A stretch of DNA of 64,000 nt, taken from Xanthostigma xanthostigma. Taxonomy: Eukaryota > Arthropoda > Insecta > Raphidioptera > Raphidiidae. The DNA lies in the NCBI GenBank assembly GCA_963575645.1, contig OY754467.1, positions 52,051,108 through 52,115,107 of the forward strand, in the 5' to 3' direction. The translations under genes were made by a program, and so were the position numbers. The stretch's first letter is position 1. Each line of letters starts with the position of its first letter. Below are positions 1 to 64,000 of this stretch, piece after piece. A model generated the notes under the pieces. That model saw nothing but the letters and a program-made list of their open reading frames with translations. It was not told the origin of the DNA and made no database searches.

Positions 1-127
1 CGTGTACCTACAATAAATGGAAAAATTAAAGGTACTTACAATACAGGGAATTTCGGAAATGTTTGCATTTTCTCCATCTCTGATTCCTGCAGAAAAGTAT
101 CGTTTAAATATTATTTAAAAAAAAAAC

Positions 128-449
128 GAGTGTGCTTTAGACCACACGACTGAAGTAAAACTTCTTCCTGCCATAATTTGTTGTTATTCACCCGAAAATT
201 CACAAAATATCAACTAACAAATTTACAATTTTATTCACTTTAAACGTAGAATATTTAATGTATTGAACAAAATATTAATTTATAAAATTGTTCAAGAACG
301 AAATGAAATGACGAAATAATCAAGAAATCACCGTTTGCGTAACGCTATTCCGTTCGCCTCGCCCGATCACACAATTTTTGTAACGCTCTCGTCACGCATT
401 CACCAGCTTACTCCCCAAGTCAAGCGAAAAGAAGTTTTACTTCAAAAAC
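128..449 (-). mobile_element. MITE of the AAGTAAAACTTCTT family
   Basis: The ends 'ctttagaccacacgactgaa' and 'gaagttttacttcaaaaa' bound an AT-rich interior. The interior from about 195 to 310 is the reverse complement of 15115-15225 in a second full copy. Confidence 0.65.
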
Positions 450-944
450 ACAATTCTGGTAAAGAATAGATTTAAAAAAAATTTTTTAAATGACGCTTTA
501 TATTTTTACCTTCAACACTAACAATTGCTACAAACAATAAACCCACAAAATTGACTAAGATCCCCATTGTCGGATTTACTATAGCTATACTAAAGAAGTA
601 TAACTGGCGTACGCTTAAATACTGCTGTGAAAATATAGTTTATATTTTTTACCTCACGTTCGTAATTCGTTAATAAATCTTATCTTAATATTAAGAACAA
701 GTAAATAACACGTAGAAGAAAAAACACGTTTGTAATAAAATTCTTCTATGATGGTAAAAAATATTATTAAGATATAAATGTATAAATAATTTAAGCAATA
801 CAAGCAGGGACGGATGGGGATTTATTATCCCTCGAATTTTCGAAATCTGTTGGCAAAATCCATATACTTTTATTCTATACTGAGCATAGGAATAAAATCG
901 CAATCAAACCATATACTTCTGTCTTTTTTTAAGCTGTAAGCACT

Positions 945-1033
945 GGCGTATCCAGGAGGGCAAAACAAGCACGGGGGACCCGACTTAAGAAATTTCTAAT
1001 TTGCCCCCTCCTGGGCCAAAAGCTGGATACGCC
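945..1033. repeat. Foldback repeat, 89 bp
   Basis: GGCGTATCCAG (945-955) and CTGGATACGCC (1023-1033) are perfect inverted ends. The inner parts GGAGGGCAA and TTGCCCCCTCC also pair. A small MITE or foldback. Confidence 0.7.
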
Positions 1034-1194
1034 CATGTTAACGTCATAGAAAAAAACAAAGTTTTAGAAACAGAGATACTTTATTCAGATTGAATGTAAG
1101 TACTTCAGCCAATTCTATCATCGGAGAAATCAGGGAATTACACCGAAGAAAGAGACGCAGATATATTTTCGATACGCTTTGTTGCGTTCACTCA

Positions 1195-1352
1195 CCGCAC
1201 ATTGAGTAGATAGGCAAATGATTCATATAGTTAATTATTGAGATATTATCAAAAATGAATTGTACAGCAATGTATGCTGGGTTGCCTAGACCATGGGCAA
1301 TTAAAGCACATTGAGTGGATAGGCAATGTGAATGATTCATAGTTAATAGATA
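1195..1352 (+). repeat. Imperfect direct repeat
   Basis: 'cacattgagtagataggcaa' at about 1197 recurs as 'cacattgagtggataggcaa' at about 1308, each followed by 'atgattcat...agttaat'. Nothing else is seen in the 455-1700 stretch. Confidence 0.6.
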
Positions 1353-1699
1353 TATGGTTGGGTAACAAATGTCATATCCTAACCTAGAAATGCGTAATAG
1401 CAATACGTTGATACCATATATTGGTTGATACTGTTTTGTATTTTATTAATTAAAAATAAGTCGAGTATCCATGAGTTACTATAATAATAATATGCTCTTT
1501 CAAAATTACATTGGGGCTTTCCGACGACCAAGTAGTTTTAACAAATATTAACATGCACATTGCACACTAATGACATCGGACGATTTCTTTTTAATCTTTA
1601 AAGCCTTGGTTCTTATCTCCGCTATATAATAGATTTATGACTGTTATACTTATAAAAAAATCCGTAAGGAAAGATCAGCTGAACCTCTACAACTTGTTA

Positions 1700-1960
1700 A
1701 TATTCGGAACCCAAAAGAATGGTGAGACCTCTGGTGAGGAATGCGTCGAACTGCTGGGTTTTTGACAGGTAAACTATAGACATAAGGTAAACATTGATTT
1801 AGAAAGTTAACGCATGATAGAAGCTAGGTCTAGCCTCCATCATGCGCTCCTAAATCAATGTTTACCTTATGTCTCTATAGTTTACCTGTCAAAAACCCTC
1901 TTATGGCAGTTCGGCGCATTTTTCACCAGAGGTCTCACCATTCCTTTGGGTTCCGAATAT
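1700..1960. repeat. Palindromic MITE, 261 bp
   Basis: The arm 'atattcggaacccaaaagaa' then 'tggtgagacctctggtga' is inverted at 1915-1960. Inner arms 'gacataaggtaaacattgat' (about 1779) and 'atcaatgtttaccttatgtc' (about 1854) also pair. Confidence 0.85.
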
Positions 1961-2381
1961 CTTGTTCAAAATAATTTTCGTTGAAATTATTCATAAAGCG
2001 CTACTTTCTTGTTTTTTTCAGATTTTTTATCACATGGTTGTAAAGTTAGAGAGGAGACACATTATAAACAAGTTTGTTACGAAAATTGATGACGGAAAAA
2101 ATTTCATATTTAATTAAGAAATAAGATTTTATTAAATTTAAAGATTTTTCAAAAATAAGTTTGCAAAATTAGAACCATTTCATAAAAAATAACAAACATA
2201 TTTAACGAGGAGCAAATATTAATGAAATATCTAACGTCATGTTAATATCTGATAGACGGTGTGTGTAAATGTAACTAAATTCAACAACATAATTAATAAC
2301 GAAACTCTCATAGTTCGTCCCACTAAAAATAAAGACCATAATTCGAAACTTTTAGGGCTGAACTTAGCAACAATATTTTTT

Positions 2382-2387
2382 TTTATT
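2382..2387 (-). terminator. NFXL1 poly(A) signal
   Basis: AATAAA on the minus strand, about 56 nt beyond the NFXL1 stop codon. This implies a very short 3' untranslated region. Confidence 0.65.
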
Positions 2388-2442
2388 TAATCAAATGAGT
2401 ACAAACACAGATAAATAGACAAACAAAACTTACAAAACTAAA

Positions 2443-2859
2443 TCACTCTTTCAATACAATAAAAATAGCAAACAAAACAATCGCAATAATAGGAATAATA
2501 TACCAGTACTTTTTGAATAAAGATACTTCTTCATCTTGATAGTATTCTCGCTTTTTCTTGTATTTCTTCTTAGAATGAAATTTCTTTTCAAATTCTTCTA
2601 TTTCTCTTTGGTTTTTTTGTTCCTCTTCAAGTTTCTTTTGTTGAAGTTCTAATTCCCGTATTTTTTTAAGCTCCTCCTTCTTCTGTACGCAGACTTCATC
2701 ACATTCTACAACAGCGTTACCACTTCGTACCACTTCACAATGGAAATCTTTTTTTAATCTTCGACACGAACAATAAACTTTAACTTTTTTGTGACACAGT
2801 TCTTCATCCGGACACGAGCCTGAATGGCAGTTGCTTTTGCATCGATGACCACACGTATA
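2443..2859 (-). CDS. NFXL1: NFXL1 exon 10, last finger, coiled coil, membrane anchor and stop
   Basis: Residues 708-845 and TGA. The acceptor TTTTCAG precedes [16 protein letters not shown], the last finger. A highly charged [20 protein letters not shown] segment with coiled-coil character follows. The protein ends in a hydrophobic stretch ([19 protein letters not shown] then KE) that fits a tail anchor. An upstream in-frame Met at 2877 is intronic, because the acceptor lies between it and the finger. Confidence 0.92.
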   Translation of the reverse strand, partial: YTCGHRCKSNCHSGSCPDEELCHKKVKVYCSCRRLKKDFHCEVVRSGNAVVECDEVCVQKKEELKKIRELELQQKKLEEEQKNQREIEEFEKKFHSKKKYKKKREYYQDEEVSLFKKYWYIIPIIAIVLFAIFIVLKE

Positions 2860-5800
2860 CTGAAAATCCAAAATCATAATTTTTCAAACCGACTTACGCA
2901 AGGAAGAAGGTTATGATTCATGAAAACTTAAAAAACTTACATTTTTGGGGCACTGATTTCCGCAAGACTTCATACGATCTTGATTTTCCGTCACAGTCCA
3001 ATCTCCGCACGGTACGTACAATTGATTCAGACCGCAATGGCATTTGATACGCATTATGTGTTTGCAAGGTGGGCACAGGCCTGAATGACACGGTTTTGGA
3101 CAAGTATGTGTACAGCCTTCAGGTCTCGGCTTCAAACAACCAGTTTCGCATGATTCACAATTAGAGCCCGCCTACAAGAAAAAAAAAAGAAGACATCTTG
3201 AAAATCCCACAATAATAAACTAACCAATGAATTTTAGATACACTGATGACTGATTTACCATATTAAAAATAAATAGTTATTATGTTGCTATAATATTGTG
3301 AAACACACATTTTTGGCATTATACTATGGCATTTGAAAAATTTACTATTCAAATAATGTCACTGTCGGGATTCAAACCAGAATCTTCCATTATCGCGGCG
3401 GCTGAATTATCATTCATTCTATAGTGACATATCTAAACTACCATATTTCTCATAATAAAGCATATTTGCAACAGTAGGTATTTCAGAACATCCGCGAGCC
3501 AATTATACATTAAGCATCTTAGGCTATGAATCTCCACTCAATCGAGAGTGAATCAAAGATAATATCATCAGGAATCTCGCTAATCTATAGTCTAATAGCT
3601 ATTTATTTGTAAATTAAGACCCTTAGGTTCTTGTGACCATAACAAAACCATAAGCTATGATTATTATCAATCTTAAGGAGGTTGAGCCGTTTTACGAAGA
3701 TAATGAAAAAAATCTGAAATAAAGTTTTTTTAATAGATTTTTTTATGACAAAATTTTCTGTAAAAAATCCAAAATCATTAGGAGATTTATAAAGTTAAAA
3801 ATTAAAAAAAACTTTTTCGTGTAGTTTTATGGAAAATATGTCAACCTAGCATGCAAACGGCACATTTTAATTTTTTGCAAATAACCAAATAATGTCAACA
3901 GTTCCGAAAACTAACTATGTAAAGCATCTATGTCTTACGCATATTTTAATGTTTTTTCCAATTTAATTAGGAGACTTTTAATCAATAAAAAAAATATTAA
4001 ACCTTAGCACTTTTCGATTATGGTCTTTTATTCTTGACAATTTTAACTGAATTTTCAACTTTTTAATGATTTAATTTTAATTTTTATTACTTCTAATTTC
4101 TTTTTTTAATTATTTACTGCAAAAAATATGTAAAATACAGATATTCACATAATTTTAATTTTATTAACTTAACTTTGTACAAAAAATTCAAAAGTTAGTC
4201 CATTAAGTAAAATACTGAAATAATTAATTAATATTAAAAAAATTATTCATTTATGCCTTTATGACAATAATTTATTAGTATCATTAACTTATAACCTTTT
4301 GTAAAAAATTATTATGGAAAAGTTCCCATTTAGAATTGGGCTTACTTTTGATTGGGACTGTAACGCATCAACCTCCTTAAACTATAAAAATGCAAGACGA
4401 AGACTTTCACGTTTTCTATTCATTTATTGACTTGAACAGGAACTGATGATATTGAATTTTTGACATGATAACGTCTTATAAATTGATGAAACACCAGCTG
4501 CACGCACGAAAAAGTGTAACGCCGTAACGTTCCGCCTGACCCTGTGCGTGCAAGCGAGAGCGCAGTATAAGCGATAGAGAGTCGGTAAAAATATAGTTTG
4601 ACAGCTACTAAAATTTAGGTTATGTATTATTAAATATTATATTCGAGCGGAATACGTTATCACGTAAAACTATCGTCCGTAAACCGACTTTACAAACAAC
4701 CAATGTTTTCTAAAACAATTAACTATTTACCATAATTTCATCCGATGCATTTTCAACGACATGGCACGGTCGACTGCAACTGTGATTGCCACACTGCAAC
4801 TGGCGACCGCAACTTCGTTGGCACGACGAAGGTTGCGATAAGTGACAAGGCCAGTCTGCTGTCTCGTGTCCGCCCAAACAAGTAACAGGCACTGGCACAA
4901 CACACTCCGGACAGGGAAGACGTTTGAATTCACGTTGCGAAGCGCTATGCTGCTCAAAAGGCACCAACGGTTTGTCTTCGACTTTAACTGCAGAATGACA
5001 CGGAAGTGGGCACAGATGATCGCAAGAAGTTCGCGGTTTATTGCAGATCTGTTCGCACGGAGGACAGCTGCCAAAATGGCAGTTATGAGCTTCTCTTTTC
5101 GGATGGTGACAATTGGGAGGTGTCCTGCAATCAAAAACATATTAATTATGTCATGCAGCTTATAAATTAGCATAATGTTCAGGTCCAATAATAATAATGA
5201 TCGAAAAATGCGACATTTCGTTTCTTAGCTTACCTGCATTGTTTACTGCATCGTGGAGGATGGGTTTTCTTTTGTTTACCACACGGTACAGTGATTGAAG
5301 TTTGCCCACAACGACATTTGACGGTCGCAGTTCGTGGACACGGATAGCACGGACCTCTATGGCATGCCGAAGTGCATTTGTGGGCACCGCAGCGCAAAGT
5401 CTTATCGCATAATTTATCACAAGGTGGGCAGTTTCCGTCACAACACTATAAAATATTTAAGGCATAAATCAAATAGGTAGAGGAACTCTTTCTAAATCCA
5501 CACTTTTCTAACATGAATTATTCATCCGTGAATCGAATTTCTCAGTTCAAGTCTCTTGAATCAATGAATTATTGTTTTTTCAACCGTCTATAATTTATAA
5601 TATTATTTTTATAAGTAACTAAATTATATACACTTGACATTAAATCTGTTTCAGTACAACAATGGTCTTGTTCTACTATTTATAACAAAAATTTACATAA
5701 TGCCACTATTATAATAAGGTATGAAAATATCTAATACTGCTATGCAGTCTCAAAATACAAGAAAATCGGGATGAGAAGTTATAATTTTAGTTACAAGTAA

Positions 5801-8800
5801 AGAGATAAATCTGTGGTTGCAAGTTAATCTTATTAGTTATAGCTTAAGATGCTTGACAATAGATGGCTTGTACCACGCCATCTATTGGCGCCCACCAAAA
5901 GTGACCTCATTTTGGTTCACTGGAAACCAATCTTCCTAATTTTTTAATCAATGGTTATAGTCAGATTTATTTCGATTTGCACATATGGATCGGAAAATAC
6001 GTGAATTAATATGTATTTATCTTAAAATTAAGTTTTTTTGTAGTTCTGCGATAATGTCTTACAAAGTTATAAATTTAAAATAACAAAAAAAAAGTGAGCT
6101 ATCGTGGGACGCCCCCAGTACCTAACTAAATATCGCTTTGTACTTAAATTTTACCCTGTAACTAAATTTTGCCCTATCATCTACTAAATTTAGCCGTCAT
6201 CTAACGAAATTCTAAAAAACTAAATATCGCGCTGAAATTAAATTTTACCCTGTAACAAAATTTTGTCATGAACTTTGTTACCTTTAACAAAAACCAAGTT
6301 ATAATCCAATACATACACAAAGCAATCGTCACGCGCTGTCATCTAACAAAATTTCACCCTGTTATTTAGATGTCGCCTTCGACTAAAGCCATATTCAATC
6401 CAGCGCACACAAACGTAACATCCGCCCATAAAAGTGTCGCGCCAATTGCACGGTTTTACTCCCAACCAAACGCGCCATTAGATGTTTCACGTTAAAAAAA
6501 AACCGGATATCTAACAAAACAGTTATTACTGCAAATGGACATACCTTACGATTACACTGATGTTTGAAGCAATCTTTAATACTCTTGCATTTAACATCAC
6601 ACAAATATTCCTTTGAACACTGCACTTCCTTTGTATGTAAACCGCAGCGGCAGGATTTAGTAACAACTTCCCGACACTATAAAAAAAATCATAATTCATC
6701 AGTTAAATAACACTACCACAGATATAGTACGCGCGACGAATCTAAAAGGCTCGGAAGTTAGATGCGAATGCAGGCTTGTACAGCCTGTTGAAAAACTACA
6801 AACTCGCAACTCAACAAAACTAACATAGCAATAACAACTTGACAATAGCGTACTCGACTGTACTTTAAAGCAGGAAAGCGACAAGTGACAAAGGCAACGA
6901 GCGATCACGGCCAATCACCAACGAGCGCACGTTCCGTGCAGGTAGCTGGTGGGTGTCTCAACGGCTCTAAATTGCGCCTTTCCGACGCTGTTTGTGACTA
7001 ACTTCCGAACCTTTTAGATCTGTGGCGCGTATTATATTTATGATAATCGTAGAATCAATAAATAAAGCGAGATACATCCATGATAAGCCCCAATATTTCA
7101 TTAACTTAAAATTAACTGAAGAAATAAAGAAGTAAACTTTTTAGAATTTCATATTATCCCTATCCAACAGAACGTTATATTGTACGGAAGATTAAAAGTA
7201 GGTAATTAAACACTTACAGTACCGCACTTGCTTCTGTGACAGCGTTCGGAACATTTATGAGCCCCACAATCGAGCATTTTAGCACATGTATCGCCGCAAG
7301 TAGGTACTTCTTCGGTACAAGGCAACTGGTAAGTCGTCTTGCCACACGGACAAAAGCGAGTTTTTGCATTGGGACAATCTCCGCAAGGACCCGAGTGACA
7401 CTTTTCTTCACATTTATGGTTTCCGCACGATAAAAATTTACTACAAATCTAAAAGAGAACAGTTATTTTACTTACTTTCCACGTACCAAATTAGAAGAAC
7501 TGAATAATTTTTTTGGAGCCAACCTTTTCGCATTTCCAATGTGGTGAAGCACATTCTCTCATCTGAGTTTTGTCCCCGCAATCGCATTTCTGCTGGCTTT
7601 GTTTGGGACACTTTGCACACTCGCCACTGTGACACTTTTGAACACAAGAATGGCGTCCACATGCCAATAAGCGATTACACTTTTTGCCGCACGACCAGTC
7701 TTTAGTACTACACCTTTGTAATCGTGTGTCCCCTTTACAAAAACATTCTGACCGGACAGTCTTTGGACAAGGTGGACACGGTCCTAAATACGTAAATATT
7801 ATTTTTAGTTTATGATTACATAAAGTTCTTTGATATAATACGCGCCACGAATCTAAAAAGGCTCGGCAGTTAGCTGCTAATGCGGGCTTGCGCTTGTACA
7901 GTCTGTTGAAAAACTACAAACTCGCAACTCAACAAAACTAAAATAACAACTTGACAATAGCGTAATCGACTGTACTTTAAAGCGACAAGTGACAAAGGCA
8001 ACGAGCGATCACGACCAATCACCGACGAGCGCACGTTCCGTGCAGGTAGCTGGGAGGTGGTGGGAGTCTTAACGGCTCTAAAATGTGCCTTTGCCACGCT
8101 GTTTGTGACTAACTTTCGAACCTTTTAGATCCGTGGCGCGTATTATAATTCTCGCGTATTTTGTGCTTCTTGAATTTCTGTTTGCCTGGTTATCAATATT
8201 GCAGTTACAATATCTTAGTATATTTAGTAATTTATCATATTTGATACCTTTTAATTTACTTTGGAAATTTTATTGAGAATTTTAAATTAATCTTTTACGT
8301 ATAAACTTGTAGTGCGAATAATTTTTACTCTAATTTAGTGTAAATTGCGTTCATCTGATATGCAATGGGGACCGTGCATGAAACATAAAGGCAGCACTAC
8401 TGCCGAAGTTGGCGTTCTCTAGTATCTAATTAATGAAGTAAATGGGATCAAACAATGAAAAGTATTTGAAAAAATGAAAAAAATAAGAGTACACATTTCA
8501 GCCTGTAATTAATACTCGTGTACATGGAGAGAATAGCTTAAAAGCCAAAAAATGATATAATTTTAGTCATGTATATGATGTTTTAGAACGTTATTTAAAT
8601 GGGCAAGTTGTCATAACCGCAAAGTTGTATCACAAACAACTGTGTCTAAAGAGTATAATGTAAAAATTACGCTATGTATAAAGAATTTCTTCTTTATAAT
8701 ATAATATTTTGTATAATATTAGTTTTTTACTTTGTAATTTACTTATATTTTCGATAACTGAAAAGCAAACTGTCACTAATTGACATATAAATGCAATTTT

Positions 8801-10349
8801 TTTAATCACAAGCCTGTTCATAATATCTAATATATAAAATTCTCGTGTCACAGTTTTTGTTGCCATACTCCTCCGAAACGCCTCGACCGATTTTGATGAA
8901 ATTTTTTGTGCTTATCCGGTATCTATGAGAATCGGCCAACATCTATTTTTCATCCCCCTAAATGTTAGGGGTAGTCCACCCCTAATTTTTTTTTTTTATT
9001 TTTTAGACAAAATTTTTAATTTCTATTTTTTTATGATACAACATACAAAAATACATACAATCCTCAATTTTCACCCTTCTACGATCAACCCTTATTTTTT
9101 AATAGCCATTTTAGTAATTTAATCATTTTTCCTCTCTGGTCGAAAACTGATCAATCGTCATTTAATTAGTTATCCCCGCCAGATGTCTACAGGTGTCACT
9201 TCGCCAACATCTATTTTTCATCCCCCTAAATGTTAGGGGTAGTCCACCCCTAAATTTTTTTTCTTCCTTCCCCATTCGTTCTTTTGCACCGGGCACGACG
9301 GCGCAGCCGGAGTGCTCGACATACACACATATACGTCCATGTATATTTTAAAATAAATAAAATAGATAGATAGATGTTCCAATTAAATTGTTTTATTATT
9401 TCACTTTATACGTAGCGAAGCACGTACAGGGCCGCTAGTATCATTATATTTTGAATAAATGCTCCCATAAAATAAACATTTTTACCACCAGTTGGCGCGA
9501 AAGTCAGGAAGCTCGGTCCCCATATTATACTATCTTTAAAATTTACCTGGATGGCATAAAAGCAAGCATTTGTGTCCGCAATCAGGCAATAAAGGTTTTT
9601 CGCAGTTTTCGCCACAGGAATGAGGAATCTGCCATGGATGGAATGGTGGATCGGTTGTTTTTCCACAAAAGCAGTCATATTTTTTCGGAATGTTTTCGGG
9701 ATCATATTCATATCGGCATTTCGGACATCCCCACTTAAAAACCGGTGAAGCATTGCGGGGCAAGTCTTCGTGTGCTAATTTTTGATGAACGATACTATCT
9801 TTTGCCCAACGTTGGATGCATTGCAAATGAAAAAAACAGTAACATTGCAAGCAGCTCCAAATCTACAAGGAAAAAAAAAGGTAAACCAAAATTATATTTG
9901 CACTCCAAAATCCACCCCAAGAGTACTTACAGCTTCAGATCTTTTTACAGATGCAATGCAAATAAGACATGTCGCAGCACCCGATAAAAATATATTTTCA
10001 ATAAATTGCTGAGTTCGCCCCAAATCTGCTTTTTGACCAGTCGTTTGCGAATAATTTCTTAGTACAGTATCTACAAAAACAAAATATACAACTGTTTTTT
10101 TTTTTGCATAATAAAGCAGATAGGTGCCAGAATAAGATTCTAACCTAAAATACTATTTGACTCCAAATCCTCTTCTTCAGACGAATAGTCAAATTCCTTA
10201 ATATGTTTTTGAACTGAAGCTTGTAACTGTATTTGAGCTTCACGGAACTTTTTCTCGGCTGAAAATTGCGAGGAATTTTGAGAACTAGACCTGTTTACAC
10301 TGCGATTTCCCCCCCGGTTCCAAACTGATTTAGAATTTCGGTCACTCAT
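2443..10349 (-). CDS. NFXL1: NFXL1-like NFX1-type zinc finger protein, complete, 10 coding exons
   Basis: Ten coding exons (10145-10349, 9931-10070, 9547-9862, 7524-7783, 7218-7448, 6545-6676, 5234-5445, 4731-5124, 2941-3171, 2443-2859) join in phase to 2538 nt, 845 residues plus TGA; human NFXL1 is about 911. The order is a Ser/Asn/Gln-rich N-terminus (1-68), a RING-like finger (C103, C106, C119, C122, H127, C130, C161, C164), about ten NFX1-type Cys/His repeats (roughly 200-730) with cores such as [15 protein letters not shown] and [15 protein letters not shown], a charged Lys/Glu coiled coil (about 750-810), and a hydrophobic anchor in the last 21 residues. The anchor and missing R3H domain favour NFXL1 over NFX1/shuttle craft. 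Family members are putative transcription or ubiquitin-ligase factors; the anchor suggests a membrane location (inference). All junctions are GT-AG. It is divergent from the cytohesin gene. Confidence 0.93.
2941..3171 (-). CDS. NFXL1: NFXL1 exon 9, NFX1-type zinc fingers
   Basis: Residues 631-707, 77 codons in phase 0. It contains [18 protein letters not shown] and runs to [10 protein letters not shown]. The acceptor is TTCTTGTAG and the donor is AAT|GTAAG. Confidence 0.92.
3674..4380. mobile_element. AT-rich element with TTAA and 13-bp inverted ends, NFXL1 intron 8
   Basis: TTAAGGAGGTTGA (3674) and TCAACCTCCTTAA (ending 4380) bound about 700 bp of AT-rich DNA without a frame. The TTAA at both ends could be a target duplication of piggyBac type, but the inner ends do not start CCC, so the family is open. 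Confidence 0.5.
4458..4702 (+). mobile_element. MITE of the GACGTGATAACGTC family, NFXL1 intron 8
   Basis: The left end is 'tttttgacatgataacgtct' and the right end 'acgttatcacgtaaaactat' then 'cgtccgtaaaccgac'. The inside carries 'gcacgcacgaaaaagtgtaa'. Confidence 0.7.
4731..5124 (-). CDS. NFXL1: NFXL1 exon 8, NFX1-type zinc fingers
   Basis: Residues 499-630, the longest central exon. It contains [16 protein letters not shown], a stretch without cysteines ([19 protein letters not shown]) and [11 protein letters not shown]. The donor is ATG|GTAAAT. Confidence 0.92.
5234..5445 (-). CDS. NFXL1: NFXL1 exon 7, NFX1-type zinc fingers
   Basis: Residues 429 to the first two bases of codon 499. It contains [13 protein letters not shown] and [19 protein letters not shown]. 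The donor is CAG|GTAAGC, and the split codon becomes Arg. Confidence 0.93.
6545..6676 (-). CDS. NFXL1: NFXL1 exon 6
   Basis: Residues 385-428, 44 codons in phase 0. It begins [20 protein letters not shown] and ends at CFKHQCNRK. The donor is AAG|GTATGT. Confidence 0.92.
6723..7035 (-). mobile_element. MITE of the TATAATACGCGCC family, NFXL1 intron 5
   Basis: Terminal inverted repeats of about 35 bp (GCGCG...ATCTAAAAGG...GGAAGTTAG) flank a 310-bp body with 'gcgatcacggccaatcacc'. The body has no real coding sequence. Confidence 0.75.
7218..7448 (-). CDS. NFXL1: NFXL1 exon 5, NFX1-type zinc fingers
   Basis: Residues 308-384, exactly 77 codons in phase 0. It holds two repeats, [19 protein letters not shown] and [17 protein letters not shown]. 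The donor is GTAAGTG. Confidence 0.93.
7524..7783 (-). CDS. NFXL1: NFXL1 exon 4, NFX1-type zinc fingers
   Basis: Residues 221-307. It opens with [16 protein letters not shown] and contains [19 protein letters not shown]. The phase-consistent donor is AAG|GTTGGC, weaker than the other donors of the gene. A strong GTAAGT lies further on but only after an in-frame stop, so GTTGGC is preferred. Confidence 0.88.
7834..8147 (-). mobile_element. MITE of the TATAATACGCGCC family, NFXL1 intron 3
   Basis: Second copy, same orientation as 6723-7035, with ends TATAATACGCGCCACG and CGTGGCGCGTATTATA. It has small deletions around 'ctttaaagcgacaagtg'. Confidence 0.8.
8826..9438 (+). mobile_element. Non-autonomous Helitron in NFXL1 intron 3
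   Basis: The left end is A|TCTAATATATAAAATTC and the right end CTAG|T, the Helitron signature (5' TC, 3' CTRR, insertion between A and T). A hairpin (TACGT...ACGTA) lies just before GGGCCGCTAG. The block 'ctaaatgttaggggtagtcc' is repeated at 8959 and 9226. There is no coding sequence. Confidence 0.75.
9547..9862 (-). CDS. NFXL1: NFXL1 exon 3, rest of RING-like finger and first NFX1 repeat
   Basis: Residues 116-220. It begins [19 protein letters not shown] and continues to GCPKC, which completes the C4HC3-like finger. It then runs into [12 protein letters not shown], the start of the first NFX1-type repeat, which is split by the intron at CCA G|GT. Confidence 0.94.
9931..10070 (-). CDS. NFXL1: NFXL1 exon 2, start of RING-like finger
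   Basis: Residues 69-115. The sequence [20 protein letters not shown] holds the first RING cysteine pair (C103, C106). The acceptor is TTTTTGTAG and the donor is GTAAGT. The exon completes codon 69 and ends on a codon boundary. Confidence 0.92.
10145..10349 (-). CDS. NFXL1: NFXL1 exon 1
   Basis: It encodes residues 1-68 plus one base of codon 69. The ATG is at 10349-10347 and starts [10 protein letters not shown]. The segment is low complexity (Ser, Asn, Gln, Arg) and ends in an acidic [11 protein letters not shown] patch. The donor is AG|GTTAGA. Confidence 0.88.
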
Positions 10350-10772
10350 TTCGTTTAGTTCTAAATCTCACTTAATACACGGTACCAGTATTTTTAGCTC
10401 ACCATAATTACGTGTTTATCCCATATCTAATGGGCAAACTGGCTATATAATAGATTAGATTGCATTAAAAATACGAACACGTAAACGTGACGTTTCATTT
10501 ACTATCGCCAACTCAAAACTCTCCTCCTTTCAGAAAGTGGTGACGACGATCAGAGAACACGACGATTTGGAGGAGGTTTTTTACTCCTGAATATATTTAC
10601 AAATTTTAACCTTCATGGTTTTCAAAACTTTTAGTGAATGCATGGTTTTGCCACCGTGGCGCTGCTTGTATAAAATGGCGGAGGCAGCAATGGCCGTTGT
10701 CAATTGAATTGTATAAGAATATTTTAAAATAGTTTTTGTGTGTTGTGAATTATTAATTTATAGTGCTTAGAA
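10350..10772. promoter_or_regulatory. Two-way promoter between NFXL1 and cytohesin
   Basis: The 423 bp between the two divergent start codons must hold both 5' ends, unless untranslated exons lie elsewhere. On the plus strand, TATAAAA at 10669-10675 overlaps AAAATGGCGGAGG, which resembles a YY1/Pho site (ATGGC core) and sits about 95 nt upstream of the cytohesin ATG. No matching TATA box is evident for NFXL1. Shared use is inferred from spacing only. Confidence 0.6.
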
Positions 10773-10842
10773 ATGTTAGCCGATTACGAAAGTGCAAGCA
10801 TGGGTTCTTCATCACATGCTGTGGATACGTTCAGTCCATCAG
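10773..10842 (+). CDS. step: Cytohesin coding exon 1
   Basis: It encodes MLADYESASMGSSSHAVDTF then SPS plus one base. The start context is AGAAATGT and the donor is CAG|GTAAAT. This N-terminal tail is not conserved in the family. Confidence 0.78.
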
Positions 10843-11752
10843 GTAAATTTTTAAGTTAGAGTTTGTTTACCTTTATAGTTTATGTCAAAAAATTATGGCG
10901 ACATACATAAGTTATTAATTTGACAAGTCAGAACAGATATTTGTTGAAAACTTCAATTTACGATTTAACGGGGATAGTTTTAATGCTTAACTTTCCTGAA
11001 AAAATTGTATATTTTTCAGCAGCCAATACAGAAATAGCGAAAGCAAACTTTTGACGTTTTATTGAAATGCTTTCTTTAGAATTTAGTAATTTTTTATCTT
11101 ATCCATAAGCCTTAATCTAAGACCGTAAGATCAAGATTTGCCAATTTTGAGATATCAGCATTGTCATGTTTGTACTCACACATAAATATGTTTCAAATAA
11201 AATTTAAATACATTACATAAGTAGTAGATACCTACATTGAAAAAAAAATAAACACCCATTCCGGATTGAAATTCGAATATGAAAAGTATCTTAGTTGTAA
11301 TGGCCTTCAGAAGTTAAGATATTATGTTGTCAGTTTCGTAAAAATCGATCCCGATGTTTGTGCATAACGCCCACCTTAAGTTGCAATATTTCCATTTATA
11401 TAAATTCTAGCCATTTATTCCTAGGTTTGATAAAAACGTTATCTTGACCTTATTGTAGTTAAGTACCCTATATTTTAAGGATAGTGTAGTAGGCAGAAAG
11501 TTTCATCAAAGTTAGTCTGGCGTTTTTCGAGTAAAGCTGATACAAAACAAAACAGGCAGACAAAAGTTTTGGAAACGTTTTTTGGCTCAGGTGTCAAGTA
11601 TACAAAATACTTAAAAACTCAGAAACGAAATGATAGAGCTGTTATTTTATAGGTTACAAGTTCTGTTTTTAATTCCAGATTTAACTCCAGAACAGCAAAA
11701 GATGCTTATAGATATCAGAAGAAGAAAAACTGAACTACTTCTTGAAATCCAA
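10773..11752 (+). CDS. step: Cytohesin (ARF guanine-nucleotide exchange factor), N-terminus only, partial
   Basis: Two coding exons (10773-10842 and 11679-11752) join in phase to 48 codons. The second, DLTPEQQKMLIDIRRRKTEL then LLEIQ, matches the cytohesin N-terminal coiled-coil start (human form LTAEERQELENIRRRKQELL). Cytohesins load GTP onto ARF GTPases at the plasma membrane through a Sec7 domain and bind phosphoinositides through a PH domain; the coiled coil dimerises or binds partners. Neither domain is visible in this window. Exon 2 ends in phase 0 at CAA|GTAAGT, so a QLKDE-type exon should follow. The rest probably lies beyond 64000, giving an intron over 50 kb, but small exons could have been missed. 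The symbol follows the fly orthologue steppke. Confidence 0.85.
10843..11678 (+). other. Cytohesin intron 1
   Basis: AT-rich intron with no recognised element. Confidence 0.6.
11679..11752 (+). CDS. step: Cytohesin coding exon 2
   Basis: The acceptor TTTTTAATTCCAG precedes DLTPEQQKMLIDIRRRKTEL, ending LLEIQ. The donor is CAA|GTAAGT. The IRRRK.ELL.EIQ motif is diagnostic for cytohesins. Confidence 0.88.
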
Positions 11753-13988
11753 GTAAGTGCATTTTTTTCAATATATAACTGTCTAGTTTGGTACTATGTA
11801 TTTGGATGTGGAAAGATACTTCTTGATGGCCTTTACAAACTATTTTATACATAAACAACATTTTTAGAAATCAAATTTATTTTTTATCGCTATTTTTAAT
11901 GAAGTGTTTTGTCCCTTTAATCCAGAATTCACTGTAAAATAATCTAATACCAGAGATATTAAATTAATCGTGTGATAGATGACGTTTGTTTCAATAATTC
12001 GAAATTCTTACCGAACCAAAATTTAGTATAATTATTTCGGGAATTACGTTTTTTGACAATCAGGTTTAACTAGAGGTGCCAGCCTGCAAGCATAATAAGT
12101 TTGACTTTTTTACATTTGGTTTAATTTTTAACTGAATGTGGAATTTATTTTTTCCACTAATTGTGCAGTTTAAAAATTGTTTTTCATGTCAGAACTTTCC
12201 AGCCAGTAAAACTAAATTCGAAATAGAGCCGATGTATCATACTTTTCTTACAAAACATTTACTAATTTTATAATCAAATCAGGACGAGTTTATTTATCAG
12301 TTGACATTCTAGAAAACGCTGACTCAAATAATATTTATAAAACATGTGAGGTAATCGCATCGCATGAAATTCCTCATCACGTAAAGTATTTAGCGATAAA
12401 AAAATATTAAACGCCTATAGAGTAGGCAACACTTCGTGCTTACGTGTAAATCTTATTATAGACTACGTTTCAGGCGTTTCCACATGTCAACCTGTATTTA
12501 TAAATATTAAACATTAAAAAACCTGTAGGTATTTTAATGATCCCATATAATTGATTATGAATTCCGAACAGGGACACAAAAAAGGAAACTATGATGTTGT
12601 TATATTGTATATGTTAAAGCTGTGTAACTTTTGTACATCAATAGGTCACTGACTTTAAATTTAGAATTATTTTGCGTTCATTAAAAATTATTCACCGCGG
12701 ATTATGAATTACAGTACGTATGTTTGTTGTTTTGATCCGGTTCCCGGATTCTCAAAGCGGTGTCGGCAATGCAGAACTCTTCGGAAACAACTGCGTGCTT
12801 GTTGATCGAACTGTTTGAACTCCAGAGAAGTCTAGGAGTTCAGAACTGAAGACTTCGACAATTTGATCAACAAACGCCCAGTTGCCGACATATACTTTGG
12901 GAGTTCAAAACCAGTTTAGAACTTTACCAACAAACACGCTCAGTATTTGCTATGTGCAGCTGCTTGGAAGCGAGACACTGAACGACCGTGCGCGCTCAGC
13001 GGCGAAAGCTGGCATTTTTACGGCACATGTACTGATATAAAATCAAAGATAAAAAATGACAATTCGTAAATGCTGCATTATTAATAATTGTAATAATACA
13101 TATAAAAATAGTAATGTTAGTTAATATTATTCTATTTGATCACGATCACAGTTTTTTATAAACTGTAACTTTTCTTTTTTCACAGTTGGTTTGAAACTGT
13201 GATGTTGCACATTAATTTTAATTCACTTTTTACTAGATGTCCCATTTGACACAATGTATAGAAGTGGCGCTGTGTTCGCCGGTCAATTGCGCTAGATGTC
13301 GCGACTTTATGTTGCACTAACGAATACTGAATGAAGCAGTTTTCACGAAACACCAAAACACGATCACCTTTTTCTTAATATACACATTTCATTAAACATA
13401 TTAGCATCGTTGGATGATGATTAAAACATTTTAAGCTTTTTCTGACGATGCAATCGAGAAAAAAAACTTCACGCGTTTCGTGAAAAAAAAACGGGTTGCA
13501 CTCCGGGAGTGCCGGCGGAAGTGAAAACTTGAATATTAACGTCTTAATTTTTTGCATTTAGAAGCATTGTTTATTTATTGACAACACTTGTAAATAAAAT
13601 GGTTTGTATCATAGATTGCATTTTTATGTACGATATTTCAACGCTAGATGTCTAACGTTATATAAAAAGTATCTGGCAATTAATTTTGCTGTGTATTTTT
13701 TTTTTTTTTTGACACCTGCGATGATAAATGGCGATTAACAGCGTGACGTAATACGTACCTAAGTCAACCGCAATGCTGCAAAGTGATTGCTCCGTTTGAC
13801 GTCACGTAATTATGACTTTAGGGCTTTTAATATAATCTATTAAATTAATAAGCGAGTTTTTAGTAAACACGCCACTCGTGCAGTAAAGCCGTTCGTATTA
13901 GTTATTTGTATTAGGCAGTGCATTTACGCAAAATCAAATATTTGTGAGTGCCGGCTTTTAAACAGGCTGTGTACTTTGTGACGTCACA
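11753..13988. other. Intron or intergenic DNA, no gene seen
   Basis: Start of the presumed long cytohesin intron. A somewhat GC-richer patch (12715-13020) with repeated 'cagaac' and 'gttgatc' motifs has no open frame. A CRE-like TGACGTCA-type motif ('gacgtcacgtaa') is at 13799. No coding sequence is supported. Confidence 0.55.
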
Positions 13989-14092
13989 GTGTACATAAAA
14001 TTTATAATAAAATGTACAATGTTTTCAGTAGGTTTGAGGTTATATCGAAACAAAAGCGGATCTAGGCTAAATCCCGAGGCTGGGTTCTATAG

Positions 14093-14173
14093 CGGTAGAG
14101 TTGCTAGCATAGGCGTAGCAACTATTTTATCCTGGGGGGGGGGGGGGGGGGGGGCAAATTCTCAACTCTACCG
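14093..14173. repeat. Inverted repeat with a 21-G run
   Basis: CGGTAGAGTTG and CAACTCTACCG are perfect inverted ends around 'ctagcataggcgtagcaact' and an unbroken G21 (14134-14154). It could be a MITE; the run may vary or be misassembled. Confidence 0.65.
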
Positions 14174-14739
14174 ACTTTATGCATGTTCATAGAAGCGAAA
14201 TCGATCGACACGACTTTCTGCAGAAGAAATTTCACGACAAAGAAAATATGTAGATTATTGTAGATTTATCTTGTTATTTATATATGTGAACAATTAATAT
14301 TCTAGGATGCTTACTACGTCAATGAATACTAGGCTTTACCCGCGCAACAATCGACAGAAATCTTTATTTTAATCCTATCATGGTTGAATAAAATAATAAT
14401 AATCAAAATCACTGTTTCGAAAACACATTGTATTTTTTTTCGTAAGTTATGATTTGCTTGTATATAAAAATTTATTACGTTCTTGTCAGATTTGCGTTCG
14501 TTATTCGTGTATATTGTGATGCTCATTTGTTTGCCATTCAAATATTGCATTAGCATTATTAAAACACGCTCTATACTAATGATTGCGATTAAAACGGTCT
14601 GATATCAAATATCTAATTAAAAGCAGTTTTATTAATTACTTCGTCTGGTTGTTTTCAAATACTTATACATTGTTTATACGTTATTAATTAATTATGTATT
14701 TTCCGTAATTCAAGAGGAAATTTTTAATTTTGTTATGAT

Positions 14740-15293
14740 TTTTTTGAAGTAAAACTTCTTTACGCACGCTTGACTTGGGGAGTAAGCTGGTGAATGCGTG
14801 ACGAGAGATTTACGGAAGGATAATCGGGCGAGGCGAACGGAAGTTGAGAGGGAGATATAAGTTAGTGAAGATAGAAATAGAATGGCAAATACTTCACTGG
14901 CTAGTGGCGCCATCAGGTGGCCGAAAATATATGCAGTACTAACAATAGAATGACACATACTTTTCTTGCCAGTGGCGCTATCGGGTGACAGAAAAAAGTT
15001 TTGTAAACCTACTTCCAACGAGAGCTAAGTAATTGCAATGTATTACTTTTGTTTTCATTATCTTTATATTTATATTTCTTTCTTCTTACATTAGACTGTT
15101 CATTTCGTTATTGAACAATTTTATGAATTAATATTTTGTTCAATACATTAAATATTCTACGTTTAAAGTCAATAAAATTGTTAATTCATTTTAAAGTTCA
15201 TGTTTTGTGAATTTTCGGGTGAATAATAACGAATTATGGCTGCAGGAAGAAGTTTTACTTTAGTCGTGTGGTCTAAAGCACATAACGAGACTA
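14740..15293 (+). mobile_element. Full copy of the AAGTAAAACTTCTT MITE
   Basis: The left end is 'tttttgaagtaaaacttctt' followed by 'gcacgcttgacttggggagt'. The right end is 'gaagaagttttactttagtc' then 'gtgtggtctaaagca'. No coding capacity. Confidence 0.7.
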
Positions 15294-16250
15294 GTACAAA
15301 TATCCATTCTTCAGACAGAGACGCTAATAATCTTAGCTATTGAGCGTTGATAATCTTCGTACGTGAACATTTACTCCTAGGATTAAACTCAACCAACTAA
15401 ACAGGCGGGCATGAGTAAGTTTGCACAAATAGCTTAAAGTTAATACGGTCTGGTGTTGTTTTCGTGTTGATACCGAATGCATCACAAGCAGCAGATTGTG
15501 TATAGTACAAAAAACATGCCAAACATATGCTCCTAACTTCCATTATTATGCATTGCATATATTTACGTATATAGAGAACATTGCCTTGTATAACTATATG
15601 TCAAAAAGGTCAAAATTTGTTTGTGTAGTCGATTCTACGAGTCTCAACCATCGGCAAGGATAATAGGGTCTCAAGAAACTTAAAACTTACACTCAAGCTT
15701 TTTGGTTATGTAAGTCATGTCGCGAAAATAAATTGATTGAAATTAGTTTAGTTTTTGCAGCTGATAATGGAAGGATAATAACATCATCCAAGTGTATACA
15801 GGTTTTCACGGCCAATGTTGTTCCAAATCTTTTTTTGTTACGTCATTCACCCTCATGTGACTAAATACACTCGCTTTTTTGTGAATCATGTATGTAAAGT
15901 GTTTTATGATCGCATAGAGTCCTTAATTTTCAACCTCGGCTTTTGTTTGAAGAACTTAAGTGAAACTCAGATAGCTGTCTAGGAATAGCAAAATCGTTCT
16001 TGGTGCCCGTGCGACGACTGTTGCTCTTCCGGAAGTTGGATAGTAATGGGTTAACTGGAATACAAAGATGGGTAGGGCGGTGTCCTTGTTAACAGACATA
16101 CTATTGTAGTTGCTACAGATTTAGATCAAGCGAAGGTCACGTGATTTTTGTATGACAATGTGATGTAGTTACATGAAATCATCATATTATCATTGATTAA
16201 GGTATTATAAGAAGATCGGTTACCCAGTGAACCAAAATGAGACCACTTAT
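15294..16250. other. No gene seen
   Basis: AT-rich DNA without a frame, repeat pair or motif that I could support. Confidence 0.5.
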
Positions 16251-16289
16251 GATGCTCGCCGATAGGTGGCCACCTATTGACGAGCATGA
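16251..16289. repeat. Hairpin
   Basis: 'gatgctcgccgataggtgg' pairs with 'ccacctattgacgagcat' with two mismatches and no loop. The flank 'tgaaccaaaatgagacc' recurs inverted near 5908. Confidence 0.7.
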
Positions 16290-16336
16290 TAAGCTAATTT
16301 TTTTTAATCTGCGAGTGCAGAATATGTAGAGTTTCC

Positions 16337-16466
16337 GTAGTGAATTGTGCTGGCAACGGTTCGGCCGTCTGGTGACTAGCATCATAACTACATTTGTTTT
16401 CAGTAGTGAATTGTGCTGGCAATTTGGCCCTCTAGTGACTAGCATCATAATTACATTTGTCCTTCA
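16337..16466 (+). repeat. Two-copy direct repeat, unit about 65 bp
   Basis: 'tagtgaattgtgctggcaa' starts at 16338 and 16403, and 'tgactagcatcataa.taca' ends each unit. Confidence 0.75.
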
Positions 16467-16493
16467 AAGATCCTCTTACGTTAGCCAATGATA

Positions 16494-16550
16494 TTATGGC
16501 AGGAAGAAGTTTTACTTCAGTCGTGTGGTCTAAACTCTAAAGCACACTCG
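16494..16550 (+). mobile_element. Right-end fragment of the AAGTAAAACTTCTT MITE
   Basis: It carries 'aggaagaagttttacttcag' and 'tcgtgtggtctaaa', matching 15243-15285. It is followed 350 bp later by a left-end copy. Confidence 0.6.
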
Positions 16551-16904
16551 TTTTTTTTTGTTTCGATAAATAGTACTTGGATAAATGATTTACGTGTAAC
16601 AATGCAATTTCTCTGCATTGTTCCACTATTTATTATTTTTATTGTTAGTAGAGTAGTGCTCAGAGGTGACTTTTCACAATGCACCGCGTCCATGACACAA
16701 TATGCAGTAGACTATAAATATGTGGTGGTATGTTGTAGTGCAGCGCCTATAATAATAGCTATGTGGGATTGTTGGATGATGTCTTTTGGCATTGTTGCTG
16801 TTTGATTAGTGTCGAGTGATCGCTTATTGTTACACATAATGTTGTTTTCATCAGTGTTGCCACATTGCGAACACAGAAATCCCTAGATCCTTGAATTTTT
16901 TTTC

Positions 16905-17184
16905 TTTTTTTGAAGTAAAACTTCTTTACGCACGCTTGGCTTGGGGAGTAAGCTGGTGAATGCGTATGACGAGAGATTTACTGAAAGTGTGATCGGGCGA
17001 GGCGAACGAAAGTTGACAGGGAGATATAAATTAGTGAAGATAGAAATACTTCACTGGCTAGTGGCGCCATCAGGTGGCCGAAAATATAAGCAGTACTAAC
17101 AATAGAATGACACATACTTTAATTGCCAGTGGCGCTATCGGGTGACAGAAAAAAGTTTTGTAAACCTACTTAACTTGCAGAGCT
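16905..17184 (+). mobile_element. Left-end copy of the AAGTAAAACTTCTT MITE
   Basis: It matches 14740-15025 from 'ttgaagtaaaacttctttac' to 'gacagaaaaaagttttgtaa', then stops. The 3' half is missing. Confidence 0.65.
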
Positions 17185-17359
17185 AAATAATATTTCATAA
17201 AGATCAAGATAAAGATAAAAATACTGTAATGGTTATAAATGCTCAATGAACTTAGAATTTGGCAACAATGTTTAACATGTTAATACTCCATTAATTAAGG
17301 TATTACAACGTAAACTTGACTTTTTAAATTAGTGTATTCTGATACGATTTTCGAACGTA

Positions 17360-17660
17360 TTGTTTGTTCAGATCCGAATTGAGGTTAGCTCTGATTCTCA
17401 AACCACTGCTAATGACCAATTATATACAATTAGCGCAAATGCGATGGCTCACACTTTTTAACTACTTGCGGCCCGGTCCGGCTTCGCCCGAATTTATAGA
17501 TTGTCACCGTTTTTTCGTCGCCTTACGTTGCAAAATTGGTATACACGAAAAGCGTTTTTATTTTAACGCGATAATATATAGCCTATGTCCATCCTGAAGG
17601 TTCATTCTTAAATATTGGTGAAACAAATTTTGAAATCGGATGAGTAGTTTCGGAGATTAA
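17360..17660 (+). mobile_element. LINE or Helitron tail fragment
   Basis: The phrases 'tatagcctatgtc', 'aaatcggatgagtagtttcgg' (in pieces) and 'agattaactcctat' match a dispersed insect tail type. A related copy is at 30800-30910 ('tatagcctgtgtcactctgg'). There is no coding potential. Confidence 0.4.
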
Positions 17661-17734
17661 CTCCTATATCCAAACTTGCAAACTTATTTAATAAAATTAT
17701 CGACCAATTTTTCAGACAAATATATTAATACATT

Positions 17735-17768
17735 AACGTTTCGATCCGGATTTGGATCTTCTTCAGAA
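17735..17768 (-). ncRNA. Hammerhead-like core, possible Penelope-like element remnant
   Basis: On the minus strand: CTGAAGA, A, GATCC-loop-GGATC, GAAACGTTAATG. The stem II helix is perfect and GAAACGTTAATG continues into an AT-rich flank. No reverse transcriptase is nearby. Catalytic ability is not shown. Confidence 0.35.
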
Positions 17769-18235
17769 CTGATCTAAAAATATAAATTAATATTTAGGTT
17801 CTATTTATTTTTAATGAAATTCGTGAAAGATTTTTTAATATTGAAAAAATAATATTAGTATAGAAAATAGTCGACATATTTGAAAGTAAGGAATATTTGC
17901 AACGCGTGTGACACCAGCCTTATTTTATGAACGAGGGAAATTCATGTTTTGATATTGGTAGCAGGATGTTGTTATCTTTCAACTTATCGTAGAAAACTTT
18001 TTGGTTTGCTGTGTTTGTTGGTTTGTTTTTATGTATTAATTATTTTATTTATCAACACATTTTCAAACGTCACAGCTGTTTGCGTTTACAATTTTTTTTA
18101 TTTTTGAAGGTCATCAATTGGCGGAGTTACGTCGGCCTAGTGCCAATTCATAGCAATTTATTGACCCTAAGAAAATAAAACAGATTTATCGAAAAAATCA
18201 CTACTGATTTTTAAAATATTTTTTCTTCATACGTC

Positions 18236-18660
18236 AATCGAAAATACATACTTTCGGCTTCAATTGTAAGGCAGAAACATTTACGCATTGGTGGGATTAC
18301 ACGCACTAATGCGGGAAGTACGTATACGTTCGGGAGGCAGCAGAAAAAATAACCTATCAACTGTTGTTTAGATGTCGTTTCCATAGCAACCCTATTACAT
18401 TTCAGCTAATGGTCGTGAACAACTGTCATTTGTCTTTTTTCCTATAACCTCAAAGCTGCTTGCTTGGAATTTATCTGTATTTTTATGTAATTAATTAATT
18501 AATGTCTTAATAAGTGTACTTACGACCGAGGTATGAAGAAAAATAGTATACACCACACTGGCCGAAAGCTGCACTGCTTCGCCTTGGGAATCATGGCGCG
18601 CAGTGCAAGGATATCAAACGTTCGGCCCTTGTGGTGTAATATACCTACTGTTTTGATAAG
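18236..18660 (+). repeat. Dispersed element, copy 1
   Basis: It carries 'aatgcgggaagtacgtatac', 'atgtcgtttccatagcaacc', 'ttaattaattaatg' and an inner inverted segment 'caccacactggccgaaagc' with 'gttcggcccttgtggtg'. The same phrases occur inverted at 59625-60260. Confidence 0.65.
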
Positions 18661-19707
18661 TCAGTGTGCTGTAAATTTCGAGACCTAACCGCTTTTTAAA
18701 TCATTCAATGGGCGTTTCGTTAATAATGATATTTTTTTTGGTTCCAATAGAGGTAGATTATACACATCGTTATGGTGATAAATCCACAGCGGCATTTTTG
18801 AGAGAAAAGCAAATTTTGTAGATTATAGACGCTCAACAAGTGAAGTCGTTAGCGTCGGCTGAATTTTTCACTCGTTGTTGTGACAATTATTATTATTTTA
18901 TTTAACATATTTATTAACGTAAGTTTGTAACATGAATATCATTTAATTCAACATATTTATTAATTCAAGTTTTTTTAACATAATCACTACTTCCTATAGT
19001 TCATACGCTCCGCTGCCATCTTGCCTCTGTTTCTCCACATGACCATCAGGGTACACCAGTGGCGGCGTGGCTTTTTAGACGTGGTGTTACACTGTTAAAT
19101 TTCGTGTTTAGCATAGCTAAGCAAGTTTTGTGTTTGATAAGAATATAAAATATTTTTTTACGTGGGACATCGACCTAAAAAATCTTGGCCTTGTCCATGC
19201 GTTTTATAGATATGCGATTTGTTTTCGATAAAACTATAAAAAATGTAGTATTTATTAGTTTCTGTGGCATTCGCTGTAATCAGTACTGTTTCTCGTTCGT
19301 CCTTCAACTAAAAGCTGATACTGTAAACGTTTTGTTATGATTGCTATTTTCGATATAATTATTTATGATTATAGGTATCGTTTTGTCGTTTCAAGTTGTT
19401 TACAGTTTTTAGTATGTTATTAAAAATAACTAGTGGAGCCAGTGCAAAAATTATTGCAATAACGATTCAGAATGATCGCGATGATGACCTCAAAATCTGT
19501 ACTATTTCCAAAAATCTGACATTATCGGTTTACCGGAAGTTAACATCAACTTCGTTAATTTAAACGAGACACTCTGTATATAATTATATTTTAAGATTCT
19601 TCATAAATAAGTCAATTGTTTTTGTGTTATTAACGTTTTTATAAAAAAACGTTCAGTTTTGACATTTTTGTCAAAATTAATATTTTCATTATATGTGTTT
19701 CAGACCT

Positions 19708-19852
19708 ATTAATTTTATAATATTATTTTTCAGAGGATAAATAGATCAATAAACATATATGCTGTTAAGCTATATTTTTAAAAATATAGCTTAACAGCAT
19801 ATATCCTTTATTGATCTATTTATCCTCTGGAAAATAATATTATAAAATTAAT
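19708..19852. repeat. Near-perfect palindrome, 145 bp
   Basis: Arms of about 70 bp meet at 'ctatatttttaaaaatatag'. They contain 'aggataaatagatcaataaa' and 'tttattgatctatttatcct'. There is almost no loop. Confidence 0.9.
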
Positions 19853-20282
19853 ATTTTGCTAATGTTAAATTCGGGATGCATTCCTAATATCTATGCTTAC
19901 TAATAAAGAAGGTTCACTGAAAATTTTCTTTAAAAAATTCACGAGAAAATTCGTTGTAATGAAATTCCATTTTTGAGATATGAAAAAAAGGTGTATGCAT
20001 AATCCTGATGTGAAATTCGGTGGTTAAACAATAATTGTTTACCAAATAAACACATGACAGAAAGGGGCGTGTCAATCTAGCTTCCCCTCAACGCATTCTC
20101 CACACCCGCCAGCCAATTGGTTCCTTTCGATGTCATTGAAATGATTTGCGATAAACATTTAGAAAAAAAACCGGTTCTCGCAGGTGTTTACTGTAATTTG
20201 CATATTGAAAATACGAACACGTACCTACAGCTGAGTATTTGAAACATTTGCGTAAAGGTGCGTTTACATTGAAAGCAAGAAG

Positions 20283-20410
20283 CAGTTCAGCCAATCGAGG
20301 TATAACGACGTCATCGCTGTTAAACATGAACCAATGAACGACTTGCGATCTATAGTTCATTTGTGTTACGTCACGTTTGATGCGAATTTTAAGTGCGCTA
20401 TTTTTATTAT
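20283..20410 (+). repeat. Dispersed repeat with ACGACGTCAT, copy 1
   Basis: It carries 'tataacgacgtcatcgctg', 'atgaaccaatgaacgac' and 'gttacgtcacgtttgatgcg'. Related copies are at 23755-23888 (inverted) and 41603-41665. Confidence 0.55.
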
Positions 20411-20905
20411 GTACACTTTTACCAGTTTTGCGTGAATCCATGACTGCGGTCAACACTTGATTCGATATTTCGACCTACGCACATAGTTTTGTTTGGCTTG
20501 TCTGTATCTCAGATAAGCCACAAGTACAATTAAATGTTTAGAATAGTATGTCCATTGAAATTACCACCGGGACAAAAGGGGTTAAGTCGATACAAAACAA
20601 GTTACGATCAAATTTTATTTTTTGATTTGTAAATAAAGTGTCTAACAACTATTAATAAGGGATGAATAAATATAGAATACAAAAGAATGAATCCATTCCG
20701 AGAAGTTTTATTACTTGTAAAATTTCGTCGAAAGTATCTGACGACCAGATTGTAATAAATAAATCTAGGAAGTAATAAATCGTACAATCAAAACATTTAT
20801 TTGCTAGATCACAGTTCTTTGAGTTTTATAATTTGATGTGGCGAATATATATAGTTAAATTAATTGGCTTCTCATACAATATGGTCGACCGTTCACAGTC
20901 CATAC

Positions 20906-21455
20906 TAGTGATGTGTCGCTCCTGAGCGAGTCGCTCTTTTTTTTTGTGAGTGACTCACTCCGAGCGCCATTTCTGTGTGCTGAGCTATTCTGTACTGTCG
21001 CATTCGCACATTTGCAGAGCGCACACAGCACATGCCACAGAGGCACTAGTGAATTTTGCACGTACGGAGTTATCTTTGCTGAGTCGTTTAATGTTGAATG
21101 ATGCACTGTTTACAGTGACTTAAACCATTCACATTGACGTCGTTGACAAAGATATAATATTGTAACAATAAACATTATTATTGTTAAGCTTTTATTAAAC
21201 TTTATAGTTTATCCGAAATGCGAATAATATAAGATCAGAATCATATGAAAATGAGCTCAGAGCTGAGTGTGTGTATTGTGCTGTGCAATGCTACATGACT
21301 CCATGATGACAGTTCACGCCTCTGCAGTCTGCACTCTTGTCTAGTGCGTACTATCTAGTGTCGCTCCTTTGAACGACTCCCTCTGAGCGGCTCTTTTTAG
21401 TGAGCGGAGCGCACGGAGCCAGCTTCCAATAAAGAGTCATTTGGACACATCACTA
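20906..21455. mobile_element. hAT-like MITE, GAGCGACTC family, copy 1
   Basis: The ends TAGTGATGTGTC and GACACATCACTA are inverted. They are flanked by GTCCATAC (20898-20905) and GTACATAC (21456-21463), an 8-bp duplication with one mismatch. The inside is rich in GAGCGAGTCGCTC-type motifs. Confidence 0.8.
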
Positions 21456-21830
21456 GTACATACGTCTGACGTCGAGATCAGTGCAACCTTGATTCTTTTG
21501 TTCGCTTCATTGTTGACGATTCTCTGATCCAATTACAATAGGGGGATGATTCACGAGTAACAAATTAGGAAGGAAACCGGCCAATTGAACACAATCACGT
21601 TAAAGTCCGATAACCATTTTGTCGTTTAATTGGTACTTGATTTCAATCGAACATTTAATGCGCGGTGAATTCCTTTCTGCAAATTGAATTTATTGTGTAT
21701 GGCAAGATTGACGTCGTACTACATGAAATGAGGGTACTTACTAAGTCTTGTCGATGAAATACAAATGTCATTGTTGTCTAAATCAGCGCTTCATAAACTG
21801 TGTCGCCTACATCAAGATTAATTTTTTTTT

Positions 21831-21935
21831 TATTTAAAGGACCCCGCACAAACCTTATGGGATTTGGTTCTCGGTTAAATTGATCGAAAATGGTTTTATT
21901 TTATAGTTTAAAGGTCACCAAGTCCACGGGCGCAT
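21831..21935. repeat. Repeat pair, copy 1
   Basis: 'aaaggaccccgcacaaacct' through 'atagtttaaaggtcac' is the reverse complement of 40670-40762. Confidence 0.65.
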
Positions 21936-22396
21936 AGCCGAAAAATCAATAGATTTTTAGCTACAGATAGGTATGTTTAGCGAGATTTTAGATATAGGAA
22001 TATCTATTGAATTGCACAATCTTAAAAAATCCTAAGCTCTGGAAATATGTTTTCGACTAGAATCAATATTTACCGGACGGCGTTTATACGATTCGACCCC
22101 CGCGGATATGACCCAAGTTTACGAAACCTTGGTCTTAATTATTCCAGACACGCAAAAAACTTCATTGAAATTGATAAAGGCCTAAATTTTCAGTTTGATT
22201 TTAAAATAAACTTTTTGTGCGTTGTTATTGTTTGGTTTTAAACAGTAAAAACTAAACTCGAAATCTAGATTTCTAAGCAGATTAAATTGTACACTGCTTT
22301 TTAGTGTAAAGTTAAATACCCTATAAAAATAACAATGTGAATGGCCAACATAATATCTGGGACTGAGAAACAAAACCATGTATATAGACTTGCGCA

Positions 22397-22568
22397 TTTT
22401 TTTGAAGTAAAACTTCTTTAGGCACGCTTGACTTGGGGAGTAAGCTGGTGAATGCGTGACGAGAGATTTACGGAAAGTGTGATCGGGCGAGGCGAACGGA
22501 AGTTGAGAGGGAGATATAAGTTAGTGAAGATAGAAAGAGGATGACAGATAATTCACTGGCTAGTGCTA
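22397..22568 (+). mobile_element. 5' fragment of the AAGTAAAACTTCTT MITE
   Basis: It matches the left 170 bp of the 14740 copy, ending at 'attcactggctagtg'. Confidence 0.6.
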
Positions 22569-23009
22569 TTAGTTTTTTTTTATTATCAAAATTTTAACAG
22601 CGTTTTTGATAATGGAGCTAAGAAATCTATTTGTGAAGATACAGAAAAAAATAGGAAAAGTTCGACGTAAGTGGTTTTGATTTTCAACCATAGATACAGT
22701 TTGTTATCTCCGTATAATAAATACTATAGGAACAAAATACTATACTCTTAATCCCACGGGATATGCAAAACAGGTGCGGTGACCTCTCCCGAAAGAGTAT
22801 ATAGCGTTCAAAACAAACAACTAACATAATTACTTATATATACCGAATTCTTTCAGTTTAATTAAAAAATAAGATCAATACTTGTTTCCGTCATTCCTCT
22901 GTTACAAATGTCCAGCTCCCAGTTTTTCGATTTATTATAAACAAATAATTAACTGAAAATATAAATTGGTACTGAACCCAAATAATCCTGACTATTGAAG
23001 GCCTTTAAA

Positions 23010-23034
23010 AATAATAATAATAATAATAATAATT
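23010..23034 (+). repeat. (TAA)n microsatellite
   Basis: About eight TAA units in an AT-rich stretch. The rest of 22570-23170 holds nothing I recognise. Confidence 0.8.
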
Positions 23035-23169
23035 AATGCGTTTGACGTCCGTTTCTCGACTTTATGTCATAACAAACGCCATTCGCACCATTACTATTTT
23101 CCATCTATTACACTTTTCTACATTTTTAAACTTCTAATGATGGAATTTTAAGACATTCGGATAAGGTAG

Positions 23170-23375
23170 GCAAATTTTGAGCATAGGAGTTTGACGGGTA
23201 ATTGGCCACGGCCTTGAATAAGGGACCATCTCGATATTTATCTGGAATTATTGAGGGAAACCATGGAAAACCTCAAGATGGTCGATACAGGAATTACCGT
23301 TTCTCGGCGAGAGACAGCAGGAAAAAGTCCCAGCCACATCTGACCCCGCCGGGATTCGAAACCGCCTTTTAAAAG
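23170..23375 (-). mobile_element. tRNA-derived SINE fragment
   Basis: Read on the minus strand it starts with a B-box-like GGTTTCGAATCCC, then CCGGCGGGGTCAGA, TTTTCCTGCTGTC, GAGGTTTTCCATGG and AAGGCCGTGGCC. I recognise this phrase order from a widespread insect SINE. The A-box part is missing. Confidence 0.5.
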
Positions 23376-23754
23376 GTGTTCTCATTGTTCCTTTTTTGAA
23401 ATTCACAAAGCAAAGAAAATGGCGCATTCTTCAAAAATTTCCAGACGCAAAGTTTTTCAGGTGTTCATCGCCGTAGTATTTTCCGCATTTTCTGCACCAG
23501 TTCGAGATATTTTACATTTTGTCTGTACGGTAACTGCTCAGTCTGACTAACATATGTATTGTGTGTAGAATCGTGTGAACTGTCTGTGAACTTGTCGGGA
23601 CGTTATCCCGCCGTTAGTTCTGACTGAAGTCCGGTTCACACAGTATTCGTCAATTGCTGGCTGAATCGATGCAGACGTACTGGGTTCGACTTCTTTATTA
23701 TAGAGAGAACTCATACATAACCTAGAATAAAGTTGTGTAATTGAAAGTCGAATT

Positions 23755-23888
23755 GGCGCAATTAAACCGCGCATAGAATGTGACGTAATTTGACGTACAA
23801 ACAAATGCCTGTTTTTCACGTCGTTCGTTGGTTCATGCAGCGTGATGACGTCGTAATGTAACTGCTGGCTGGCCTATTCGAATCGGAG
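23755..23888 (-). repeat. Dispersed repeat with ACGACGTCAT, copy 2
   Basis: On the minus strand it reads 'attacgacgtcatcacgctg', 'catgaaccaacgaacgac' and 'attacgtcacattctatgcg'. Confidence 0.55.
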
Positions 23889-24171
23889 TACGTCATAACA
23901 AATGTTTCAATCTCATTTTAAAATTGTGTTTTTTTCCTGCCCCTATAGTCTATACTCTATATGATTTAAAGTATATTTTAGACTGGGTTATACGCGATTT
24001 TTAATTTAGTGGAACAATCTCTTGATTTTGACTATTTTTTGAAAAACAAAAGATGGCGCCAGAAACTTTACTGGAAATGAAGAGTTGGGAGAGGTAATTC
24101 TATTTTAATCCTCCAAATCGTCCTCTGAAATAATCCTGTTTTACTCATTGCTCATTAAAATTTGTATATGC

Positions 24172-24430
24172 ATAACCTAAAATAAGATCAGCTGTTCGCT
24201 AGCCGCCATGTTTATTTTCAAAGTTTCGTTAGTTTTGACGTAAAAATGACTCATTTCATATGTATAATAATAATTACTATGTCAAGCATTGTTCTCTTAA
24301 TCAAAAGTTTTACGTCTTTATCTATGGCGTTAGCCAATCAGAACAAACGAACTCTTCTGCACCCTAACCTAAAATAAAATCAGCTGTTTGTCAGCCGCCA
24401 TGTTTATTCTCAAAGTTTAATTTTACATTG
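24172..24430 (+). repeat. Direct repeat, two copies of about 65 bp
   Basis: 'ctaaaataagatcagctgtt' then 'agccgccatgtttatt' at about 24177 recurs at about 24370 as 'ctaaaataaaatcagctgtt' then 'cagccgccatgtttatt'. Confidence 0.7.
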
Positions 24431-24924
24431 AAAAAATACACTCGTGATCTGTAATGTAAATAAGCCTCTTCCAATTTGAATAGTGCTTCCATTATGCGAC
24501 ATTTTAACGACAAAGCTGTATAAATCAAGCTCTACAACCGTGGTGGTAGTCGCTATAGGAGCAATGGGCAAGCACAGTCGACAACGGACTATCGATTTCA
24601 CTCACTCCGAAGGTGAATGAAACCAGCTGTGTGTTTCTCACTCACTCTCTCGTTATTGTGTCTGTACAACGTACTACCGATGTGTACGTTACATTGTTAA
24701 TTTGTCTGTTGCAATTGGCTAGTCTGGTCATTTTTAATCACCTCGAATAGAGATCTTCATTATCTAAATTGAAAATTTATTGATTTTGAAATGGTTCCCT
24801 CGAGATGGCGAAACCGAAATTTAACCTTAGTATTTCTCTCAGGGCCGATTCTACGATGGCGACAGAGCCATGGGTACAGTTAAGTTTCGTGATACGACTT
24901 CTAGCTTTAAATCTAGATTCTATA

Positions 24925-26465
24925 AGCATGATGATTATTTTGCCAAAGTTCCGAAAGATTTCGATTTTCGTCAAAAATCGCATTTTTTTAAATGGGTCAG
25001 CCTTGAAAAAATTGCAAAAATCGAATTCTTTAATACACTTAATTGAAATTGGGAATGCTTACAGAAAAAAATACGCTGAATTCAATGAGCGTAAGCAAAC
25101 GTCTGTATCTCTTTTAGTTTGCAAACTACGACCATTCGAGGGTTTTATATGATTTTCTGAAAACTATAAACGCAAATAACTTCTGAACCAAAAGACATAC
25201 AGATGTTTGTTTGTGCTCATTGGATTCACCGTGTTTTTTTCTACAAGTAAGATGATTTAGCCAAAGTTCCGAAAGATTTCGATTTTCGTCAAAAATCGCA
25301 TTTTTTAAAGGGGTATGCCTTGAAAAATTGCAAAAATCGAATTCTCTAATAGGTATACCTTTGAAATTGGGAATGCTTACAGAAAAAATTACGCTGAATT
25401 CAATGAGCGTAAGCAAACGTCTGTACCTATCTCTTTTAGTTTGGAAACTGCGGCCATTCCGAGGTTTTATATTATCTTATGAAAACTATAAACGCAAATA
25501 ACTTCTGAACCAAAAGACATACAGACGTTTGTTTGTGCTCATTGGATTTAGCGTGTTTTTTTCTATAGGCAAGATGATTTTGCCAAAGTTCCGAATGATT
25601 TCGATTTTCGTCAAAAAGCGCATTTTTTTAAAGGGGTAAGCCTTGAAAAAATTGCAAAAATCGAATTCTTTAATATATACCTTTGAAATTGGGAATGCTT
25701 ACAGAAAAAATTACGCTGAATTCAATGAGCGTAAGCAAACGTCTGTATCTCTTTTAGTTTGGAAACTACGGCCATTCCGCGAGGTTTTATATTATTTTCT
25801 GAAAACTATAAACGCAAATAACTTCTGAACCAAAAGACATACAGACGTTTGTTTGTGCTCATTGGATTCAGCGTGTTTTTTTTATAAGTAAGATGATTTA
25901 ACCAAAGTTCCGAAAGATTTCTATTTTCGTCAAAAATCGCATTTTTTTAAAGAGGTATGCCTTGAAATAATTGCAAAAATCGAATTCTTTAATATACTTA
26001 ATTGAAATTGGGAATGGTTACAGAAAAAATTACGCTGAATTCAATGAGCGTAAGCAAACGTCTGTATCTCTTTTAGTTTGGAAACTACGGTCATTCCGCG
26101 AGGTTTTATATTATTTTCTGAAAACTATAAACGCAAATAACTTCTGAACCGAAACACATACAGACGTTTGTTTGTGCTCATTGGATTCAGCGTGTTTTTT
26201 TCTATAAGCATGATGATTTTGCCAAAGTTCCGAAAGATTTCTATTATCGTCAAAAAGCGCATTTTTTTAAAGGGTTATGCCTTGAAAAAATTGCAAAAAT
26301 CGAATTCTTTAATATACTTAATTGAAATTGGGAATGCTTACAGAAAAAATTACGCTGAATTCAATGAGCGTAAGCAAACGTCTGTATCTCTTTTAGTTTG
26401 GAAACTACGGCCATTCAGAGGTTTAATATGATTTTCTGAAAGCTATATAAACGCAAATAACTTCA
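24925..26465 (+). repeat. Satellite-like tandem array, unit about 320 bp, five copies
   Basis: Units begin near 'gccaaagttccgaaagattt' at 24942, 25260, 25582, 25901 and 26221. Each has two inverted arms, 'acgctgaattcaatgagcgt' and 'gctcattggattcagcgtg', linked by 'aaacgcaaataacttctga'. The open frames in each unit are by-products of the repeat. Confidence 0.9.
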
Positions 26466-26750
26466 AATAATTTCAAGGAAAATAAGCGAAAATGTTTTGT
26501 TATGAGTGGATGGTATATATTTTAATTAAAATTTGAAAGTAAACTAGTATTGATGGCACGACCTGTGGAATGGGTCGGTTCTTTTAATTATTGATAATAA
26601 TTCAATTAATTTATACCGGTCCGCGAGTGCGTTGTTAAAAGTTAAAAGGCAGCTTCCCTCAAATAGAAAATGGTATTAATTTTCTGAATGCCTTTATTAA
26701 TTAAATTTTGAAAATAACGAATATATAACTAATCAGGAAATACCAGCTGC
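26466..26750. other. No gene seen
   Basis: Unassigned DNA between the satellite array and a MITE. Confidence 0.45.
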
Positions 26751-27043
26751 TATAATACGCGCCACGCATCTAAAAGGTTCGGAAGTTAGTCACAAACAGC
26801 GTCGCAAAGGCACATTTTAGAGCCATTAATACTCCCACCAGCTACCTGAATGGTGATTGACCGTGATCGCTTTTAACCTTTGTCACTTGTCGCTTTCCTG
26901 CTTTAAAGTACAGTCGAGTACGCTATTGTCAAGTTGTTATTGCTATTTTAGTTTTCTTGAGTTGCGAGTTTGTAGTTTTTCAACAGAGTGTACAAGCGCA
27001 AGCCCGCATTCGCATCTAACTTCCGAGCCTTTTAGATTCGTGT
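26751..27043 (+). mobile_element. MITE of the TATAATACGCGCC family, right end eroded
   Basis: It starts TATAATACGCGCCACGC and matches the reverse complement of the NFXL1 copies. The right end stops at 'ttagattcgtg' without the last 14 bp. Confidence 0.7.
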
Positions 27044-28084
27044 AGAACGTACAGAACTGACAGATGTTGGTATTTGAAAATATCGAAGTCGTTGTTCATA
27101 TTGCTCCTCTATTACAAGACCTCAGTTCCCAGATTTGATTCTGACCGGTGTTAATAGCGACAATAATTAGTATTTTCTTATCAACTGCTTTGTTCATTTT
27201 AAGGTCAATTTGATAGGTGAACTACAGTGTGAGAATTGATCACAAAATGATGTTTGGTATCTTACGCAATTAGTTTTCCCCAAATTTTTGTACAGAAGAA
27301 AATATATTTTGAAAAAATTATTGAGCAAGCCAAATTTGTCAGTATTTTTAACATAAATTTGTGAAGAAAAAACTTTAAAATTTTAATTTGCCTTCCCGTG
27401 ATTTGAAATCTCGTGACATGCTCTAATGAAATATTAGCAAATATCGCGTTTTTTTGATTAATTTTTTAGGCCAAAAAAATGTGTTTTTTGTAATTTTTGA
27501 GTAGCAAGCCAAATTTTATGAACATTAATGCTTAATTGAGGCTAATAAAAACAGTAGTAAAATGCATTTTGCACACAATTTGAAATTTCCCGAGCGCTTA
27601 TTTTACAATTTGCGAGAACAGTCACCTTAAACTATTATTAATTTATATATCGTGTTATATCAACTTATTTATTGCCATTTTTTTCTTCAACACAATAAAT
27701 GGTAATAAATCATAAATTATGTAAATCGTAAACAACCATCCTACAGTAGGACAGGGTACAGGCTACCAGTTTGAACTATGCTTTAAATAGACTTTAGAAG
27801 AGTCTTTTGTAGCTTAATCTAACTGCGCCATCTTTTTTTGCGTTTGATGGATGATTCGAGGATAAAATATATTTCATCCATTATAAAGCTTTGCCGTGTT
27901 GGCACTCTTCCATATGTGATTTTAACCTAAATAAAACATTGTAGTATATTTATACCCCTTGCGGTGTGATTTGCGACTAGATATCGAACCCATTTTACTA
28001 AATGATAGCAATCAAAAGTTATCTATTTGCATTTGTAGTCGTCCTTTTATTTATTTGTTGACAGTCAGTAATCCTGCGCTTTTT
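27044..28084. other. No gene seen
   Basis: AT-rich DNA. There is no support for coding or mobile sequence. Confidence 0.5.
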
Positions 28085-28330
28085 CTAATTGATACATCTG
28101 TCTTATATGATTTCTCCATACAAATTTTAAACCCCCGTTACAACTTTTTAGGGGTTGCATTTTCAAAAATCTGTTCTTAGCGGATGCCTACGTCATAACA
28201 ACTATGTGCCAAATTCGTCCAGTGATTTGAGCTGTGCGTTGATTCTCCATGCAAATTTTGAGCTCCCGTTATACCCTTTTAGGGGTTGAATTTTCAAAAA
28301 GTAATGAAAACTGAAAATTCGCTCTAGGAA
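28085..28330 (+). mobile_element. LINE-type 3' tail fragment
   Basis: Two related segments carry the phrases 'tccatacaaatttt', 'cttttaggggttg', 'ttagcggatgcctacgtcat' and 'gagctgtgcgttgat'. I recognise this wording as a very common non-coding LINE tail in Lepidoptera. No coding part is left. Confidence 0.5.
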
Positions 28331-28757
28331 TCTTTAAAACTGTTCAATTACAGACTAAGTTACGATTTTATCTATTTAAATTAATTGAGCTAACGTCTGT
28401 ATAATTCATTAAAAAAACAATTCTCGCAGTATGTGAATTTTGTAGTAGCCCGTTACTAATATATACAAACATCGGACAACCATACCATATTATATGTAAA
28501 ACACACTCTTCAGCTTTAATATTAGTACTAGTGTGACCTGTGCGAATTATTCGCACTAAATAAGTATAATAATCATCACTTTACAAAATTATTTTTTTAA
28601 ATATGATTGCAGGTATTCAATTCGTTTCTAATTTTGCACACTGCTTATAACGTTCTTCTTTTTGTTGTATTACAATATGAAGCTCAGATGACAGATCGAA
28701 GAAATATTTTACTAAAATTGCCATATAGAGGCGTAAGTGGCAAAAGCGTGGAGCTAA

Positions 28758-28920
28758 GCCGTCAGATGGCATCATGCAGCATTGCTGTGACGTTGTTCAG
28801 CGTTGCTCGCTGTTTCAAAATTAAAGCCGTCAGATGGCAGTATGCAGTATTTACAATATGAAGGTCAGATGGCAGATCGAAGTGTTGACGTTGTTTCAAA
28901 ATTAAAGCCGTCAGATGGCA
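28758..28920 (+). repeat. Three-copy motif GCCGTCAGATGGCA
   Basis: Exact copies start at 28758, 28826 and 28907. The shared flank 'tgtttcaaaattaaa' precedes the last two, so this is an imperfect tandem expansion of about 70-80 bp. Confidence 0.75.
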
Positions 28921-29149
28921 GACATTGTTCAGCGTTGCTGTATTTTAATTAATTTACAGAAACAAAAGCAATAATAAATTTTTTATTTGTCGTTGTCAGT
29001 AGAGCAAGCAATTATCTGTAAAATGATATTTAATTTATGTGGAGAAATTGTGAGGTTTTTTCTAAAAAGGGAGGCAAACATCTTTAACCTTAGCGTATTA
29101 ATTATATATGCTAGATTGATGGAAACGTTAAATCGTCTTATCAAGCACG

Positions 29150-29530
29150 CTCTGTATAAAAGCGGTGTGCCGGTGTCGTTATATTATGACTGAAGGCAAG
29201 ATCGGCGTGTTGACGCGGATCTAGGGCTGGGCCCAGTGGGGACATACGACGGCTCAACGCACGCTAAACGCCGAACGAGAGACGGTCGGCCAGTCGCGAT
29301 CAGACCGCGTCGCTGTTAGCAGCGCGTATTTTGCGAGAAGGTTGGGTCGCGCTTAGCCCTCACCGCGCCGCTATAATATCTCTTCTGTTTCCCCGTCGCG
29401 CAGTACGTTGCCGTTTCCGCTATTTCTTGAAATCCGACCGATTTTTTTCCCAATAAACTGCATCCATTTATTTCCCGTATTCGCGGCTGTTTATCTATAA
29501 TAGTGCTCATTTGTTTCGGAGCTCGCGATA
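29150..29530 (+). promoter_or_regulatory. GC-rich island with TATA box, candidate promoter
   Basis: TATAAA (29155-29160) precedes a CpG-rich block ('ggacatacgacggctcaacg', 'tcgcgatcagaccgcgtcgc') in otherwise AT-rich DNA. No long coding frame follows, so a non-coding first exon of the cytohesin or another gene is possible. Confidence 0.35.
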
Positions 29531-30357
29531 GTCAGCTGTTTCCCAAAACATGAACGCTCGATTGTTTTGTAAATTTCCGCTTGTTTTTCTCTTCCTGACG
29601 TTTCCTGAACTTTGACGTTCGCTGCTGTTGTGATATAGTTTTGTGAATATATAAGAATTTGTATGCATAGCTAGTCAATTGTTTTGCTTGTCGATTGCAA
29701 TTGTCTTTAAACGATGTTGAAGTGCATTTTCGTGGAATTGATCGAATTTCAACTGTTCGCGAAGTGATTCTAATTTGTGATTTAGCTAGTTTTTATTGAG
29801 CTAAAAGGATGTTTATAAGAGTGATTGAAATTCATGCTCTTTTTCAATTGAGAGTTGACTTTTCCAATTGGCCTGTGATATATTTTGTTGAAGTGATTTA
29901 TTTCCTAAATTTGAAATCGTGATTTTTTTTTACTGGTGTTTGTGTTTATGAGAGTAATTTGAATCTACGGTTTGTAAATGAAAAAATTATATTTAATCAA
30001 ACGATTACTGGTTTTTGTTCAGCTAATTTATTTATAGCTGGAAATTATAAATATTTATTATGTGTAATGTTTTGCATTGCTCAATTTGCACCTGATGAAA
30101 CATTCTACGTAATGTATTTTTTCCTATAACCAGTAATTTTTCTTAGTATTTTTATTGCGCATAAAAACTATATTTATTTATTGTTAATCAAATTAATTTA
30201 TTATTTTGCGGGTTTATACAAAAGCACACACAATTATTTTGTAATCTTAAGCGACATACGTTGATTTAATTAGTAATAATGCCACTTGAACCTATAAAGG
30301 GCCTAATATATGTTTTTGGCAAGGCAAATAAATAATCATGGTACAGAAAACTGCTCA
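29531..30357. other. AT-rich stretch right of the GC-rich island
   Basis: A 21-codon frame opens at 29550 (MNARLFCKFPLVFLFLTFPE) and stops. No other feature is seen. Confidence 0.4.
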
Positions 30358-30700
30358 TCTATACTAATATATAAAGCTGAAGAGTTTGTTTGGTTGAATA
30401 CGGTAATTTTAGGAACTACTGGTTCGAATTGAAAAAAATGTTTTTTGTTGGATAGCCCATTTATCGAGGAAGGCTATAGGCTATATAATATCACGCTACG
30501 ATCAATAGGAGCGGAGCATCAATGAAAAAATGTTGCAAAACGTAACTCAAAATTTGTTCGTCCGACAAAAACTTTTGAACGGTAACTCCGATCATTATGA
30601 AATTTGGACGCAACATTCATCTCGGTAAACTAGGATGAATGTGCGTACTCATGTCCCTCCCCTCCCCATTCGTTCTTTTGTACCCGGGCGAGACCGCTAG
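30358..30700 (+). mobile_element. Non-autonomous Helitron, 343 bp
   Basis: It starts A|TCTATACTAATATATAAAGC and ends CGAGACCGCTAG|T. The inside ('gaactactggttcgaattg', 'gaggaaggctataggctat') matches the copy at 50976-51321. Confidence 0.8.
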
Positions 30701-30784
30701 TAATATAGGTATATTACTACTATGTATCTCAATTATATATAATTCAAACCAATTTAACGCTCAGAAATCTCGACTTTAGCTTAC

Positions 30785-30915
30785 TGCTCATTCCCATTTT
30801 TTGGTCGCTTAATATATAGCCTGTGTCACTCTGGAAAATGTAGGCTTTTAAGCGGTGACATAATTTTTAAAATCGGTTCAGTAGTAGATTGACTGGCGTA
30901 AGCAAATAAACATTT
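30785..30915 (+). mobile_element. Second copy of the 'tatagcctgtgtc' tail
   Basis: It shares 'atatagcctgtgtcact', 'aaaatcggttcagtag' and a purine-rich end with 17580-17660. It lies just right of the Helitron at 30358-30700. Confidence 0.35.
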
Positions 30916-31710
30916 CCTATTTATATGTAACTATCTGATCATTGAGCTTATCAAAAACGAGTAACCTCAGGTGTCTGGATTCTCAAGCTCAAGATAATTT
31001 ACCCTTTTTATTAGCTTTATATGAAAATTGATTTAAACTAAATAAAGATTTTAATGTAGTATGTGTTGTAGTTTTTAAATTAGAGTCTGGCCCGTTAACA
31101 CACCCTAAATCTTATAAATGGCCCTTTAGAAAAATCAGTTTGACACCCCTGGTGTATATACAAATAAACTTACGTCTTTATAAATATTTGACAATAGATT
31201 TGGGGTTCGCCTGTAGATGAATGAAGATGCTAATTATCTAATTTCTGTTTCTATTATGGAAGACTTATTACGTATGTAGACTTGTTTTGGCTCTTTAGAA
31301 GATTAAAGAAAATGTTTCTTCATGAATACGTTTTGTTTTCAGCTCTGTAATGTATAATTTATTGTTGTTTACGGGTTGCTTTCTGTTGGAGACTGGAGCC
31401 AGATAAGTTTTAAAGTCAACTCCTAAAACATACAGCTTGCCCACCTTCTCCAAACTGCTTTTTTATCACTTTTAAAATATCTTTATGTAACTTCGCGGTG
31501 TGTCGATTAATACGGTTTATTTGCATTACGATACTAATTGACCAAGATGTCAAATTAAAATGAAATATTGGTGTTCAAATCGAGATTATCATTTGACATT
31601 TAAATGTTGCTCCATTCAGGACACCATGCATCAGGGATTCGTAATTTTTCGACTTTTAAATCCTTCCCTTGATGTTGGATTCCGGCTTGACGTCACTTCG
31701 TTTGTAAACT
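30916..31710. other. No gene seen
   Basis: AT-rich, no repeat found. It ends at an inverted MITE fragment. Confidence 0.45.
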
Positions 31711-31886
31711 AACTAAGCCTCTCTCTCTTTCTATCTTCACTAACTTCACTATCTCCTTCTCAACTTCCGTTCGCCTCGAACGATCACGCACCGTTCGCCT
31801 CGTCCGATTTCCGTAAACGCTTTCGTCAGGCATTTACCAGCTTGCTCCCCAAGGCAAGCGTACCTAAAAACGTTTTACTTCAAAAA
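31711..31886 (-). mobile_element. 5' fragment of the AAGTAAAACTTCTT MITE, inverted
   Basis: It reads 'tctttctatcttcactaact' through 'accagcttgctccccaaggc' to 'cgttttacttcaaaaa'. An internal duplication repeats 'ccgttcgcctcg' (31766 and 31791). Confidence 0.6.
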
Positions 31887-31998
31887 CCATTTCCTTCGGT
31901 GGATTCTTTTTGCATCTCCCGTTGGGAAGACATACAATGAGTTAAGAACCACTGCCCTACATTATCGCCATAAAAATATGTTGAATCGTGATTTTATC

Positions 31999-32873
31999 TA
32001 TATATATAAAAATCAAAGCCACTTTTCGTTGTAATTTTATAACGCAAGAACGGGCTCACCTATCCAAACCAAATTTTGAGGCTTTGTTCGGACTATTTAG
32101 TAGATGGTTTATGTGAAGTTTGCACAAAATCGGTCGAGCGGTTCTTCATTTATTTAATTTTTTGTAACAAATATCTATAAAAATCAATGCCAAGATATAT
32201 AAAAAATGTGATAAATGAAGAACCGCTCGACCGATTTTGTGCAAACTTCACATAAACCATCTACTAAATAGTCCGAACAAAGCCTAAAAATTTGGTTTGG
32301 ATAGGTGGGCCCGTTCTTGAGTTATAAAATTACAACGAAAAGTGGCATTGATTTTTATAGATATTTGTTACAAAATATGTGATAAACGAAGAACCGCTCA
32401 ACCGATTTTGTGCAAACTTCACATAAACCATCTACTAAATAGTCCGAACAAAGCCTAAAAATTTGGTTTGGATAGGTGAGCCCGTTCTTGAGTTATAAAA
32501 TTACAACGAAAAGTGGCATTTTGATTTTTATACATATAGATGCCACTTTTCGTTGTAATTTTATAACTCAAGAACGGGCTCACCTATCCAAACCAAATTT
32601 TTAGGCTTTGTTCGGACTATTTAGTAGATGGTTTATGTGAAGTTTGCACAAAATCGATCGAGCGGTTCTTCATTTATCACATTTTTTGTAACAAATATCT
32701 ATAAAAATCAATGCCAAGATATATAAAAAATGTGATAAATGAAGAACCGCTCAACCGATTTTGTGCAAACTTCACATAAACCATCTACTAAATAGTCCGA
32801 ACAAAGCCTAAAAATTTAGTTTGGATAGGTGAGTCCGTTCTTGCGTTATAAAATTACAACGAAAGTGGCATTT
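31999..32873. repeat. Alternating inverted array of a ~180-bp unit
   Basis: The unit runs from 'cacttttcgttgtaatttta' through 'ggctttgttcggactattta' to 'gagcggttcttcatttat'. Five copies occur in the order plus, minus, minus, plus, minus. Adjacent opposite copies form long palindromes. Confidence 0.85.
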
Positions 32874-33167
32874 TTTAAAAATCAATTTTTTGACGTATGT
32901 AAATACTTAAATATTGTAAGTAGGTTTTGGAATTTTATACAAACAATGAAACAATTGTTTTCAAAATGTTATGACAGTTAATCTTTAATTACTATCCAAG
33001 TGAGACTTAAAATAAATACGTATTTGAAAGAAAGTTAAAAACAATTATTATTATAGGTGAGTAATTTTAATAAATAATTTTAATAAATAAATTTTTAACC
33101 TAAATTTGAAGCGAAAGATGCAATATCATAGATCAAGATGACGGCGAATCAGTTTTACAAGTACCGG

Positions 33168-33600
33168 CAAGTGTTTTAAAGACCAGTTATCCACGAATAC
33201 TTTACGCTATTTTTTTTTCGAAAACGACGGCGCAGCCGGAGTGAACCCTCGAAATAGAGCAAGTGTTTTAAAGACCAGTTATCTACGAATACTTTACGCT
33301 ATTTTATTTCGAGCACGACGGCGCAGCCGGAGTGAACCCTCGAAATAGAGCAAGTGTTTTAAAGACCAGTTATCCACGAATACCTTACGCTATTTTTTTT
33401 CGAGCACGACGGCGCAGCCGGAGTGAACCTTCGAAATAGAGCAAGCGTTTTAAAGACCAGTTATCCACGAATACTTCACCCTATTTTTTTTTCGAGCACG
33501 ACGGCGCAGCCGGAGTGAACCCTCGAAATAGAGCAAGTTTTTTAAAGACCAGTTATCCACGAATACTTTACGCTATTTTTTTTCGAGCACGACGGCGCAG
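33168..33600 (+). repeat. Minisatellite, unit about 92 bp, nearly five copies
   Basis: Units start near 33168, 33260, 33351, 33442 and 33533. Each carries 'gttttaaagaccagttat', 'cgaatactttacgctatttt', 'cacgacggcgcagccggagt' and 'gaaccctcgaaatagagc'. The GC-rich core occurs once in the Helitron at 9294-9312. Confidence 0.9.
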
Positions 33601-34059
33601 CAATTAATAAAATAGATAGATAGATATATGTTCCAATTAAATTTTTTTGTTATTTCACTTTATACGTAGCGAAGCACGTACAGGGCCGCTAGTTTATTTA
33701 TATTTTGTTTACAATTATATTACAACTTCGAGAGTGGAAGGTCAAGTTTTGTAAGACCCTGCGCGGTATTCCATACGATATCTGCACCTGGCAATCCATA
33801 TTGTTGTCGCAGCTATTTCTGTTATGTGGATAGACAGGATATTAATTGAGCGAGTTTTTATTAAATTTCTCGACTTGATTACTCAGATACATAATACAAA
33901 ACAAAGTAGGTACGTTTGATATTCGATCAAGTGAGAATAATGATAATTGAATTATCTAGTTTGTCATGACGACGTTTCCTCTGGATTTGTGGAGTTGTAT
34001 CATTTCGAGTTCATTTAGATTTGAATTTTGTTTGACTAACCGCTCGTGTGCTAAGAAGG

Positions 34060-34372
34060 TATAATACGCGCCACGGATCTAAAAGGTTCGGAAGCTAGTC
34101 ACAGCGTCGCAAAAGCACATTTTAGAGCCGTTGATACTCCCACCACCTCCCAGCTACCTGCACGGAACGTGCGCTCGTCGGTGATCGCTCGTTGCATTTG
34201 TCACTTGTCGCTTTCCTGCTTTAAAGTACAGTCGAGTACGCTATTGTCAAGTTGCTATTGTTATTTCAGTTTTGTTGAGTTGCGAGTTTGTAGTTTTTCA
34301 ACAGACTGTACAAGAGCAAGCCCGCATTCGCATCTAACTTCCGAGCCTTTTAGATTCGTGGCGCGTATTATA
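34060..34372 (+). mobile_element. MITE of the TATAATACGCGCC family, complete
   Basis: It starts TATAATACGCGCCACGG and ends CGTGGCGCGTATTATA, so both inverted repeats are intact. Its open frame is an effect of the element, not a gene. Confidence 0.8.
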
Positions 34373-35006
34373 CCGCGAGGAATGTGGCCGACGATGCTGT
34401 CTCTTTTCATTGCTGGCGAAAAATGGACTCCGTCGCACTATAGTTTAAGTTTATCCATGAAACGTTTTTGCAGTGATTAACAAAATTAATATTTTTCCGC
34501 ATAATTATAGTAGAAGTAGAAAAAAAAAGAAACCACATGAGTATTTTTGCTTTGTGGTCATAGATGTTAGTTTTTCTTGCTGTTATTTGTTATAAAGTAA
34601 CTGTTCCTTATGCATTTATTACTGACCGCTACAAGGCTAGTTTAAAACCATACCTGTAAGTCATTTATGGTCGTAAGAAGAAAAGTATGCTTTTAATCAC
34701 ATGGAAGCAGGGTTGGTACAGACCGCGGAAATGCGGAAAAACTTTTAAAAGCCAGGGAAATCCAGAACTCCTAGAACAGTTAGGGAATTTATTTGTTTAT
34801 TTTATAATTCCAAAATAATAGTGGTACATTTTTTTTTATAAATTTTAAAGTTGGAATAATCCTGCCCAACTTGACTGAAGCCAGTGCTGGGGCAGGAGTG
34901 TGGGTTTAGGATGTGTGAAAATTAAAACAAAAATAATAAAAGTATCAAATATAAAAAATAAAGATTAAAAATAAAAAATAAAAAAGAATACAATTATATA
35001 ATTATA

Positions 35007-36318
35007 CTAGCCGCTACCCGCGGCTACGCCCGCGATTGAGATGGAAATCGACTTTTGACATGCATATCAGGGGTTGAGGTATTGCACATATTTTGACAAA
35101 CAATTTTCTTATTTTTCGTAAAAAATTTTTATTTTTTTTAATAAAAAGTATCCTATGTTACTTCTAATACCTTCAAGAGTGTATGTGCAAAGTTTCATGA
35201 TGATCGGTTAAGTAGTTTTTGCGTGAAAGCGTAACAAACAAACTTCATTCGCATTTATAATATTTCGTTTTCATAAAATTTGTAAGTCCGGTCCTGTCGG
35301 GCCGATTTTAATGAAATTTTAATAGCACATTTTAATCATTACTAAAGGGTTAAATTTCAATTTTGAAACGATTCGGAGAAATTTTTCGGTATTTTTGGGC
35401 CCAAAAAATGTTTTCAACCCTTTCTTATTTTTCGTAAAAAATTTTTATTTTTTTTTAATAAAAAGTATCCTATGTTACTTCTAATACCTTCAAGAGTGTA
35501 TGTGCAAAGTTTCATGATGATCGGTTAAGTAGTTTTTGCGTGAAAGCGTAACAAACAAACTTACATTCGCATTTATAATATTACTAGCCGCTACCCGCGG
35601 CTACGCCCGCGATTGAGATGGAAATCGACTTTTGACATATTTTGACAAACAATTTTCTTATTTTTCGTAAAAAATTTTTATTTTTTTTAAATAAAAAGTA
35701 TCCTATGTTACTTCTAATACCTTCAAGAGTGTATGTGCAAAGTTTCATGATGATCGGTTAAGTAGTTTTTGCGTGAAGGCGTAACAAACAAACTTACATT
35801 CGCATTTATAATATTATAAAAATATGAAAATATGAAATTTCTTATTTTTCGTAAAAAATTTTTATTTTTTTTTAATAAAAAGTATCCTATGTTACTTCTA
35901 ATACCTTCAAGAGTGTATGTGCAAAGTTTCATGATGATCGGTTAAGTAGTTTTTGCGTGAAAGCGTAACAAACAAACTTACATTCGCATTTATAATATTT
36001 CGTTTTCATAAAATTTGTAAGTCCGGTCCTGTCGGGCCGATTTTAATGAAATTTTAATAGCACATTTTAATCATTACTAAAAGGTTAAATTTCAATTTTG
36101 AAACGATTCGGAGAAATTTTTCGGTATTTTTGGGCCCAAAAAATGTTTTCAACCCTTTCTTATTTTTCGTAAAAAATTTTTATTTTTTTTTAATAAAAAG
36201 TATCCTATGTTACTTCTAATACCTTCAAGAGCGTATGTGCAAAGTTTCATGATGATCGGTTAAGTAGTTTTTGCGTGAAAGCGTAACAAACAAACTTACA
36301 TTCGCATTTATAATATTA
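35007..36318 (-). mobile_element. Tandem cluster of Helitron-like units
   Basis: Minus-strand 3' ends (GGGTAGCGGCTAG|T) occur at 35007 and 35584. Five units, each ending on the plus strand at 'cattcgcatttataatatt' (about 35266, 35582, 35815, 35999, 36318), share 'ttacttctaataccttcaag' and 'gatgatcggttaagtagttt'. Units 2 and 5 also hold a segment with 'gtccggtcctgtcgggccga'. No coding sequence. Confidence 0.65.
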
Positions 36319-37179
36319 ATATATGATTAATTAATTAATATGATATGATGAGGATATTAAAAATAGCATTTAAATTGTCTTCGCACCTATTGCTCTAAGC
36401 CATTCAGAGATCTTTTTTTTAAATTTTTTAGTATTTCTAGTATTTCTTTAAGTCTGCAGGAAATTCAATCCAATAATATTTTACTGGATTATTTCAAGTT
36501 CACCAAGTATAATTAATAGAACAATTTACACCTATGTTACTAGATTTTGAAAGAAAGGAGAATTTTATCATAAAATAAAATATCGTAACATACCTATAAG
36601 GAAAACTTTTAAGGATGATTTTTTCAATTTTTCCATCAGGTATCTTGAATTATATTAATCTTAAGAAACATAAGAATTTCAGGATTTTATTTATTCTTCC
36701 AATTGCGAAGGTTTATTGAAAAAATTACGGTGATCCTAATAAGCACAAGCAAATATGTGTGTACCTTATTTCGTATGATTTTTGGATAACTTTTACGGGA
36801 TCTGACCTTAAAATCTGAAGAGATGCAGCCGATTGTGCTCATTGAAATCAACGTGTTTTTATTCTTTAGTTAAAAAAAACATTTATTTGTTAAGCCATTA
36901 TCAGAAAATGAATGCAAATCGTCAGTAGAATTCCGTAAAAATGATGAAATTTAAAAATATAAATTATTATAGCGATAACAAATCGAGGATAGGTGTGAAA
37001 ATAAAAAAAAGGATGGTCTCCGAAAAGGTCAAGAGTGTTTATTGAACTGTTGTGAGAGAATCCAGAGAATCCCGAATTCCATCGTCGGGATAATTAAACA
37101 CCGATGCTGTTTTGTCGGTTTCACTGAGCTGGCGAGACTAAATTAAGAACTCTATGCGTTTATAAAGTCGCGATACAAA
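36319..37179. other. No gene seen
   Basis: AT-rich. The part at 36700-36870 weakly resembles the 320-bp satellite unit ('gtgctcattgaaatcaacgt'). Confidence 0.4.
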
Positions 37180-37410
37180 ATGCGTTATATGTTGAAACGC
37201 CTATCTTTGTCCTGGCGCTATCCGTGTTTTGGATACCCCGGCAGACGGTTTATGTATGAGGAGAGGCCGTGCCCCCAAGTTTTCCCCCATATATATACCT
37301 CAAGTACACATCATGCTGTTAGTGAAATAGGTGTGGCGCTTTCCACGGTAAAATCAACATCGTCGAACATCCAACTTTGATCTACATTTTATAATAATAA
37401 TAATAACCAC
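37180..37410 (+). other. Unassigned mixed-composition stretch ending in (TAA)n
   Basis: A 66-codon open frame from ATG at 37180 has GC-richer composition ('ctggcgctatccgtgttttg') and is followed by ATAATAATAATAATAACC at 37391. The tail suggests a LINE-like remnant. The protein is not recognised. Confidence 0.3.
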
Positions 37411-37646
37411 TTTATTAAATAGTATTTTTTTAAAACACATTAATAGCGTCCGCAGTATAATGTATTACAACATTAATTAATTATTATTTATATTATTATT
37501 ATATATTGTTATTATTTATATGATTAAAGTTACCTTTGTCACTTTTTAGGGCATTAGATTCAATTAAAATAAAGGGTAGTATTTAAACGAGTGACTGTAA
37601 ATTACAATTTTGGGTGACAAAAATAATCAATTTGGGTTACTGTATT

Positions 37647-38157
37647 ACTAAGTGAGCGACTAAATTACTAAGTTGGTAATTTAATTGTTTGAATAGAACT
37701 GCGTTTTCTAAAAAATATATATTTAATTGACTGTCAATTAAATATACATTTTTTAGAAAACGCAGTTCTATTCAAACAATTAATTATTTAATTCGCATAC
37801 CCCGTTATCGTTCACCCCGGAATTGTTTTTTTTTAAAAACTCTACATTTGCCCCTTCCCGTTTCACTGCGAGACAATTCGCATACCCCTTTATCGTTCAC
37901 CTCGGAATTACAATTCGCATACCCGTGTATCGTTCACCCCGGAATTATTTTTTTAAAAACTCCACCTTTGCCCCATCGCGTTTCATTGCGAGACAATTCG
38001 CATACCCCTTTATCAAAAAAAGGGGTAGTTTTCAATCTTCATGAAAATGTGAGTTTTAAGTTGTAGTCTCAAAGTGAAAAAAAAAAAATAAAAAGTAAAA
38101 ACAAAAGAAGATATCTGCTTCAAAATTACCGAAGGCATTCTAGTCGCTCACTTAGTA
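37647..38157. mobile_element. Inverted-repeat element with nested palindrome and internal direct repeats
   Basis: The ends ACTAAGTGAGCGAC and GTCGCTCACTTAGT are inverted. Inside are a 103-bp palindrome (37681-37783, 'gaatagaactgcgttttct' both ways) and two copies of a block with 'attcgcatacccctttatcg' and 'tttgccc'. Short open frames there come from the repeats. Confidence 0.65.
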
Positions 38158-38399
38158 ATTTAGTCACTCAACTATTATTTTAATATATCAAGTTATTAAA
38201 ACAGTATCTCATCATCAGTCACCAATTTTTTTTTATTCGACCGTTTTATAATTCCCCTAAAATAAATAATAATACTCTCGCATCAATACGGTACGACATT
38301 TAAGCTACCAAATATAGCCACGAGTTACAATACAGTTGTCAATATCTGAACTCATTGCAATTACACGCTTAGTTGGCAAACTGGCCGCGACGTTTGTCG

Positions 38400-38562
38400 A
38401 TGGATGGGGACAACAGTTTTCCGAAAGCTAAGCGGGGAAAATCTTCGAGACTTGTAATGGACGAACTGTTTACAAGTTTGTACGGAACCCTCAATGCGCG
38501 AGTCCGACACGCACTTGGCCGATTTTTAAATGAAAATCAGCACAGCCCAGGCAAAGCATTAT
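38400..38562 (+). CDS. Candidate first coding exon of an unrecognised gene
   Basis: An ATG in a fair context (TCGATGG) opens 54 codons and ends at a strong donor, TTAT|GTAAGTAT, in phase 1. The peptide starts MDGDNSFPKAKRGKSSRLVM and continues DELFTSLYGTLNARVRHALG then RFLNENQHSPGKAL. It is basic, then amphipathic and helix-like. Codon use is mixed rather than AT-biased, and the flanking DNA is GC-rich at 38650-38780, which suits a promoter-proximal exon. I do not recognise the protein. It cannot join cytohesin exon 3 directly, because it ends in phase 1 and that exon should start in phase 0. It could start a gene nested in the cytohesin intron or the next gene downstream. No partner exon was found. 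Confidence 0.5.
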
Positions 38563-39094
38563 GTAAGTATATATACAGTAATTTGAGACAAGGGTTTGGC
38601 CGACACCAACAATATATTTAATACGGGGATAGAATTAAATTAATGCGAGCATAAAAGTCAACGGAAATGGTTTCTTCTATGTAGCGCCGCGGGGTGACGG
38701 GAAATGGACATTTTTCGGGAGGCGGCGCGCCCGAGCGTCGATGTGCTTTTGGACCTTTTCAAAAATCGCGTAATTCAAAAGCTCCCCGTACCTCTTACAA
38801 ACTTATTATCTAGCTTATGTATAGTTGGTGGGACGACGTTCTACTTAAGTAGATTAATTTCCGTACGAATTTATCACAAGAGAAATCCTTCCGCTTGTTA
38901 GAATGTGTCTGTGTCACTTTGCAATGATATTTAAAATATTATCAAGAGCTTGAGTTTGTCTACTTGTTCACGATAATGTCATAAACTACTGAACCGTTTT
39001 GAAAAATTCTTTCACTGTTTAATTGCCTACTTCTTCCTGATCGACATTGCGCTACGACACAATGGGGATGAGCAGTGAGCGAATGAAATGAAAA
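38563..39094. other. GC-rich island right of the candidate exon
   Basis: 38680-38770 is GC-rich ('gaggcggcgcgcccgagcg') and an ATG at 38704 opens 65 codons (MDIFREAARPSVDVLLDLFK start). The frame is not recognised and may be an untranslated or promoter region. Confidence 0.3.
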
Positions 39095-39385
39095 GTTATT
39101 TTCGTTTATAGTTTTCAGAAAATCATATAAAACCGTCGAATGGCCGTAGTTTCAAAACTAAAAGAGATACAGACGTTTGCTTAAGCTCATTGAATTCAGC
39201 GTATTTTTTTCTGTAAGCATTCTCAATTTCAAAAGTATATTAAAGAATTATATTTTTGCAATTTTTTTAAGGCATAGATATCCCTTTAAAAATGCGGTTT
39301 TTGACGAAAACCGAAATCTGTCGGAACTTTTGCAAAATCGTCATGCTTACTTACCTATAAAAAAAAACACGCTGAATCCAGCATG
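39095..39385 (-). repeat. Single inverted copy of the 320-bp satellite unit
   Basis: It carries 'agagatacagacgtttgctt', 'gctcattgaattcagcgtat' and 'ttgacgaaaaccgaaatctg', the reverse complement of the array unit at 24.9-26.5 kb. It is diverged by several indels. Confidence 0.75.
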
Positions 39386-40050
39386 GTCCTAAAACGTCGT
39401 GTGTTCAAAAAAAGTTTCAAACTAAAAAAGTAAAATTTAATCATCCCCCCTCTCCCTTTACAAGCAACGCCACTGACTTAGCGGCCCATGAGCTAAAGTA
39501 CTAAAAAAAATAATTAACAAAATTTTGACCCACTTCTCAAAAAGGTTCGCCATCAAAATCTAGTGTTTGTGTGCAACAGGACCGGGAAACTCGGTCTAGG
39601 TACTTACTTATTTTGTAAGTTGTATTCACATCTAAGTCGAACTTTCGTCAAAAACTTAAATGATCGCAAAGCTATCTCCGAGAATCTTTAGCGTCACGAA
39701 TTTCGAGACGAGAAATTTCGCGACTCTCGTCAAAGCGGCAACGTTTATAATCCTTACTTTAGCCGCTAAACTCCGATTAATCGTCCTTTTGTGGTTTGTT
39801 TGCACACTTGAACTTAATATTGTGTTTTGATATCTCTCGAGCATTGTTATATCGTAACAGCCATTGATACAATATTTGCGTTAGTTCGTATTTCGTACAC
39901 CTATTACTGAATAGACTCCTCATTGCATTGTATCCGCGGTGACCGCGTGATTAAACCGCTTATGTCGAATATTTCGTTACAATTTCTGTGCGTTCAGAAT
40001 TCAGATAGATTTTTAAAATCTAATTTCTTTAGGCTGGAAACAGTGCTCGA

Positions 40051-40096
40051 CCGACGGTCAGCGCGTACCGTACGCGCGGTACGCGCTGATCGTCGG
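40051..40096. repeat. GC-rich hairpin
   Basis: CCGACGGTCAGCGCGTACCG (40051-40070) pairs with 40077-40096 with one mismatch around a 6-nt loop. It sits just left of the 8-bp duplication of the hAT element. Confidence 0.85.
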
Positions 40097-40108
40097 TTAT
40101 GTAAATGA

Positions 40109-40632
40109 CAGTTATGCGCCGGATCGTTAAAAATTGTATATCCGCGGATACGGATCTGAATACGGATTTTTGGTTTCAAGATCCGCGGATACGGACACGG
40201 ATCTTAACTTTCTTAGAGTACGCGGCGGTTGCACATCGACCTTTGGAAAGAGACTATCTGTTATGGGAAAAAGTTATTGACCTCTTTAAGAGTTAACTCT
40301 CATAACAGATTGTCTCTTTCCAAAGATCGATGTGCAATATCTCATTATAAAGATAGTTGATTTAGTACCTTTGAGTTATGTACTATTAGTATGGTACTCA
40401 CTACGATAAATGTTTGCAATATAAAGGTGCCAAATACGATTTAAAAAAATAAAAAATAATCTGAATGGAATTTAACAGGTTTTCATTATTACCTAATCAC
40501 TTATATATATAAAATTTCGTCTATGAATTGAAAATTAACAAGGTAAAAGATCCGCCAAAAACTAACGGATACGGATCTTTCTTCTCTCTCGGATATCCGC
40601 GGATACGGATACGGATATCCGGCACATCACTA
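40109..40632. mobile_element. hAT-like MITE rich in ATCCGCGGATACGG
   Basis: The ends CAGTTATGCGCCGGAT and ATCCGGCACATCACTA are inverted. They are flanked by GTAAATGA (40101-40108) and GTAAATGC (40633-40640). An inner palindrome at 40229-40337 is probably a nested foldback. Confidence 0.8.
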
Positions 40633-40654
40633 GTAAATGCATTGAGATGCGCCA

Positions 40655-40765
40655 ATGGACACTTTTTTTTAGTGACCTTTAAACTATAAAATGAAACCAT
40701 TTTTGATCAATTTACCCGAGAACCATGTCCGAGAAGGTTTGTGCGGGGTCCTTTGAAAAGTATAT
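40655..40765. repeat. Repeat pair, copy 2
   Basis: 'agtgacctttaaactataaa' through 'gtttgtgcggggtccttt' mirrors 21831-21935. It lies just right of the hAT MITE at 40109-40632. Confidence 0.65.
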
Positions 40766-41185
40766 TTGAAAATTCCGACTTGAGCGACATCGTTTTGCGG
40801 TCGTAGATACGAAGTGTGTTATATAGATATAGGGCCTTGATAGCGTTGTTATGGGGACTTGGGTCCGTTCCAAAACTGCTCTGAATACATATTACAACAA
40901 AGCTGGCTTACGCAGCAGAGACTTGCTCTTTGTTATCATTCTCTACTCCTTTTTCTACCGATTTGTCTTCGTCCTATACATACATATTTTCTACGCGCCT
41001 TTAAGGCGAACCGTAACATACGAATTAAATTAAATTTACGCCTTTTATACAGCGCACAGTCATTTCTGAAAGATGAATAGATTGTACATTATAGACGCTT
41101 AACAGTTAAGGTCGTCAGCGCTTATTTGTGTATTTGAGAATCTGCTAGTCGGCATACATAAACCGACTAGTACGAGCTATATATA

Positions 41186-41450
41186 GATAGATAGATAGAT
41201 ATTTTTTATTTGTCGCATTTACAAAATTTTACAAAACGTCATAATATAACATTTGAAATTATAAAAAATCCTTAAAATTATATAGACACATTTCCATTAG
41301 CTGCTTTTCGATAACTTTTTTAAAGACATTTTCAGGAAGGGAATGCGTTTCTAAAAGTAGAGCATTATATAATTTTAGTGACCAATAATTGGGTCCATAT
41401 TTCTGTTTGTTTACAGAATGAAAAGGGTTTCTGGGAGTGCTAATTCCTAG
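41186..41450 (-). mobile_element. LINE 3' end with reverse-transcriptase C-terminus (CR1/Jockey-like), 5'-truncated
   Basis: Minus-strand codons 41450-41259 read NPFHSVNKQKYGPNYWSLKL, then YNALLLE...LPENVFKKVIEKQL, then a CLYNFKDFL end before TAA. This is the usual C-terminal pattern (W..LYN.LP..FK...L..CYNF.DFL) of CR1/Jockey-type LINE proteins. Reading further upstream hits a run of seven A/T and loses frame, so the copy is cut or shifted there. Past the stop are AATAAA and a short GATA-type tail at 41187-41202, typical of a LINE end. It is not a functional element. Confidence 0.7.
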
Positions 41451-41602
41451 AAAAAAACTTCGGAATGCTGACTACACATTCTAATGTTTCCCTTTTAGCC
41501 ATTTGTGGCTAAGAAAAAAAATGACAATTTTATGCGTGATTAAAATTGCAAGCTCATATCTTAAAGAGTAGATAACTTTTGTTGTGACGTAATCAGATTC
41601 GA

Positions 41603-41665
41603 GCAGTCCAACCAATAGCCGTATTACGACGTCATTGCGGTAAAACAAAAACCCATGAAGACGCG
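41603..41665 (+). repeat. Dispersed repeat with ACGACGTCAT, copy 3 (short)
   Basis: 'cagtccaaccaatagccgta' then 'ttacgacgtcattgcggtaa' matches the core of copy 1. Confidence 0.5.
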
Positions 41666-42253
41666 CAACTATAAATATAAGCATTTCTGCACACTCTCAC
41701 GTAAAATAGCTGCTTTTCATAACTGTAGAGCGGTAGTAAAATGGCCCATTTTGCACTAGTGCGTAAAAGTATGAAAATCCAACAGAGTCCACGAATTAGA
41801 CATGCATTTTTTTCAAAATTGAATTGTGAAAATTATGTCAAAATCAGCTATTTTATGGCGGGGCTATATAATATGTCTCATGCGTGATGATATGGCTCAT
41901 CTGACCATATATTATTACGCACTGGTAACATTACAGCTATACTGTTTCGTTCGGATTTTAAGTTATTTAGCTAATTGAAAAGCCGCTGTCGTGTTATCAA
42001 GCAGTTTAATCAAAATATTCTAAGTAAAGTTACGTGGAACGTGATTTTTTATCCTTCGAAGTTGACGACAAACCTACAGCATGTAGGATTATCGTATAAA
42101 ATCAGCATTTCTTATATAACGTCCCAAATGATGCATTCTACACACGCGATTCACTTGTTTTATAATTTGTACGCCCGAACATGTTCTGTTCTGAAACGAA
42201 TATTTTATTTTTAAAAACTTATATAACCGGGAAATCGATTTTCTATGATTATT

Positions 42254-42282
42254 GCACATACTGCTAAACTAGCGGTATGTGC
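42254..42282. repeat. Short hairpin
   Basis: GCACATACTGCT and AGCGGTATGTGC pair around AAACT with one G-T pair. Confidence 0.6.
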
Positions 42283-42491
42283 TTTATTATCGCTTTGTGC
42301 GTCAGAGCTGACTTTCGTTCATATAAGAAGTTATATCTAAGTTAATTTCACACGAAATCCATTCAAATTGAAGCTTTTTGAAAAGAGGAGATTCTAATCT
42401 ATAAAATAGAACCATTTTTAAATCAATTTGAGTTCATAAATACTATTAAAATTGTAATTGAAAATCACAAACAGCAGTTGTCGGTTGGTCT

Positions 42492-42530
42492 GTACGTATG
42501 TACGTACGTACGTACGTATGTACGTACGTC
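42492..42530. repeat. (ACGT)n microsatellite
   Basis: TACG/ACGT units over about 38 bp, self-complementary. Confidence 0.85.
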
Positions 42531-42783
42531 ACGACTCTACAGATCGCAATTTTGGTCGGATTGCCTTGGGTTATATTTTATTCACTTTGTTTACTATCAG
42601 ACCAGAACCCTATTTAAATTCACTAAAATGTGTTCAGTAGTTTAATTTTTATAAACAGTTTTATTTTTTATTATTTTTGACAGCTAATAGTTTAAAAACA
42701 ATTAATAATTGGTGTAAATATAGTGTAATCCATAAAACAAGTGCTACACTTGTATACCGTGATAACACCACTACAGGTATTAG

Positions 42784-42850
42784 GCAGCCGTGGCGTAATG
42801 GTTATGCCGTTGGATCCCCAAGGGCAAGGTCCTGGGTTCGATTCCTTACG
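42784..42850 (+). mobile_element. tRNA-like SINE head or tRNA pseudogene
   Basis: The A box TGGCGTAATGG (42791-42801) and B box GGTTCGATTCC (42835-42845) are spaced as in a tRNA. The D stem GGC/GCC can form, but the T stem and acceptor stem do not close, so it is not a working tRNA. T runs follow at 42858-42895 and could end Pol III transcription. Most likely a SINE or degenerate tRNA. Confidence 0.5.
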
Positions 42851-42859
42851 ATATCATTG

Positions 42860-44511
42860 ATTTTTTTCTTTTTTTTTTCTTTTTATTTTGTTTTATTTTA
42901 TTCCACTTGATATTAATTATATATTATATTATGTATAGTTCTTAATTTTTTTTATTTTTGCAAACTTAAAAAAAAATATTTTTTCAATTTTTAATTATTT
43001 ATTTCTTTAAATTTTTAAATCTTTTTAAATTTATTAAAAATATTTTTTAATTGTTATTTTTTTATCATACAGTGGGAAACTTGCGGGATGTGCACTTTTG
43101 GTTTTGCCAACTATTTACTTTTTTACGCGTCTTATGGTCCGAAAAATACGGTATATACCTACGACTGCCATGTTTTTGTTGTTTGCAGTTTAATTCAAAA
43201 GGATTTATTTTGGTTGTTTTTTTAGTTTTGTCTTCCCATTAAATTAACGCGACTCTTCGCCGTCGCTTATAGTATATTTGTGCAAAGAAGAGCTTCGCAC
43301 AGTCGAAATATGACATCGCGTTCATTTTAATGAAGTTGATTTTATCGTTTTTTGCCACTTTTGGCACTGAAATAGAATTTATAAAATATTTTTGACGTGG
43401 TTTATTACGGCGCGAACCAATTGAACAGAGTACGTTTGGCACTTTATACGCGGTTGTCGTTTGTTTATATAATACAGGGTGTCCCAAATCAATCGCTTGC
43501 GAACAGTAGAATAGAAAAAATAATTCTGAGCCGCAGAAACGTTGTTAGACAATTATTGAGCCGATGTGTCTACCGTTAATGAGATAAAAATACAGAGCAA
43601 CAATGTTCATTTGTGTAAATATAAGTTTTAATATAGGTAGTGTGATAAAGTACAACACTGCCATCTCTCGGCGTAAAAATGAAAAATCAAAATGTGTTTG
43701 TATTCCTGTAAATAAGGCTTTTTAGTAGATCGCCTGCTCTCACGAACTCGACAATCTGTCGAGCCCCTTGATATGAATTATAATTGTCATCAATAAGTTG
43801 GGTAGTAGGCGTGGCTTATTAGATTTAAGATGGATGTATAATTCATAAATAGTACGTCAGTCATCAATCTGAAGTGCAGTACAGTGTCGCTTTTTCTCAC
43901 TTCGAAAATAGTCTAATTAGAAACTGCAGTATCATAAGATAAAGTTTTGAACAAATTAGTATGTGATTTGATAGCTTTTTAATTAAATAACGTGTACATT
44001 CAGTTTGTATTTTAAGAAGGCGTTTCTCTGTCGACGCGTTGTGTAAGTTTGAAATTTCGCTGCAAAGTTTCGTCTGTCGACGCCAGCTTTGTACAGTTTC
44101 TGTGTATTTTATTTGGCTTCTAATTATCTTTCACTCGTCGTCGCTTTTAAACCAATTTTGCTTGACTTAACGCAATCTTAAATCAAATCCATTATTCTGT
44201 AGTGTCAGAGAACGAAAAAATTTAAGACTTCATGATAGCCAAGCGTATAGCGATGTCGTTTATATGTGGCGTTTCCATGGATAGTCTCTTACAAACCCCC
44301 AGTCCGCATGTGCTAATCCGAGAACTGCTAATAGTCAGAGTGCCCGTCGGCAAAAATTTTATTGACACATACTCTCCCCAAACTTTGTATATGGCTTCAT
44401 TAGGCCTAGTCTGACACCTATTTCCTCTATGACTTTTCTTGATTTTGGGGCGTTTTCCCTCTAAATTTTCCGAAAGTTGTCGTTTTGACGAAATGTAAAA
44501 TATCTACTGTT
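42860..44511. other. No gene seen
   Basis: T-rich to 43060, then mixed. 'acagggtgtcccaaatc' at about 43475 resembles a common insect transposon end, but no partner was found. Confidence 0.4.
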
Positions 44512-44692
44512 TGTTTTTTTAATTGGATAGCTTAAAAACTTCAACCAAAACGCTAAAATAATGTTCTCTGACACCTCGAATTTGTTCGACATATTCGAGG
44601 TGTCAGACATTTTAAATGGTTCATGTTATTTGTCAGAGAACATTATTTTAGCGTTTTGGTTGAAGTTTTTAAGCTATCCAATTAAAAAAACA
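44512..44692. repeat. Palindromic MITE, 181 bp
   Basis: Arms of about 60 bp ('ttggatagcttaaaaacttc', 'aaataatgttctctgac') flank an inner hairpin GACACCTCGAA / TTCGAGGTGTC. Confidence 0.9.
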
Positions 44693-45112
44693 ATTTTATT
44701 GGACGTTTTTAATGTAATTCGCGATCTCTTACGAAACTGAACGAACTATTTGAACTGCACTTTGTTTTTACTTTAAGGAATTCAGAGCTAATCCGTATTT
44801 ACAAGAAGCAATTATAGTATTTTGCAGCTTCTCGCATTTTACTAGGAAATTTCGTGATCACGAATGTAAAATACGCATTCTCGGAAATTATTTAACTTTG
44901 ATTTGTTTTTGGTCGTGTGTCATACCTATCGATTTATTTATTCTTATTTTGTTACGAAACATATATAGTATTTTTTGTCCTTTTTAGTGTATTTGCCATA
45001 AGGCACTTACACTATTGGCGTCGGTCGGATGGCGGGACCTAGGGGTCGGACCAAAATTTCTCGACGTTTCATAACTTTCTAAGAAGTTTGGCACCATTTT
45101 TGGAAATGTTTA

Positions 45113-45122
45113 TATATATATG

Positions 45123-45153
<31 letters not shown>

Positions 45154-45172
45154 TTATATATATATGTGTGAC
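45113..45172. repeat. (TA)n microsatellite
   Basis: About 55 bp of TA with a few G or T interruptions. Confidence 0.9.
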
Positions 45173-45199
45173 CACGATAACTCTCGACAGACTTAATCG

Positions 45200-45460
45200 A
45201 TTTAAATGAAATTTGGTCCACATGTTGGAATCCATCATCGCAAGAAGCCTATTTAAAATGGGCCCGATCGGGCCATTTTAAGGGGGGTATTTAGGGGTTG
45301 AAAAATGTTTTTGGGCCCAAAAATACCGAAAAAATTCTCAGAATCGTTTCAAATTTGAAATTTAATCCTTTAATAATTATTGAAATGTGCTGCTAAAATT
45401 TTAATAAAATCGGCCCGACAGAACCGGACTTACAAATTTTATGAAAACGCAAGTTTATTG
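45200..45460 (+). repeat. Inverted dispersed copy of the 35.3/36.0 kb segment
   Basis: The phrases 'gggcccaaaaataccgaaaa', 'gaatcgtttcaaa' and 'aatcggcccgacagaaccgg' are the reverse complement of parts of 35275-35410 and 36000-36140. The copy lies right of a TA microsatellite. Confidence 0.65.
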
Positions 45461-45890
45461 ATATGGATTTACATACTGAAGGGTGTATATAATTTGGTAC
45501 AGATGTTAAATTGGTATATAGTATTGAAATTAAGTAAAAAAATGTTGTTTTAAAGGGTGTATTAAGGGGTAATTTTTTTTATTTTGTCCAAAAACAAAGT
45601 TAAGTTCATACAATAGAGCCACACTGCTTATAAAAGCAAATACACTATATTGTCGGCAGGGTTTCGCACTGCGACCCGAGTTTTTTTTCTGTGAATTCTA
45701 CAAGAATTTATCTAATGTAACTAATAACTAATAGTCCCCTTTGTAATTCATTTTAATATTAACAAATGATGTTTGCACAACTGTTTTTTTATCAGCCACA
45801 TAAATGATGATATAAAAAATATATACAAACAGTTGAAACACGGTTCATAGTTACGAAAAGTAGAAACCAGTAGTCCAGTAAACAGTAAAC

Positions 45891-45909
45891 TTCTCTCTCT
45901 CTCTCTCTC
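45891..45909 (+). repeat. (CT)n microsatellite
   Basis: About nine CT units. The surrounding 45461-46860 stretch holds nothing else I recognise apart from T-rich runs. Confidence 0.8.
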
Positions 45910-46866
45910 CATGCTTTTTAATTAAGGAATTTTGACATAACCGAATTTCGTAAACCTATCTACATATATCGCACAAATTGACGATCAGTTTTGATTAAAC
46001 GGAACCTCACTCAAATATTTGTAATACCTAACTATATTTCAAGATCCTGAGGGCCCAAACGTATTACACGTTTCGCACGCCATTAGATTTTGAATAATTT
46101 AAAGATTGAACAGCGGTTCCAAAAAATTAACTGATTTTGTCCTTACTTAAAATAGATATGACCTTTCAATCAAAACTGATTTATATTTATTTAAATGAAA
46201 TTGTTTACTTATAAGTTTTGAACGGAAGATAAAGGTGTATGTCTCTCTGTTTTATCGAGAAATAAAGTGGCTTATGCCGCATTTTTTTTTTCTAAAATAA
46301 GATTAATGAAGAAGTTCAACTTCAAAAATCGAAGTGGCGATTTTGTCTCGTGACCGTAGATGCGCGTGTCCCATTCTCGTCCGAACCATAAATCTCGAAA
46401 CTAAAAAACCCGACGCGTTAAGTGCTCATAAAAAACTTGAGTACACAGAAATGGCGTTGTGCGACTGCATTTTGGTATGCCATTTACTGCGCGGTCATTT
46501 CTCGGAAATGCAGATCGTACTTAAAATTCTATCCGACAACGTTTTGATATAAATTAACATAATTTAGCGCCGCCGTCGCTGCGCGACAAAAAATAAACGG
46601 TACATTGAAATTAGTAGGCGATGAATCGTCAAAACAAACATTTGCGCTGTTCGGCCTTTGTTTTTTTTTTTTTTGTGTGTGTGGTATGCTTAGTTTATTG
46701 ACCAAACAACCGAGGACTATTGTTTTTCTGTACACTGATTGGCTACTGAATTCACCGACTGTAAGTGCAGATTTACAGTTGTAATTAATACATAACTAAC
46801 ATCGTTTTGTGTGTAGAATATGTTTGATTGTTTCTATTGTGCGGTCAGTTTCAAGAAAAATTAGTA

Positions 46867-46988
46867 ATTATTGTGCGACTAGTGAGAGAAGGAGAAGATT
46901 CCATGAGCGTGAAATTTGCCGCACGAGCTTAGCGAGTGCGGTAACACGCGAGTGGAATATTCTCCTTCGATCAACGGTCGCACATAAT
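46867..46988. repeat. Palindromic MITE, 122 bp
   Basis: 'attattgtgcgac' and 'gtcgcacataat' are the ends. Inner arms 'gagaaggagaagattcca' and 'tggaatattctccttc' pair, and the centre 'gccgcacgagc' pairs with 'gcgagtgcgg'. Confidence 0.75.
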
Positions 46989-47164
46989 ATTTTATTCAAC
47001 TAGCACGAGTAGGTAATATCTAATCGGGGCCGTGATAAAAGAGGGAAAAATAATAAATCACTTCATTGGTTGACGTATCTACCCACCGCCCTCGATGCAC
47101 ACAAGATGGCCCTGACTTTCACTGAATTGCGATGCTGTTTTCATATATACAATACCGCCTACCA

Positions 47165-47260
47165 CTTCCTATTGGTCCAGAAGCTGCGTGCAGTTTTTTT
47201 TTCATTATTGCACGCTCGGGCTTGCTACTGCGTTTCTATTGGTCCAGAAAATTCATTATC
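47165..47260 (+). promoter_or_regulatory. Two CCAAT-type direct repeats, possible promoter
   Basis: TATTGGTCCAGAA occurs at about 47170 and 47237, 67 bp apart, each with an inverted CCAAT box (ATTGG). The small open frame at 47893 lies 650 bp downstream. The link is speculative. Confidence 0.2.
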
Positions 47261-47669
47261 TCACAGTACGGCTCATTATTAGCACTCTACGCGTCAGCAT
47301 GAAGTAATTTATTATTTCTCCCGAATTTAGCAGGGCCCCGAAATTGCATATTACTCACGCGTGTTGAATAAAATATGTTTATTTACTCCTTTGAAGATGG
47401 CTAGTTTTTAATAGCTTGTAAAAGCCGCTGCACACGAGGCCTACTAGTTTTTTATAGAGCTGGTTTTGTTCATTGCTGTCATGTGCTCGCTTCACACGAG
47501 ACGTTTTTCCAAGCTAGTTTTCTGCATAAATCTGGTGCGCGCGCAGTGACGGTTCGAATATAAGCACAGAACTAAACGTGTCTGTTGTCTGACTCTGAGC
47601 AAAATTACGCCATGTTGGTTTGTGGGCGTTTGTTCAAGTGCCCACGTGACAAGATACTGCTTCCTGATT

Positions 47670-47720
47670 GAGACAACAATCGGCTCGTCATTCTAACAAT
47701 GACTCGCGTATTGTTGTCTC
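47670..47720. repeat. Hairpin, 51 bp
   Basis: GAGACAACAAT and ATTGTTGTCTC are perfect arms. The inner part is only partly complementary. Confidence 0.65.
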
Positions 47721-47892
47721 ATGAAATTGTTTGTCGTCGCCTGCTCTTCAGTCTCTGTTACAATATTGTTTATTTGTGATCAGACATGCATACCAGACTA
47801 TGCGCATAATATGGGCAATCGCGCGGCAGTTTATTCGCACCATCCGGTTGTCGTTGTAGACTGTGCAGACAAAAACGTAATACCATTTTGAG

Positions 47893-48132
47893 ATGACGCT
47901 TTCCATTCACTTAATCATTAGAGACACATTTAATGTTTACAAATCCGTTGAAATTGACGGTCCAGTTTCGTTTGCGCAATTCCTTTCCGATATTGCACAA
48001 ATCGGATCAGAATTTCTCCTTGTTTGCGGTATGCAGTCACGCCGTAGCGAAGAAATTGCCAGAAGCCCAGAGTTTCAGCGCTGTTATCGTGCTCCGATAA
48101 AAGAAATTGTCCGCGTTGTGTCGGAATCATAA
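47893..48132 (+). CDS. Small open reading frame of unknown function
   Basis: An ATG opens 79 codons, starting MTLSIHLIIRDTFNVYKSVE and ending REIVRVVSES-like (PIKEIVRVVSES) before TAA. Base composition is balanced and unlike the AT-rich surroundings. An AATAAA follows at 48253-48258, about 120 nt past the stop. No signal peptide, membrane segment or known motif is visible. A frame is also open on the opposite strand for most of this stretch (47930-48130), which weakens the case. It could be a short single-exon gene, a retrocopy or an unrecognised element remnant. Confidence 0.22.
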   Translation: MTLSIHLIIRDTFNVYKSVEIDGPVSFAQFLSDIAQIGSEFLLVCGMQSRRSEEIARSPEFQRCYRAPIKEIVRVVSES

Positions 48133-48259
48133 TTTCTCGTTGGGTGTAGATTTCTCAAGTCTACCGCTGCTGATGACTGGTTGAGTGATGGCATCCATGC
48201 GTTGTGCGTGCTGAGAGAAAACCTTTAACCTCTGAGTTTTTGAGGTTAATACAATAAAA

Positions 48260-49308
48260 GTTGTAATTAGTAATTATTCGTACCGACCGCGACGCACGTA
48301 CAGTACTGTATAAAATAAACTAGTGTTGAAACAGTCTTCGAATCCTGGATGACTGTGAAACCCGTGCCTCATCATTCAAAGTGGCGTTTGAATTCGTATG
48401 CAGGTAATAGCTAAAGAGCCAGTAGTGAGATTCCAAGACATATTTTAACAAACCTGAAATATTTAAGTTATAGTAATATTATAAGCCTATATTTATGATG
48501 GCAGACATCTCCTTCGCTTGTAACATTCCGGAAGACACATAAAAGGTACTCTGTATGATACGATACGATAAAAGCAATAATAGGGTCTCGTTACCATTCT
48601 GAAGGTTGCAGTTTTAGCGGATAGTACGGGTTATTTTGACGCGCTGAAAAAAAAGTTGCTCGTCACTGAATTCTATAGTCAGTAGTAGATCGTCAGTCAC
48701 TCATCCAAACGTTTACTGAAATCTAATACTTTCTTTCATCGCGATCTGTCAGAAGACTGCCTAATTAAACAGTCAGTCGAGAGAACAGTCAATGAAGGTT
48801 GCAATTTCCGGCTGACTGGTATATTTCAATTAATAGAGTAATGATTCATTTGTTGACGAAATTAGTTGTTCATTTACAATGCAATTTGCGAATCAGAATA
48901 ATTCGTACAGCAAATCATTTTATTGCAACGACTTCTGACTGCCGTTGTGTATGGAACTGCATATGGAGAGGGTATTGATACGATTTTCTGACTTGTTTTC
49001 TACCTTTTTAAACGGTTTTATTTAGCTTGACCCCGTATAATTATAACAATCTTTGTTTCAAATCTTGCGACAGCTTTTTCAACTATTCCCCGTTATCCGA
49101 TTGAGTTGAAATTTTGCATACGCATGTAGTTCCGATGACAATTATAATGACTAACTGACCGGTCCGGCTTTCGTGCGGATGCAAATGGCACTTTTAATAA
49201 AGCACACTAAAAACTTAAAAATAAAAATAGGTAAAAAATCTTTTAAAGCTAAACGGCTTTACTGTACAATCGATGATGTACTAATAACTAAAAAATAATT
49301 ATTAATCT
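48260..49308. other. No gene seen
   Basis: AT-rich DNA without a supported feature. Confidence 0.45.
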
Positions 49309-49480
49309 CCATAGGGGGCTTTGATTAAACTAAAATAAAATCGTTGGGGCATTTATAGTTACATTATGGTCGAAAAGACAGTCGAAAGCTATAAATTTTA
49401 TTTCCAATCTCAAACAAATGAAAGTTTTCTGATAAATGCGCCCCACGATTTTATTTTAGTTTAATCAAAGCCCTCTATGG
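49309..49480. repeat. Palindromic MITE, 172 bp
   Basis: The arm 'ccatagggggctttgattaa' then 'actaaaataaaatcgttggggc' (in two pieces) is inverted at 49440-49480. The loop is about 90 bp. Confidence 0.88.
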
Positions 49481-49503
49481 TAATTCATAATTTTATTCTG
49501 AAG

Positions 49504-49723
49504 TTTTTGACGTGATAACGTTTTATAAATTGATTAAACACCAGCTGCACGCACGAAAAAGTGTAACGTTCCTAACGTTCCGCCTGACCCTGTGCGTGCA
49601 AGCGAGAGCGCAGTATGCTTCGGCCCAAGTTTGACAGCTACTAAAATTTAGGTTATGTATTACGGAATACGTTATCACGTAAAACTATCGTCCGTAAACC
49701 GACATTACAGACAACCAATTTTT
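49504..49723 (+). mobile_element. MITE of the GACGTGATAACGTC family
   Basis: Short version (220 bp) with 'tttttgacgtgataacgttt' and 'acgttatcacgtaaaactat'. Collinear with 4458-4702. Confidence 0.75.
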
Positions 49724-49891
49724 CGTACATCATTGCACAATAACACCGTTTAACTTAAAAAGAAGCTTTTTTACCTATTTTATAGAGTGCCATTTTTTAC
49801 CAGTCGAGTCACGCTTTTTTATAATATCATTTGAATCTAAAAGCCACTTGATACTTTTGCTGTTTCATAGATTAAAACATTCATCTTTATA

Positions 49892-50103
49892 AGGCCTAGC
49901 ACACATGAAGAGCGTTCAACGCGCGTTGGCCCAACGCGCGTTTACAATTTCTATACAACTGTATATAACTGTTTACATGATAACGCGCATTCAACGCGCC
50001 ACCGACGCGCGTTATCATGTAAACAGTTATATACAGTTGTATAGAAATTGTAAACGCGCGTTGGGCCAACGCGCGTTGAACTCCTCTCATATAAACTAGG
50101 CCT
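49892..50103. repeat. Palindromic MITE, 212 bp, with CGCGCGTTGG motifs
   Basis: Arms of about 95 bp contain 'caacgcgcgttggcccaacg' and 'gtatataactgtttacatga', mirrored from 'gcgcgttatcatgtaaacag'. The outer ends are AGGCCTAG and CTAGGCCT. Confidence 0.92.
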
Positions 50104-50975
50104 AATTGAGATGGTTTTAAAAATATATATATTTTTTTAATTATTTTGGTTCGTTTGGCATAATAATCGAACTCATAATAATTTTTACCAGCTAGTATTC
50201 ACATTTGAATCTGGAATCTATGCATTTAATGGACGTCGCAGCCGTAGAAAAGCTAGCTCTGCGTTACCTACTCGTCTATCCTCAAGCTGCACTAATTATT
50301 GTACTTAACTGATCATTCTCATGATTTCGCTTCATCATTAAAATAGTAACGGGACGTGCATCCGTATGTATAATTTCATTTTTTTATTTTTTTTATGAAA
50401 GTTTGTTTTACCTTTCCTGATTTAATAAATTATAATAGAAATGCATTCTGTTTTGTTGATTTTTATTATAGATATATTATCATGCATTTTTTTATCTGCG
50501 TAATGATCAAAGGTTTTTTCAAATCACATATCAGGGTCACCTGTTATGAAGATAACAATTTTGATAATATAATCTTTATTAAAAAGAAATCACGCTAAAA
50601 TTTGATTAAATCAAATATCGATAAAAATTTGTATAATCACTGCAAAAATTCGATTTTAAATAAAAATGATCTTCGATAAAAAATTCATAGGAAAAAATAA
50701 TATTTACCATGAAGTACTTAGTCATGTAAATGAAATGGGTTAAACAATACTTCCTGTACTTGCAATAACAATACAGATATATAAATGCATACCTACTTAT
50801 AACTTGTAAGCCAGGAGATATATTTTCTATACAAGCATGCGGTAATTAAATGTGAAAAAGTTTTCTTCAAGAAATCGTCTGTTGAAGGTATACCTACGCT
50901 TTAAAAATCATTAAAAATCAACACTTTAATATATTTTGGCTGTTTAAGCTATAAAAGTACAAGATTTTCGAGTAA
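50104..50975. other. No gene seen
   Basis: AT-rich. Short frames are present but none has coding character. Confidence 0.45.
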
Positions 50976-51321
50976 TCTATACTAATAATATATAAAGCTG
51001 AAGAGTTTGTTTGTTTGGTTGAACGCGCTAATCTCAGGAACTACTGGTTCGAATTGACAAAAAAAAATTTTGTTGGATGGTCCATTTATCGAGGAAGGCT
51101 ATAGGCTATATAATATCACGCTACGACCAATAGTAGTGGAGCATCAATGAAAAATCAAACTCAAAATTTGTCCGTCCAACAAAAACTTTTAAACGGTAAC
51201 TTCATCATCATGAAATTTGGGCACAACACTCATCTCGGTAAACTAAGATGAATGTGCGTACTCATGTCCCTCCCTCCCATTCGTTCTTTTGTACCCACGT
51301 GAAACCGGGCGGGACCGCTAG
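50976..51321 (+). mobile_element. Non-autonomous Helitron, 346 bp
   Basis: It starts A|TCTATACTAATAATATATA and ends GGGACCGCTAG|T. It is nearly full-length collinear with 30358-30700, with an extra ATA near the start and small indels. Confidence 0.8.
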
Positions 51322-52340
51322 TAATTAATATAACGGAATTACAAGTTAAATAAAAATTTACTAGTTTTTAAAAATTCAGTATGCTTTAATACTTACATTC
51401 AGAATCTGAAATAACGTCAAATGAGCCTGTTCTTAAGAGAAACTATATACAATAGAACGTGTGCAATGCACATGTGACTGACGGTTTTAAGTAAATAATT
51501 GGAATAATTTTATTGTTACGCAATCGTCTTCTATAATAGCAGCGCATCGCAATTGTCTGTAATTGAGAATTGTAAATTGTATTGTGAGTTCTTAGAAGGC
51601 GACATGTTGTCAACTGCGACCTGACTAAAATATTTTATGTTGGCAATTTGAAAGTCACATAATATAGCCTTATCTATAGGTACTAGCCGTTACCCGTGAG
51701 ATAAATGACACAAGTGGTCTTTGCCAATAATATTACAGACCGTAAACATAATTATAGATTTATTATCGTGAATGATTTCGTAATATTGATTAATTTATCT
51801 GTAAAATGTGATTTTAATTTTATAATTATTGTGATTCACAATGATCTAATCGAGCGTGAAGTTAAGAGGTGATTCACAAAATGATACAATTATGTATAAA
51901 CGGAAGAGCATCATGATCATAAGTTTTTTATTGAAAGACAATATAAAAATTTAAACATTTCGTTGTTTTGTTGTGTTCCTTTGTTTGTTTTCAATTTAAC
52001 ATAAAACTGAAAAAGTTTCTACTATAATTTGAGAAAGAAACATTTTTCGTACAAGAAGTTTATTTTGGTTGAGAAACAATTAAGAAAAGAAGCTTTACCA
52101 GAGTATCGCTTGTGGCTAACGTTTCGAAAATTTTATTTTCATCATGAACATGTACCTATAACAAATTACATTAAAATTCCGAAGCCTCCAATAGCCGAAT
52201 TAGTTGAGACTCGAATTCACCTTGCATTTTTACTTAATTATAACACTGAGTTATATATTAATTATAACATTCAGGAGAACAATAGGTAAACAAGAACATA
52301 ACCCCACTTTTATTCGGGTTCGGACGTTGATTGAATGAAG
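51322..52340. other. No gene supported
   Basis: A truncated Helitron-like end ('actagccgttacccg') is near 51683. An 86-codon frame at 52029-52289 lacks an ATG start. Confidence 0.4.
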
Positions 52341-52492
52341 CAGAACTAGTATTGTCCGTTCAGAAATGGACAGAACTAGTTTTGTCCAACTGAAAATGCA
52401 CAAAACTAGTATTGCTCATTATATAACACTCAATACTTAAATGTGAGATTTCGGATGTGGGCAGTATTCATTGGTCAAAACTAGTTTTGCGC
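52341..52492. repeat. Cluster of four ACTAGT palindromic motifs
   Basis: CAGAACTAGTATTG (52341), CAGAACTAGTTTTG (52371), CAAAACTAGTATTG (52401) and CAAAACTAGTTTTG (52476) occur within 150 bp. The last is a perfect 14-bp palindrome. Confidence 0.75.
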
Positions 52493-53040
52493 ATTTATTT
52501 CGGTCATTGACCGAATTCGGGTATAGACCGTAACATATATTCCGTATACGCATACGACCTTGAAACATATCCGTTACGTCATCGCGGAGTTTTCGAAAGC
52601 AGTGCATTGAACTTTGACACAGCGTCCTTGTTTTTTTGCACCGCTCTCCGCCTGAGTTGTTTTCTTTTTTATTTTATTTTCCGACTCCGGCAAAACACGC
52701 AAGGAACAAAACAATCCCCTTGATTGTTTCCAGTGCCTTGGCGATCGCTGTTTTCCCCGTTTCGTATATAAAATAACGCGATATACCTAACTGCAGACCG
52801 CAAGTCGGTCAACTGATAAATATACACACATATATACAGGCTTGCTTCATTTACATGTTTTGCAACATTATAATATTATACTCTATAAGAGTGCTTCTCC
52901 AACTTGGGATCGCAGACATAATCTCAACAGTGATAATACGTTGTTTACACTACACACTAAATAAGTATGTAGTGTGTGTCTCGGTTACAGAGTGGTTTTT
53001 TGTCAGATGAATAACGTGGCTAAAGAAGTTTCACTTCGAA

Positions 53041-53632
53041 AAAAAATTGGTTGTCTGTAAAGTCGGTTTACGGACGATAGTTTTACGTGATAACGTATTC
53101 CGTAATACATAACCTAAATTCTACATATAATAATTATAATAATTCGAATCTATGATATTGCATCTTTCGCTTCAAATTTAGGTTAATTTTATGTATTAAA
53201 ATACTCACCACCTATAATAATAATTGTTTTTTTTAACTTTCTTTCTTTCGTATTTATTTTAAGTCTCAAAGATTAATTGTCATAATATTTTGAAAACAAT
53301 TGTTTCACTGTTTATATAAAATTCCAAAACCTACTTACAATATTTAAGTATTTTCATACGTCAAAAAATTGATTTTTATAATGATAAAATTTGTATGAAA
53401 ACGATTTTTTCGAGAGATGAGACCTAGCTAAAACGATTTTTTGCCCCCCAAAATCCCTTTTCAGTAAATTTCATCCAAATCGTTAGGGCCGTTTTCGAGA
53501 AAAGCACGCACAGGGTCAGGCGGAACGCTAGGTTCGTTAGGAACGTTACACTTTTTCGTGCATGCAGCCGGTGTTTCATCAATTTATAAGATTGGTGATT
53601 CATCAATTTATAAGACGTTATCACGTCAAAAA
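53041..53632 (-). mobile_element. MITE of the GACGTGATAACGTC family with internal insertion
   Basis: It starts 'aaattggttgtctgtaaagt' and ends 'gacgttatcacgtcaaaaa'. Between, 53130-53380 is the reverse complement of 32885-33150 of the composite Helitron. Confidence 0.65.
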
Positions 53633-53882
53633 TTGGTTGTCTGTAAAGTCGGTTTACGGACGATAGTTTTACGTGATAACGTCATAAAGAAACATTGATG
53701 AACTCTCTGACGTCACGCGAGAAGAGAGAGAAATGCGTACAAGCCGACGCTTGGGCCGATCGTGCCTCTCTATCGCTTATACCGCGCTCTCGCTTGCACG
53801 CTCAGGCTCAGGCGGAACGTGACACTTTTTCGTGCGTGCAGCCGGTGTTTCATCAATTTATAAGACGTTATCACGCCAAAAA
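53633..53882 (-). mobile_element. Second GACGTGATAACGTC MITE, abutting the first
   Basis: A full copy starting 'ttggttgtctgtaaagtcgg' and ending 'gacgttatcacgccaaaaa'. It directly follows the previous copy in the same orientation. Confidence 0.7.
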
Positions 53883-54341
53883 ATATTCTGTTCCTAATCG
53901 AACTAGGACAAGAGAGATATAATAACTGGTGACCTCTGCCAGTTTAAAAAGTTTCGATGAACCATTCTGATGGAATGTTTTTGTAATTATTATGTCGGTG
54001 ATATTCCCCAGACTAATCTTATGAAATTGTTTCGTCACGTTAATATTTAAAACATTTTATTGATTTGTAATTTACATTCATACCAATTAATTTTTATTAC
54101 CTTAAAAAGTTAAACAGGAAAAGTTTTATTTTGTCGGTGATTTTTGCTCAAGGGCAGTGGGACAAAAAAAAATTGTTTTGAAGCTAAATTTGGCTGTCTT
54201 GATCCTTCCTCGAAAGTGTACTTTCTACACGATGATTCGATTTGTTCGATCGTGGCAAATATGTAGTGGGACTCATTGATGAGATTTACAATTTTTTACC
54301 CGCGATTGAAAAAACTAAGTATATTTTTTTTTAATAATTTC

Positions 54342-55325
54342 TTTTTGACGTGATAACGTCTTATAAATTGATGAATCACCAATCTTATAAATTGATAAAA
54401 CACCGGCCGCATGCACGAAAAAGTGTAACGTTCCTAACGGTCGTAACGTTCCTAACGCGTAACGTTCCGCCTGACCCTGTGCGTGCTTTTTGCTAATGTC
54501 TCGCTCAATTTAAATCAGATCGGTTTGAAACCAGTCTTAAACGTAAGAGGAGAACATTTTACATAGATTTCGTATAACAGAATTTGCCTAAACAGTTTTT
54601 TTATACAAATTTATATAGAAAAATAGTTGTATAAATGCAATGTTGTCTAATGCATGGCGCGACGCGGTCGGTCGTCTTTGTTTGCCGTACATGGAAATTA
54701 GAAAATAACGTATGTCTTGTCTTAAAACGGCTGCATTTCTAATGTTTAATTCAATTTTTTGACATTAGTATTTTGTGAAATGCAACGCCTTCTAAGTTAA
54801 GTATTGGAATAACTAATTATTATTAGAACATAATACTTTGACAGTTGCAAACGTCACTTTTGACATTTCTTATCATTCCGACACAAAGGATAAGCGGATT
54901 AAAACCAAATTTTGGGAGGATGTTTGATATGCAAATATGAAGTGACCTATTGTTTTTGGGGAACATCGGCGCATGCGTAAAAGAATATATCTCTTATAAT
55001 GATGTTTTATATAATAATAATATAGTTTTTAAAACGGTTTTTACTCTATCTATTTTTACTAAAAATTTTTGTAAATTTTTTGGGGAAAATCGGCGCATGC
55101 GCAAAAGAGATACATGCCATAGTTGTTTTTTATATAATAATAGTATACTTTTTATAGTGTTTTATTATTCTACTTAATAAAATTTACCTAAATTCGAAGC
55201 GAAAGATGCAATATCATAGATTCGAATTATTATAATTATTATATAAATTTAGGTTATGTATTACGAAATACGTTATCACGTAAAACTATCGTCCGTAAAC
55301 CGACTTTACAGACAACCAATTTTTT
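54342..55325 (+). mobile_element. Long GACGTGATAACGTC element, expanded copy
   Basis: The ends match the short MITEs. The interior ('aaatcagatcggtttgaaac', 'gaggagaacattttacatag') matches 63339-63917. About 320 bp at 54920-55240 is extra here and includes a 124-bp dimer. Confidence 0.7.
54956..55190 (+). repeat. Two-copy direct repeat, unit about 124 bp
   Basis: Each unit starts near 'ttggggaa.atcggcgcatgc' (54956 and 55080) and continues with 'ttttatataataata'. The second copy holds the palindrome GCGCATGCGC. Confidence 0.7.
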
Positions 55326-55860
55326 ATTTAAAATGCATTCATCTCATGTTTTTCATACCTCAAAGCACTAAAAAGCTATTCGGTTTGTAAATATTCCGTT
55401 GATAACCGGAAAATTGTCGTAATTATTATTGTTCGCTTTTATTCTAGCTTATAAAACAATAGCGCATAAAACTAATGCATTCAGATCTATCTAAAACCAT
55501 ATAACAAAAGATAGTGTGCATACGCTAAAACACGATGCGCTTTTTTTTTGACATAATGTAAACGGAAACGTTTTTCTTTGTGTTTTGAACATACTCCATC
55601 GGTTGCGATAATAATCGGTAATCACAAATGAAATTACATGTTTTTTTTTAATGTCTCGAAGATCAATATAGCGTGTTGGATATAAATAAAAAACTGTACT
55701 TGCAATGGCGGCTGGGTGAGCTAAGGTGTTTCGAGAAGCTCAAATCATTTTTCTTAAACGACATCTTTAATCAAGGTGATCTGTAAAACACTTTCCGATC
55801 TTTACGGACGACCTGTATATTGTTCTTCTCAATTTTAATCGCCTTCCGCCGGTCGCTCAT
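55326..55860. other. No gene seen
   Basis: AT-rich DNA without a supported feature. Confidence 0.45.
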
Positions 55861-55901
55861 TTTTCTTACTGCAATCTACAATGTAGATTGCAGTAAGAAA
55901 A
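55861..55901. repeat. Perfect hairpin, 20-bp stem
   Basis: TTTTCTTACTGCAATCTACA pairs with 55882-55901 around one A. Confidence 0.9.
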
Positions 55902-56015
55902 CTGCATTGTGTTGCGACCCTCCATGGTGATTATATCCGCGGGCTTGATCATCATCATCTCTAACAAACGCATTGCAATTCAGTCCTAGAATAGTTTAAT
56001 GGACCCACAATTCTG

Positions 56016-56721
56016 GTGTTATACACGGAGAGCTGGCTACGGAGGGGTAGGGGTGACTCGGTGCAAAGCTGAAAATTTGCAGAATAATAGGAGATAGTAC
56101 AATTAGGGAAAAAATTGCCAGAAGACTAGGCGGAAGATAAAGAGCCGCCAGAAGGCGCTAATGTTGCGAAAAATCAGTGCACTTCTGGCAGTTTCTATAC
56201 TTATTCTGTAATTCAAAACTAGATTACCTGCAAAACGCCAGAAGGCTAAGTGGAAGAATGACAGAGATATTTAGGCAAATACATACCCTATAAGCTATAA
56301 GGCAATTATTTAATCGTCATAATTATATTTTCATTGATAAAATTACGTTGTTATAAGAACGTAATTTTATTAATTAATTTAATTTTATTTTTATCAAAAT
56401 GACATTAATAATTTTGAATATTTGTCGAATGTAATTATTATATCATGTTTGAATTTTTAGTATGCCCTTATAACTATATAATGTATAATATATAATCTAG
56501 TTTTGAATTACAGAATAAGTATAGAAATTGTCAGAAGTGCACTGAGTCACATAATTATTGCAAAATTTTTCGCAACATTAGCGCCTTCTGGCGACTCTTT
56601 ATCTTCCGCCTAGTCTTCTAGCATTTTTTTCCCTACTTACTTGTACTATCTCCTATATTATTCTGCAAATTTTCAGCTTTGCACCGAATCACCCCTACCC
56701 CTCTGTAGCCAGCTCTTACAC
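56016..56721. mobile_element. Foldback element with ~200-bp inverted ends
   Basis: The left arm to about 56225 ('agctggctacggaggggtag', 'gaagactaggcggaagataa', 'gtgcacttctggca') is inverted at 56497-56721. The spacer of about 270 bp is AT-rich without a frame. Confidence 0.85.
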
Positions 56722-57214
56722 TATTAATAAACATGTGTGTATGAAAAAAGTTGGAATTGTGTCGACGACAATAATAATTGCAAGCGACTGATGTTATCAC
56801 AAAAAGCTTCTGCCATCTTGTCGACTATGGAAATCGCGATTAAATGAACCGCAGCTGCCTTTTTCACGTTTCCTCTGTGCAATTACTTGCCAAAGAACGG
56901 ACATCTGCGCCTCTGAGAAGACGCTGCAGTCGACATTTTTTGAAACCAGATATACGTAATATGTTAAATCGTGATAATAATACTGATGTAATTAAATATT
57001 GTACCTTGCGTATGAAACAAAAGTAGAACCGTTTCTACAATCAATCATAAACTGTATGTATACAGTCGAACCTGGATAAGCAAGAGTTCAAGCGACCGCA
57101 ATCTCATTTTCGCATACACAGGTATTTCATTAACCCGAGTTTCTATAGCTTATAGAGGTACAGGGGTGGCATTTCTCAGTTATAAAGGTCTATAAAAATA
57201 CAGCAAATATGTAG

Positions 57215-57530
57215 TAGAGCTGTAACAAACCGTATGTATTCGTTACTGAGTAACGGGTACATCGTCTGACTCGAAGTAACGAATCGTTACTTACAAATTC
57301 ATTTCGTTACTCGCATCTGTCGTATCCATCTCAGCAGCATGTCAGTTCGACTCGTTTGATGCCTCTCAATGCGATGGTAGGTACATGCTTGATGCTGTTG
57401 CCTGTTGGTACACGATTTTATGTCGTATGAAAAGTAACGAGTAACGTACCGATACGAAAGTAACGGGTACTGGTTCTTTAAGTAACGAATACATACGGGT
57501 ACACAATTTCTCGTTACTTTTACAGCTCTA
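57215..57530. mobile_element. hAT-like MITE, GTAACG family, copy 1
   Basis: The ends TAGAGCTGTAAC and TTTACAGCTCTA are inverted. A perfect 8-bp duplication ATATGTAG flanks it (57207-57214 and 57531-57538). The body repeats GTAACGAAT-type motifs. Confidence 0.88.
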
Positions 57531-57548
57531 ATATGTAGTGGTAAACAT

Positions 57549-57881
57549 TAGAGCTGTAAAAGTAACAAGAAATTGTGTACCCGTATTATGTATTCGTTAC
57601 TTAAAGAACCAGTACCCGTTACTTTCGTATCATTACGTTACTCGTTACTTTTCATACGACATACAATCGTGTACTAACAGCATCAAGCATGTGCCATCGC
57701 ATCGAGGCGCGTCGCATACGTGATACGGTATGACTTCGTTCGTATAACATATAACCGCATCAAACGTGTCGAACTGACATGGATACGACAGATGCCAGTA
57801 ACGAAATGAATTTGTAAGTAACGATTCGTTACGATGTACCCGTTACTCAGTAACGAATACATACGCTTTGTTACAGCTCTA
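57549..57881. mobile_element. hAT-like MITE, GTAACG family, copy 2, inverted to copy 1
   Basis: The ends TAGAGCTGTAAAAG and GTTACAGCTCTA have a perfect 8-bp duplication GTAAACAT (57541-57548 and 57882-57889). It is an independent insertion 18 bp from copy 1 in the opposite direction. Confidence 0.88.
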
Positions 57882-58268
57882 GTAAACATGTATGTATTAT
57901 TTCGACATAGATGCTAAAAAACAAAAAATCTTACACTAATATATATTATATACTTAAAGAATTCCGTTAATTTCTTCTGCGTTTCTGTTTTTGACATTTT
58001 GTGTATATTTTTCTAGTTCATAAATTTTATCAAATAGTGGTTTAACCGTTGAGTATTTAAAAAAACTTTTGAAGTAAATTCCGTGGAACTATTAATACGC
58101 TCGACTATCGCTTATAGAGGTGCAGGCAAGTAGTAGTCTCAGTTATATAGAGGTCCGTGAGGGAAAAACGTCTTTATCTTATATAAAGGGTTACAAAGAC
58201 GGTACCTGGCAATTACTCTCACTTAGAGAGTTTCCTCGCTTACCCAGTTCTCTCTCTCAGGTTTGACG

Positions 58269-59624
58269 GAATATGGCAGACATCGAGGGAACAAAAAGTG
58301 ACCATCGTAAAAGTCGGTTATTTTTATAGGATGGCTGCGTTTTTGTTCCGCACTCAAATTTGTGCCAGCTCCGCTATATGTCAGAAACATTCAACACACT
58401 CTCCTTGGTCAGCTGGCATGTTGTTCGAATCTGAATGTTTATACCTCTCTGGAGAATATATATGGGAAATTCACTGTTTGTGTTTTACATTTTTATTTTT
58501 AATTAAAAAAACCATGCTTATAGTATAGACTAATTAGTTGTTCTGCAAGTTTAATTTGATTCATAGCCTTTTGACTTTCTCACAATTGTTTTTTTGTGAT
58601 GACTAACCACCTGGATCTTCGCTTTTGGTCGGAATACGCGTCCGGCTCTCTGAAACTTACACTATGATGAAAATATCGGACTGCGCCGAAATTATATTGT
58701 TACAAGTTCCCAGTTGAGACGCTAATATGTTTTACCTAATATTCCAGACCACGAAAATGACGCACTGCATGTGTAAAGGAATAATCTAGAAGTCGCTCGA
58801 AGTATATAGTTAATATTTAGTGTACAAAGATAGTGATTTATATTCTTTTATTTTATTAGCAAGAATTTGTTGTTTAGTTTCTGTTACGTTTTGAGAAGAA
58901 CTTTTTCGTTTGTCTTTTTATTTGTTTTTGTTAAACGTTTCTTTTGTAAATAAACATTTTCCTCCACGAACAAAAAATAGTTTTGTTACAATATGTATGT
59001 TTATTATGTCTTCTGTTAATTTTTCATAATTAGCGTGAGATATTCTTTTTGATACGTCCCTATTAGGGTAAACGAACTCGATAGTAATTAAAACAAGAAA
59101 TAGATGTTTCACGTCAAAAAAGAATTTTTGGAACCGCAATCGTTCACATTATACGCTGCACTTGATAGGTTATGATTGTTATATGAAGCATCTTTACGTG
59201 AATAGGATTTTTTTCATTTTACGCGAAATGTGACATGCGTCTAAGCATAGTATATGGGAAAAAAACGTCAGTTACCTGCGATACGTAATATTTTAATACA
59301 ATGGGTGGCTTCGCTCGAACGCATCTGGTGGAAAGGACAAAGTTCATTGCATTCATCTTTTCTTGTATATAAATTCTTCCACCGACTCGAACCATTGTTT
59401 TCATATATCATACTTAAATAATAACTGAAAAGTAGAATTTTATATAATAGAACCGGAAGTGTAATTTGATTGCAAATGTCCTTGTGTTTTAATTTATGAT
59501 TTGAAACGCTTTTGTAAAAATTTAATTGCAAGTCATGTTTTCGAATAGTTGGTTTCTCGATGCTTTTTTCAGCGAAATAACGAAACGTTTAGAAATCTTA
59601 ACAGAAAAGAAGTTTTTTTGATAA
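58269..59624. other. No gene seen
   Basis: Several short frames on both strands, none with coding character or splice support. Confidence 0.45.
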
Positions 59625-60260
59625 ATAGTATATTATCCCACAAGGACCGAAAGTTTGATATTTTTCACCTCGGGCATCATGGCGCGCAGTGCAAGGATAT
59701 GAAACTTTCGACCAGTGTGGTGTATACTATTTTTTTTTTCTTCATACCTCGATCGTAAGTACGCTTACTAAGCACATTAATTAATTAATTACTTATTAAT
59801 TACATAAAAACACAGATAAATTCCAAGCAATCAGCTTTGAGGTTATACGTAAAAACACGAATGACAGCCGTTGCGACTATTAGCTAAAATGTAATAGGGT
59901 TAAAAAATAAAGAATAGCTACTTCTTACCACAACAGTTTTATAAGCGGATGTGATACATTTCGGGAGCTATGCTCTCATCTTCAGCAAACACCCGAAATG
60001 TACATCCGCTAATAAAACTGTTGTGGTAAGATGTAACTATTCTTTATTTTTTATTTTTGTTTCAACCACAGTACTTTTAATATTTGTATGTAATAGGGTT
60101 GCTGTGGAAACGACATCTAAACAACAATTGATAGGTGATTTTTCATTACTCCCGCCCGAACGTACGTACTTCCCGCATCAGTGCGTGTAATCCCACCAAT
60201 GCGTAAATGTTAGACTTTTTTACTTACAATTGATGCCGAAAGTAGAAAAACAAATTTTTG
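59625..60260 (-). repeat. Dispersed element, copy 2, split by the 187-bp retroelement
   Basis: It is the reverse complement of 18236-18660 ('catggcgcgcagtgcaagga', 'gctgtggaaacgacatctaa'), interrupted at TGTAATAGGGTT by 59902-60088. Confidence 0.65.
59902..60088 (+). mobile_element. Short retroelement with hammerhead-like core, copy 1 (187 bp)
   Basis: TGTAATAGGGTT flanks it on both sides (59890-59901 and 60089-60100), a 12-bp duplication. It is a palindrome with arms 'cttaccacaacagttttat', followed by a tail 'caaccacagtacttttaat'. On the minus strand the loop region reads CTGAAGA, T, GAGAGC-ATA-GCTCCC, GAAA, a hammerhead-type core. Similar cores are known from Penelope-like elements. Confidence 0.6.
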
Positions 60261-61434
60261 GACGTGAAAATAGCTGATGTTAATATGGCGTCTTCAGATT
60301 ATTTCAATAATAAAAAATCCCATATGAGGAAAACGGAGATATTTTTTCGTAGAATCATTTCCTGTACAAAATTTAAATAAAATCAATTAATACAAAGGAA
60401 GTGCCTTAAAAAGTGACGGCCGCCTCTGTAATTAAATAATGTTTACAGTATTATATAGCAATATTAATGTCCCTTTCTATACGTTTGCTTTCTATGCATA
60501 TTTACATAAATATAAACAAAAAAAGCGGACTTCAATTTAGTAATAATTTCATAATAAAAATTGCCAGCTAGTGTATTTTTTATGCCATTTCATTCTTGAA
60601 AGAAAGTTTGTCAATAAATCGCTTAAGTACGTCTTTAATTTTCACTTTCTGTCTTAAATTGTTTTATTTACTTTCGTTTGTTCTTCAATTCCGGTGTTCT
60701 ATCTCGACCTGTCCATGAAATTATTTTCAACCTGTAATTTTTTCATTTTGACAGCTCGGTAACTTGACAGATTTGCATTTTTGAAAAAAAAAGTTTCCAT
60801 CGAAAGTTGTATTTTTTGCCCAGCTCAATGAAAATACGTCAGAAAAAATGGGGGTTGCTATTTAAAAAATTCGACTTACCCCCACCCGCGAGGTGGGCTG
60901 GGGAAAAGGGAGATGATTGTGCCCCCAAACGATGTCTTCCTAACAACCGTACAACTTTTTTTTTAACCACTGTTTTCAAATATCTGCCTGGCAAGATTAA
61001 AATGGATCACCCGGTATGTTATTACGCTCCGGACGAAGCCGGTTCGGACAGCTATATATAGTTTTATGTGGCATCAGGTGCATTATTGAAAACCAATAAT
61101 TATTAACGTATTATGTGCGGCATGAATAAACAATGATTAATGTTGAGGTTAATTTGTCAGGTCGTATAATCGACGAAACGGACGGACAGTAATCAGTGCG
61201 GCGACGAGATTCCGGGGCCGAGCCCCCTGCGCGCGGACTACGCGTTGACGGGAATGCGAGGAACGGGTTTCTTCACTTCCCTTATTCCTGCGTTAGTATT
61301 GACTGCACTGTTATATAGCGAAATAACTGACAACGGGCGGCGCACAGATAACGGAACTTCCGGACGTAAACGTTATACGTAATAGCGATTTTATGGTGGT
61401 CTTGAATTAGCTGTATAGTCGAAGAATGTGTACC
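60261..61434. other. No gene supported, GC-rich patch at 61190-61270
   Basis: 'gcggcgacgagattccgggg' and 'gcgcgcggactacgcgttga' stand out from AT-rich flanks, with a TCAGT initiator-like motif just upstream. A promoter or untranslated exon is possible. Confidence 0.3.
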
Positions 61435-62364
61435 TACGGTTGCAACGATACTTATATCGCTCAACCGATATTATCGATAATATAGAAACGAGAATATCGG
61501 TATATTTACATTCCCGATATGATATTATCGATATTATGGCATAAAAATATCGAAGAGTAAATGCTATTAAAGAATTTCGAATTTCACAGTTGTTTTTTGT
61601 GTGTTGGTAGAAGGTTGATAGCGTAGTGTGAGTACCTATTAGTGATGTGTCCACATGACTCTTTATTGGGAGCTGACTCCGTGCACTCCGCTCACTAAAA
61701 AGAGTCTCTCAGAGCGAGTCGTTCAAAGGAGCGACACTAGAGTTCAGACTGCAGAGGTGTGAACTGTCATCATGCATGCTCTGGAGTCACGAAGCATTGC
61801 ACAGCACAATGCACACACTCAGCTCTGAGTTCATTTTCATATGATTCTGATCTTATATTATCCGCATTTCGAATAAACTATAAAGTATAATAAAAGCTTA
61901 ACAGTAATAATGTTTATTGTTACAATATACTATCTTTGTCAACGACGTCAATGTGAATGGTTTAAGTCACTGTAAGCTTAGTACTATTACATTTATAGTG
62001 TGTCATTCAACATTAAATGACTCAGCAACGATAACTCAGTGCGTGCAAAATTCACTAGTGCCTCTGTGCCCTGCGCTGTGTGCGCTCTGCAAATGTGCGA
62101 ATGCAACAGTACAGAACAGCTCAGCACAGAGCAATGGCGCTCGGAGTGAGTCATTCACAAAAAAAAGAGCGACTCGCTCCGCTCCGAAAAAGGAGTCGTT
62201 CATTATGAACGACTCGCTCAGGAGCGACGCATCACTAGTGAGTATGCGACTGTTTGTTCAATTAATTCACAAAATATCGATATTGAAATAGTTGATCATA
62301 TCTATTATCGATATCGGTTTGGTGTCGATATAAATATCGATATTAAAATCATCTTGCATCTCTA
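61435..62364. mobile_element. hAT-like MITE rich in ATATCGATA, host of a nested insertion
   Basis: The ends TACGGTTGCAACGAT and ATCTTGCATCTCTA are roughly inverted. They are flanked by TGTGTACC (61427-61434) and TATGTACC (62365-62372), matching at 7 of 8. Both halves carry many ATCGATATT motifs. Without the insert it is about 320 bp. Confidence 0.65.
61640..62237. mobile_element. hAT-like MITE, GAGCGACTC family, copy 2, nested
   Basis: The ends are TAGTGATGTGTC and GCATCACTA. The body is the reverse complement of 20906-21455, with an extra GAGTCGTTC segment. It splits the element at 61435-62364. The flanking 8-mers match at only 5 of 8. Confidence 0.7.
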
Positions 62365-62728
62365 TATGTACCGTGTGCACTATCTATAAAATAGCTGCTT
62401 TAATTTGTATATGCGTAGGCATGAAAAGGAACGCATTACGCACTAGTGCAATAAAATAAAACAAATGGTCGTGCTATACCAATTTTATAGTAAATCACTG
62501 TTTGTCTGTTATAACCATATACCCTCTAATATCCGCGAACTGCCATTAATTAAATTTAAAAAAAAGACTTGCTCATTGAAAAGGTGTTTTATAATACAGA
62601 CGAACTATTTTTATAACTATTTTAATGTAACTATGTAAGATTTAATGTAACTATGTTTGACGTTTTAATCACCTCCCTGAGGTTTTATTTAAATAAATGC
62701 ATTATTATTATTATTATTATAGTAACGT

Positions 62729-62917
62729 AACAAAAATATTAGGAGCACTGTGGTTTGAATCTAATAAAAAATAGAGAATAGTTACTTCTTACCACAACAA
62801 GTTTATTAGTGGATGTACATTTCGAGAGCTATGCTCTCATCTTCAGCAATACACTAAACGAGTACTACATCCACTAATAAACTTGTTGTGGTAAGAAGTA
62901 ACTATTCTTTATTTTTT
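62729..62917 (-). mobile_element. Short retroelement with hammerhead-like core, copy 2 (189 bp)
   Basis: ATTATAGTAACGT flanks it on both sides (62716-62728 and 62918-62930), a 13-bp duplication. Arms and tail match copy 1 in the opposite direction. The core (CTGAAGA, T, GAGAGC-ATA-GCTCTC, GAAA) is also on the minus strand, so it is flipped relative to the tail compared with copy 1. Confidence 0.6.
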
Positions 62918-62930
62918 ATTATAGTAACGT

Positions 62931-63338
62931 GTTATTCAATTTAACTGGATGACCCATCGATAGACTTAATGGAATATTTAGCTGGATGAATGATCTCTTT
63001 TCGTGGAACTCGTTATTTGATAAAAAAAATGCTTCCGGTTAGCCCACACGAATTCGATATTTTTCTCTCACGCCGGAAACGATGTCATTGCATTATCTGA
63101 ACGGTGATAACAGTTATCTCGCTGTAAACATAATATATGTATTATAAGCGTATATTTTGAAATTTGAGATTTATAAATTATTTTATTGTTTTGATTTGCG
63201 AATCATACACTTGGAACAGCTATGCATTACCTACATTTGAATCGATACTTCAAAAATAGAGTAACAGGATATCTGTCTGTAATTTGTTCTTTTGCTAACG
63301 AACCACTCTGTGAGTTGGCGTTATGAACCAATGTGACG
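62931..63338. other. No gene seen
   Basis: Unassigned AT-rich DNA between the 189-bp retroelement and the long MITE. Confidence 0.45.
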
Positions 63339-63917
63339 TTTTTTGACGTGATAACGTCTTATAAATTGATGAATCACCAATCTTATAAATTGATAAAACA
63401 CCGGCTGCGTGCACGAAAAAGTGTAACGTTCCTAAATCCTAACGTTCGTAACGCGTAACGTTCCGCCTGACCCTGTGCGTGCTTTTTGCTAATTTCTCGC
63501 TCAATTTAAATCAGATCGCTTTGAAACCAGTCTTAAACGAAAGAGGAGAACATTTTACATAGATTTCGTATAACAGAATTTGCCTAAACAGTTTTTTTAT
63601 ACAAATTTATATAGAAAAATAGCTGTATAAATGCAACATGAAAACGGCTGCATTTCTAATGTTTAATTCAATTTTTTGACATTAGTATTTTGTGAAATGC
63701 AACGCCTTCTAAGTTAAGTATTGGAATAACTAATTATTATTAGAACATAATACTTTGACAGTTGCAAACGTCATTTTTGACATTTCTTATCATTCCGACA
63801 CTAAGGATAAGCGGATTGAAACCAAATTTTGGGAGGTTTAGGTTATGTATTACGGAATACGTTATCACGTAAAACTATCGTCCGTAAACCGACTTTACAG
63901 ACAACCAATTTTTTTTT
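63339..63917 (+). mobile_element. Long GACGTGATAACGTC element
   Basis: It starts 'ttttttgacgtgataacgtc' and ends 'actttacagacaaccaattt'. Collinear with 54342-55325 but without the 320-bp extra segment. Confidence 0.75.
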
Positions 63918-64000
63918 CGCGGCCCTACAAAGTCCGTTTGTGCAGTATAGCCCATCTATACATAATATAACAAAACATTCTTTTTGTTAGTCTGTTAGTC

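Follow-up and report, generated by a model that had tools for sequence, protein, structure and literature searches.

The palindromic 188-bp unit present twice in a 64,000-nt stretch of the Xanthostigma xanthostigma genome (contig OY754467.1, positions 52,051,108 to 52,115,107; this whole stretch is referred to as the window) was shown to be the 5′ UTR (designated X) of an autonomous Penelope-like element (PLE), inserted twice in head-to-head orientation. Each such unit is very probably a PLE product of bilateral target-primed reverse transcription. The outer ends of the units read are unequal: one lies at a start site termed A and carries a tail of approximately 35 bp, and the other lies at a start site termed B and has no tail.

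The features of the two copies are summarized in Table 1. Re-reading of the coordinates placed both copies, with their unequal ends, where the preliminary description had located them, and the exact flanking duplications it reported are 13 bp long at each copy; the left duplication of copy 2 (ATTATAGTAACGT) is longer if the ambiguous T/A arm-end letters are counted. The letters of the hammerhead-like core (CTGAAGA, one extra T, GAGAGC/GCTCYC and GAAA) are also as given there. The arms of copy 1 together span positions 59902-60055, the B arm being the longer-reaching one and holding the core, and those of copy 2 span 62762-62917. The end of the copy 2 A arm at X2 is presumably the run-off end of the mRNA.

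Table 1. Features of the two palindromic copies in the window (A and B, start sites; X, position in the PLE 5′ UTR).
Feature	Position	Strand	Remarks
Copy 1, left target duplication	59889..59901		13 bp; ATGTAATAGGGTT
Copy 1, B arm	59902..59992	-	antisense-oriented PLE 5′ UTR cDNA, site B to ~X7
Copy 1, hammerhead-like core	59959..59985	-	CTGAAGA-T-GAGAGC-ATA-GCTCCC-GAAA; one A-C mismatch in stem II
Copy 1, A arm body	59993..60055	+	truncated at ~X34
Copy 1, tail	60056..60087	+	interval between start sites B and A (cf. PMC11167929)
Copy 1, right target duplication	60088..60100		13 bp
Copy 2, left target duplication	62716..62728		13 bp; ATTATAGTAACGT
Copy 2, tail	62729..62761	-	A side
Copy 2, A arm body	62762..62859	-	reaches X2; holds the ribozyme-like core
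Copy 2, hammerhead-like core	62820..62846	-	CTGAAGA-T-GAGAGC-ATA-GCTCTC-GAAA
Copy 2, filler	62860..62865		6 nt, where the two arms join
Copy 2, B arm	62866..62917	+	truncated at X44
Copy 2, right target duplication	62918..62930		13 bp

X extends from an initiator-like TCAGTT to just short of the first ATG of the PLE ORF, and X1 is the presumed transcription start. In a tandem PLE pair with a period of 2719 bp, X is found after each ORF and between them; its first base is the A of TCAGTT, and X139 marks the first ATG in the ORF, at most 10 nt from the end of the tail. A Penelope-like relative sharing the arms, anticipated in the preliminary description, thus exists: X, with or without the tail, lies downstream of the GIY-YIG domain in 18/18 loci of one PLE family (95-100% identity). 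The search for a reverse transcriptase domain, conducted on one locus (L099) and one fragment from L095, identified RVT_1 (5.5e-12) together with GIY-YIG (1.1e-5) in a single frame of L099; the N-terminal part from L095 matched no family. Of 150 places scored for GIY-YIG, 149 exceeded the cut-off, and a search of solved structures with the PLE protein gave no match. The source of X therefore has the features of a PLE, namely (i) one ORF with reverse transcriptase and GIY-YIG domains (L099), (ii) pLTR-type tandem copies and (iii) a tail, here of approximately 35 bp, corresponding to the optional 30-40 bp tail next to one inverted pLTR of PLEs. The 188-bp units have no ORF of their own, since they comprise the 5′ UTR and end before the ATG. 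They are two partial PLE 5′ UTR cDNAs joined head-to-head, and not the complete, self-contained unit or retrozyme proposed initially. A tRNA-derived SINE was also considered (the tail read in reverse contains a B-box-like GGTTTGAATC) and was rejected, since the PLE leader includes the tail.

The units form a large dispersed family, as one stretch of the arm has 1,227 exact occurrences. Genome-wide tabulation of length, duplication and orientation, suggested in the preliminary description, gave a defined family with a unit length of 171-211 bp (97 copies measured). Target duplications of at least 9 bp were detected in 73/97 X copies (53/57 of the younger and 20/40 of the older of two subfamilies that differ in divergence), compared to 5/959 mismatched pairings of left and right flanks used as a control; in the remaining 24/97, no duplication reached 9 bp. 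The duplications directly abut the outer ends and are most commonly 12-13 bp long. These results uphold the original view that the units derive from a retroelement and are flanked by long target duplications. Long inverted arms with target duplications are also what would be expected of a palindromic DNA transposon (a foldback element or MITE), an origin that is barely conceivable here given that the two ends are unequal by a tail, that the duplication length varies around 12-13 bp, and that the arms are a PLE 5′ UTR, spliced in a sister family (see below).

The presence of exactly one tail proved a consistent property of these insertions. With a tail-less query, one tail was found in each of the 40 places scored (of 674 candidates), and no X copy (0/97) has a second one. 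Neighbouring arm pairs lacking an exact tail match still contain one tail in 12/12 cases. The same holds for long PLE insertions of four families (13/14 overall), comprising 5/5 long X insertions and, from three further types of family, 8/9 long pairs, the ninth pair having no common end. The tail is approximately 35 bp long in the X family and 27-53 bp in the other families, on one side only (e.g. 27 letters, read from the shared end, in the pair L148/L149). Orientation is equally uniform: GIY-YIG neighbours less than 8 kb apart are arranged as “-+” (21 pairs) or “--” (5), never “+-”, and among the first 100 matches listed for each arm, X arm pairs are “-+” in 30/30 cases and Y arm pairs (from a second family, described below) in 22/23, the remaining one being “++” with its arms 4.5 kb apart. 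The insertions thus share the head-to-head arrangement, target duplication and one-sided tail of inverted-pLTR Penelope elements.

Only the outer ends of the unit are fixed, and the inner junction varies between copies. Sixty-six young-subfamily units have 50 distinct junctions, so that the similar length of the two copies, previously taken as a sign of a complete fixed unit, does not have that meaning. Inner ends were determined for 212 arms of 106 units (including these 66), with an arm considered full if it extends to X3 or beyond. Ends at or before X3 account for 82/212 (42 of them exactly at X1), and 56/212 lie at X33-41, within the 3′ strand of stem II or immediately 3′ to it. Of all ends, 24/212 pass X1 (X-5 to X0), which may be due to chance or to an upstream start. 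In the usual pattern, one arm reaches position 1 and its partner stops near X33-41. Among the young units the A arm alone is full in 25, the B arm alone in 29, both in four and neither in eight; neither arm reaches X3 in 28/106 units, 20 of which belong to the older subfamily. One full and one truncated arm is therefore a tendency, not a law. Since either arm may be the full-length one, the core appears flipped between copies. The flip relative to the tail is thus real, as first described, but neither recombination between the arms nor copying as a dimer is needed to account for it; it is set by which of the two cDNAs is full-length.

The joints in the young units show at least two matching bases in 26/66 and filler in 25/66. 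The core is skipped in three B arms, which pass from X52-54 to X14-17; in a fourth B arm the jump is from X42 to ~X12. Some junctions recur with different duplications, one being common to six units, which would allow for some units being copied directly. Such recurrence, the high copy number of the arm (1,227) and the two subfamilies of unlike divergence would fit a non-autonomous palindromic element that uses its own transcript as template, its junctions varied by central deletions of the unstable palindrome. We regard this as improbable: it does not readily explain so many distinct junctions (50 among the 66 young units), the internal jumps within one arm are not deletions of the centre, the long PLE insertions match the units in their outer ends and single tail, and the spliced leader of family Y points to a PLE transcript.

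Either one RNA or two may have supplied the arms of a unit. Variants are shared between the two arms more often than in permutations (3 compared to a mean of 0.17, and 13 compared to a mean of 1.8), but the majority of arm variants occur in one arm only (unions of 26 and 90), and gene conversion after insertion is another way for arms to become alike. Head-to-head palindromes are predicted by self-priming, and shared variants agree with it; in this reading the end of one reverse transcript or antisense RNA snaps back to prime its own copying into a palindrome, as proposed for rotifer Penelope palindromes (PMC3846280, available text). In cluster L134, a snap-back hairpin precedes a jump to X105, which shows that snap-back and template jumps occur as well. 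As the general origin of the units, self-priming seems unlikely: it explains neither why the second arm should end against a target duplication at site B, with A still 27-53 bp further on, nor why either arm may be the full one (25 A compared to 29 B in the young subfamily), and an antisense template agrees poorly with the exactly spliced Y leader.

A second PLE family, designated Y (leader sequence AACTTGCATTGAG), was shown to form similar units, with spliced leader RNA as their source. The GT..AG intron of this leader (95 or 100 bp in the five loci measured) is exactly absent from 5/5 Y units that clearly cross the junction and is retained in 12/12 long Y loci. One tail was found in 11/11 Y units. 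In one of the 11 (L173), both arms join at the predicted hammerhead cleavage point, for which a GGCC palindrome at the joint could be an alternative cause, and a few other Y arms, judged by eye, end near the predicted site; such cases are too few to be attributed to cleavage. In L167 the duplication takes in arm-end letters, and L173 has a TAT repeat as its duplication.

The preliminary description had named a hammerhead match with compensatory stem changes as a test of its reading, and the two halves of this test diverge. Compensatory changes were recovered, as in five other PLE families the core lies downstream of the endonuclease and stem II differs yet stays paired. A hammerhead match was not: no Rfam hammerhead was found at the gathering threshold in the window, nor at permissive E-values in the region, in 20 PLE loci or in a set of 16 loci, and the sub-threshold matches were to microRNA and other models, far under their gathering scores. 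The CUGANGA/GAAA core occurs in 21/32 scanned non-X PLE loci (11 lack it), from five families, compared to a chance expectation of one per 56 kb in letter-shuffled sequence. Subfamily R has an A-C mismatch in stem II. A canonical hammerhead core has no additional letter between CUGANGA and stem II; every family tabulated has an extra T or A there. In the predicted folds, the core C of the F leader is paired, and the R leader has an unpaired CUGAAGA and no stem III. A type III hammerhead built from the long arms was dropped as a candidate, because X starts at X1 and the core lies inside the UTR.

No X arm (0/212) ends at the predicted cleavage site (X49-51). Hence, ribozyme cleavage was rejected as the source of truncated arms in family X, and the hammerhead-like core, carried along as part of the 5′ UTR, leaves no trace in these insertions. 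This observation, together with full arms that end upstream of the site, also makes an origin as an animal retrozyme (RNA cut at the hammerhead, circularized and reverse transcribed) highly improbable. In being short, in their hammerhead-type core and in the length of their duplications, the units do resemble animal non-LTR retrozymes, as described in the available text of PMC7229834, and the L173 joint could be read in the same way, though its palindrome could also account for it; retrozymes of that kind are tandem repeats from dimers upward, whereas the units found here are inverted pairs.

Under bilateral priming, the PLE endonuclease would cut both target strands approximately 12 bp apart, and each target 3′ end would prime reverse transcription on the sense mRNA, with site A serving one end and site B the other. 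Because each start site is used once per insertion, both primings may take place on a single RNA. Both cDNAs would extend toward the mRNA 5′ end, and the 3′ end of the nearly full one would join or anneal inside the other, sometimes via a few matching bases; each cDNA could then serve as the second strand of the other, with loss of the overhang. Long PLE copies may arise by the same route, from read-through RNA with a downstream 5′ UTR. A stricter form of this scheme is about as likely as not: PLE insertion would always be asymmetric, with two primers acting on a single mRNA molecule, the adjacent sites A and B each used exactly once, and the two identical-sense cDNAs cross-priming each other. 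If true, it would be an integration scheme unlike that of LINE or LTR elements, and the mini-units would be frozen short products of mature, spliced mRNA.

The units are numerous and short enough to be read whole, and for both cDNAs the start sites are preserved along with the inner ends and the joints; the many copies thus record the insertion mode of a poorly understood class of elements. The question of how PLEs finish insertion is turned into countable predictions (one tail, usually one full arm, a spliced leader), checkable in any PLE-bearing genome. The units also explain a class of short palindromic repeats that could pass as MITEs or, because their sub-threshold Rfam matches are microRNA models, as microRNA hairpins.

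In LINE-1 twin priming, the second target end primes on the RNA and an inverted part results, with the inverted and direct parts derived from different RNA segments. Here, by contrast, both arms represent nearly one RNA segment. The inverted-pLTR architecture itself is already known for PLEs; a literature search did not find ORF-less units, strict asymmetry or a spliced template in print. The available text of PMC3846280 contained no description of abundant ORF-less palindromic units, a strict one-tail count or spliced leaders, and its preferred reading is self-priming with antisense RNA as template. As described there, endonuclease-containing Penelope elements of Adineta vaga resemble the units in their head-to-head inverted pLTRs and palindromes at the inverted junction, with target duplications of 8-10 bp where given and a 31-bp tail at one inverted pLTR, but differ in having an ORF or captured DNA between the pLTRs, or in being solo pLTRs. 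Animal non-LTR retrozymes, in the available text of PMC7229834, are likewise short, non-coding and AT-rich, with a type I hammerhead and longer duplications, but form tandem multimers and circular RNA, unlike the inverted pairs found here, which have arm ends at the presumed mRNA start and none at the cleavage site. According to the available text of PMC11167929, the protein of the Anolis carolinensis Poseidon PLE (PAc) cuts and extends both strands, and PAc has two adjacent internal reverse-transcription starts, the interval between them being the tail; both properties were counted in favour of bilateral priming here. PAc is also similar to the elements described here in its AT-rich targets and in a hammerhead near its 5′ end, which was dispensable for PAc insertion in vitro. 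It differs from them in that its main start lies 111-118 into the ORF, whereas the tail here ends just upstream of the ATG, and in that no start-site difference between the strands was seen for it, whereas the insertions described here use each site once (PMC11167929).

Re-reading of the sequence confirmed both 188-bp units recognized in the preliminary description. They represent two subfamilies, the older R (copy 1) and the younger F (copy 2), of a large family in this 623 Mb genome (28 contigs); the first genome searches were scored for the best 40 of 1,043 and the best 40 of 849 candidates. A 33-letter stretch of the arm, with one position left free, gave 595 + 632 genome matches (reversed control, 0), and an exact pattern of arm plus tail from the younger subfamily occurred 187 + 201 times, both counts taking in the ends of long Penelope-like element (PLE) copies.

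Alignment of 70 copies, oriented so that the tail is 3′-terminal, revealed that the right part of a unit (A arm) is a sequence termed X, and the left part (B arm) is the reverse complement of X without the tail. The outer ends are nearly fixed in a set of 97 copies (L001-L038, L046-L077, L108-L133 and L135): site A falls mostly within X130-138 (the tail end), and site B, some 35 nt upstream of it, mostly within X93-101. Target duplications of at least 9 bp surround 73 of the 97 copies, compared with 5 of 959 mismatched flank pairs by the same test; they are most commonly 12 bp (26 copies) or 13 bp (18 copies) long and are 81% A+T.

The inner junction varies between copies. Among the 212 inner ends of 106 units (the 97 plus 9 added copies), 82 lie at or before X3 (42 exactly at X1, 24 past X1), 56 at X33-41 and none at X49-51. 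With arms reaching X3 or beyond counted as full, the A arm alone is full in 25 subfamily F units, the B arm alone in 29, both in 4 and neither in 8, and in subfamily R the B arm alone is full in 20 units and neither in 20, proportions that are not a census, the copies having been retrieved with the window copies as queries. The flip of the core relative to the tail, noticed earlier between the two window copies, corresponds to this variation in which arm is full. At the joints of subfamily F, at least 2 matching letters were present in 26 of 66 units and filler in 25.

No second tail was found in any of the 97 copies. When a tail-less query was used, the tail count was one in each of the best 40 of 674 candidates scored (12 overlapping the earlier set, 27 new places, L108-L133 and L135, and one cluster, L134). 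Neighbouring X-arm matches less than 6 kb apart, among the first 100 listed (all on contig C1), were head-to-head in 30 of 30 pairs, with 8-179 bp between the arm patterns in 28. One exact tail match was present in 18 of these pairs (the far side being checked for the exact tail alone, except in copies fetched) and two in none; the remaining 12, including L036, L124 and L135, each proved on reading to have one tail. One tail was also observed in all five long family X insertions (L100, L101, L102, L104 = L105, L107; duplications of 11-16 bp) and in 8 of 9 long head-to-head pairs of three other PLE family types (tail 27-53 bp). The arms of these 8 pairs are 99.4-100% identical over 677-764 bp, with duplications of 11-13 bp; no common end was found in the ninth.

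A GIY-YIG search of the genome, with 150 of 521 candidates scored, revealed 21 head-to-head, 5 tandem and no tail-to-tail neighbours within 8 kb. X is located downstream of the endonuclease in 18 of 18 loci of one PLE family (L090-L107; 95-100% identity). In a tandem PLE pair (period 2719 bp) the order is ORF, stop, ...TGAACTC/AGTTTAG..., X, tail and the first ATG of the next ORF, where X1 is the A of TCAGTT and the ATG lies at X139. RVT_1 and GIY-YIG occur within a single frame at one locus of this PLE. X is therefore the leader of a PLE, and the TCAGTT at its start is presumably an arthropod-type initiator.

A second PLE family, Y, also generates ORF-less units. Its arm pattern has 806 + 846 exact genome copies, and neighbours less than 6 kb apart were head-to-head in 22 of 23 cases among the first 100 listed. 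All 11 ORF-less Y units fetched contain one tail, and 9 have a duplication of at least 10 bp by script. In all 12 long Y loci with the relevant end in hand (together 7 insertions), the leader, ...AACTTGCATTGAG, is separated from GCCCTGATGATG or GTCCTGATGATG by an intron with borders GTATGT and AG, whose length was 95 or 100 bp in five loci where it was measured. In the 5 units clearly crossing this point (L165, L166, L168, L169 and L175), the intron is absent and the leader exactly joined; in the other 6 the splice point is uncrossed or unclear. This exact join argues that the template, at least for these 5 units, was spliced sense RNA. For the palindromes of rotifer PLEs, the explanation offered is that an antisense template primes itself (PMC3846280).

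For the units described here, we favour bilateral target-primed reverse transcription of the 5′ end of PLE mRNA. Both target strands would be cut about 12 bp apart, and two primers, one per strand, would start at two different sites, producing the fixed outer ends. Two primers on opposite strands are suggested because there is one fixed outer end per site, with duplications as expected from such cuts. An anole PLE protein cuts and extends both strands and has two adjacent start sites, the interval between which is the tail (PMC11167929). The inner ends at X33-41 fall within the 3′ strand of stem II of the core or immediately 3′ of it, where a polymerase travelling on the RNA would run into this strand. 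Three B arms (L031, L032, L035) jump over the core from X52-54 to X14-17, and L030 from X42 to about X12. Since one arm is usually full and the other truncated, the two cDNAs may prime each other. Variants common to both arms of a unit (3 vs 0.17 and 13 vs 1.8 for shuffled arms) fit an origin of both arms from a single RNA or a single source locus, though most variants are unshared. Cluster L134 contains snap-back, the event on which self-priming would depend, and in two instances synthesis restarted at X105 after it.

A hammerhead-type core with an extra T had been proposed for these units. When 32 PLE loci outside family X were scanned for CTGANGA, no more than one additional letter, a stem II that pairs, and GAA, the core was detected in 21 (23 matches, 1 expected by letter shuffles); it was absent from 11, the L136/L140 family type among them. 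The stem II pairs of five other PLE families (GAAAA/TTTTC, GGCCA/TGGCC, GCTA/TAGC, GCCT/AGGC and GTTGT/ACAAC) differ in letters and retain pairing, and one extra T or A precedes stem II in all five, as in X. Stem I beside the core of X is weak, with a mismatch after 2 pairs; stem II of subfamily R has an A-C mismatch. In the predicted folds, the core C of the F leader is paired (shuffle z -2.2), and the R leader has an unpaired core and no stem III (shuffle z -1.1). PLE hammerheads are minimal forms without helix III, as stated in a review (PMC6155905). The core, a putative ribozyme, thus resembles a hammerhead and recurs in several PLE families, and it has left no trace on the insertions.

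In each hammerhead-like PLE core found in this genome (L078-L089, L136-L155), a single additional letter separates CTGANGA from stem II. Both arms of L173, a family Y unit, start precisely where the hammerhead is predicted to cleave, GTT^GGCC; the template may have been cleaved there, or the GGCC palindrome alone may account for this.

Other features are summarized in the table. The stretch with inverted ends between the window units is presumably a small hAT-type DNA element. By eye, the flanks of window copy 1 and of the distant cluster L134 share a further repeat, and therefore both adjoin copies of one further element. The microRNA match is probably an artefact of the long palindrome.

Coordinates of the units and of other features in the window and in fetched genome loci
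Feature	Position	Remarks
Unit, copy 1	59902-60087	subfamily R
Further repeat (CGTACGTACTTCCCGCATCAGTGCGTGTAATCCCACCAATGCG)	60155-60235; L134:1-110	flank of copy 1 and cluster L134; by eye
ATATCGATAT-type palindromic words	61440-61540; 62270-62350	clustered, between the two units
Stretch with inverted TAGTGATG/CATCACTA ends	61628-62244	flanked by direct GTGAGTA repeats (61628-61634, 62238-62244)
Unit, copy 2	62729-62917	subfamily F
Array in cluster L134	L134:110-531	three same-direction partial X copies via snap-back hairpins and X105 restarts, plus one opposite arm; all enclosed by one 14-bp target duplication
Match to Rfam plant microRNA model MIR841	L095:2580-2780; L096:478-678	high score, below gathering score; inside head-to-head PLE insertion

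In searches of an open-access library we found no description of ORF-less palindromic PLE units in large numbers, no strict one-tail count for PLE insertions and no spliced-leader evidence for PLE units, which does not prove their absence; passages of a 2026 Drosophila virilis survey do not deal with these matters (PMC12910113). The inverted pairs, single-side tail, palindromes and duplications of the X and Y units are already known from rotifer PLEs, for which inverted pLTRs with a tail on one pLTR, head-to-head palindromes and short duplications have been described (PMC3846280).
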